From assembly GCA_012516855.1 (NCBI GenBank), contig JAAYWB010000018.1, forward strand, positions 1-36,020: 36,020 nucleotides of DNA. Direction: 5' to 3'. The stretch comes from Candidatus Cloacimonadota bacterium. GTDB lineage: Bacteria > Cloacimonadota > Cloacimonadia > Cloacimonadales > Cloacimonadaceae. The translations under genes and the position numbers were made by a program. A model generated the notes under the pieces. It was not told the DNA's origin and searched no databases. It saw only the letters and a program-made list of their open reading frames with translations. Positions 1-36,020 of the stretch are shown here, one piece after another; the stretch's first letter is position 1, and the number at the start of each line of letters is the position of its first letter.

Positions 1-2
1 GC

Positions 3-134
3 TTTGGCGGCCTGAAGAAACACTTTGGCTGGAGCAGATCGATCTATATGGGTTTGCAAAACACCTCGAACTATCTGCTTATGGGTGCCATAGCCTTCAA
101 CCTCAAGCGTGGCCTGAAGATTTTGCGAACCTGA
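3..134 (+). pseudogene. IS5-like transposase, C-terminal fragment
   Basis: The reading frame is open from the window edge and encodes 43 residues ending in a TGA. It contains the pattern KKHFGWSR, then YMGLQN, then AFNLKRGL, which resembles the C-terminus of IS5-type DDE transposases (H-F-G, a GL-x-N element, then a hydrophobic stretch ending in N-L-K/R). Only the 3' end lies in the window, so I cannot tell whether the element upstream is intact. A strong hairpin and an IS-end-like sequence follow, and that IS end recurs inverted at 20519-20610. IS5 is the best family match by eye; another DDE family is possible. Confidence 0.7.
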
Positions 135-148
135 GATAGGAGAGGTCT

Positions 149-180
149 GCCCGGATTTTTGGAAAAACCCAAAAATGGGC
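149..180. repeat. Hairpin directly after transposase stop
   Basis: An 8-bp perfect stem (155-162 with 169-176, ATTTTTGG/CCAAAAAT, loop 163-168) is extended by GCCC/GGGC (149-152 with 177-180) across a 2-nt bulge. It sits 15 nt after the transposase stop, inside the presumed IS 3' non-coding region. No T-tract follows, so it is not a classical intrinsic terminator. It could block transcription or be a transposase-related structure. Confidence 0.6.
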
Positions 181-215
181 CTCTTGAGAGGGCATTAGAG
201 AGGAAAAACCATCAA

Positions 216-308
216 AACAGACCAAAAAAGACCTGTCGGATCAGAAAAGCTTATGTGGAGTAGGGTGAATTCATATCAATTGTAGAGCGTGTGCATTATT
301 CAACAGTC
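216..308 (+). mobile_element. IS right-end region (copy A)
   Basis: This roughly 93-bp block lies downstream of the transposase fragment and ends in ATTATTCAACAGTCT. It is clearly homologous, at about three quarters identity by eye, to the reverse complement of 20519-20610. A recurring block ending in the same short motif after a transposase fits an IS terminus with its terminal inverted repeat. The partner left end is not in the window. Confidence 0.55.
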
Positions 309-507
309 TCCCTCTATAAACATGCGTATGAGAAAAACGGGGGTGGGCGAAAAAATCTTCAGAAAGCGCCAGAAACTTTTGCCAGCGGTATCTTCCGGTC
401 CGCCGATCTGATGAAAGCCATCGCCCAAAACGCCTACAAACCTGGTTCCTGAAAAACAAAGTGGAAGGAAAATCCTGCGCCTGCTCCAAAAAGCGCCGGA
501 ACAGGAA

Positions 508-684
508 ATGACCCCACAGCCGGCTGCTGTGCCTTTCGCACATGACCTCCCGGGAGTTCCGAGGCTGCATCGAATCACTGATCGAGAGGCAGGCTATCAT
601 CTGCCACAACCGGAGGCGGGAAATAACAAAATCGCCTTGCGATACGTGCTGAACCATGTCCTGAGCGACATAAACATCCAATGA
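508..684 (+). CDS. Unrecognised short ORF before a terminator
   Basis: A frame open from 415 has its first ATG at 508 and gives 58 residues, ending 10 nt before a strong intrinsic terminator. I do not recognise the protein. Its composition (Pro-, Arg- and His-containing, no membrane segment) is not convincing, and a longer opposite-strand ORF covers the same DNA. The only support is the correctly oriented terminator immediately downstream. It may be a decayed gene tail. Confidence 0.2.
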   Translation: MTPQPAAVPFAHDLPGVPRLHRITDREAGYHLPQPEAGNNKIALRYVLNHVLSDINIQ

Positions 685-694
685 AATATTAACA

Positions 695-719
695 GGCCGG
701 CACACGCCGGCCTTTTCTT
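695..719 (+). terminator. Rho-independent terminator
   Basis: A perfect 7-bp GC stem (GGCCGGC at 695-701, GCCGGCC at 706-712) has a 4-nt ACAC loop and is followed by TTTTCTT. This is a textbook intrinsic terminator for + strand transcription coming from the IS region or from the cryptic ORF ending at 684. Confidence 0.8.
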
Positions 720-727
720 CCCCAAGT

Positions 728-983
728 CAAATTAGCCAAATTAGCAAATTAGCACGTCTCATACCGGCGCCGGGGGGCTGGGATGACATGATTATGGAAC
801 TGGATATACAATATATTGGTGTATATATAGTTATATATATTATACACTAATTTAGTAGGTATTAGTAGTTAGTAGGTTTAATAGTATGTAATACAGTATG
901 TTGATGTGTCTCTGAGTCCAGGATGCCAAACAACTGCCCAGCGCCGGTGTGAGACGTGCTAATTTGCTAATTTCGCTAATTTG
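728..983. repeat. 256-bp element with 47-bp inverted arms, AT-rich core
   Basis: The left arm (728-774) and the reverse complement of the right arm (937-983) match at 44 of 47 positions, and one mismatch would be a G-U wobble in RNA. Each arm holds about three tandem copies of CAAATTAGC followed by a GC-rich part. The core between the arms is very AT-rich and contains a smaller hairpin (819-847, GTGTATA/TATACAC) and three TTAGTAG units (852, 862, 869). No ORF fits. The architecture resembles a MITE or a large cruciform/RNA structure. I see no clear target-site duplication. Confidence 0.8.
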
Positions 984-1092
984 CCCGGTAACAAATTCCG
1001 CAAATTCACAGACCCCGGTCTTGACCCCGGGATTTCTCCACTTTCGCCATCCCGGACTCTAGAAAGTATTAAAACACAATAACAGAGGAACG
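984..1092. other. Non-coding leader before small ORF
   Basis: This short stretch contains an imperfect direct repeat of GACCCCGG (two copies around 1012-1030) and then an AT-rich run leading to the ribosome-binding site of the 1093 ORF. No recognisable promoter stands out. Confidence 0.3.
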
Positions 1093-1293
1093 ATGAAAAG
1101 ATTCATTCTGGTTGTCGTGTGTTCGTTGCTGCCTCTGGCAAATGGATTCTATGACGCGCAAGATTCTGGGGATCTGGCAGAGGACGGACCGGAGCCCCAA
1201 CTCCATGAACAAATCCAAGCCTGTTCGAATAAGTGGTTGGAGGAGCATCGGCAAGGATACCAGTTCATTAAGTATATGACAAAGGGGGCTTAA
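1093..1293 (+). CDS. Small putative secreted protein
   Basis: The 66-residue ORF starts with MKRF followed by a hydrophobic stretch of about 14 residues, ending near LANG, which looks like a short signal peptide. A small acidic and amphipathic remainder follows. GAGG lies 5 nt before the ATG. I recognise no family. The last codons run into the dispersed repeat copy A, so the C-terminus may be an accident of repeat insertion and the gene may be truncated. A longer ORF on the opposite strand is judged a shadow. It could be a real small gene, a fragment or chance. Confidence 0.35.
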   Translation: MKRFILVVVCSLLPLANGFYDAQDSGDLAEDGPEPQLHEQIQACSNKWLEEHRQGYQFIKYMTKGA

Positions 1294-1548
1294 AGAGCAG
1301 TAAGCACCCGGCAGACGCAGTGCCCTGCCAGCCACGCCCTTAGCGCCTGCGATATTCCCTCTCCCACGTCTCTCGCACGATGCCCGCACCGGACGCGGGA
1401 ATCATGCGGGAGGCGAAACCAAGGCAAAAGAAAGGGCCTTAACGGCCGGACCACACGCTGGCGTCGAGCGGAGCATCGACGGCAGCAATGAATGATTCTT
1501 CCAGTCCTTCCTGCCGTCCATGCTCACTGTGTTCGCTGGACGCCAGGC
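1273..1548 (+). repeat. Dispersed structured repeat, copy A
   Basis: This 276-bp block matches the reverse complement of 20171-20516 almost base for base, except that copy B carries about 70 bp more near one end. A diverged third copy lies at about 28186-28339. Internal pairing is extensive: CTCTCGCA with TGCGGGAG enclosing CCCGC/GCGGG (about 1371-1412), GGCC-TTAAC-GGCC (about 1436-1448), a CTGGCGTCGA arm (about 1458), and GACGGCAG with CTGCCGTC (about 1488-1518). There is no plausible ORF. It behaves like a mobile non-autonomous repeat or a structured intergenic element. Confidence 0.85.
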
Positions 1549-1622
1549 TTCAGGCTACGTCATCCCAGACGTCACCGAGCACGCGAGGTGACATTGATCC
1601 GGGATCCATAACGGGAAAAGAA
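1549..1622. other. Non-coding spacer with small inverted repeat
   Basis: The stretch between repeat A and the tandem repeat contains GTCACC and GGTGAC about 10 nt apart (around 1574-1595), plus REP-like CGTCATCCC and GGGATCC pieces. No gene is visible. Confidence 0.4.
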
Positions 1623-1765
1623 CTGGATTCCGGGTCAAGCCCGGAATGACGTAGGTTTAGGGTTGGGTGATGGTTGTTTCTGGATTCAGGGTCAAGCCAG
1701 GAATGACGTAGGTTTTAGGCTGGGTGATGGTTGTTTCTGGATTCAGGGGCAAGCCAGGAATGACG
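1623..1765. repeat. 57-bp tandem repeat with REP-like hairpin, about 2.5 copies
   Basis: Units start at 1623, 1680 and 1737 with an exact 57-bp period. Each begins CTGGATTC, then a run containing GTCAAGCC or GGCAAGCC, then GGAATGACG, so the first part of every unit folds as a hairpin (TTCCGGG/CCCGGAA in unit 1, TTCAGG/CCAGGAA-type in units 2 and 3). The linker contains GGGTGATGGTTGTTT. This resembles REP-like palindromes seen between genes in many bacteria, here in tandem. Confidence 0.8.
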
Positions 1766-1941
1766 CAATGGGGCCGCGCTTTTATGTGGGCCTTTTCTCT
1801 GTCCACGAATTACACGAATTCACAATAATTGAAGAGGCCTCACATAGATTTCACGGATTACACGGATTTATCCGTAAACAGGAGAGAGGGATGACGCCGG
1901 GTATCCAGCATCATCCCTCTCGAATTGGCAATGGTATGAGA
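1766..1941. other. Non-coding region downstream of the redox operon
   Basis: It contains short tandem words, CACGAATTACACGAATTCAC near 1803-1822 and CACGGATTACACGGATT near 1851-1868, which are low-complexity intergenic repeats. A hairpin follows at 1884-1921 (11-bp stem GAGAGGGATGA/TCATCCCTCTC, 16-nt loop). That hairpin lies 20 nt past the stop of the - strand thioredoxin-like gene but has no U-tract on that strand, so it is only a possible 3'-end structure. Confidence 0.45.
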
Positions 1942-2460
1942 TTATTCGTCAGCAGCGGCTTGCATCAGCTCCCGCAGATGCTCGACATAGGGACCGGCGC
2001 CACCATCCTGATAACCGGTTTGTGCGATCAATTCTTCCTGAGAGTTGATTATCAGTATCGTGGGGAAGCCCTCTATATCGTATTTCTCCGCCAGGGCTTG
2101 ATTTGCTTTGGCCACCTCGGGCGGAAGCTTTGTCTTACTTGGGAAGTCGATGGTGAGAAGGATCAGGTTTTCCTTCGCGAAGTCGATGAATTCCGGCTGG
2201 ACAAAAACTTCGTCCCGAAGCCTGAAGCACCAGGGGCACCAGTCGGAGCCGGTGAAGTTGATGAGAACAGGAAGACCGAGTTCTTCGGACAGGCCCAGGG
2301 CGAGCTTGTAATCCGTGATCCAGGTTCCCGGCTCGTAAGCCGTTTTCGTGGTGTCCTGAGCGCTAACCGCATCCGAAGCGGGCTCGATCGCCTTGTCTCC
2401 GGCCTGGCAGCCTACAATCAGGATCAGGCTCAATATCAGCATTAGGGTTAGTTTTTTCAT
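1942..2460 (-). CDS. Thioredoxin-like lipoprotein (CPWC)
   Basis: The 172-residue protein has a lipoprotein signal peptide (hydrophobic residues 4-16, lipobox IVGC with Cys18). The mature part is a thioredoxin fold with the active site W-C75-P-W-C78 and a cis-proline region GFPT near residue 135. It resembles the thioredoxin_7/DsbD-gamma type of periplasmic, membrane-anchored thioredoxins. It probably reduces or repairs periplasmic thiols, but the direction of electron flow is not evident. It is the last gene of a four-gene operon and its ATG overlaps the OsmC stop by 4 bp. A DsbD/TlpA-like role is possible. Confidence 0.88.
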   Translation of the reverse strand: MKKLTLMLILSLILIVGCQAGDKAIEPASDAVSAQDTTKTAYEPGTWITDYKLALGLSEELGLPVLINFTGSDWCPWCFRLRDEVFVQPEFIDFAKENLILLTIDFPSKTKLPPEVAKANQALAEKYDIEGFPTILIINSQEELIAQTGYQDGGAGPYVEHLRELMQAAADE

Positions 2461-2891
2461 TGTGATACCTCTTTGTCGTTAATGAAAGTTTTCACTATGA
2501 TATTGGCCGCCTTGGCAAGCATAGCGTGCACTCCGCAGTATTTCTCCATCGAAAGCCGGACAGCTTTGATGACTTTTTCCGGCGGGAGATCATCCCCCCA
2601 AAAGCGAAAATCAGCCCTGATGGTGTGATAGGTGACGGGCTGTTCCGTGGTGGAATCGGCGTCCACATCCACCCTGAACTTGAAATCATCCACCCGCATT
2701 TTTTTCAGGAGGGAGACCACATCCATTGCGGAGCAACCGCTCAGGGCCAGGAGCAACAGGGGTTTGGGGCGCGGACCGAGGTCCTTTCCGCCCCACGCGG
2801 TATCGGCATCCAAAACCAGACGATGTCCGTCGGCCTCGGCTTCGAAAGCCATGCCTCCAGACCAGGTCAGAGTCGTTTTTGTGCCCATCAA
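2457..2891 (-). CDS. OsmC/Ohr-family protein
   Basis: The 144-residue protein has the OsmC layout: N-terminal beta strands, the P-L-x-L-L-A-L-S-G-C53 segment and a second cysteine, K-Y-C119-G-V-H. These two cysteines are the peroxidatic/resolving pair in OsmC and Ohr thiol peroxidases that reduce organic hydroperoxides. Sequence alone does not separate OsmC, Ohr and YhfA-type members; the short N-terminus and the YCGVHAML ending look closest to the YhfA-like group. The start is either of two consecutive ATGs. It overlaps the MarR gene by 4 bp upstream, consistent with translational coupling in a peroxide-response operon. Confidence 0.88.
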   Translation of the reverse strand: MMGTKTTLTWSGGMAFEAEADGHRLVLDADTAWGGKDLGPRPKPLLLLALSGCSAMDVVSLLKKMRVDDFKFRVDVDADSTTEQPVTYHTIRADFRFWGDDLPPEKVIKAVRLSMEKYCGVHAMLAKAANIIVKTFINDKEVSQ

Positions 2892-3343
2892 ATTTCCGCT
2901 GTGGTGGCTTTCAGCACTTCCTCATACTTTTCGACGTAGATTTTCATGGCTTTGTAAACGTCTTCCACGTTCTTTTCCGGTATTTGGGCGATAATCTTCT
3001 TTTGATGGTCAACAACGGTTTGGCGGCTGTTTTCAGCCAGCTTTTTGCCCTTGTCGGTGATGATGGCGAACCAACAGCGGCGGTCTTTTTCCGAGGGTTT
3101 GCGCAACACGAGCTTTTTGCTCACCAGATTGTCCATAATCCGGGTGATGCGGCTGTGGGAAACATTGAGAACCTTTGCCAGCTCGTTCATGTTGACGGGT
3201 TCCTTCACCACAAAAAGATGATTAAGCAGCTGGCACTCCATTTTCCCAGCCTGCAGACACGCTTTCTGAGCATAGTCGATCTCGCTCAGAACCACCTGAA
3301 GCCTTGTGATCAATCCGTGGAAATGTTCAGCATTGACCTTCAT
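2888..3343 (-). CDS. MarR-family transcriptional regulator
   Basis: The 151-residue protein has a MarR winged helix-turn-helix: NELAKVLNVSHSRITRIMDN is the recognition region (about 53-73), followed by the wing with the conserved D-R-R (SEKDRRCW) and a helical dimerisation C-terminus. A single Cys in the N-terminal helix (Cys29) and another in the wing could make it a thiol-based sensor like OhrR, but that is inference. It has a good AAGGAG ribosome-binding site 6 nt before the ATG. It sits between glutaredoxin and osmC-type genes and is a good candidate to control its own operon through the palindrome at 3605-3618. Confidence 0.9.
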   Translation of the reverse strand: MKVNAEHFHGLITRLQVVLSEIDYAQKACLQAGKMECQLLNHLFVVKEPVNMNELAKVLNVSHSRITRIMDNLVSKKLVLRKPSEKDRRCWFAIITDKGKKLAENSRQTVVDHQKKIIAQIPEKNVEDVYKAMKIYVEKYEEVLKATTAEI

Positions 3344-3356
3344 GGTATTCTCCTTT

Positions 3357-3596
3357 TTATTGTATATGCAGCAGGCGGTTTATCTTATCCTTGTCAAAAC
3401 CGACCACCGCGGTATTATTTATCCAGAGCTGAGGCACGCCCGTCTGTCCGGTTTTGCGCTGCATATCGCGCAGTGCCTGTTCGTTTTTCGCCACATCGAC
3501 GTATTTATAGGTGAATCCGTGGGAAGACAGATAATCTTTCACTTTTTTACACCAGGAACAGGTTGGTGTTCCAAAAACGACGATCTTGTTCTTCAT
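3357..3596 (-). CDS. Glutaredoxin/NrdH-like protein
   Basis: The start at 3596 gives 79 residues beginning MKNKIVVFGTPTC. An upstream in-frame ATG at 3647 would overlap the promoter and add a poor N-terminal tail, so it is rejected. The fold is a minimal glutaredoxin: active site C13-S-W-C16, the TGVPQLWIN cis-proline loop, and a C-terminal GFDKDKI element typical of NrdH/Grx-like proteins. AGAGG lies about 11 nt before the ATG. It is the first gene of the redox operon; MarR starts 13 bp after its stop. It likely transfers electrons to thiol enzymes. The reductant, glutathione or thioredoxin reductase, is unknown. Confidence 0.85.
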   Translation of the reverse strand: MKNKIVVFGTPTCSWCKKVKDYLSSHGFTYKYVDVAKNEQALRDMQRKTGQTGVPQLWINNTAVVGFDKDKINRLLHIQ

Positions 3597-3604
3597 ACTG
3601 TTTT

Positions 3605-3618
3605 GTACCTCTGGGTAC
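3605..3618. promoter_or_regulatory. Candidate MarR operator palindrome
   Basis: GTACC-TCTG-GGTAC is a perfect 5-bp inverted repeat placed directly downstream of the -7 element of the - strand promoter, at about the expected transcription start, and upstream of the glutaredoxin ATG. That is where a repressor would block initiation. Assignment to the operon's MarR protein is inference. Confidence 0.5.
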
Positions 3619-3647
3619 AATAATAATGAGACTAATAGATTAAGCAA
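3618..3647 (-). promoter_or_regulatory. Promoter of redox operon
   Basis: Read on the - strand: TTG (3647-3645), 19 nt, then TATTATTG (3625-3618). This is a 7 of 8 match to the Bacteroidota -7 consensus TAnnTTTG at the right distance from the -33 TTG. It also reads as TTGCTT, 16 nt, TATTAT in sigma-70 terms. Confidence 0.55.
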
Positions 3648-3685
3648 GAAAAATTTTCCTGCTCGCGATGGTTTCGGAAGAACTT

Positions 3686-3762
3686 ATAATTTGGGTTGAA
3701 AGCCGAAACGTAGGCCAGAAAAAAAACTTGCCATAATTTGGGTTGTGGAAAAATTGCCACAA
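3686..3762 (+). promoter_or_regulatory. radA upstream region: direct repeats and hairpin
   Basis: A 13-bp exact direct repeat, ATAATTTGGGTTG, occurs at 3686-3698 and 3733-3745, 47 bp apart. The first overlaps a perfect TATAAT (3685-3690). TTGTGG and CCACAA (3743-3748, 3757-3762) form a small hairpin just before the ribosome-binding site. A promoter or regulatory role for radA is likely from position, but no convincing -35 or -33 element is present. Confidence 0.4.
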
Positions 3763-3777
3763 AGCGAGGATAAAAAA

Positions 3778-5118
3778 ATGGCGACCACCTTTTTTTGCAC
3801 GGATTGCGGCTTCGAATCCACGAAGTGGAGTGGGAAATGCCCCTCCTGCGGGAGCTGGAGCACAATGAAAGAGAGCACGCGGGTTACGGGAAAAGCCAGC
3901 AAGGGCGGGGCTTCCGACCTTCAAGCGCCCAAACCGGAGCGGATCAAAGACCTCAAATACAGCGGCGAAACCCGCAGCGCCACGGGAGTGCGGGAATTCG
4001 ACCTGGTGATCGGAGGCGGGATCGTGGGCGGAATGCTGGCCCTGATCGGCGGTGAGCCGGGCATCGGCAAATCAACCCTCATGCTTCAGCTTTCGGAATG
4101 GATGGGCAAGCAGAGTAAAAAAGTTCTCTACGTTTCGGGCGAGGAAAGCGCCGAACAAATCCATCTGCGCAGCACCAGACTGAACATCGGCAGCGAGAAC
4201 ATCTGGCTGCTCAGCACCAACGACGCGGAACTGATGCTCAAGGCGGCGGAGGAAAGCCGGCCGGACATCATGATAGTGGATTCCATCCAGTCGGTGAGCC
4301 TGCCAAGCCTGGATTCGCTTCCGGGCAGCATCACGCAGTTGCGCGAGACCAGCAACCGCATCCTGCGCAGCGCGAAAATCCTAAGGATGCCGGTGTTCAT
4401 GGTCGGCCACGTTACCAAGGAAGGCTTTGTGGCGGGGCCCAAAATCATCGAGCACATGGTGGACACCGTCCTCTACTTCGAGGGTGAACCGCGCGGGCAA
4501 TACAAGATTTTAAGGGCAGTGAAGAACCGCTTTGGGCCCACCAACGAAATCGGCATCTTCGAGATGACCAACCTGGGCCTAGTGGAGGTTCCGAATCCAA
4601 ACCACATCTTCCTCTCCAATGACGGCGAGCACAACGGCACCGCCATCGGCTGCGTGATGGAGGGAACGCGGTCCTTCATCGTGGAAGTCCAATCCTTGGC
4701 CACCACATCGAACTACGGGACGCCTCAGCGTGTGGTGGTGGGGCTAGAGCAGAAAAAGCTGGCCATCCTGCTGGCCATTCTGGAAAAAAACCTTGCCCTG
4801 TATCTGAGGTCCAGCGACGTTTTCATCAACCTCGCAGGAGGCATCCGGTCTTCCGATCCCGGCCTGGATTTGGCCATATTGGCGGCAATAATCTCCAGCC
4901 TCAAAGACAAGCCCCTGCCCGAAAAATCGGTATTCATCGGGGAAGTGGGGCTGAACGGCGAAGTAAGGCCGGTTTCGCAACTTGACGCCCGGGTTAACGA
5001 GGCGGCGAAACTCGGCTATGAAAAAGTGTTCGTTTCCGGACACGCGAAGCTTAGGCAAAAGGGGAAGGCGATCAGAATCCGCGATGTGAGGGAACTGTAT
5101 GGAGCGCTGGACAAGTGA
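3778..5118 (+). CDS. radA: DNA repair protein RadA
   Basis: The 446-residue protein has all parts of RadA/Sms: an N-terminal zinc finger (C7, C10, C21, C24), a RecA-like ATPase with Walker A GEPGIGKST (about 92-100), the diagnostic K-N-R-F-G motif (about 249-253) and a C-terminal Lon-protease-like domain (ending LDARVNEAAKLGYEKVFV). RadA is a hexameric helicase that drives branch migration during recombination. The start at 3778 was chosen over an in-frame ATG at 3745 because it begins right at the zinc finger and follows a GAGG site. It is divergent from the redox operon; the next gene is 93 bp away. Confidence 0.96.
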   Translation: MATTFFCTDCGFESTKWSGKCPSCGSWSTMKESTRVTGKASKGGASDLQAPKPERIKDLKYSGETRSATGVREFDLVIGGGIVGGMLALIGGEPGIGKSTLMLQLSEWMGKQSKKVLYVSGEESAEQIHLRSTRLNIGSENIWLLSTNDAELMLKAAEESRPDIMIVDSIQSVSLPSLDSLPGSITQLRETSNRILRSAKILRMPVFMVGHVTKEGFVAGPKIIEHMVDTVLYFEGEPRGQYKILRAVKNRFGPTNEIGIFEMTNLGLVEVPNPNHIFLSNDGEHNGTAIGCVMEGTRSFIVEVQSLATTSNYGTPQRVVVGLEQKKLAILLAILEKNLALYLRSSDVFINLAGGIRSSDPGLDLAILAAIISSLKDKPLPEKSVFIGEVGLNGEVRPVSQLDARVNEAAKLGYEKVFVSGHAKLRQKGKAIRIRDVRELYGALDK

Positions 5119-5177
5119 CGGAGAGGCCTGCCCCGGGCGGCGGAACGAACGGCGTTTCAGACTTCTGGCGATGCCCC

Positions 5178-5211
5178 TTGACAGAAATGCCGGGCAGCGA
5201 AAACTAATCCC
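5178..5211 (+). promoter_or_regulatory. TTGACA element before pgpH operon
   Basis: A consensus TTGACA lies at 5178-5183, 28 nt before the ATG of the HD phosphohydrolase. No good -10 or -7 element is visible at the matching distance, so this is only a candidate. If used, the leader would be very short, and no clear Shine-Dalgarno sequence precedes the ATG. Confidence 0.3.
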
Positions 5212-7326
5212 ATGAACTCAAAGTTCCTATTACTGGTCATCATCGTCACACTCTGCGTCTTGGGGCTTTATCAGCTTACCAAGGCGGGCAGGCACACCTA
5301 CCCGGAATTTCAGTTTACTGAAGGGCAGATTGCGGAATACGATATCTTGGCACCCTTCGACTTTCCGGTTTACAAGACCGAGGAACAGGTGCAGGAAGAG
5401 TATGCCGCCAAACTGGCCCAGGAGGGAAAGTCATACTGGATGAGTCCGGACGTCGAGTTTGAGGCCTACAGCAGCCTGGATCGGCTGTTCGCGCTCATAT
5501 ATGAAGCGGCCGACAGTTCCGACCCCGGAGCAGTGGCCCTCAGCGCCAGACAACAGGGTTTCCTATTGGACAATCCGGTCCTGATGTTCACCGGAGACAA
5601 GCAGCGCATCTCTTCTTCCCACGCCAGGATTAAAGCCGCGCTCGAGGATTTATACAAGGCGGGCATTTACTCAGGCATCAGCGGAGACAGCATCCGTGTG
5701 GAAACAGAGAACGGCACGCAGCAGCGCAGCCTGGCGCGCTATTTTGAACTGGCCGAGGCCAAACGCCTCATCCTGCAAAAGCTGGAGCCTTCCCTGGCAC
5801 TGCTGGTGGACAAAAACGCCAGCAAGCTCATCCAAGCCAATCTGGTGCTGGACACAGAAAGCTACGAGGAACAGAAAAAACAGATATTTGATTCCATCGA
5901 CAGGGTGAGTGGCATGGTAAAGCAAAACGAGGTGATAATCCGCCTCAATCAAAGGCTGAAGCAGGAAGACATCAACAAGGTGAACTCCCTTTCCCTGGAG
6001 TACCAGGCCCGGGGAGAGCGCAAATCCACCCTGATGCAGTGGCTGGGTTTCATGGGGCTGCTGCTCTTCATCTTGGTTGTCGTTTACGCCTTCAATACGC
6101 ATTACTGGCTTTCAACCGCGCGGGAAGAACACGGCTTCGCCGGGGCGGCTGTCCTCAATGCCGGTTTTGTGGTGATAATTCTGGCTGCCCTGCTCACGAA
6201 CGATGTTCTGGGCCTGCCGGTGAGCCTGATTCCCCTAGCCTTGGCGATAATCCCGGCAGCCGTACTGCTGGGGTACTCTGTGGGATATTTCTATACCGTG
6301 GGGGCTGTTCTTTTGCTGGGGCCCTTTATAAACTGGGATGCTTCCGGCATGACTTTGCTGCTGTTATCAACCCTGATAACCCTGGTTTTGATAAACAGAT
6401 TCCAGGCACGACACAATTTCATCAAAATCTGGCTATTCCTTTTCCTTTCCGTGAACCTCATCAATGGTGCCCTTACCATGATTTCCTATACCGGGGGTGA
6501 CTTTTTGGAAAAACTGAAAGGCCTTTTCCGGAATACCGGATACTCGCTGGTTTCCACAACCATCTCGGTGATAGGCAGCCTGGCCTTGGTCACCTATTTT
6601 GAGCGCAAATGGAACCGGGCGACCAAACAGGTGCTGATGGAACTGCAGGAATTCAACCATCCCCTGCTTAAAAGGTTGGCCACCGACGCCGTGGGAACAT
6701 ATCACCACAGCCTGATGGTGGGAAACCTGGCCGAGCGGGCCGCTGCAGCCATTGGCGCCAACGCCTCACTGGCCAGGGTGGGGAGTTACTTTCACGACAT
6801 AGGCAAATCCGTGAATCCGGAGATTTTCACGGAGAACAATGAAGATTCGGCAGAATTCTACACCAAGTTCACTCCGGAAGAGAGCGCCGAAATCATTCGC
6901 GACCACGTGAAGGAAGGGGCCGTATTGGCGGAAAAGCACCGCATACCCAAAGAGGTGGTAGATATCATCTGGCAGCATCACGGCACCAGCTACATCCGTT
7001 ATTTCCTGGACGCCGCCCAGCGCCAGGGGAAGGTCGAGGACCTTGACGCTTTCCGCTATCCGGGCCCCCTGCCCCAGAGCAAGGAAGCCGCTTTGGTGAT
7101 GTTGGCGGACGTGGTGGAATCAACCAGCAAATCCAAAAGCGCCGCCACCGACGCTGAAATCGCCAAACTGATAGACGACACCATCCAGCGCCTTATCAGG
7201 GACGGCCAGTTCGACGAAGCGCCTATCACGATAAAGGACCTTGCCATCGCCAAGGAAGTGATGTGCCCGGTGCTGGAAAGCGTTTTCCGCAAACGCCTGG
7301 AATATCCCGAAGAAAAACAACCTTGA
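5212..7326 (+). CDS. 7TM-HD phosphohydrolase, PgpH type
   Basis: The 704-residue membrane protein has an N-terminal TM anchor (about 4-20), a long extracytoplasmic 7TMR-HDED-like region (about 25-275), a bundle of seven TM helices (about 275-465) and a cytosolic HD domain with YHHSLMVG (about 495-503) and HDIGK (H528, D529). Proteins of this architecture (PgpH in Listeria) hydrolyse cyclic di-AMP, so this is probably a c-di-AMP phosphodiesterase; no di-adenylate cyclase lies in the window to confirm it. It opens the long operon and overlaps ybeY by 4 bp, an order common in many bacteria. Confidence 0.9.
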   Translation: MNSKFLLLVIIVTLCVLGLYQLTKAGRHTYPEFQFTEGQIAEYDILAPFDFPVYKTEEQVQEEYAAKLAQEGKSYWMSPDVEFEAYSSLDRLFALIYEAADSSDPGAVALSARQQGFLLDNPVLMFTGDKQRISSSHARIKAALEDLYKAGIYSGISGDSIRVETENGTQQRSLARYFELAEAKRLILQKLEPSLALLVDKNASKLIQANLVLDTESYEEQKKQIFDSIDRVSGMVKQNEVIIRLNQRLKQEDINKVNSLSLEYQARGERKSTLMQWLGFMGLLLFILVVVYAFNTHYWLSTAREEHGFAGAAVLNAGFVVIILAALLTNDVLGLPVSLIPLALAIIPAAVLLGYSVGYFYTVGAVLLLGPFINWDASGMTLLLLSTLITLVLINRFQARHNFIKIWLFLFLSVNLINGALTMISYTGGDFLEKLKGLFRNTGYSLVSTTISVIGSLALVTYFERKWNRATKQVLMELQEFNHPLLKRLATDAVGTYHHSLMVGNLAERAAAAIGANASLARVGSYFHDIGKSVNPEIFTENNEDSAEFYTKFTPEESAEIIRDHVKEGAVLAEKHRIPKEVVDIIWQHHGTSYIRYFLDAAQRQGKVEDLDAFRYPGPLPQSKEAALVMLADVVESTSKSKSAATDAEIAKLIDDTIQRLIRDGQFDEAPITIKDLAIAKEVMCPVLESVFRKRLEYPEEKQP

Positions 7327-7784
7327 GCCTCCTGACCTTCACTTTCGAAAACGAGACCGATATAAATGTGGACCCCCAACCACTGCGGGCGGTGGCAGAA
7401 ATCATCTGCTCTGAGGAATCGCCCCAGGGTGAATGTGAAGTCGGGCTGATAATCTGCACTGATGAACAAATCCGCAAATACAACCAGCTTTACCGAGGGG
7501 ACGATTCCGTGACAGACGTGCTTTGCTTCAACGGCACGGAAGGCCTTCCCGGTGGGATAACACGAGGACCCGACACGGTTATCTGCGATATTCTGATTGA
7601 CATAAATCAACTCCAGCGGCAAAAGGGTTCCAAAAGCATAAACAAGGAACTGATGGAGATTTTTATCCATGGCCTGCTGCACGGGTTTGGCTATGACCAC
7701 ATCCGCGCGGGAGACTCTAAGCAGATGAAAGCAAAAGAAGAATACTACATTAAGAAAATGGAAGGTACACAGCAACGTGGATGA
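7323..7784 (+). CDS. ybeY: Endoribonuclease YbeY
   Basis: A TTG start at 7323, overlapping the pgpH stop by 4 bp, gives 153 residues, the usual family length. The signature HGLLHGFGYDH (about 116-126) supplies the three zinc-binding histidines of this metal-dependent RNase, which acts in 16S rRNA 3' maturation and ribosome quality control. An upstream in-frame ATG at 7263 would add 20 residues inside pgpH and is not favoured. The LYRGDDSVTDVLCF segment is the conserved N-D-S/T-D-V-L-S-F region in variant form. Confidence 0.92.
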   Translation: MSLLTFTFENETDINVDPQPLRAVAEIICSEESPQGECEVGLIICTDEQIRKYNQLYRGDDSVTDVLCFNGTEGLPGGITRGPDTVICDILIDINQLQRQKGSKSINKELMEIFIHGLLHGFGYDHIRAGDSKQMKAKEEYYIKKMEGTQQRG

Positions 7785-9054
7785 TGGTAGTATATTACCT
7801 TTGATTCCGGTCATATTTATTCTTTTGCTGCTCTCAGCCTTTTTCTCAGGATCCGAGATCGCCTATTTTTCCCTTTCCCGCATTTACCTGAAGAAGCTGG
7901 AAAACAGCAAACAGGCAAGCGCGAAAAGAATCCTGAGATTGTTGAGGCAGCCCCGGCGGCTTCTGATCACGGTTCTTTTGGGCAATACATTCGTGAACAT
8001 GGGCTTTTCGTCTCTGACCGCCCTCATCGCCCTGAAGATTGCCAAAGAATATGGATTCAATACTTCCCTGACAGTCACGATACAGGTGATAGCATCCACC
8101 CTGATCATCATCACCTTCGGCGAAATCATCCCCAAGCTGATGGGTTTGGCTACAGCGAATGATTTTGCCCGAATCGTAAGCTTACCCCTCCAACTCATTA
8201 GTTACATCCTTTATCTGCCTGTATGGCTGATAGATAAATTCAGCCTTCTGCTCTCCAGCAAGCAGGGTTCTGACAGGCACATCATGTCCAGGCTGACCAC
8301 GGAGGAGTTTCACAACCTGATCCAGTCCGAGCATTCCAAGCACAGCCTCGATGAAAACGAGAAGCAGATGCTGGTGGGCCTCTTCCGCTTCCGGGAAGCC
8401 AAGCTCACCGAAATCTATGTGCCGCGGGTCAAGGTCAAGGCGATCGAGGTAAAACAATCCCTGGACCAACTGCGTGACCTCATCGTCACCAGCGGCCATT
8501 CCCGCATCCCAGTTTACCGCGAAACGATAGACGACATCGTGGGGATGATCTACGTCAAAGACCTGCTGCTCTTTCCCGAGAAAAAAAGCATCAGCGAACT
8601 GATGCGTCCCGCCTGGTTCGTTACCGAGAACATGAAAGTGCAGGCACTACTCAACCAGTTCAAAATCAAGAAGATGCAGATGGCCATTGTCGTGGATGAA
8701 TACGGAGGGACCTCAGGCATCATTTCCCTTGAGGATATCCTGGAGGAAATCGTGGGAGAAATCCACGATGAATACGACCACGACGAATCGCCCGAACTGA
8801 TGCAAATCGATGCGAAAACCTGGCGAGCGCGGGGAGTCTTCAACATCCGCCAGTTCAACCAGGAATTCAACACCTCCATCGACACCGACGAGTATGACAA
8901 CGTGGCGGAGTATCTGCTTTCCCAGTTCAACCACGTTCCCGCGGCGGGGGAAACCCATCTACTTGAAGATACCCTGATGTTCAAAATCCTGGAGAGTGAC
9001 GGCAAAAGCATCAAACAGGTGGAAATCACGCTGCTGGACGAAGAAAACGAGTGA
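7777..9054 (+). CDS. CNNM/CorC-type (hemolysin C family) transporter
   Basis: The 425-residue protein starts at GTG 7777, with GGAAGG 10 nt upstream, and overlaps ybeY by 8 bp. Order of domains: a DUF21/CNNM transmembrane domain with about four TM helices (1-185, including SAFFSGSEIAYFSL), two CBS domains (about 205-330, including the VVDEYGGTSGIISLEDILEE hallmark) and a C-terminal CorC_HlyC transporter-associated domain (about 345-425). Family members export Mg2+ or Co2+, or are gliding/haemolysin homologues (GldE). Substrate is not determinable. YbeY followed by a CorC-like protein is a common gene order. Confidence 0.92.
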   Translation: MDDGSILPLIPVIFILLLLSAFFSGSEIAYFSLSRIYLKKLENSKQASAKRILRLLRQPRRLLITVLLGNTFVNMGFSSLTALIALKIAKEYGFNTSLTVTIQVIASTLIIITFGEIIPKLMGLATANDFARIVSLPLQLISYILYLPVWLIDKFSLLLSSKQGSDRHIMSRLTTEEFHNLIQSEHSKHSLDENEKQMLVGLFRFREAKLTEIYVPRVKVKAIEVKQSLDQLRDLIVTSGHSRIPVYRETIDDIVGMIYVKDLLLFPEKKSISELMRPAWFVTENMKVQALLNQFKIKKMQMAIVVDEYGGTSGIISLEDILEEIVGEIHDEYDHDESPELMQIDAKTWRARGVFNIRQFNQEFNTSIDTDEYDNVAEYLLSQFNHVPAAGETHLLEDTLMFKILESDGKSIKQVEITLLDEENE

Positions 9055-9057
9055 CGA

Positions 9058-9462
9058 ATGCCTGAACGAGAAGCCGGCAGTGGCCCGAACTCCCAGCGGA
9101 AACGCAAACTATCCCCAAGCGTAATCTGGCCGCCGCTGCTTTGGATGGCGCTCATCTGGCTGCTTTCGTCGCTGCCCGGGAGGCATCTGCCCACTCCAAA
9201 AATAATCAGTCTGGATAAATTTGCCCATATCGGCATATATCTCATCCTGGGTTTGCTCACCAACCGCTCCATACAAAGGCTGGGAGTGGAACCCAGGCAC
9301 GTTTGGCTTATCTATATCGCCCTGCTGATATCCGCCGGACTGGACGAATGGCACCAATGCCTCATCCCAAAAAGGTCAGTCTCGGTCTGGGATTTCGCGG
9401 CCAACGCTACTGGACTTGTCCTGGCTTTCGTGGCTTTCAGGATATCGCGTGATAGAAGTTGA
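9058..9462 (+). CDS. VanZ-like membrane protein
   Basis: The 134-residue protein has about four TM helices and the VanZ family pattern: LDKFAHIGIYLILG (about 51-64), a D-E-W-H-Q motif (about 101-105), and a C-terminal W-D-F-A-A-N-A-x-G. Family function is uncertain beyond the teicoplanin-resistance namesake; most members are housekeeping envelope proteins and do not indicate resistance. The first 20 residues are basic and polar. It is 3 bp after the CNNM gene and overlaps the ABC ATPase gene by 14 bp. Confidence 0.85.
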   Translation: MPEREAGSGPNSQRKRKLSPSVIWPPLLWMALIWLLSSLPGRHLPTPKIISLDKFAHIGIYLILGLLTNRSIQRLGVEPRHVWLIYIALLISAGLDEWHQCLIPKRSVSVWDFAANATGLVLAFVAFRISRDRS

Positions 9463-10174
9463 ACACCTCACTCTAAGCCTCTCAGGGCAGGAAGTGCTGA
9501 AAGATGTAAGCTTCAGGCTGGAAGACGGCCAAAACCTTGTCATCGTGGGACGTAGCGGCTCGGGGAAAACCGTGCTGATCAAGACCCTGATGGGACTCTA
9601 TCATCCGGTTGGGGGCACCGTGAAGGTTGACGGCAAAGATGTTTTTGGGGATTCCGGAAACTGGGGTTCCTCGGTTAGGCAGGATTTCGCCATGGTCTTC
9701 CAAAGTTCTGCCCTGCTTGATTCTTACACGGTTTTTCAGAACGTGGCCCTGCCTCTGTATGAGAGGGAGGAATTGGATTACGAAGCCATCAAGGAGAAAG
9801 TGGGGCGAAGCCTGGATGTGGTTGGCCTGAAAAACATCATGGACAAATATCCCGCCGAACTCAGCGGTGGAATGCGCAAGCGGGTGGGAATCGCCCGCGC
9901 CCTCGTTTACGACCCCCGATACATCATTTTTGACGAACCCGTTTCCGGCTTGGACCCCATCACGGCTGGCGAAATCATCTATTATATCACTCAAATCATA
10001 GCCTCGGAGAGGGCCACCACCATAACCATAACCCACGACACTCGTGACTTGGAGGCCATCGGGGACCAGGTTCTCTTTCTGGATGAGGGCAGGGTGCTTT
10101 ATTACGGGCCGCTGGCAGTACTGAGGCAAGCCGAAGAACCCCTGATAAGGCGTTATTTGCGGATCGGGGAGTGA
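9449..10174 (+). CDS. MlaF-like ABC transporter ATP-binding protein
   Basis: A GTG start at 9449, with AGGA 6 nt upstream, gives a 241-residue ATPase beginning MIEVEHLTL. The longer frame from 9416 adds residues encoded inside vanZ. Walker A is GRSGSGKT (34-41), the signature is ELSGGMRKRVGIARAL, and Walker B is YIIFDEPVSGLDP. The G-M-R/K-K-R-V variant of the signature and the D-P-I-T spacing are typical of MlaF/Ttg2A, the ATPase of MCE-type lipid transporters between the membranes. No MlaE permease or MCE protein is next to it, so partners must be encoded elsewhere. Confidence 0.85.
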   Translation: MIEVEHLTLSLSGQEVLKDVSFRLEDGQNLVIVGRSGSGKTVLIKTLMGLYHPVGGTVKVDGKDVFGDSGNWGSSVRQDFAMVFQSSALLDSYTVFQNVALPLYEREELDYEAIKEKVGRSLDVVGLKNIMDKYPAELSGGMRKRVGIARALVYDPRYIIFDEPVSGLDPITAGEIIYYITQIIASERATTITITHDTRDLEAIGDQVLFLDEGRVLYYGPLAVLRQAEEPLIRRYLRIGE

Positions 10175-10180
10175 GACGTT

Positions 10181-10732
10181 GTGAATTCGACCAGTCCGAG
10201 CCCATTGACAAGACCCAAGCTCAATCCCTTGCTGATGTTAGCTTTTCTCACCGCGACCGCCTGCAGCATCCATGTTTTTGAAAACCTGATAATGCGCCTG
10301 TTGCCGCTGCCCTTTCTCCGGCTGGGCCTTTCCAATATCGTGGTGATGTATCTGCTGTTTGAAAAAAAAACGCTGCAAGCGTCTGTGGTGGCCGTCACCA
10401 AGTCCCTAGTCGCCGGAGCCGTGACCTTCACCCTTTTGTCTCCAGCCACCTTGCTGTCACTTTGCGGAGGCCTTGCCGCCACTTTCGTCATGTGGGCAGC
10501 CCTTGCCGCGAACCTGGGTTTCACGGAATACGGGGTGAGCGTTTGCGGGGCTGTGGCGCACAACGTTGTGCAGCTCGTGTTGGTTCAAACGGTGGTTTTG
10601 CCGGGCACGCAAGTTTTTGTGTTGACACCATTGCTGTTGTTTTTAGGTTTGCTCAGCGGAATCCTCACAGCTTGGATACTGCTGCGAATTAAAGATAGGT
10701 TTTTAAAACATAAGAATGGTAAGCATGACTAA
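10181..10732 (+). CDS. HepS-I/Gx-type membrane protein
   Basis: The 183-residue polytopic protein starts at GTG 10181 with GGGGAG about 9 nt upstream. It has five to six TM helices, an N-terminal region with P-F-L-R-L-G-L-S-N (about 45-53) and C-terminal LSGILTAW, as in the Gx transporter/heptaprenyl diphosphate synthase component I family (Hpre_diP_synt_I). Members resemble ECF S-components; the prenyl-synthase name is historical and the substrate is unknown. It sits between MlaF and PBP1A, which fits an envelope context. It overlaps the PBP gene by 17 bp. Confidence 0.8.
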   Translation: MNSTSPSPLTRPKLNPLLMLAFLTATACSIHVFENLIMRLLPLPFLRLGLSNIVVMYLLFEKKTLQASVVAVTKSLVAGAVTFTLLSPATLLSLCGGLAATFVMWAALAANLGFTEYGVSVCGAVAHNVVQLVLVQTVVLPGTQVFVLTPLLLFLGLLSGILTAWILLRIKDRFLKHKNGKHD

Positions 10733-12782
10733 AAACAATAAAGAGAAATGGCGGAAAATCCTGCGGATCGTAGGAATCGCCGCTTGCGTTTTGCTGGGAG
10801 TGTTCATCGGCGCGCTTTGGTATTACCAGGACGATCTACCGCCCACGGCCGAGCTGAAGAATTACACTCTGAACACCGGCAGCGAGGTATATGACCGCAG
10901 CGGACGGATGATCTACCTCTTCGCCTTCGAGAAGCGGAAACTGGTTTCCCTCAAGGAACTTCCTCCGCATTTGATCGACGCGCTCATCGCCACGGAAGAC
11001 AAACGCTTCTACTTTCATCCAGGGGTTGACCCCATCCGCATTGTGGGGGCCCTGGTGACGGATATCAGGACGGGCGATTTCTCCGAAGGCGCCAGCACCA
11101 TCACCCAGCAGATGGCCCGCAACATGTTTCTTACTCTTGATAAAACCATTGCCCGCAAGATGCGCGAGATAGTGCTGGCCCTGAAGATCGAGGCCACTTT
11201 CTCCAAGAACGAAATCCTGGAGATATACCTGAACAAGATTTTCTGGGGCTCGCAGAATCACGGCGTGGAGACGGCTTCGCTGTATTATTTCAACAAACAC
11301 GCCAGAGACCTGAATCTGCCTGAATCGGCACTCATCATCGGCATGATCCAGCGGCCCAACTATTACGACCCCTTCAAGCATCCCGAACGGGCGAAAAACA
11401 GGCGTGACCTCGTTTTAGGGCGCATGCTCAAAACTCGCAAGATAACGAGGGAACAGTATAGGGAAGCCCTGTCCACGCCTGTCAATTCCCAGCGGGGAGG
11501 CAGCTACGCGCGCTTCGCTTCGGATTACTTCATCGAGCATGTGCGCTCCTATCTGGAAAACAAATACGGCACCGAGCGCCTCTTTGAGGGCGGGCTGAAG
11601 ATTTACACCACCCTGGATTCCGAGATGTCATCGGCCGCGGATTCCCTTTTCAACGCCTACCTCGTCCGGGTGGAAAACAGCGGGCGCTTTCCCAACCGCT
11701 ATTCCTCGGTTCCCAAAGACGCCCAGGATATCGACACCAAATACATTCAGGGGGGATTGGCCCTGATCGAGAACAAAACTGGTTATGTGAGGGTGCTCAT
11801 AGGCGGACGCAGTTTCGAGCACAGCAAATTCAACCGCATGACCCAAGCCAGGAGGCAGCCGGGCTCTTCCATCAAACCGATTTATTACACCATCGCGGTG
11901 GAAAAGGGCTACCATCCGGCCAAGATTCTGCCGGACGCCCCCATCATCATCGGCAACTGGTCACCCAAGAATTCCGGCGGCACCTATCACGGCAATACCC
12001 GCATGCGCGTAGCCCTGCAGTGGTCATATAACACCTGGGCGGTCCGCTGCGCCAACGATATCGGCCTTCCAGCCGTGCGTGACGCTTTCCGCCGCTTTGG
12101 TCTGAAATCCGATCCTAAAGATCTCACCGCTGCCCTTGGCGCCTATGAGGTGACCCCGCTTGACCTGATCGCTGCCTACACCACATTTCCAAACGACGGC
12201 AAAAGGGCAGCGCCTGTCTTCGTCACCAAGGTGGAGGATTCGAACGGCAAGCTCATCGAACGGATCAAACCCCAAAAATACAATGTTTGCTCGCCCCAGG
12301 TGGCATATCTGATGACCAGTATGATGCAAACGGTGGCCCAATCGGGCACAGGTGGTTCTTCGCGGAACGGCTATTATTGGGACAGCGCCGGCAAGACCGG
12401 CACCAGCAACCATAACAACGATTCCTGGTTCATCGGCTTCAACAAAGCCTATACCCTGGGAATCTGGACCGGTTTCGACAACCGCAACCTTAAAACGGGA
12501 ACTGCCCTCGCGGCCAGCATTTGGGGGCCGATCATGACCAAAGCCATTAAGATCGACAATAACGGCCGCACGCCCAGCGCAAACGATTCCCGCTACACCT
12601 TTGTGGAGCCGCCCCGGATCGTGCATCTGAATGTCAATCCCTACACCGGTTTTGTGGTGAGGGGCGGCGGAATCCCGGAAATATTCATCGAGGGCTTCGA
12701 ACCGGTTGTCTCGCGCGATTCCCTTTCTTACAATTTCGCCCCCAGTTACAATTTCCAGGATCAGTTCGAGCAGGAACTCTAA
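10716..12782 (+). CDS. Penicillin-binding protein 1A
   Basis: The 688-residue class A PBP has a cytoplasmic tail, one TM helix (about 17-37), a GT51 glycosyltransferase domain (ATEDKRFYFHPGVD with the catalytic Glu near 90; GASTITQQMARNM) and a transpeptidase domain with S384-S-I-K387, S437-Y-N439 and K560-T-G562. It polymerises and cross-links peptidoglycan on the periplasmic side. All catalytic motifs are present. Another ATG at 10725 gives a start three residues later; neither has a strong ribosome-binding site. It is coupled to the upstream gene by overlap. Confidence 0.94.
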   Translation: MVSMTKNNKEKWRKILRIVGIAACVLLGVFIGALWYYQDDLPPTAELKNYTLNTGSEVYDRSGRMIYLFAFEKRKLVSLKELPPHLIDALIATEDKRFYFHPGVDPIRIVGALVTDIRTGDFSEGASTITQQMARNMFLTLDKTIARKMREIVLALKIEATFSKNEILEIYLNKIFWGSQNHGVETASLYYFNKHARDLNLPESALIIGMIQRPNYYDPFKHPERAKNRRDLVLGRMLKTRKITREQYREALSTPVNSQRGGSYARFASDYFIEHVRSYLENKYGTERLFEGGLKIYTTLDSEMSSAADSLFNAYLVRVENSGRFPNRYSSVPKDAQDIDTKYIQGGLALIENKTGYVRVLIGGRSFEHSKFNRMTQARRQPGSSIKPIYYTIAVEKGYHPAKILPDAPIIIGNWSPKNSGGTYHGNTRMRVALQWSYNTWAVRCANDIGLPAVRDAFRRFGLKSDPKDLTAALGAYEVTPLDLIAAYTTFPNDGKRAAPVFVTKVEDSNGKLIERIKPQKYNVCSPQVAYLMTSMMQTVAQSGTGGSSRNGYYWDSAGKTGTSNHNNDSWFIGFNKAYTLGIWTGFDNRNLKTGTALAASIWGPIMTKAIKIDNNGRTPSANDSRYTFVEPPRIVHLNVNPYTGFVVRGGGIPEIFIEGFEPVVSRDSLSYNFAPSYNFQDQFEQEL

Positions 12783-12800
12783 TCCTGAGGAGTATGGAAC

Positions 12801-14009
12801 ATGATTGTTTTTGACGACCAATACAGGGCGGCTTTCTTCCCCCTAGCCCAAAACCGGAGCGTTGGCGACCTGCGCTGCGGCATCCTCAAGCTGCGCCAAA
12901 GGTTGCAGCAGTTTTTGGATGACAGCGATGAAACCGCCGTCTGGACAGACCCCCTGCTCACCGGGCTTTACCGGGAGCGCAAACCCGAGTGGCTGGTGAA
13001 CCAACCCGCCCTAGCCAACACCCTGCTGGTGAACTCCCGCCTCAAGGTGACCCAGGCTTCCATTGAAACCCTGAAAAGCCTGCCCCGGGGAAGCTGCCTC
13101 CACCAGGGAGACGTTATCCTTGCTCTGCGCACGCTGGAGGAGATGCCGGCTCTGCCTGCTCTGGATGAGCTTTCCGGCCAAGGTTACAAGTTGCTGCCCT
13201 CCGAATTGGAACTTTACTGCAACCTCTGTGACATCATCCACGACAACGACCGCCTGCTGCGCTTCGATTTCGAGCAGCTTTTCTACGACAATGACAACTA
13301 TTTTGAAACCGAGCCAGGCGTCACCGCACTCAATCCCTACGGCATCTGGATAGGCGAAAAGGTTGAACTGAAGCCGGGTGTGGTGCTGGACGCCTCCGAC
13401 GGCCCCATAGTGCTCGACCAAGGCGCTCGGGTGCTAGCCAACGCTGTTATCACTGGCCCGGCCTACATCGGCAAAAAGTCCCTGGTTCGCGTCGGCGCCA
13501 AAATCTATGGTGGCACGTCCATCGGCCCGGTCTGCAAGATTGGCGGAGAAGTGGAAGGCAGCATCTTTCAGGCCTATTCAAACAAACAGCACGACGGTTT
13601 TCTGGGGCATAGCTTCATCGGCGAATGGGTCAATCTCGGCGCGGACACGAATAACAGCGACCTTAAGAACAATTACGGAAACGTGAGCTTCCATTCCTAC
13701 CTCAGCGATTCCAAAGTCGATTCCGGCACCATGTTCCTGGGCACCATGATCGGAGATCACGCCAAACTGGGCATTAACACCAGCATCAACACGGGCTGCG
13801 TTATCGGCATCGGCTCAAACCTCTACGGCCCGAATCTGATTTCGGGTTTCATCCCGGATTTTTCCTGGGGACAGGCTTCCCAACTGGTTCGCTACCGCTT
13901 CGACCGTTTCTGTGCCACTGCTGCCTCGGTCAAAGCCCGCCGCGGACTGGAATTCAGCCCCGCGGAGACAGAGCTGTTCCGCGTTCTGCACGGGAGGTTC
14001 GGTGGCTGA
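12801..14009 (+). CDS. GlmU-like sugar nucleotidyltransferase, alternative type
   Basis: The 402-residue protein begins MIVFDDQYR and contains SVGDLRCGILKLRQR near the N-terminus, the pattern of the alternative GlmU family found in Bacteroidota and relatives (annotated UDP-GlcNAc diphosphorylase/glucosamine-1-P acetyltransferase, TIGR03991 type). The C-terminal half (about 165-370) is a left-handed beta helix with hexapeptide-like repeats (VVLDAS, GPIVLD, ARVLANAVITG, AYIGKKSLV). It probably makes UDP-GlcNAc or a related nucleotide sugar for peptidoglycan or LPS, consistent with PBP1A just upstream. GAGGAG precedes the ATG. Confidence 0.82.
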   Translation: MIVFDDQYRAAFFPLAQNRSVGDLRCGILKLRQRLQQFLDDSDETAVWTDPLLTGLYRERKPEWLVNQPALANTLLVNSRLKVTQASIETLKSLPRGSCLHQGDVILALRTLEEMPALPALDELSGQGYKLLPSELELYCNLCDIIHDNDRLLRFDFEQLFYDNDNYFETEPGVTALNPYGIWIGEKVELKPGVVLDASDGPIVLDQGARVLANAVITGPAYIGKKSLVRVGAKIYGGTSIGPVCKIGGEVEGSIFQAYSNKQHDGFLGHSFIGEWVNLGADTNNSDLKNNYGNVSFHSYLSDSKVDSGTMFLGTMIGDHAKLGINTSINTGCVIGIGSNLYGPNLISGFIPDFSWGQASQLVRYRFDRFCATAASVKARRGLEFSPAETELFRVLHGRFGG

Positions 14010-14871
14010 ACAAAAAACTGTGGCGCCCGTGCGGGAATACATGGAGGTGGAATTCCGGACCGGCCGTCTTGGTTATTATCAGAACGTCCAAAAACTGCCC
14101 ATAGACCCGGAAGACCTCATTATCGTGGAAGTGGAGCGCGGCGAGGACATCGCCCAGGTCACCCACCTCAGCGTTTCCGGAGAGGAGATCAGCGCCCAGA
14201 TTCCCCAAACGGGCCGGGTTTACAGGATAAAACGCCTCGCCAGCGACATCGACATTGAGAAACTCCGCAATCTACCCCTGGAAGAAGAAAAAGCCGCCCA
14301 AACTTTCGCAGACATCCTCTTGCGCTATCCCTTTGAAATGAAGCTCATTGAGACTGTTTACCAGTTCGACGGGAACAAGCTGACCTTTTTCTTCACCGCT
14401 GATGGCAGAATTGATTTCCGCGTCTTTGTGCGCGAGCTTGCCAACGTTTTCCGCACCCGCATTGAACTTCACCAAACCACCGGGCGCGACGAGGCTAAGC
14501 GTCTGGGCGGTTACGGCATGTGCGGCCTTCAGTATTGCTGCGGCAATTTCCTCAAGCGCTTCAACCAGGTTACAATAAAGATGGCCAAGGACCAAAACCA
14601 GGCCGGCAACCTGGCCAAAATCTCGGGTCCCTGCGGGCGTCTGCTCTGCTGCCTCAATTTCGAGGAGGACTTCTATCTGGAGGAATCCAAGGATTATCCC
14701 ATCCCCGGAACCTGCGTGGAGCTGAAGGGCAAGCGGTTGTATGTGTTCAAAACCGACGTCCTGAACAAGCGCATCCATCTTTCAGACGAGGATCAGAGTC
14801 TCACGGAGGTCGATCTGGAGAGCTTCAATAAACTCAAGGTTATCTCCGTTCCGGATATCGAGCCATGCTGA
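14002..14871 (+). CDS. ricT: PSP1-domain protein RicT
   Basis: A GTG at 14002, preceded by GGGAGG, starts a 289-residue protein that overlaps the GlmU-like gene by 8 bp; translation from 13912 would run through that gene and is rejected. The PSP1 domain shows the RicT cysteine set: GMC174-GLQYC179-C180 and GPC211-GRLLC216-C217. In Bacillus, RicT (YaaT) joins RicA and RicF in an Fe-S complex needed for RNase Y-dependent mRNA maturation. No RicA or RicF homologue is present in this window. ATG 14041 is an alternative start. Confidence 0.85.
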   Translation: MAEQKTVAPVREYMEVEFRTGRLGYYQNVQKLPIDPEDLIIVEVERGEDIAQVTHLSVSGEEISAQIPQTGRVYRIKRLASDIDIEKLRNLPLEEEKAAQTFADILLRYPFEMKLIETVYQFDGNKLTFFFTADGRIDFRVFVRELANVFRTRIELHQTTGRDEAKRLGGYGMCGLQYCCGNFLKRFNQVTIKMAKDQNQAGNLAKISGPCGRLLCCLNFEEDFYLEESKDYPIPGTCVELKGKRLYVFKTDVLNKRIHLSDEDQSLTEVDLESFNKLKVISVPDIEPC

Positions 14872-15908
14872 GCAGCCTGTACGGGATTCGGCCTGAAGAA
14901 CTGCAAAGCTTTTTCAGCTCCGCTTTCCCTGCCTATCGGGTGCGCCAGTTGCTGAACTGGATTTACCGCAAATTCGTTTTCGACCCGGCCTTGATGACTG
15001 ATTTGGCCTCGGATTTCCGCGCCGCCCTTGTTTCGGCTTTTGACCTTTCGATGCCTGCCGTCGCTGAGAAAAAGCTTTCCGTGGACGGCAGCGCCAAATA
15101 CCGCCTTGTCCTGGCCGATGGCGCCCAAATCGAGATGGTGCTGATGCCCCAGGATAAAAAGCAGACCCTCTGTGTTTCCACCCAAGTTGGCTGTTCCCGC
15201 GCCTGCTCCTTCTGCGCCACCGGCAGAATGGGCAGGAAGCGCGATCTCGCCGTCCACGAAATCGTGCAGCAGGTGCTTCTGGCCGCTTCCGAGGCCGAGC
15301 CCGCCCTTACCAACCTCGTTTTTATGGGCATGGGCGAGCCTTTGGACAACCTGGACAACGTTTTGGAAGCTGTCTCGCTCATCCAGCACGAACGCGCCCT
15401 GGCTTTCAGCCCGCGCCGCGTGACTGTCTCCACCTGCGGGATCGTGCCTGGCATCCAGCGCCTGGCAGAATCAGGCCTCAAAGTGAAGCTGGCTGTGTCG
15501 CTCAATTCCACCCGGGATGAGGTGCGCGGCCAACTGATGCCGGTGAACAACAGGTATCCCCTGTCCGTTCTGAAGAGAGCCCTGCTCTATTTCCAGCACC
15601 GCAGCCCCTTCAGGATAACGCTGGAATACATCCTCATCCCAGATGTGAACATGGCCGCCCAGGACCTGAAAGCCCTGCGCAAGTTCTGCGGCGACCTTTC
15701 CTGCAAGCTTAATTTCATCCCCTATAATCCCGTGCCCTCATTGCCGTTCCGGGCCCCCACCGAAGCCGAGATAGAGGCTTTCATGGAAAGCGCGCGCGAC
15801 CTGCCCCAGGCCGTGACGCTCCGCCGCAGCAAGGGCGCGGATATCAGCGGAGCCTGCGGCCAACTGGTCGCGGAGAGCACCGCCAAACCAACAGGAGTTT
15901 CCCCATGA
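14865..15908 (+). CDS. rlmN: Dual-specificity RNA methyltransferase RlmN
   Basis: The 347-residue radical-SAM enzyme has the RlmN/Cfr cluster motif C110-x3-C114-x2-C117, a preceding conserved S-T-Q-V-G, the FMGMGEPLDN segment and the C-terminal S-G-A-C-G-Q-L cysteine that forms the protein-RNA methylene intermediate. It methylates C2 of A2503 in 23S rRNA and A37 of some tRNAs. The N-terminal accessory domain (LYGIRPEEL to about 90) fits RlmN. Cfr is unlikely given the housekeeping context. It overlaps ricT by 7 bp and deoC by 4 bp. Confidence 0.93.
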   Translation: MLSSLYGIRPEELQSFFSSAFPAYRVRQLLNWIYRKFVFDPALMTDLASDFRAALVSAFDLSMPAVAEKKLSVDGSAKYRLVLADGAQIEMVLMPQDKKQTLCVSTQVGCSRACSFCATGRMGRKRDLAVHEIVQQVLLAASEAEPALTNLVFMGMGEPLDNLDNVLEAVSLIQHERALAFSPRRVTVSTCGIVPGIQRLAESGLKVKLAVSLNSTRDEVRGQLMPVNNRYPLSVLKRALLYFQHRSPFRITLEYILIPDVNMAAQDLKALRKFCGDLSCKLNFIPYNPVPSLPFRAPTEAEIEAFMESARDLPQAVTLRRSKGADISGACGQLVAESTAKPTGVSP

Positions 15909-16684
15909 ACCAGATCAAAACCATCGCCCGGCGTCTCTTTGGCGACAATCCGCCCTGCAAATGCGGTGGCGCCCATATCGTCTGTCTTGGCTGCGCTGTT
16001 TGCCGCGCTGCCAAGACAGACCAGATTTACGATCCCGCCGCCGGAATCGCCTCCATCATTGACGCCACCCTCCTCCGCGCCGACGCCACCCAAGCTGAGG
16101 TGAACGAGCTTTGCGACCTCGCCAACGACCACAAATGCGCCTCTGTCTGCGTCAATTCCCATTTTTCCCATCCTCTCCAGCTACGCCTTTCCGCCGCCGT
16201 TAAATCCTGCACTGTGATTAATTTCCCTTTGGGCGCCGGCTACACCTACGCCGTGGCCGCGGAGGCCCTGGCCGTTATCAACACGGGCATCGAGGAACTG
16301 GACATGGTGCAGAACCTCAGCGCTGTTAAAAGTGGCCACATCCTGCATTCCTACGAACTCATCCGCAACATAGCTGAACTCTGCCGCAGCAACAGGGTTC
16401 TGCTCAAGGTGATCCTGGAAACCTGCTTCCTGTCGGAGGAAGAGATCATCGCCTGCTCGCTCTACGCCAAGAAAGCGGGTGCAGAATTCATCAAAACCTC
16501 CACCGGTTTCGGCTCCGCCGGGGCAACGGTGGAAAACGTCCGCCTCATGCGTGAGACGGTGGGCCCAAAAATCGGCGTGAAGGCCTCCGGCGGGATTCGC
16601 ACCCGTGAACAGGCTTTGGCCATGATCGAGGCAGGCGCCAACCGCATCGGCGCCAGCAGCGTCACCGCTCTCATCTGGGGATGA
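15905..16684 (+). CDS. deoC: Deoxyribose-phosphate aldolase with Cys-rich N-terminus
   Basis: The 259-residue protein matches class I DeoC: the ELD133-MVQN segment, Schiff-base lysine in FIK197-TSTGF, and VKASGGIRT with the second lysine near 226. It cleaves 2-deoxyribose 5-phosphate to glyceraldehyde 3-phosphate and acetaldehyde. Unusually, residues 18-33 carry five cysteines and a histidine (C18, C20, H24, C27, C30, C33), resembling a small metal- or cluster-binding site ahead of the TIM barrel, which starts near residue 48. Starting later, without this segment, would need a non-ATG codon, and the ATGA overlap with rlmN supports the long form. It is coupled to thyX by another 4-bp overlap. 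Confidence 0.92.
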   Translation: MNQIKTIARRLFGDNPPCKCGGAHIVCLGCAVCRAAKTDQIYDPAAGIASIIDATLLRADATQAEVNELCDLANDHKCASVCVNSHFSHPLQLRLSAAVKSCTVINFPLGAGYTYAVAAEALAVINTGIEELDMVQNLSAVKSGHILHSYELIRNIAELCRSNRVLLKVILETCFLSEEEIIACSLYAKKAGAEFIKTSTGFGSAGATVENVRLMRETVGPKIGVKASGGIRTREQALAMIEAGANRIGASSVTALIWG

Positions 16685-18111
16685 ATGTGAAGGTCACCCT
16701 CGCCGGCTACAATATCGACAGCTCCCTGATACGCTCTCTGGATCGGGATTCTGCCACTCCCGAAGTAATTTCCGCCGCCTACGCCCGCATCAGCCGCAGC
16801 AGCAAATCCGTTTCGGAATTGCGGGCGGAAGCGCTGGCAGATGTCGCCAAAGCGAGGAAATCGAACCAGACCATCGTCTTTGATTTGGGCCATGCCTCCG
16901 TGGCTGAACACGCTGTCTTCAACTTCGATGTGATCGGTGTTTCCCGCCTTGTCACCGAGAGCATGGAGACCCTGCGCTTCGCCTCTTTCACCGAAAAATC
17001 GCAGCGTTACGTCACTTTTTCCAGGGACTATGTGATTCCCGAAGAACTGAGCGCCCCTGCCCATGCCAAATTGAAAGCCAAATACTTGCGGGTGATGGAC
17101 GCCCTCTTCGCTGAATACCAAGCCAGTTTTGAGGCCCTGAAAACCCTTTATACGTCGAGGATTTCGGATTTGCCGGCCCGCGCCCGGGAGGGCATGGCCA
17201 AGGAAGACGCCCGTTATATCCTGCCCCTGGCTACCAAGACCCAGCTTGGGATGACCATCAACGCCCGCAGCTTGGAAAACCTGCTCCGGCGCCTGGTGAA
17301 TGACCCGCTCAACGAAGCCAGGGAGCTTTACGCCGAGCTGTTGAAACCTGCCAAAGAACTCTGCCCCTCCCTGGTCCGCCATGTGGAGGCGGAACCTTTC
17401 ACGGGGACTTTTAAGCTCCCGGCATCCAAAGTGCCGGAGGACGATTTTCCGGAAGGGGAATCCGCCCGCTTGCTCGACAGCCCTCAGGATGCCGACAGCG
17501 TCATCCTCGCGGCTCTTGTGTATGAACAAACCCAACTAAGCTGGGAACAGTGCGTGGAAGCGGTTTCCGGATTATCCCCCCAAGCCAGACAAAGTCTCTG
17601 GAACAAGGTTTTCGCGCACATCCGCCCCTGGAGCAAGATGCACCGAGCCTTCGAGCTGGCTGATTTCACTTTCGAACTGGCTATGTCTGAAAGCTGCTGG
17701 GCCCAGTTCAAACGCCACCGCGTAGGCACCATCATCAAGCAGAAAAACCCCTCCACCGGCCTCTGCGTGATGCCTGAAGCCATTATCTCCATTGGCCGAG
17801 CCGACCACTGGGACGAGCTTTTGGACCGGGTTGAAGGCCTGAGGGATAGCCTGGCCGCGGTCCTGCCAGAACTTTCAGCATACGCGCGCCTAAATGCCGA
17901 CCGCGTCAGGGTGCTGGTGAAAATGAACCTCCGCGAGCTCTACCACCTCATCCGCCTGCGCTGTGACGAACATGCCCAGTGGGAAATAAACCTCCTTGCC
18001 CACGACATCGCTTCCGAACTTCGCCAAGCCGCTCCCAACGCCGCTTCCTGGCTTTGCGGCAAGAGCGAATTCGTCGCCCCCGCCTCCGGCCGTCCCGGCC
18101 AAAACGATTGA
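16681..18111 (+). CDS. thyX: FAD-dependent thymidylate synthase, long form
   Basis: The 476-residue protein is about twice the usual ThyX length and looks like two ThyX-type halves. The first (about 1-235) has VAEHAVFNF and R99-F-A-S102-F-T-E-K-S107-Q-R109-Y110, aligning with the ThyX signature RHRxxSxNxxSxRY but with T-L-R where R-H-R should be. The second (about 265-460) has R345-H-R347 followed by VGTIIKQKNPS, without the SxNxxSxR part, and a C-terminal NLRELYHLIRLRCDEHAQWEI typical of ThyX. It should methylate dUMP using FAD and folate, but complementary motif loss leaves catalysis to be tested. The deoC-thyX pairing suits deoxynucleotide metabolism. Confidence 0.85.
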   Translation: MNVKVTLAGYNIDSSLIRSLDRDSATPEVISAAYARISRSSKSVSELRAEALADVAKARKSNQTIVFDLGHASVAEHAVFNFDVIGVSRLVTESMETLRFASFTEKSQRYVTFSRDYVIPEELSAPAHAKLKAKYLRVMDALFAEYQASFEALKTLYTSRISDLPARAREGMAKEDARYILPLATKTQLGMTINARSLENLLRRLVNDPLNEARELYAELLKPAKELCPSLVRHVEAEPFTGTFKLPASKVPEDDFPEGESARLLDSPQDADSVILAALVYEQTQLSWEQCVEAVSGLSPQARQSLWNKVFAHIRPWSKMHRAFELADFTFELAMSESCWAQFKRHRVGTIIKQKNPSTGLCVMPEAIISIGRADHWDELLDRVEGLRDSLAAVLPELSAYARLNADRVRVLVKMNLRELYHLIRLRCDEHAQWEINLLAHDIASELRQAAPNAASWLCGKSEFVAPASGRPGQND

Positions 18112-18152
18112 CAGATTCCCCCCTTTCAAAATCGATGTTTATCGGTATCCGC

Positions 18153-18229
18153 GTCCCTGTAGCTCAGCTGGATAGAGTGGCACCCTCCGAAGGTGAAGGT
18201 CAGGCGTTCGAATCGCCTCAGGGACGCCA
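18153..18229 (+). tRNA. tRNA-Arg (CCG)
   Basis: The 77-nt cloverleaf has acceptor arms GTCCCTG/CAGGGAC, D-arm GCTC/GAGT, anticodon loop CTCCGAA giving anticodon CCG (arginine, codon CGG), 5-nt variable loop, T-arm AGGCG-TTCGAAT-CGCCT, and an encoded CCA (18227-18229). The top pair of the anticodon stem (27-43) is G-A rather than Watson-Crick. It begins 41 nt after thyX and ends 12 nt before the ABC-F start codon, so processing of a shared transcript would create that mRNA's 5' end. Confidence 0.93.
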
Positions 18230-18241
18230 GCTTTTCTGATC

Positions 18242-20017
18242 ATGGCTTCAGATGTTGTGATCACCCTTGACAATCTTGCCAAACAGATAGGCAGCAAGGT
18301 CATCTTCTCCGGTCTCGGCCTCGGCATCCATTCAGGCGACAAAATTGGTCTGGTGGGTGTTAACGGCTGCGGCAAATCCACCCTCCTCAAAGTTCTCGCT
18401 TCCCAAATCGAGCCGACGGAAGGCAACATCGTCATCCGGGGCGGGCTCAAGCTCGGATATCTGCCCCAGGAAACCCCTCAGGCTGACGATACAGCCGTTT
18501 TGGACTACATTCAGCCTCCTTCCTTTGCCCCCGAAAGCGACGGGGAACACCGCTACAAGGCCATGCTCACCGTTCTTGGCCTCACCGAATTTGATAAACC
18601 GCTCGGCTTCCTCTCCGGAGGACAGCGCCGCAAGGCTGACCTCGCCCGCGTTTTGGTGGGCGAACCGGACATCCTCATCCTGGACGAACCCACCAACCAC
18701 CTCGATTTGGACGTCATAGAATGGATGCAGGACTTTCTGGCGGAAACCAAAAAGACCGTCATCTTCGTAACCCACGACCGCTATTTCCTCGACGCCGTCA
18801 GCAACCGCGTGCTGGAAATCTACCACGGCCGCTGCCACATCCACGAGGGCAACTATTCCGCCTACGTGCGCGGAAAGCTCATCCGCGCCACCGACATCCA
18901 GCGCAAGGAAACCCGCCGCCAGGCCCAACTTAAAAAAGAGCTTGACTGGCTGAACCGCGGCGCCAAAGCCCGTGCCACCAAACCCAAAAACCACGTTGAC
19001 CGGGTGCGCGAACTCCTTTCCAAAAGCTATCTCATCTCCAACGCTGAGCTCGACATCTCCTTTCAGACGGACCGCCTGGGCAAAACCATCCTCGAGCTGC
19101 ACAGACTTAGCAAAAGCTACGGCTCACAGGAGCTTTTCACCGATATCGACCACAATTTCCAACCCCGCGAACGCATCGGCATCATCGGCCCCAACGGCTG
19201 CGGCAAAACCACTTTGCTAAAGATAATCGTCGGCGAAGTGGAGCCGGACCTCGGCAGCGTGAAGGTGGGCGTGAACACCCATTTTTCCTATTACCGCCAG
19301 GAGGATGAGAGCTTTGACCCCGCCCTCAGCGTCTATGAATACATCGCCCAATTCGCCGAGGTGATCAGAACCCGCGACGGCAGCAAGGTGACCGCCACGG
19401 AGATGCTGAAGCGCTTCCTCTTCGACGCCAAAATGCAGCAGCAGAAACTCTCCTCCCTCTCCGGAGGCGAGCTAAAGCGACTCTATCTGCTCAAATCCCT
19501 TATGTTTGGCGCCAATTTCATCATCCTCGATGAACCCACCAACGACCTCGACATCCGCACCCTGGAAATCCTCGAGGACTACTTGGACGCCTTTGCCGGC
19601 TGCCTCCTCGTCGTTTCCCACGACCGCTTTTTTCTGGATCGCTGCGTGGATTACCTCTTCATCTTCGAAGGCTCTTCCATCCGCAAATTCCCCGGCAATT
19701 ACTCCGATTACCTCCTGGTGAAGAAATTCCAGTGCGAGGAGGAGGCTGACCAGGCCGCCAAAACCACACTCCAGCGCCCCAAACGCACCCAGAAAGGACT
19801 TAGCTACAACGAACAGCGAGAACTGAAGCTCCTCACCCAGGAAATAGAAAGCCTCGAAACCCGCATCTCGGAACTCGAGGATTCGCTAAACTCACCCTCC
19901 GAACAACTCTCCCACCTCGACTACGCCCGCATCAGCGCCGACCTGCAAAACCTCAGCGAACACCACCAGGCCAAACTGCAGCGCTGGCTGGAACTCGACG
20001 ATAAAGCCGGAAACTGA
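18242..20017 (+). CDS. ABC-F family ATPase (Uup/EttA-like)
   Basis: The 591-residue soluble protein has two ABC domains and no membrane segments: Walker A GVNGCGKST (about 39-47) and GPNGCGKTT (about 317-325), signatures LSGGQRR and LSGGELKR, Walker B LILDEPTNHLD and IILDEPTNDLD, an inter-domain linker rich in basic residues (RKETRRQAQLKKELDW) and a C-terminal coiled coil (about 520-590). ABC-F proteins act on ribosomes in translation; the C-terminal coil favours the Uup-like branch. Antibiotic resistance is not implied. The ATG lies 12 nt after a tRNA CCA end, with no Shine-Dalgarno sequence visible. Confidence 0.92.
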   Translation: MASDVVITLDNLAKQIGSKVIFSGLGLGIHSGDKIGLVGVNGCGKSTLLKVLASQIEPTEGNIVIRGGLKLGYLPQETPQADDTAVLDYIQPPSFAPESDGEHRYKAMLTVLGLTEFDKPLGFLSGGQRRKADLARVLVGEPDILILDEPTNHLDLDVIEWMQDFLAETKKTVIFVTHDRYFLDAVSNRVLEIYHGRCHIHEGNYSAYVRGKLIRATDIQRKETRRQAQLKKELDWLNRGAKARATKPKNHVDRVRELLSKSYLISNAELDISFQTDRLGKTILELHRLSKSYGSQELFTDIDHNFQPRERIGIIGPNGCGKTTLLKIIVGEVEPDLGSVKVGVNTHFSYYRQEDESFDPALSVYEYIAQFAEVIRTRDGSKVTATEMLKRFLFDAKMQQQKLSSLSGGELKRLYLLKSLMFGANFIILDEPTNDLDIRTLEILEDYLDAFAGCLLVVSHDRFFLDRCVDYLFIFEGSSIRKFPGNYSDYLLVKKFQCEEEADQAAKTTLQRPKRTQKGLSYNEQRELKLLTQEIESLETRISELEDSLNSPSEQLSHLDYARISADLQNLSEHHQAKLQRWLELDDKAGN

Positions 20018-20170
20018 CGGCCAGTATATCCATCATCCTAACATCGTAATCCTAAAGGTGCGAAACTGGGACGTAGGTTTCTCTTTAGACTTGTCACATA
20101 GAAAATGTTATCATCAGGCTCTCTTTCAAAACTTGACTATTGGTTGTCGAAGATTTCTACTTTCCATTCA
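20018..20170. other. Non-coding spacer after ABC-F gene
   Basis: I see no convincing gene, terminator or promoter here. The short ORFs in this area run into repeat copy B and are rejected. It includes one GACGTAGGTTT word also present in the 57-bp tandem repeat region, too short to mean much. Confidence 0.4.
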
Positions 20171-20516
20171 GCCTGGCGTCCAGCGAACACAGTGAGCATG
20201 GACGGCAGGAAACATTGGAAGAATCATTCATTTCTGCCGTCGAAGCTGTTGGAGACTGGAATCCAGCGAGCTCGCGAGTTTGGACTACAGGGATTGTTGC
20301 TGCTGGCGTCGATTCCCCACTCGACGCCAGCGTGTGGTCCGGCCGTTAAGGCCCTTTCTTTTGCCTTGGTTTCGCCTCCCGCATGATTCCCGCGTCCGGT
20401 GCGGGCATCATGCGAGAGGCGTGGGAGAGGGAATATCGCAGGCGCTAAGGGCGTGGCTGGCAGGGCACTGCGTCTGCCGGACGCTTACTGCTCTTTAAGC
20501 CCACCTTTTTCATATA
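20171..20516 (-). repeat. Dispersed structured repeat, copy B
   Basis: Read on the - strand, this is the same element as 1273-1548. The part from about 20320 to 20510 is nearly identical to copy A, with only a handful of differences in about 200 nt. Copy B has about 70 bp of extra sequence (about 20239-20315) and contains a perfect 10-bp hairpin, CTGGCGTCGA/TCGACGCCAG (20301-20328). Near identity between non-coding copies 19 kb apart indicates recent copying or gene conversion. It lies between the ABC-F and DUF4175 genes. Confidence 0.88.
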
Positions 20517-20518
20517 AA

Positions 20519-20610
20519 GACCGTTGAATAATACATCCGCATGTGAATTGAGATGAATTCACCCTATTCCACATCATTTTTTCCGACCCAACAGGCTTTT
20601 TGGTCTGTTC
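20519..20610 (-). mobile_element. Solo IS end (inverted copy of 216-308)
   Basis: Reverse complement matches the IS end at 216-308 (shared blocks AACAGACCAAAAA, TAGGGTGAATTCAT, ATTATTCAAC). No transposase is adjacent, so this is a remnant. It directly abuts repeat B in the same relative order as at the left locus, where about 970 bp separates the two. Confidence 0.6.
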
Positions 20611-20683
20611 AAAAATCAAAAACGCCCCAACGGCGAATCCCTTTCTTCGCGGAGATGAAACACGCCCCCAGGCCAAATTGTGA

Positions 20684-20711
20684 TTGACGAAAACCGGCGC
20701 CTGCAGATTTG
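20684..20711 (+). promoter_or_regulatory. Candidate promoter of DUF4175 gene
   Basis: TTG (20684-20686, within TTGACG), a 17-nt spacer and CAGATTTG (20704-20711) match the Bacteroidota-type -33/-7 pattern at 7 of 8 positions in the -7 box. It lies 23 nt before the ATG at 20735. Confidence 0.4.
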
Positions 20712-20734
20712 ATCTCTGTTATGGATAAGGTCGA

Positions 20735-23700
20735 ATGAACGAATTCTTGAGCAAACTGCACAACTTCAAGCGGGGCTTGAACCTGCGGATACTGGCGCGG
20801 GCGCTGGTGATTTCGCTGCTCTGCCTCGTTGTGGGTTTGCACGCCTACTTTCTGGTATGGTTGAACACCCCCGCGCAGTCGCCGACGCTGGTTTACCTGA
20901 ATTACGCGCTCAGGGCGCTGATGGTGGGTTTGGTCCTTTTCCTCATCTACAAAGGCATCCGGGGTTTTTATGACAACCGCTCCGCCGCCCGCTGGCTGGA
21001 CCGCCAGACCGAGCACGAGGACGACCTTTACCAAAACCTCTGGGAACTGAAGCAGCAAAAGGAAAGCGAACCGGTTCTGGACGCCCTGGCCAGACAGGCG
21101 CAGAGCCGGCTCAAAGCTTCATCCTACCGCCTCCCCAGGCTTTTCCAGCCCAGCCAGTGGTGGCTTATCCTCTTTGTGCTGGCGGGCATCGGCAGCGTTT
21201 GGGCCCTCGGCTGGAACGAGTTTCGCTATGCTCTGAACCAGTTCCGGGCGGTGAAAGCGGACGCCATAGAGTATAAAAAAACCGTCGAACTCAGCCCTGG
21301 CAACGTGACCATCGGCAAAGGCCAGCAGCTCGTGATCAGGGTTTTGGAGCCGGACACCCGGCTGAAGCACCGTCTCTTTTACCGCTGGGACAAACAGTGG
21401 CGCGAACTGGGAATGACGGACAACAGCTACAGCTTTCCCGCGCTGGAATACAGCATCGAATACTACGTGAAAAACGAAGTGGCCTCCAGCCCTGTTTACA
21501 ATGTCGTTTGCCTGGATGAGCCCTTCGCGCGGAGCTGGTCGCTTTACTATAAATATCCTGCCTACACGGGCCTCGGCAGCCGTTCTGACAGCCTCAGCTA
21601 CGGCAACATCGAGGCTTACAAACACAGCGAGATCATCATCTCCCTGGGCACCAACATCCCCGTGGAAACAGCCGTGATGCGCTTTTCCGACGGAACTTCC
21701 CAGGCCTTGCAGCGGGTGGAGGAAACTTCCTTCAGCGGCAGAATCACCGTTACTGCACCCAAAACCTGGTATCTGGAACTCACCGACGCCCTGGGCCGCA
21801 AATCCCGGCCGGAAGAAAAAACCATCAGCGTGATACCGGACAACGCCCCGGAAATCCGCATCATCTATCCCGGCGAGGACGTGCTTCTGGACCAAAGCCT
21901 GCTGCTGCCGCTGATCATCACTGCCAGCGACGATTTCGGCCTGCGTGAGCTGAGCCTCCACTATCAAATAAACGACCGCCCTGCACAGCAGACGACGCTG
22001 CGTTCCCTCATCGGCTCCAAGCTCTTCACGCTGGACCACACCCTCGACCTGAAAGGCTTCGGCCTACTCCCTGGCGACACAGTTACCTACTGGGCGCAGG
22101 TTTGGGACAATTCGCCCGACCGTCAGAGCGCGCAATCCGTCAAATTCAAGGCCCGTTTCCCCTCCATAGAGGAGATCTACCGCGAAATCGAACGCCAGGC
22201 CCAGTCAAGCACTCAGGACCTCCAGAGCACGCTGAAGGAAGCCAAGGACCTGCAAAAGGACTTTGAGCAGAAACGCCGCGAACTGATGAAGAATGACAAA
22301 CTGGATTGGGAGGACAAAAAACAGCTGGAACATATGCTGGATACGCAGCAGCAGCTCACCGAGCAGGTGGAGAACGTGGTGCAGGACTTTCAGCGCTTGA
22401 TAGACCAGATGCAGCGCAACGACGCGGTTTCCTCCGAAACCCTGCAGAAAATGCAGAAAATCCAGGAACTGATGGAAGAGATCAGCACAGACGAACTGCG
22501 TGAGGCGATGAGCAAATTCGAGCAGGCGCTGATGAACGTGAAACCGGAGGACCTGCGCAAGGCGATGGAAAACATGAAATTCTCGATGGAGGATTTCAGC
22601 AAGAAAATCGACCAAACCCTCGCCCTGCTGGAAAGCATCAAGAAAGAACAGGCGCTGGACAAGGCTTTGCAGATATCCAAAGAGATGGAACAGATGCAAA
22701 GCGCCCTGAAGGACAAGACCGGCGATCCTAAACAGAACACGGACCGCCTGGCCCAGGAACAGGAAAACATCAGCGACAAATTAGACAACCTGCAAAAGGC
22801 CCTAGATGAAGCTGACAAACTGCTGGACCCCGCCAAAGACAAACAACTGAAGCAGGAAATGAAAGACCTCAAGCAGGACATGAAGAGTGGCCAGCTCCAG
22901 AAAAACATGCGGCAGAGCCAGCAACAGCTTCAGCAGAACCAGCGTTCCCAGTCCGGCCAATCACAATCCCAGGCCCTGGAAAAGATGCGCCAATACACGC
23001 GGCGGCTGAGCGAAATGAAAGAATCCATGGGCGGCGGCAGCATGCAGGAAGTGACCTCCGCCATGCAAAAGGCCATCCGCGAACTGCTTATCTTTTCCAA
23101 ACAGCATGAGGAACTGCGGGGCCGCTATGCAAACGACCCCTACCCCATCGTGAACGACCTCATCGCCCAGTATGAAGGCGTGCAGGTCTCTCTGAACCGG
23201 CTGTTCAGCGTTCCCCAGGTGACAATGTTCCTGCCGCCGAAATTCTATATCGACCTCACCGACACCAACCGCGGCTACCGCGATGTCTTCATTAACGTTA
23301 ACGAAATGCAGTATGCACAGATACCCGCCCAGATGGAAATCATCCAGAAAGGGCTGAACCTGATGATATACGACCTGATGCAGACCCTGAACAACCCTTC
23401 CGGCGGCGGAGGCGGAGGCGGGATGCAATCGCTGATGCAGATGCTGGGGCAAATGGGTGAGGAACAGATGGCTTTGAACATGCTTTCGGAGCAGCTTATG
23501 ATGCAGCTTCAGCAACAGGGCGGACGCATGGATGCCGGGATGCAGCAGCAAATCCAGAAACTGGCCTCGGACCAGGAACGCCTGGCCGAAAACCTGAAAC
23601 GGGCCCTACAAAACAATCCCGAAGCCCAGAAACAGGGCAACGCCATCAAAAAGATCATCGAGGAAGCGGAGGCTGTTTCTCGCCAACTGCGCAACAACCA

Positions 23701-23953
23701 GCTTTCCCAAGACATCCTGAACCGTCAGGAAAACATTATTTCGCGGCTGCTGGACGCCCAGCGCAGCATCAACAAACGCGACCAGAGCGAACGCCGCCAG
23801 GCCCAGAGCGCCGATCCCACCATCCGGGGTGCGGACGTGAACACGGATTATGACACCCTGCGCCGCAAAGCCATGCTGGAGGATTCATACCGCCTCTTCC
23901 CGGCTTCCTACCAGCAGGTGATCATCAAATACCTCAAGCTGCTCAACGAATGA
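20735..23953 (+). CDS. DUF4175-family large membrane/coiled-coil protein
   Basis: The 1072-residue protein has three N-terminal TM helices (about 21-45, 58-76, 145-165), beta-rich extracytoplasmic domains (about 175-480) and a very long helical, Q/E/K/M-rich coiled coil (about 480-800). A second helical part has a poly-glycine run near 889-895 and M/Q-rich helices, and the C-terminus is charged. The arrangement matches DUF4175 proteins of the FCB group, whose function is unknown; they are often near MoxR/DUF58/VWA genes. AAGG precedes the ATG by 5 nt. It overlaps the following TPR gene by 4 bp, so the two products probably act together in the envelope. Confidence 0.75.
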   Translation: MNEFLSKLHNFKRGLNLRILARALVISLLCLVVGLHAYFLVWLNTPAQSPTLVYLNYALRALMVGLVLFLIYKGIRGFYDNRSAARWLDRQTEHEDDLYQNLWELKQQKESEPVLDALARQAQSRLKASSYRLPRLFQPSQWWLILFVLAGIGSVWALGWNEFRYALNQFRAVKADAIEYKKTVELSPGNVTIGKGQQLVIRVLEPDTRLKHRLFYRWDKQWRELGMTDNSYSFPALEYSIEYYVKNEVASSPVYNVVCLDEPFARSWSLYYKYPAYTGLGSRSDSLSYGNIEAYKHSEIIISLGTNIPVETAVMRFSDGTSQALQRVEETSFSGRITVTAPKTWYLELTDALGRKSRPEEKTISVIPDNAPEIRIIYPGEDVLLDQSLLLPLIITASDDFGLRELSLHYQINDRPAQQTTLRSLIGSKLFTLDHTLDLKGFGLLPGDTVTYWAQVWDNSPDRQSAQSVKFKARFPSIEEIYREIERQAQSSTQDLQSTLKEAKDLQKDFEQKRRELMKNDKLDWEDKKQLEHMLDTQQQLTEQVENVVQDFQRLIDQMQRNDAVSSETLQKMQKIQELMEEISTDELREAMSKFEQALMNVKPEDLRKAMENMKFSMEDFSKKIDQTLALLESIKKEQALDKALQISKEMEQMQSALKDKTGDPKQNTDRLAQEQENISDKLDNLQKALDEADKLLDPAKDKQLKQEMKDLKQDMKSGQLQKNMRQSQQQLQQNQRSQSGQSQSQALEKMRQYTRRLSEMKESMGGGSMQEVTSAMQKAIRELLIFSKQHEELRGRYANDPYPIVNDLIAQYEGVQVSLNRLFSVPQVTMFLPPKFYIDLTDTNRGYRDVFINVNEMQYAQIPAQMEIIQKGLNLMIYDLMQTLNNPSGGGGGGGMQSLMQMLGQMGEEQMALNMLSEQLMMQLQQQGGRMDAGMQQQIQKLASDQERLAENLKRALQNNPEAQKQGNAIKKIIEEAEAVSRQLRNNQLSQDILNRQENIISRLLDAQRSINKRDQSERRQAQSADPTIRGADVNTDYDTLRRKAMLEDSYRLFPASYQQVIIKYLKLLNE

Positions 23954-25674
23954 AGCGTTTTCTGCTACCGCTTGCCTTCCTGCTGGTGCTGATACCGCTT
24001 TGGGGACAGTACAACGAGCGTGACATCCTCAACCAGCAGGCCTACCAGATGTTGGGACAGCGCCAGTTCGCGGAAGCGGAAAAGATCTTCCTGCAAGTGC
24101 TGGAAAAATACCCCGACGACGCCAACAGCGTGCTGCAACTGCTGAACATCTATTTCCAAACCTCGCAACTGGACAAGGCGGAAAACCTGCTCCGCCAATA
24201 CCGACGCATTTTACCGGCCAATCAGGCCACGGAACAGGAAGTCCTGCTGCTGGTGATGCAGGGCAGGCCAGACGATGCCTGGAACCTTGGTCAGACGCAG
24301 CTTTCCCGCATGAACCATTCGGAAAGCACCTATCGGCTGCTGGCATCCTATTTCGAGCGCCGGGGTTTTTATGACCATGTTTTGCGGCTTTACGAAGAGG
24401 CCAGGGCCCGCCGCGGCAATCCTGACCTTTTCCGGCTGGAAATCGCCAACGCCGCGCTCAACTATCGCCGGTTCGAGCAGGCGCTGAGAGAATATCTCAC
24501 TTTTCTGGAGAAAAACCCCTCCAACATCTATTTCGTGAACAACCAGTGCAAAACCATCCTTAGAGAGGACCCCGAACTCATCGCCACCATCGGGGAATTC
24601 GCCGAAACCAGCGCCAATCACATCATCAAAGAGCTTTACGCCAATGCCCTGCTTTCGCAAAACCGCGCTCCGGAGGCTTTGGAGGTGTATAAAAACCTGC
24701 CCCCAGAACGCCTGTTGAGTTTTGCCGAACAGCAATACGCCACCTTGAACGACGAGGTGGCGCTGCCCGCTTTTGAGCATCTGGCCGGAATCAGCACAGA
24801 AACCCTGGAAAGGAACGACTACCGCCTGCGTCAGGCTTTCATCCACTTCCGTTCCGGGCGCCACGTGGAAACGGACAGCCTGCTGCGGGCCGTGATCGCC
24901 GATTCGCTGATGCTGGAGCGGAAAAACTACCAGCGCAGGGGCGTGAACCTGAACGCCCGCAAGCTGATGGCGGAAAACAGCCTCGCCCTGACCAAAAGCA
25001 CCGCCACCGCCAAAACCTGGTATGAAGAGGCGCGCAGATTCTGCGGCAGCGCCTATGACCGCCAAAATATCGACCTGGCCCTAGTGCGCCTGCTGGCGAT
25101 TGATCAGGATTTCGAAACCGCCCTGACCATCCTGAACGGCGTGAACGAGCCCAAACACCTGGAAACCCGCGACTACCTGCGCTTCAGCGTGGAACTGCTG
25201 CGGGGCAATACAGACGTCGCGGACAGCCTGATGAACGAATACGTTATCCGCTGGCCCGGCGGGGTTTACGTGAACGACGCCATCTACCAAATGATGTTCG
25301 TGCTGGAACTAAGCGGAAAAGACCTGGACAGCTTCCATCTCGCTAACCGGATGATGCTGCTGGGCGATCCCGCCGCCGTGGATACCCTGGCCGCGGTTTT
25401 TGCCTCCACGGACGATGAGGAACTGCTCATCCTGGCTGTGGAATGGGCCATTCTGCTGGCCGAGCCGGACAAGGCCCTGAACCTGCTGGAACATGACTGG
25501 CAGGACCCCGTAAGCGCCGAATACGCGGCCCTACTGCGCCTGAAGCTCAGCACGGAGGAAGATGAAGCGCAGCGATTTGCCAGAGACTTCCTCACCGCCA
25601 ATCCCGGCAGCATCTTCGCCCCAAAATTCCGCATGAGCCTTGCCCGCACCGGCTACAGCCGTCCAGATTTCTGA
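23950..25674 (+). CDS. Exported TPR-repeat protein
   Basis: The 574-residue protein has a signal peptide (MKRFLLPLAFLLVLIPLWGQ, cleavage probably near residue 20) and then tetratricopeptide-like helical pairs through most of its length; the clearest is residues 28-95 (YQMLGQRQFAEAEKIFLQVL, then QLLNIYFQTSQLDKAENLL). It is likely a periplasmic or outer-membrane-associated scaffold. The 4-bp overlap with the DUF4175 gene suggests translational coupling and a shared complex. No enzymatic motif is visible. Confidence 0.75.
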   Translation: MKRFLLPLAFLLVLIPLWGQYNERDILNQQAYQMLGQRQFAEAEKIFLQVLEKYPDDANSVLQLLNIYFQTSQLDKAENLLRQYRRILPANQATEQEVLLLVMQGRPDDAWNLGQTQLSRMNHSESTYRLLASYFERRGFYDHVLRLYEEARARRGNPDLFRLEIANAALNYRRFEQALREYLTFLEKNPSNIYFVNNQCKTILREDPELIATIGEFAETSANHIIKELYANALLSQNRAPEALEVYKNLPPERLLSFAEQQYATLNDEVALPAFEHLAGISTETLERNDYRLRQAFIHFRSGRHVETDSLLRAVIADSLMLERKNYQRRGVNLNARKLMAENSLALTKSTATAKTWYEEARRFCGSAYDRQNIDLALVRLLAIDQDFETALTILNGVNEPKHLETRDYLRFSVELLRGNTDVADSLMNEYVIRWPGGVYVNDAIYQMMFVLELSGKDLDSFHLANRMMLLGDPAAVDTLAAVFASTDDEELLILAVEWAILLAEPDKALNLLEHDWQDPVSAEYAALLRLKLSTEEDEAQRFARDFLTANPGSIFAPKFRMSLARTGYSRPDF

Positions 25675-25715
25675 CAACCGCGAGAGCCGGGTCCATCTGT
25701 GCCGGGCAAGAAAGG

Positions 25716-25744
25716 TTGACACATTTTAAGCCACTGGATTTTTG
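25716..25744 (+). promoter_or_regulatory. Promoter before decarboxylase gene
   Basis: TTGACA (25716-25721) and GATTTTTG (25737-25744) are separated by 18 nt counting from the TTG, matching the Bacteroidota -33/-7 arrangement (7 of 8 in the TAnnTTTG box). It lies 30 nt before the ATG. Confidence 0.5.
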
Positions 25745-25774
25745 AGCACCATCAACTGAACAGAGGACTTCCCA

Positions 25775-26959
25775 ATGTACAAAGAGCCGTATAGCTTCAA
25801 TATTGCCCGCTACATGGAGCCGGAACGCTTTGCCCGTTTCCGCGAATTTGCCGGCACCCAGGAGACACCTGTGCTGATCGTGGACCTGGACATCATCAAA
25901 GCCAAATATCTGGAGCTTCAGCAAAGCATTCCCAACCTGCAAATCTACTACGCCGTGAAAGCCAATCCGATGAACGAAGTGATCCGCCAGCTGGATGGCC
26001 TGGGCTCAAACTTCGACGTCGCCTCCGTGAATGAGCTGGAACAACTGCTCCAGTTGGGCATCGACCCCAAAAAAATGAGCTATGGCAACACCATAAAAAA
26101 GGCCAGGGACATCCGCTATTTCCACGAGCATGGCGTCCCCATGTTCGTAACTGACAGCGAACTGGACCTGCAGCGCATAGCGGAAAACGCGCCCGGCGCC
26201 AAGGTCTATTTCCGCCTGCTGACTGAAGGCACGGGGGCCGACTGGCCGCTTTCCAGGAAGTTTGGCGCCCATCCGGACGTTATCTACAACCTCATCCTCA
26301 AAGCCCCGGAACTGGGCCTCGTCCCCTGGGGAGTATCTTTCCACGTGGGTTCGCAGCAGCGTGACATCGGGCAGTGGGATGACGCCATCGCGCGGGCCAA
26401 ATACATCTTTGACGCCGTGCTGGAAGAGGGCATCGAGCTCCAGATGATAAACCTTGGCGGCGGCTATCCGGCCAGCTATGTTGACCCAACCTACTCCATA
26501 GAAGAATACAGCTCCGAGATCAAGCGCTTCATCGAAGAGGACTTTGGCGAACACATCCCGCAACTGGTGATGGAACCGGGGCGTTCGCTGGTTGCCGACT
26601 CCGGAGTGATTGTCGCCGAAGTGGTGAATATAGCCACCAAAGCGAAAAACAACCTTTACAAATGGGTATTTCTGGATGTGGGCAAATTCGGCGGCCTGAT
26701 CGAGACCATCGACGAATCGATCAGGTTCCCCATCTTCTTCGAACGCGAAGGCCTGGCCAACGAAATCATCATGGCCGGCCCCACTTGCGACAGCATGGAC
26801 ATCATGTATGAACATTACAAATACCATATGCCGGAAACCACTCAGCCCGGCGACCGCGTCTATATCTTCACCACCGGCGCCTACACCCAGAGCTATTCCT
26901 CTGTGAATTTCAACGGCTTTCCGCCCCTTAAAGCGGTGACGCTGCCGCCAGTCAAATAG
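25775..26959 (+). CDS. Ornithine/lysine-type decarboxylase (fold III PLP)
   Basis: The 394-residue protein is an alanine-racemase-fold PLP decarboxylase: PLP lysine in YYAVK62-ANP, FDVAS, HVGSQ, the GGG(Y/F) phosphate-binding loop in LGGGYPA, EPGRSLVA, and the C-terminal catalytic C338-D-S-M-D342. That set matches the eukaryotic-type ornithine decarboxylase group, which includes bacterial lysine/ornithine decarboxylases making putrescine or cadaverine. The substrate residue set is not resolvable here. The meso-DAP decarboxylase LysA is less likely because its C-terminal motif differs. GAGG precedes the ATG. Confidence 0.88.
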   Translation: MYKEPYSFNIARYMEPERFARFREFAGTQETPVLIVDLDIIKAKYLELQQSIPNLQIYYAVKANPMNEVIRQLDGLGSNFDVASVNELEQLLQLGIDPKKMSYGNTIKKARDIRYFHEHGVPMFVTDSELDLQRIAENAPGAKVYFRLLTEGTGADWPLSRKFGAHPDVIYNLILKAPELGLVPWGVSFHVGSQQRDIGQWDDAIARAKYIFDAVLEEGIELQMINLGGGYPASYVDPTYSIEEYSSEIKRFIEEDFGEHIPQLVMEPGRSLVADSGVIVAEVVNIATKAKNNLYKWVFLDVGKFGGLIETIDESIRFPIFFEREGLANEIIMAGPTCDSMDIMYEHYKYHMPETTQPGDRVYIFTTGAYTQSYSSVNFNGFPPLKAVTLPPVK

Positions 26960-26970
26960 GAGAAAACAAC

Positions 26971-28059
26971 ATGAAACGCCTGCCTGTTGAAACCCTGAAA
27001 GCCTTTATGGAAGAGGTTTTCATCCGCATCGGAGTTCCAGCCGAAGACGCCAGGATTTGCTCCGACATCCTCATCGCCAGCGACCTGCGCGGCATCGAAT
27101 CGCACGGGATCGGCCGGCTCAAAATGTATTATGACCGCATCCGCTCCGGGATTCAGAACCCCCTCACCAAAATCGAAGTTTTGCGCGACAAGGCCGCGAC
27201 CGCCGTCTGGGACGGCAATCACGGCATGGGCCACGTGATCGCTTTCCGCGCCATGGAAACCGCGATTTCCAAAGCCCGCCAGTTCGGTCTCGGGGCCGTC
27301 GCGGTGCGGAACAGCACCCACTTCGGTATTTGCGGATACTATGCCAAAATGGCTTGCGAAGCTGACATGATCGGCCTCAATTTCACCAACGCGCGTCCCT
27401 CCGTTTGCCCCACCCACGGCGTGCAGCCGCTGCTGGGCACGAACCCCATCTGCTTTGGAGCCCCCACCGACCTGGATTTCCCCTTCATCTATGACGCCGC
27501 CACCTCCATCAGCCAGCGCGGCAAAATTGAGCAGTTCGCCCGCGAAGAAAAACCCACTCCCTCAGGCTGGGCCATCGACTTGGAGGGAAATTCCCACACC
27601 GAGACCAACAAGCTGCTGGTGGACCTGGTGAAACAAACCGCCTCCCTGCTGCCCATTGGCGGAACTGAAGAACTGGCCGGCAGCCACAAAGGCTACGGGC
27701 TTTCCACCATGGTGGAGATACTGTGCGCCGCCCTGCAAAACGGCAGTTTCCTGAATCAACTGCTGGGGAAAACCGAAGACGGCAAACCAGCTCCATACAA
27801 GCTTGGACACTTCTTCCTGGCAATCAACATAGATTTCTTCACCGACCTGGACGAATTCAAAAAGACCAGCGGCGCCATCTGCCGCGAGCTGCAGAATTCC
27901 CTCCGCCGCCCAGGCCACGAACGCATCTGGGTGGCAGGAGAAAAGGAATATGAAAAGGAACTCGAGATCCGCCAGCTAGGCGTGCCCATAATCCCCAACC
28001 TGCAAAAGGCCATCGAGACCATGCAGCGCGAGCTGGGCCTCGCCCCATTGGACATCTAA
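26971..28059 (+). CDS. Ldh-family (malate/L-lactate) dehydrogenase
   Basis: The 362-residue protein fits the NAD(P)-dependent Ldh_2/MDH fold (YiaK/AllD/ComC relatives), not the classical Rossmann MDH. It has S-D-L-R-G-I-E-S-H45-G at the start (catalytic His), NSTHFGICGYYAKMA (about 111-125), a GTNPICFGAP loop and GSHKGYGLSTMVEIL near 234. Substrates in this family include malate, lactate, ureidoglycolate and diketogulonate, so the true 2-oxoacid is unknown. AGGAG precedes the ATG, 11 bp after the decarboxylase, so the two are probably cotranscribed. Confidence 0.88.
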   Translation: MKRLPVETLKAFMEEVFIRIGVPAEDARICSDILIASDLRGIESHGIGRLKMYYDRIRSGIQNPLTKIEVLRDKAATAVWDGNHGMGHVIAFRAMETAISKARQFGLGAVAVRNSTHFGICGYYAKMACEADMIGLNFTNARPSVCPTHGVQPLLGTNPICFGAPTDLDFPFIYDAATSISQRGKIEQFAREEKPTPSGWAIDLEGNSHTETNKLLVDLVKQTASLLPIGGTEELAGSHKGYGLSTMVEILCAALQNGSFLNQLLGKTEDGKPAPYKLGHFFLAINIDFFTDLDEFKKTSGAICRELQNSLRRPGHERIWVAGEKEYEKELEIRQLGVPIIPNLQKAIETMQRELGLAPLDI

Positions 28060-28185
28060 GCAAGATAACGGGCACCAAAGATAGGAAGTTTAGCCTGCGG
28101 ATATAAGGCTGCCCCGATCCCGGTTTGAAAGAGAGCTTTAAAATATAGCCGTAACTGCTTACCCTTCACGGAGTCCTGTCTGCTA

Positions 28186-28339
28186 CACCCTTAGCGGTCG
28201 AGTCCATCCCTCCCTTATGCCTCCCGCCCAATCCTCGCATCAAATGCGGGTATCATGCGGGAGGTGCAACAGGAATCCGGAAAAGGGCCTTAACGGCCAG
28301 AGGATACAGCTACTCCACTGCCACAGGCTGGCGTCGAGC
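28186..28339 (+). repeat. Dispersed structured repeat, diverged copy C
   Basis: It shares the order of landmarks with copies A and B: CACCCTTAGCG, a pyrimidine-rich stretch, nested hairpins ending ATCATGCGGGAGG, AAAGGGCCTTAACGGCC and CTGGCGTCGAGC. The outer stem here is perfect (CCTCCCGC with GCGGGAGG) and the inner stem is CTCGCAT/ATGCGGG in place of CCCGC/GCGGG, so pairing is kept while bases change. Confidence 0.7.
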
Positions 28340-28470
28340 AAGGATAAAGCGGTTTGGCGACCGCCTGAACAAGTTCCTACGCTCAGCTTGACCCGCCCGA
28401 TTCAAAAGAGGGATACAATCTATATCTTTATGCTTGGAAAGATGATACATCCCTGCAATGAATATTTGCC

Positions 28471-28519
28471 TTGACAAGAAATGACAGTGTCCGAACCTTG
28501 TTCATAGAAATTACTATGA
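28471..28519 (+). promoter_or_regulatory. tetR promoter and operator palindrome
   Basis: TTGACA (28471-28476) with GAACCTTG (28493-28500) 19 nt after the TTG gives a weak Bacteroidota-like promoter. TCATAG-AAATTA-CTATGA (28502-28519) is a perfect 6-bp-arm palindrome overlapping the start region and touching the GAGG ribosome-binding site of the TetR gene, the expected place for autoregulation. Confidence 0.5.
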
Positions 28520-28528
28520 GGTATAAAC

Positions 28529-29152
28529 ATGCTCCAACTTTATCCCAAAACCCGTAAAAAAACTGTATCTCCGGTGGATTACCGTCTCAAAATCCTGGTT
28601 TCCGCCATCAAGGTTTTTTCCCAGAAAGGCTTCGCCAAAACAACTATGTCCGATGTGGCCAACCGTGCCAAAGTCGGAGTGGGTACATTGTACAACTATT
28701 TTCAGAACAAGGATGACCTGCTGCTTCAGTGCATGAAGAAAACGATAAATGACGAAATCGAGCTGATCAGGATCGCCAGTGAAAAAATAACCGATCCATT
28801 TGAGAAACTGCGGTATTTTCTGCACGAACACAGGCTGCTTGTGGAAAACAAGCCCTACATCGCCCGTTTCCTGATCATTGAATTGCGCCAGAGCGAAGGC
28901 TTTTACAAACGCAATCCCTCCTACAATCCAATGCAGTATTATCTGAATTATATCAGCGGTATCTTTTCAGAGGGCGTGGCCCAAGGCAAGATTCGCGACG
29001 TGGATCCGGATATTGCCGCCCTGGGCATTTTAGGCACAGTCGATCTCCTTCTCACCCAATGGCTTATCAGCGGCCGGGAATTTGACTTGGAAGGGGCTTG
29101 GAACAAGTTCAGGGACATCATCGCCCACGGAATGAGCAAAAACAAAGCCTGA
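28529..29152 (+). CDS. TetR/AcrR-family regulator
   Basis: The 207-residue protein has a TetR N-terminal DNA-binding domain (about 18-65): KVFSQKGFAKTTMSDVANRA, then VGVGTLYNYFQNKDDLL, the family hallmark with T-L-Y-x-Y-F. The all-helical C-terminus is the ligand/dimer domain; the ligand is unknown. The palindrome just upstream is a likely autoregulatory site. The next gene, an aminotransferase on the same strand, begins 95 bp later with its own possible promoter, so the target set is not evident. Confidence 0.9.
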   Translation: MLQLYPKTRKKTVSPVDYRLKILVSAIKVFSQKGFAKTTMSDVANRAKVGVGTLYNYFQNKDDLLLQCMKKTINDEIELIRIASEKITDPFEKLRYFLHEHRLLVENKPYIARFLIIELRQSEGFYKRNPSYNPMQYYLNYISGIFSEGVAQGKIRDVDPDIAALGILGTVDLLLTQWLISGREFDLEGAWNKFRDIIAHGMSKNKA

Positions 29153-29247
29153 CCACCCGGCGGACCTCCAGACAGTGGGCACAAGATTTTCCTTGTCAAA
29201 TGACCTCGTGCCTAAATAATGGGAAAAAAGCCTAAAAGGAACTGATA

Positions 29248-30444
29248 ATGAAGCTATCGCAACGGGCGCTGGACATCCAGGCCTCACCCATTCGCAAACT
29301 GATGCCGCACGCTGTTGCCGCCAGACAGCGCGGCCTGAAGGTTTATCAACTCAATATCGGCCAGCCGGATATTCCCACCCCCCAGCCGATGCTGGACGCC
29401 TACCACTCATTCTCGGAAAAGGTGCTGGCCTATGGGCCTTCCCAAGGGCTGGATCCATATCGGAAGGGACTGGTGGACTACTATGCCAGACAGAACATTC
29501 CCCTCAAAGACAACCAGATCATCGTGACCACAGCCGGCTCGGAAGCCGTTACCTTTGCCATGATGGTGGTGGCTGAGGCTGGTGACGAGATAATCGTGCC
29601 AGAACCTTTTTACACGAATTACAACGGTTTCGCCACCATGGCGGGGATCACCATCCGCCCGCTGCTAACTTTGGCGGAGACCGGTTTCCAACTCCCCGGC
29701 GATGAAGCCATCGAAGCCCTTATCACTCCCAAAACCAAAGCGATCATGATCTGCAATCCCGGCAATCCCACCGGAACTGTCTATTCGCGCGAAGATATAT
29801 TCCGCCTGGGCGGGCTGGCCAAGAAGCACGGCCTTTTTGTGATCTCGGACGAGGTTTACCGCGAATTCATCTACGAAGGCCGCCAGCACACCAGCATCCT
29901 GCACGTTCCCGGCCTGGAAGAGCATGCTGTGATGGTGGACAGTGTTTCCAAACGCTACAGCGCTTGCGGAGCGCGCATCGGCTGTATCGTTTCACGCAAC
30001 CAGGCCCTGATGGACGCCACCCTCAAATTCGCCCAGGCCAGGCTCTGCCCTCCCACCGTGGACCAGTTGGCCGCTCTGGCCTGTGTGCCTCTGGGCGACG
30101 AATTTTTCCGCCCCCTCATCGCCGAATACCAGGCCCGGCGCGAAATCGTTTACAACGCGCTGATTGAAATTCCCGGCGTGGTCTGCGTCAAGCCCCAGGG
30201 CGCATTTTACATTCTGGTGAAGCTGCCCGTCGATGACTGTGAAAAGTTCATCGTCTGGATGCTGGATGAATTCCAGATCGACGGCGAAACCGTGATGGGT
30301 GCTCCCGGCGAAGGTTTTTATGCCACTCCGGGACTGGGACGCAACGAAATGCGCCTCGCCTACGTGCTCAACGAAGCCGAGCTGCGCAAAGCGATGCACA
30401 TCTTCTCCCGAGGCTTTGAGGAATACAAAAAACTGAAAGCCTGA
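29248..30444 (+). CDS. PLP-dependent aminotransferase (class I/II)
   Basis: The 398-residue fold-type I enzyme has the aspartate-aminotransferase pattern: LNIGQPDIPTP, the AGSEAV motif, NPGNPTG, SDEVYREF and the PLP lysine in SVSK235-RYSACGARIG, with a C-terminal arginine in GRNEMRLAYV. It belongs to the AspC/subgroup I-gamma type with broad amino-acid substrates. AAAGGA precedes the ATG. The MalF-like permease begins 26 bp after its stop, so cotranscription is possible although no functional link is evident. Confidence 0.9.
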   Translation: MKLSQRALDIQASPIRKLMPHAVAARQRGLKVYQLNIGQPDIPTPQPMLDAYHSFSEKVLAYGPSQGLDPYRKGLVDYYARQNIPLKDNQIIVTTAGSEAVTFAMMVVAEAGDEIIVPEPFYTNYNGFATMAGITIRPLLTLAETGFQLPGDEAIEALITPKTKAIMICNPGNPTGTVYSREDIFRLGGLAKKHGLFVISDEVYREFIYEGRQHTSILHVPGLEEHAVMVDSVSKRYSACGARIGCIVSRNQALMDATLKFAQARLCPPTVDQLAALACVPLGDEFFRPLIAEYQARREIVYNALIEIPGVVCVKPQGAFYILVKLPVDDCEKFIVWMLDEFQIDGETVMGAPGEGFYATPGLGRNEMRLAYVLNEAELRKAMHIFSRGFEEYKKLKA

Positions 30445-30470
30445 AACCACATTAACCACAAGGCGGTGAA

Positions 30471-31403
30471 ATGAAAACCAAGCGCAAGATCGAGCCTTAC
30501 CTCTATCTTCTGCCCGCGTTGCTGCTTTTGTTGCTGTTTCGCTTCATTCCCATCATCATGTCCTTTGTGATCAGCTTCTTCAAGTTCGGCGTCACGGATT
30601 TCGGCGAGTTCCAGGGTTTTGCCAACTACAGCCGTCTCTTTGCCGACAAGGAGTTCTGGCAATCGATGATGAACACCCTCTGGCTGGTGCTGATCGCGGT
30701 TCCTGCCAGCATTGTGCTGCCGCTGATCTTCGCCCAGCTTCTCAACCAAATCAAGTGGCTGAGCGGGTTTTTCCGCACGATCTATTTCATGCCTTTCGTC
30801 ACCTCCCTGGTGGCGGTTTCAATCGTTTGGAAAATCATCTTCTCGGAGCAGGCCGGACTGGCCAATACCATCCTGCAATGGCTGGGAATGAAGCCGCAGC
30901 TTTGGCTGGCGGAACCCAGGGGCATCTTCACCCTGCTCTTTGAAAGCATGGGGGTAACCATCCCTGCCTGGATGGGCGGGCCTTCGCTGGCGCTGTTTTC
31001 CATCATCATCATGACTGTGTGGAAAGGCCTTGGCTACAACACCATCATCTACCTTTCCGGCTTGCAAAATATCTCCAAAGCCTATTACGAAGCTGCCTCC
31101 ATCGACGGAGCCGGAAAGCTGCGCCAGTTCTTCAAAATCACCGTTCCCCTGATCTCGCCAACCACCTTCTACGTGCTGTTGATGACCACCATCGTAAGCT
31201 TCCAGACCTTCGCCCAGATCTACATGATGACGGATAAAGGCGGCCCTCTGGGCACCACCAAGCTCATCGTTTATTACATCTACGAAAAGGGCTTCGACAA
31301 GCTTGACATGGGCTATGCCAGCGCTGCCGCCATTATCCTTTTCATTGTGATCCTGGGCCTTACCCTATTGCAGCGCCGTCTGGAATCGAAGGTTAATTAC
31401 TGA
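30471..31403 (+). CDS. Sugar ABC transporter permease (MalF type)
   Basis: The 310-residue inner-membrane protein has about six TM helices, the first at about 11-31, and the EAA loop YYEAASIDGAGKLRQFFKITVP (about 203-224) that docks the ATPase. It lacks the big periplasmic P2 loop of E. coli MalF, as in most bacterial CUT1 permeases. With the adjacent MalG-type permease it should form the channel of an importer for an oligosaccharide or glycerol-phosphate-like substrate. No binding protein or ATPase is encoded near it. Confidence 0.9.
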   Translation: MKTKRKIEPYLYLLPALLLLLLFRFIPIIMSFVISFFKFGVTDFGEFQGFANYSRLFADKEFWQSMMNTLWLVLIAVPASIVLPLIFAQLLNQIKWLSGFFRTIYFMPFVTSLVAVSIVWKIIFSEQAGLANTILQWLGMKPQLWLAEPRGIFTLLFESMGVTIPAWMGGPSLALFSIIIMTVWKGLGYNTIIYLSGLQNISKAYYEAASIDGAGKLRQFFKITVPLISPTTFYVLLMTTIVSFQTFAQIYMMTDKGGPLGTTKLIVYYIYEKGFDKLDMGYASAAAIILFIVILGLTLLQRRLESKVNY

Positions 31404-31413
31404 GGAGACCAAG

Positions 31414-32409
31414 ATGAGAAACACCCTGACCACTACCCTGATCTACCTGTTTCTGATCATCTTCGGTTTCACGATGATCGTGCCCTTCATCTGGATGCTT
31501 TCTACTTCGCTGATGACCCAGAACGAATTCAACAAAAACGACTCCATCTTCATCCCCAAGGAAGAATACCACGTTTGGAAAGATGGAGGCACCGAGCACA
31601 AGGTGGTCCTGGTGGAAACCAAAGGCCAAAGAGCCGTGATCCACGTTCTGGATGCCGAAGGCCAGATATCCAAAGAATATGAAGAATATAAAGAGGTTCC
31701 TGCCAAAGAGGTGAAGCTGATACGCAAGAAACCCAGCTTCCACTTCGAAAACTACGTGAAGGCCTTTAATAAAGTGCCCTTTGCTACCTATTTCGCGAAC
31801 ACCATCTTCGTATCCATCGTAACCTTGGCGGGGGTGCTGGTCACTTCGGTGCTGGCTGCCTACGCCTTTGCCCGCCTGGATTTCAAGGGCAAGGATTTTA
31901 TCTTTTACCTTTTCCTGAGCATGATGATGGTGCCGGAGCCGATCTATATCATCTCATCCTACATAATGCTGGATAAGTTCAACTGGCTGGATACCTACAA
32001 CGCCCTGATCATTCCCTGGTGCGTAAACATCTTCACCATCTTTCTCTTCCGCCAGCACTTCAAATCGCTGCCCCAGGAACTCTTCGACGCCGCTTCCATT
32101 GATGGCTGCAGCACCTTCGGGATGCTCACGCGCATCATCCTGCCTCTCTCCAAGGGCGTAATCGCTACCGCTGCCGTCTTTTCCCTGATCGGCAGCTGGA
32201 ACAGCTTCATGTGGCCTTTGGTGATGACGGACCGGCCAGAACTGCGGGTCTTGCAGGTGGGATTGAGCTACTTCAACCAGGAGGCGTCCACCCAGACGAC
32301 CCTGCTGATGGCAGCCTCCACCTTCAGCATCCTCCCCATCCTGATAATCTTCTTCATCGCGCAAAAGCAGATCATCGTCAGCTACGCCAAGGCCGGCCTC
32401 AAAGACTGA
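31414..32409 (+). CDS. Sugar ABC transporter permease (MalG type) with insertion
   Basis: The 331-residue partner permease has TM1 at about 7-30 and five further TMs from about residue 123, plus the EAA loop QELFDAASIDGCSTFGMLTRIILP. Between TM1 and the usual N-Y-V-K-A-F segment (about 112-117) lies an insertion of about 60-65 residues (roughly 45-108), rich in charged and beta-forming residues, which would sit on the outer face. GAGGAG precedes the ATG. Typical MalG proteins are about 280 residues, so the extra length is this insert. Confidence 0.9.
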   Translation: MRNTLTTTLIYLFLIIFGFTMIVPFIWMLSTSLMTQNEFNKNDSIFIPKEEYHVWKDGGTEHKVVLVETKGQRAVIHVLDAEGQISKEYEEYKEVPAKEVKLIRKKPSFHFENYVKAFNKVPFATYFANTIFVSIVTLAGVLVTSVLAAYAFARLDFKGKDFIFYLFLSMMMVPEPIYIISSYIMLDKFNWLDTYNALIIPWCVNIFTIFLFRQHFKSLPQELFDAASIDGCSTFGMLTRIILPLSKGVIATAAVFSLIGSWNSFMWPLVMTDRPELRVLQVGLSYFNQEASTQTTLLMAASTFSILPILIIFFIAQKQIIVSYAKAGLKD

Positions 32410-32425
32410 CACGGAGTTTACACCC

Positions 32426-35236
32426 ATGAATAAAAGAAAAGTTGACGTCCGCCATATCAAGCGGCAGATTCAGAAAAGCGAAGCATCCAAAAAGGAAAAG
32501 CCTGAGTATCAGGTTCCCACCAAAGCGGTGGTGATGAATGACTTCCAGTTCCGTCCTCAGCCCCTGCAAAATCCCAAAACCAACCTCATCGTGGCCTGGG
32601 CGGTTTTTGCCATCGCCCTCATCGTTTATCTGCTCACCCAGGCCCGCACCACCTCCTTTTGGGACAGCGGCGAATACGCCACCTGCATCAGCAGCCTGGG
32701 TGTGCCCCATCCTCCTGGAAACCCTTTCTACATAATATTCGGGCGGGCCATGGCAATACTGCTTGGTGGAATTTTCTACCACGCCTGGATCGCGGCTTTC
32801 ATCTCCGGCCTATACAGTGCTTTTGCCGTGATGTTCACCTATTTGATCACGGTTCAGCTCACCAGCATGTTCCGGATCAAGGATTGGGAAGCCATGTTCG
32901 CCGGCGTGGTGGCAGCCCTGCTCACCGCCTTTTCCTTCACCTTCTGGATGAACGCTGTGGAAGCCGAGGTCTATTCCGGGCTGGCCTTCTTCGTCACCAT
33001 CATCATCTGGCTTACGCTCTGGTGGGTTCAGCACTCGAGGGAGTTCCGCCATCAGAATGTGCTGCTGCTGATCGTTTACCTCTTCTTCCTGGGCTTTGGC
33101 GTGCACCAGACAGCGCTACAGATAGCGCCAGCCATCCTTTTCATCGTGGTCTATCCACTTTTGGCGCAGGGAACCAAATCAAGCTCCTTCTGGTATAAAT
33201 TCTTCGGTTACGGCTTTGCCCTGATTCTCAGTTACCTCGTTTTCGGCGCAATAGGAAAAAGCGTGGGCATGGATTCCATGGACCAGATCGGCCTGATGCT
33301 CTGCATCATAGTGCTGATGGTGGTGGAACTGCACAAAGTCTTTGACCGCCGCATTTGGATACTGAGCATCCTGCTGGCGGTGGTGGGGATTTCCTCCCAC
33401 ATCTACATACCAATCCGCGCTGCCGACAAGCCTTTCATCAACCTCGGCGATCCCAGCACCACCCAGCGCTTTCAGGAATACATCCAGCGCAAGCAGTACA
33501 AAGCGGAAACCGAAACCTCGATGTTCGACCGCCGCGGCGCTTTCGTGAAGCACCAGATGGGCTTCCATTTCCTGCGCTACTTCGGTTGGCAGTGGTTCAA
33601 ACAGGACGCAGTGGTGCGCACCACCAAGCTGCCCGACATCGTTGTGAACATCTTTGCCGGCCTGTACGTGGCTTTCCTGGGTCTCTTCGGCGCCGTTTTC
33701 CACTACCGGAAAAACAAACACAGCTTCTTCTACCTTTTGGCTATCATCTTCTGTGTAACGCTGCTGATGGTCTTTGTGATGAACCTTTCCGACGAAGAGG
33801 TGCGTGACCGCGATTACTTTTTCGTGATGGCTTACAATATGTGGGCGATTTGGATGGGCATCGGCGCGCTGGCCCTGCTAAGCCTTTTCAAGAACAAGGC
33901 GCTCCGAACGGCAGTGGTGGCTTTGATGCTGCTCCTGCCCCTGCTCAACATGGCCGTGCAGTACAGGGAACATGACCGTTCCCGCGAATTTATTGCCCTC
34001 GATTACGGCGTGAACTTCCTCAATTCAGTTGAGGACAACGCCATCATCTTCACCAACGGCGACAACGACACCTATCCCCTTTGGTATGCCCAGACCGTGA
34101 AGGACCCTTATGCCAAGGAATACCATCACCAAACCCGTGACATCTTCCCCACCGAAGCTTCCCGGGCCGCCATTGCCAAAGCGGCGGAGTACAAAAGAAC
34201 CCGCCTGAAGGGCATCCGCAAAGACGTCACCATTGCCAACCTCTCCCTGCTCAACACATCCTGGTATGTGCGCCAACTGCGTGACCAGGAAGGCGTGAAC
34301 ATCAGTTGGAGCGAGGAAGAGATCAATTCCCTGGACGACAGGGCCGGAGGCTACATACCCTATCTGGCCAGGAAATACGTCACATTTGACGCCGGTGATC
34401 CCCAGGGAGAGCAGAAGTTCACCATGAAATACGCCCAAAGCCGCGAGGAAAGCAATCAAACCGGAGATTTCATGCCCATCCGCGCCTCCGATTTCTCCGT
34501 TCTCCAGATCGTTGAAGACAATTTCGGCAAGCGTCCCATCTATTTTGCCGTCACCTGCGAATCCAACGTGGGTTTCGATGAATACCTGCGCAGCGAAGGG
34601 ATGGTCTCACGTGTAACCCACATCCGCTCCAAAACAAGAAGGGAGGCTGTGGACCTGCCCCGTCTGCTCACCAACATCGACAAGGTTTACCAGTACCGCT
34701 CCATCGACGACGAACGAGTTTTCAAAGACGAAAACATGACGCGTCTCATCACCAACTACGGTTCCGGTTTTGCCCGCGCTGCTTTGGAATTTTCACGAGC
34801 CGGTAAGTTTGAAAAAGCCCTTGCCTATGCCGACAAAGCCAAAAGATTCATCGACGGTGAACTCCGCCTCACGGAGTTTTGGGTGCACTACTATGCCGGC
34901 ACCGGCCAGATCGCCAAGCTGGACGAATTTGTGGATAAAAACATCCTGCCCCACCAGGACGCCATTCGCATCTACAACAGTTATGTGCTGAACACCATGG
35001 CCACGGAATATCCGCGCTATTTTCCCCGTTACATGAGAAAACTGCTGCTGGCCTTCCCCAACGAGATCGACCTTGCCCAACTGGCCCTCTATTACGGCTA
35101 CAACTACGACCTGATTCCCCAGGTGCAGAGCACTCTCGACTCCCTGATGGCCGAAAACAGGCTCACGTACAACATGCAGGACCTGAACAACTATCTTGCC
35201 CAAGGCCATGAGGAAGAAGTCGCTGACACCTTATAA
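32426..35236 (+). CDS. DUF2723 membrane protein (TMEM260-like, glycosyltransferase-related)
   Basis: The 936-residue protein has a basic, hydrophilic N-terminal tail (about 1-52), then a block of about ten to twelve TM helices (53 to about 520), starting with F-W-D-S-G-E-Y (about 77-83), the DUF2723 hallmark near the first loop. A large C-terminal soluble region follows, with helical TPR-like repeats at the end (about 770-930). DUF2723 is related to GT-C/PMT-type O-mannosyltransferases (human TMEM260). Acceptor and donor are unknown. A weak ACGGAG lies about 9 nt before the ATG. Confidence 0.85.
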   Translation: MNKRKVDVRHIKRQIQKSEASKKEKPEYQVPTKAVVMNDFQFRPQPLQNPKTNLIVAWAVFAIALIVYLLTQARTTSFWDSGEYATCISSLGVPHPPGNPFYIIFGRAMAILLGGIFYHAWIAAFISGLYSAFAVMFTYLITVQLTSMFRIKDWEAMFAGVVAALLTAFSFTFWMNAVEAEVYSGLAFFVTIIIWLTLWWVQHSREFRHQNVLLLIVYLFFLGFGVHQTALQIAPAILFIVVYPLLAQGTKSSSFWYKFFGYGFALILSYLVFGAIGKSVGMDSMDQIGLMLCIIVLMVVELHKVFDRRIWILSILLAVVGISSHIYIPIRAADKPFINLGDPSTTQRFQEYIQRKQYKAETETSMFDRRGAFVKHQMGFHFLRYFGWQWFKQDAVVRTTKLPDIVVNIFAGLYVAFLGLFGAVFHYRKNKHSFFYLLAIIFCVTLLMVFVMNLSDEEVRDRDYFFVMAYNMWAIWMGIGALALLSLFKNKALRTAVVALMLLLPLLNMAVQYREHDRSREFIALDYGVNFLNSVEDNAIIFTNGDNDTYPLWYAQTVKDPYAKEYHHQTRDIFPTEASRAAIAKAAEYKRTRLKGIRKDVTIANLSLLNTSWYVRQLRDQEGVNISWSEEEINSLDDRAGGYIPYLARKYVTFDAGDPQGEQKFTMKYAQSREESNQTGDFMPIRASDFSVLQIVEDNFGKRPIYFAVTCESNVGFDEYLRSEGMVSRVTHIRSKTRREAVDLPRLLTNIDKVYQYRSIDDERVFKDENMTRLITNYGSGFARAALEFSRAGKFEKALAYADKAKRFIDGELRLTEFWVHYYAGTGQIAKLDEFVDKNILPHQDAIRIYNSYVLNTMATEYPRYFPRYMRKLLLAFPNEIDLAQLALYYGYNYDLIPQVQSTLDSLMAENRLTYNMQDLNNYLAQGHEEEVADTL

Positions 35237-35394
35237 ACTGGCATACATGGCCGCCTGGCCTTACATAGATCATGCGTAACGAGGGATCAAGATGCCCTCA
35301 AACAAATGGAGGTCCGATAAGTTGGATTTTTCCAACATTGGTGACTCATAACAAAAAAAAGGGATCATTCCCGAATTTAATGAAAGGAGTACAA
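35237..35394. other. Leader region of lipoprotein gene
   Basis: The region carries GTTGGA-TTTT-TCCAAC (35321-35336) and a GGGA-TCAT-TCCC hairpin near 35362-35373 before a very good AAAGGAG site. No convincing promoter is seen. The in-frame extension from 35272 is not used: it starts inside this leader and lacks a signal peptide. Confidence 0.4.
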
Positions 35395-35871
35395 ATGAAG
35401 AATATCGGCTATGTACTGATTTTGGTAGCTGTCTTGCTGCTTTCCGGCTGCGCGACAATATTTACCGGAACAACGGATCCAGTGACGATCGAAAGCACAC
35501 CCAACGCGTCGTTTGTTGTAAGGAATGCATACGGTGCTATAGTCGCTGAAGGTACCACACCAACTACTGTCGAGTTAAAAAGAAAAACACATTATACTAT
35601 TGAAATCTCGTTGGACGGCTACAAATCGAAAACAATGGCTATTTCGCAAGATTTCAATATGATAAGCATATTGAATTTAGGTAGTGTATTCGGTTGGGCT
35701 GTGGATTATCTTACAGGAGCGATATTTAAACTGTATCCGCAGAGCGTAAGGGTTACTTTGGAAATTGCTGTCTTGGATTCAGGTGTCAATCCTGTTGCGT
35801 GTGTGAAATTATATGGTGGCAACAACGTAATAGCCACTAATTCAGCGGAGTTGGTCCCTGTTTCTGAATAG
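35395..35871 (+). CDS. PEGA-type lipoprotein
   Basis: The ATG at 35395, with GGAGTACAA before it, gives 158 residues: a signal peptide with lipobox LSGC (Cys19), then a short beta domain (about 30-75) with the ESTPNASFVV...GTTPTTVELKRKTHYTIEISLDGYK pattern of PEGA domains, and a C-terminal hydrophobic stretch (about 85-105, LNLGSVFGWAVDYLTGAIF). It is likely an outer-membrane or periplasmic surface protein. Base composition is visibly AT-richer and codon use is less GC-ending than in neighbours, which hints at a different origin. Confidence 0.85.
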   Translation: MKNIGYVLILVAVLLLSGCATIFTGTTDPVTIESTPNASFVVRNAYGAIVAEGTTPTTVELKRKTHYTIEISLDGYKSKTMAISQDFNMISILNLGSVFGWAVDYLTGAIFKLYPQSVRVTLEIAVLDSGVNPVACVKLYGGNNVIATNSAELVPVSE

Positions 35872-35946
35872 GTGGTGACTATCAACTAACTTGGGAAAGG
35901 TTCCAACACGATATCCTGATACCATTGATTCGCTGCTGATCCAGCA

Positions 35947-35977
35947 CAAAAAAGGCTCCCATCGGGAGCCTTTTTAT
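35947..35977. terminator. Bidirectional intrinsic terminator
   Basis: GGCTCCC (35954-35960) and GGGAGCC (35964-35970) pair across a 3-nt loop, with A6 before and T5 after. It works for the + strand lipoprotein gene and, read on the - strand with a T6 tract, for the tmRNA gene ending at 35983. Confidence 0.88.
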
Positions 35978-35982
35978 TATAG

Positions 35983-36020
35983 TGGTGGAGGTGGCGGGTA
36001 TCGAACCCGCGTCCAAAAAA
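35983..36020 (-). ncRNA. ssrA: tmRNA (ssrA), 3' end, partial
   Basis: Read on the - strand, the window edge gives GGACGCGGGTTCGA, the T-stem closing CCCGC, then an acceptor strand CACCTCC and ACCA. The GGAC before the T-stem and the GCGGG/CCCGC T-arm are typical of the tRNA-like domain at the tmRNA 3' end, with an encoded CCA. The rest lies beyond the window. A tRNA with the same 3' half cannot be fully excluded. Confidence 0.75.

Follow-up and report, generated by a model that had tools for sequence, protein, structure and literature searches.

A dispersed inverted-repeat element of a Candidatus Cloacimonadota bacterium is probably the stem-loop/iteron replication origin, and at the same time the fixed end, of a small mobile unit that resides in the chromosome and encodes a primase-helicase. 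The copy studied here (positions 728-983 of the window, by which we mean the whole 36,020-nt stretch of DNA analysed) is a relic or non-autonomous derivative, located behind a gene that has been cut down to its leader and C-terminus. Dispersal of such units was observed directly. An origin function is proposed because the unit combines features of the pRN1, P4 alpha and RSF1010 origins.

Anatomy and folding of the element

An earlier note on this DNA had described a 256-bp element with 47-bp inverted arms agreeing at 44 positions, and we confirmed this arrangement (Table 1). The arms (94% complementary) enclose a loop of 162 nt, and the left arm reads CAAATTAGC CAAATTAGC AAATTAGC. Also as described, the AT-rich core contains a hairpin of its own and TTAGTAG units; no ORF of at least 80 aa lies inside the element. 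A 271-nt strand covering the element folded into one rod of -122.1 kcal/mol, as compared with -68.9 ± 5.0 kcal/mol for 200 dinucleotide shuffles, none of which was as stable (z = -10.75); the core hairpin by itself was not out of the ordinary (z = -1.25). This fold score, together with conservation in the family (see below), ruled out a chance palindrome. A simple terminator was rejected as well: the element is too long, in agreement with the earlier judgement that it goes far beyond a terminator, and a separate terminator hairpin stands just ahead of it. The unit held in common extends past 728-983, as parts of about 648-1058, a region that takes in the terminator and further CAAATTC units beyond the right arm, recur in the source genome at two further contig ends.

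Table 1. Features of the window between the gene relic and the right flank of the element.
Feature	Positions	Strand	Basis
Remnant of the leader upstream of the primase-helicase gene	310..401	+	89 bp align at 80% identity with DNA preceding the DUF3987 gene of G000:C27
Degenerate 3' end of the primase-helicase gene, joined to the leader by internal deletion; stop codon 682-684	402..684	+	tblastn; identity to G000:C78
Terminator-like GC hairpin followed by a T run, after the gene	695..716	+	Read from the sequence; other copies have a similar hairpin separating gene and element
Left arm: three CAAATTAGC units and inner GC-rich arm	728..774	+	Sequence, inverted-repeat match, period test
AT-rich core	775..936	+	Family-conserved part about 802-896; model R1 matches 802-896 (E = 1.3e-11)
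Right arm, matching the left arm in inverted orientation at 44/47	937..983	-	Inverted-repeat match
Right flank common to the window copy and G000:C66, with two extra CAAATTC units	984..1058	+	Sequence comparison

By tblastn, window positions 446-613 matched residues 731-793 of the 817-aa protein encoded at G006:C8. The relic is 93% identical over 337 bp to that at G000:C78 (L068), which carries the same internal deletion. Downstream of these two relics the gene ends and elements differ, and the resulting mosaic junction near window position 645 suggests recombination between units. Window positions 1-309 are the 3' end of an insertion sequence, with a C-terminus that looks transposase-like by eye; its terminal stretch, ending near 309, recurs at L062 3-123, at window 20518-20609 (reverse) and in G000:C48. 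The leader of the relic seems to have been the target into which this insertion sequence went. Short dispersed repeats lie at window 1617-1650 and 1796-1870. Among them are a motif of roughly 30 bp, present on numerous contigs from across the genus, and a tandem stretch of the CACGAATTACACGAATT type, which also occurs near other units.

A conserved core with variable arms

The genome-wide search that the earlier note had proposed returned full or partial copies elsewhere in the source genome and in four further genomes from this genus; two very close ones in the source genome, at the ends of contigs C66 and C43, are 96-97% identical. In this Cloacimonadota genus, a model of the 95-nt core (R1, built from 15 copies) detected 29 copies spread over 6 of 13 genomes, and it matched nothing in the family's nine remaining genera; named records carrying the core are mostly Candidatus Cloacimonadota MAGs. 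Multi-copy in the source genome and conserved in relatives, the element is therefore not the single-copy sequence, absent from relatives, that would have refuted the note. Two matches to the core pattern in IMG/VR (L031 and L032), located between phage tRNA genes and without arms, were taken as chance.

From the outside inwards, a copy begins with about three 8-9-bp units that form the outer arm; a GC-rich inner arm follows, and the AT-rich core lies innermost. The core is well conserved, with a mean column identity of 86%. The outer-arm units vary by copy, being CAAATTAGC in the window and CAATTCTAT, AATCAATT, AATACTTCT and others elsewhere; over 19 copies, the outer 30 bp of the arm had an 8-9-bp period (z = 12.5 and 10.8 versus shuffles). 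The two arms within one copy were 95.6% identical (19 copies), whereas arms compared between copies agreed at 72% even with free overlap alignment; hence, the arms change jointly within a copy. Either selection that maintains a stem or a process in which one arm serves as template for its partner could account for this. At L075 9167-10028 and L079 2000-2900, two to three elements abut or interleave, and additional solo arms occur in tandem.

The earlier note had named three options: a MITE, an iteron cluster and a structured RNA. Of these, the picture of a repeated, dispersed, non-coding element with iteron-like arms stood; the classical MITE did not, and an RNA acting in one sense became unlikely, as set out below.

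The element adjoins a primase-helicase gene

The element adjoins the 3' side of a PrimPol-PriCT_2-DUF3987 primase-helicase gene, beyond the terminator of that gene, and the DNA ahead of many copies carries one common C-terminus at its end. A complete gene (G006:C8:10809-13262) encodes 817 aa with the domains BT4734-like_N, PriCT_2 and DUF3987. PrimPol models matched this protein with scores under the NCBI naming cut-off; primase motif I (hhhDhD), a P-loop-like GPS..SRKT and the C-terminus are conserved. The C-terminus gave weak matches to winged-helix models (DnaD_N, E = 0.079; phrog_2113, E = 0.013). No solved structures were found for the primase-helicase, and no relatives in phages, plasmids or viral contigs, the scan of viral sequences reaching close relatives only. 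The defence library returned only primase-type matches. At the other end of the unit, upstream of the gene, lies a divergent 149-aa ORF (L062 9922-10371), which is conserved and common to other units and has no family match in Pfam, PHROGs, NCBIfam or PADLOC.

Within the phylum, DUF3987 was found in 15 of 118 genomes, yet two genomes of this genus have 7 and 10 matches, consistent with proliferation. DUF3987 genes of the genus that have diverged to about 30-40% identity are also followed by a long inverted repeat with an AT-rich loop, whose arms are quite different. When DUF3987 gene ends were fetched by protein, an automatic test for an AT-rich loop flanked by an inverted repeat, no more than 1.2 kb away, was passed by 12 of 19, against 5 of 168 background windows; most of the loci that supplied these background windows had themselves been picked for containing the element. 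Similar AT cores were seen by eye at the gene ends L116, L126, L128 and L130, and no clear element was seen at L112, L121, L125 or L129. L128 is from a single-contig genome that we take to be Cloacimonas acidaminovorans. A different dispersed hairpin of similar 9-bp design, with arms of CACGCAGAT repeats, lies at L115 3661-3917, where it separates the two ORFs, for primase and DUF3987, into which a gene is split.

In all 11 core copies that have a gene remnant, the 3' end of the gene faces the element. The sense of the core relative to the gene is mixed, being the same in five of these copies and opposite in six, which renders a one-sense structured RNA unlikely. The location just 3' of the gene and the very stable fold would suit a long structured RNA or a regulatory 3' UTR of the primase-helicase gene, but a terminator precedes the element, solo copies occur without the gene, and the arm mismatches show no G-U bias toward one strand (8 versus 12). 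Moreover, no Rfam family scored above its gathering threshold, with two sub-threshold matches only. We regard an RNA function of this kind as very improbable.

Dispersal and insertion sites

Units were found at dispersed sites, some with internal deletions, some truncated at the 5' end and some consisting of nothing but the element. Two units of G006, at C8 and C7, align end to end (9896 to 13572 in L062 coordinates) and have unrelated flanks; in the C7 unit, most of the gene interior is deleted. At G000:C43, a block in which no more than the final 12 codons of the gene precede the terminator and element begins a few bases after the stop codon of an unrelated gene, and G002, G010, G012 and G006 have no element at the matching site. 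Contig C36 ends in an element copy whose last 141 bp also open C40 and C44, which then diverge; either a single element end is present in two contexts, or the assembly contains strain variants.

These loci bear on the possibility that decay alone shaped the family, the element being the origin or end of a formerly complete unit and the solo elements being left by gene erosion, with no movement in trans. Gene remnants of every length adjoin elements, and a G002 locus carries a gene remnant and an element while its G010 counterpart carries an element alone, both as decay would predict. The G000:C43 block, with its 12 codons directly behind a foreign stop codon, and the internally deleted C7 unit, at a different locus from C8, argue in the other direction, although deletion after insertion could also have produced either one. 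The non-hairpin end varies between units and gene remnants are cut at many different points, a pattern that fits both one-ended copying and plain decay. On balance, decay alone is a possible account, and clearly the less likely one compared with the origin of a mobile unit.

The earlier note had also suggested comparing empty sites in related strains. The flank comparisons revealed no target duplication, and none of them offered a clean two-sided empty site. Specifically, G010:C6, G010:C17 and G000:C16 yielded no clean target duplication; the corresponding sites of relatives showed remnants of arms, another element in the same position, or flanks that had diverged or were broken. The searches further took in the nrdD-mraZ site of G004:C184 and the flank of G006:C7, neither of which gave a clear comparison. 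We found no integrase or transposase that would account for insertion of the unit, nor an extrachromosomal, phage or plasmid form of it, the viral scan reaching close relatives only.

In its size, inverted ends, lack of ORFs and several dispersed copies, the element resembles a MITE, that is, a DNA transposon shortened by deletion, with terminal arms that the transposon's transposase recognizes. Unlike MITEs, it has no transposase parent, the linked gene encoding a primase-helicase instead, and it came without a target duplication in the flanks compared. Furthermore, its core is conserved while its ends are the least conserved part, which is the opposite of a MITE. A classical MITE, as entertained in the earlier note, is thus highly unlikely.

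A working model

We favour the replication origin of a mobile unit, which could operate as follows. The C-terminal domain of the protein, tentatively assigned as winged-helix-like, would bind the 8-9-bp arm units; the palindrome and AT-rich core would then be opened by melting or extruded, and the primase may begin DNA synthesis at the opened stem-loop. The copies so made would be inserted at other places. Solo elements would be mobilized in trans rather than left behind by gene decay.

A more far-reaching version, which we put forward as a doubtful proposition, is a bacterial transposable element that dispenses with a transposase: a primase-helicase would copy DNA from a stem-loop/iteron origin at the fixed 3' end, leaving the other end variable and giving rise to 5'-truncated copies and solo origins, with both arms renewed together and each lineage having its own arm code.

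DUF3987, a domain of unknown function, gains a concrete candidate origin that recurs behind successive genes. The copies also amount to a natural experiment, with one conserved core and many arm variants with matching halves, so that arm recognition and renewal become testable. If solo elements do move in trans, they would be non-autonomous elements driven by a replication protein and not by a transposase.

Comparison with known systems

The closest parallel is provided by the plasmids pRN1 and pRN2, with the primase-helicase ORF904 and a stem-loop origin downstream of it (PMC4234260). In the minimal replicon of pRN1, a repressor gene is accompanied by a gene for a primase-helicase whose C-terminus is a winged helix; a terminator and a 100-bp stem-loop follow this second gene, and the stem-loop is the sole part of the downstream region required for replication and functions when relocated on the plasmid (PMC4234260). 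Among pRN1 relatives, the structure of the stem-loop is kept and its sequence hardly (PMC4234260). The unit described here shares the fusion of a PrimPol-type primase to a helicase, the order of gene, terminator and long stem-loop, the conservation of structure over sequence and a small ORF on the other side of the gene. It differs in that the helicase region is DUF3987, not SF3; DUF3987 domains fused to primases are predicted helicases of mobile elements (PMC5862659). Further differences are that the unit is chromosomal and multi-copy, with no plasmid form found, that its arms consist of 8-9-bp repeats, that solo and truncated copies occur, and that its small ORF is divergent and belongs to no known family. 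Given the different helicase domain and the lack of a known plasmid form, we did not class the unit in the pRN1 family.

Phage P4 alpha, acting with the ori/crr iterons, is likewise a primase-helicase with a C-terminal DNA-binding domain (here predicted) and short origin repeats, which its winged helix binds (as described in PMC4234260). P4 differs in its Toprim-type primase, lacks such a long palindrome and is not known as dispersed solo copies. In RSF1010, the primase RepB' starts at stem-loops near iterons, ssiA and ssiB (as described in PMC4234260), much as we propose here; RSF1010, however, uses three separate proteins and short stem-loops and is a plasmid. We found no paper in open-access text that describes elements such as these. 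A primase-helicase with a stem-loop origin is a known kind of system; what is new is a form of it that is chromosomal, multi-copy and variable in its arms, and that includes solo and truncated copies.
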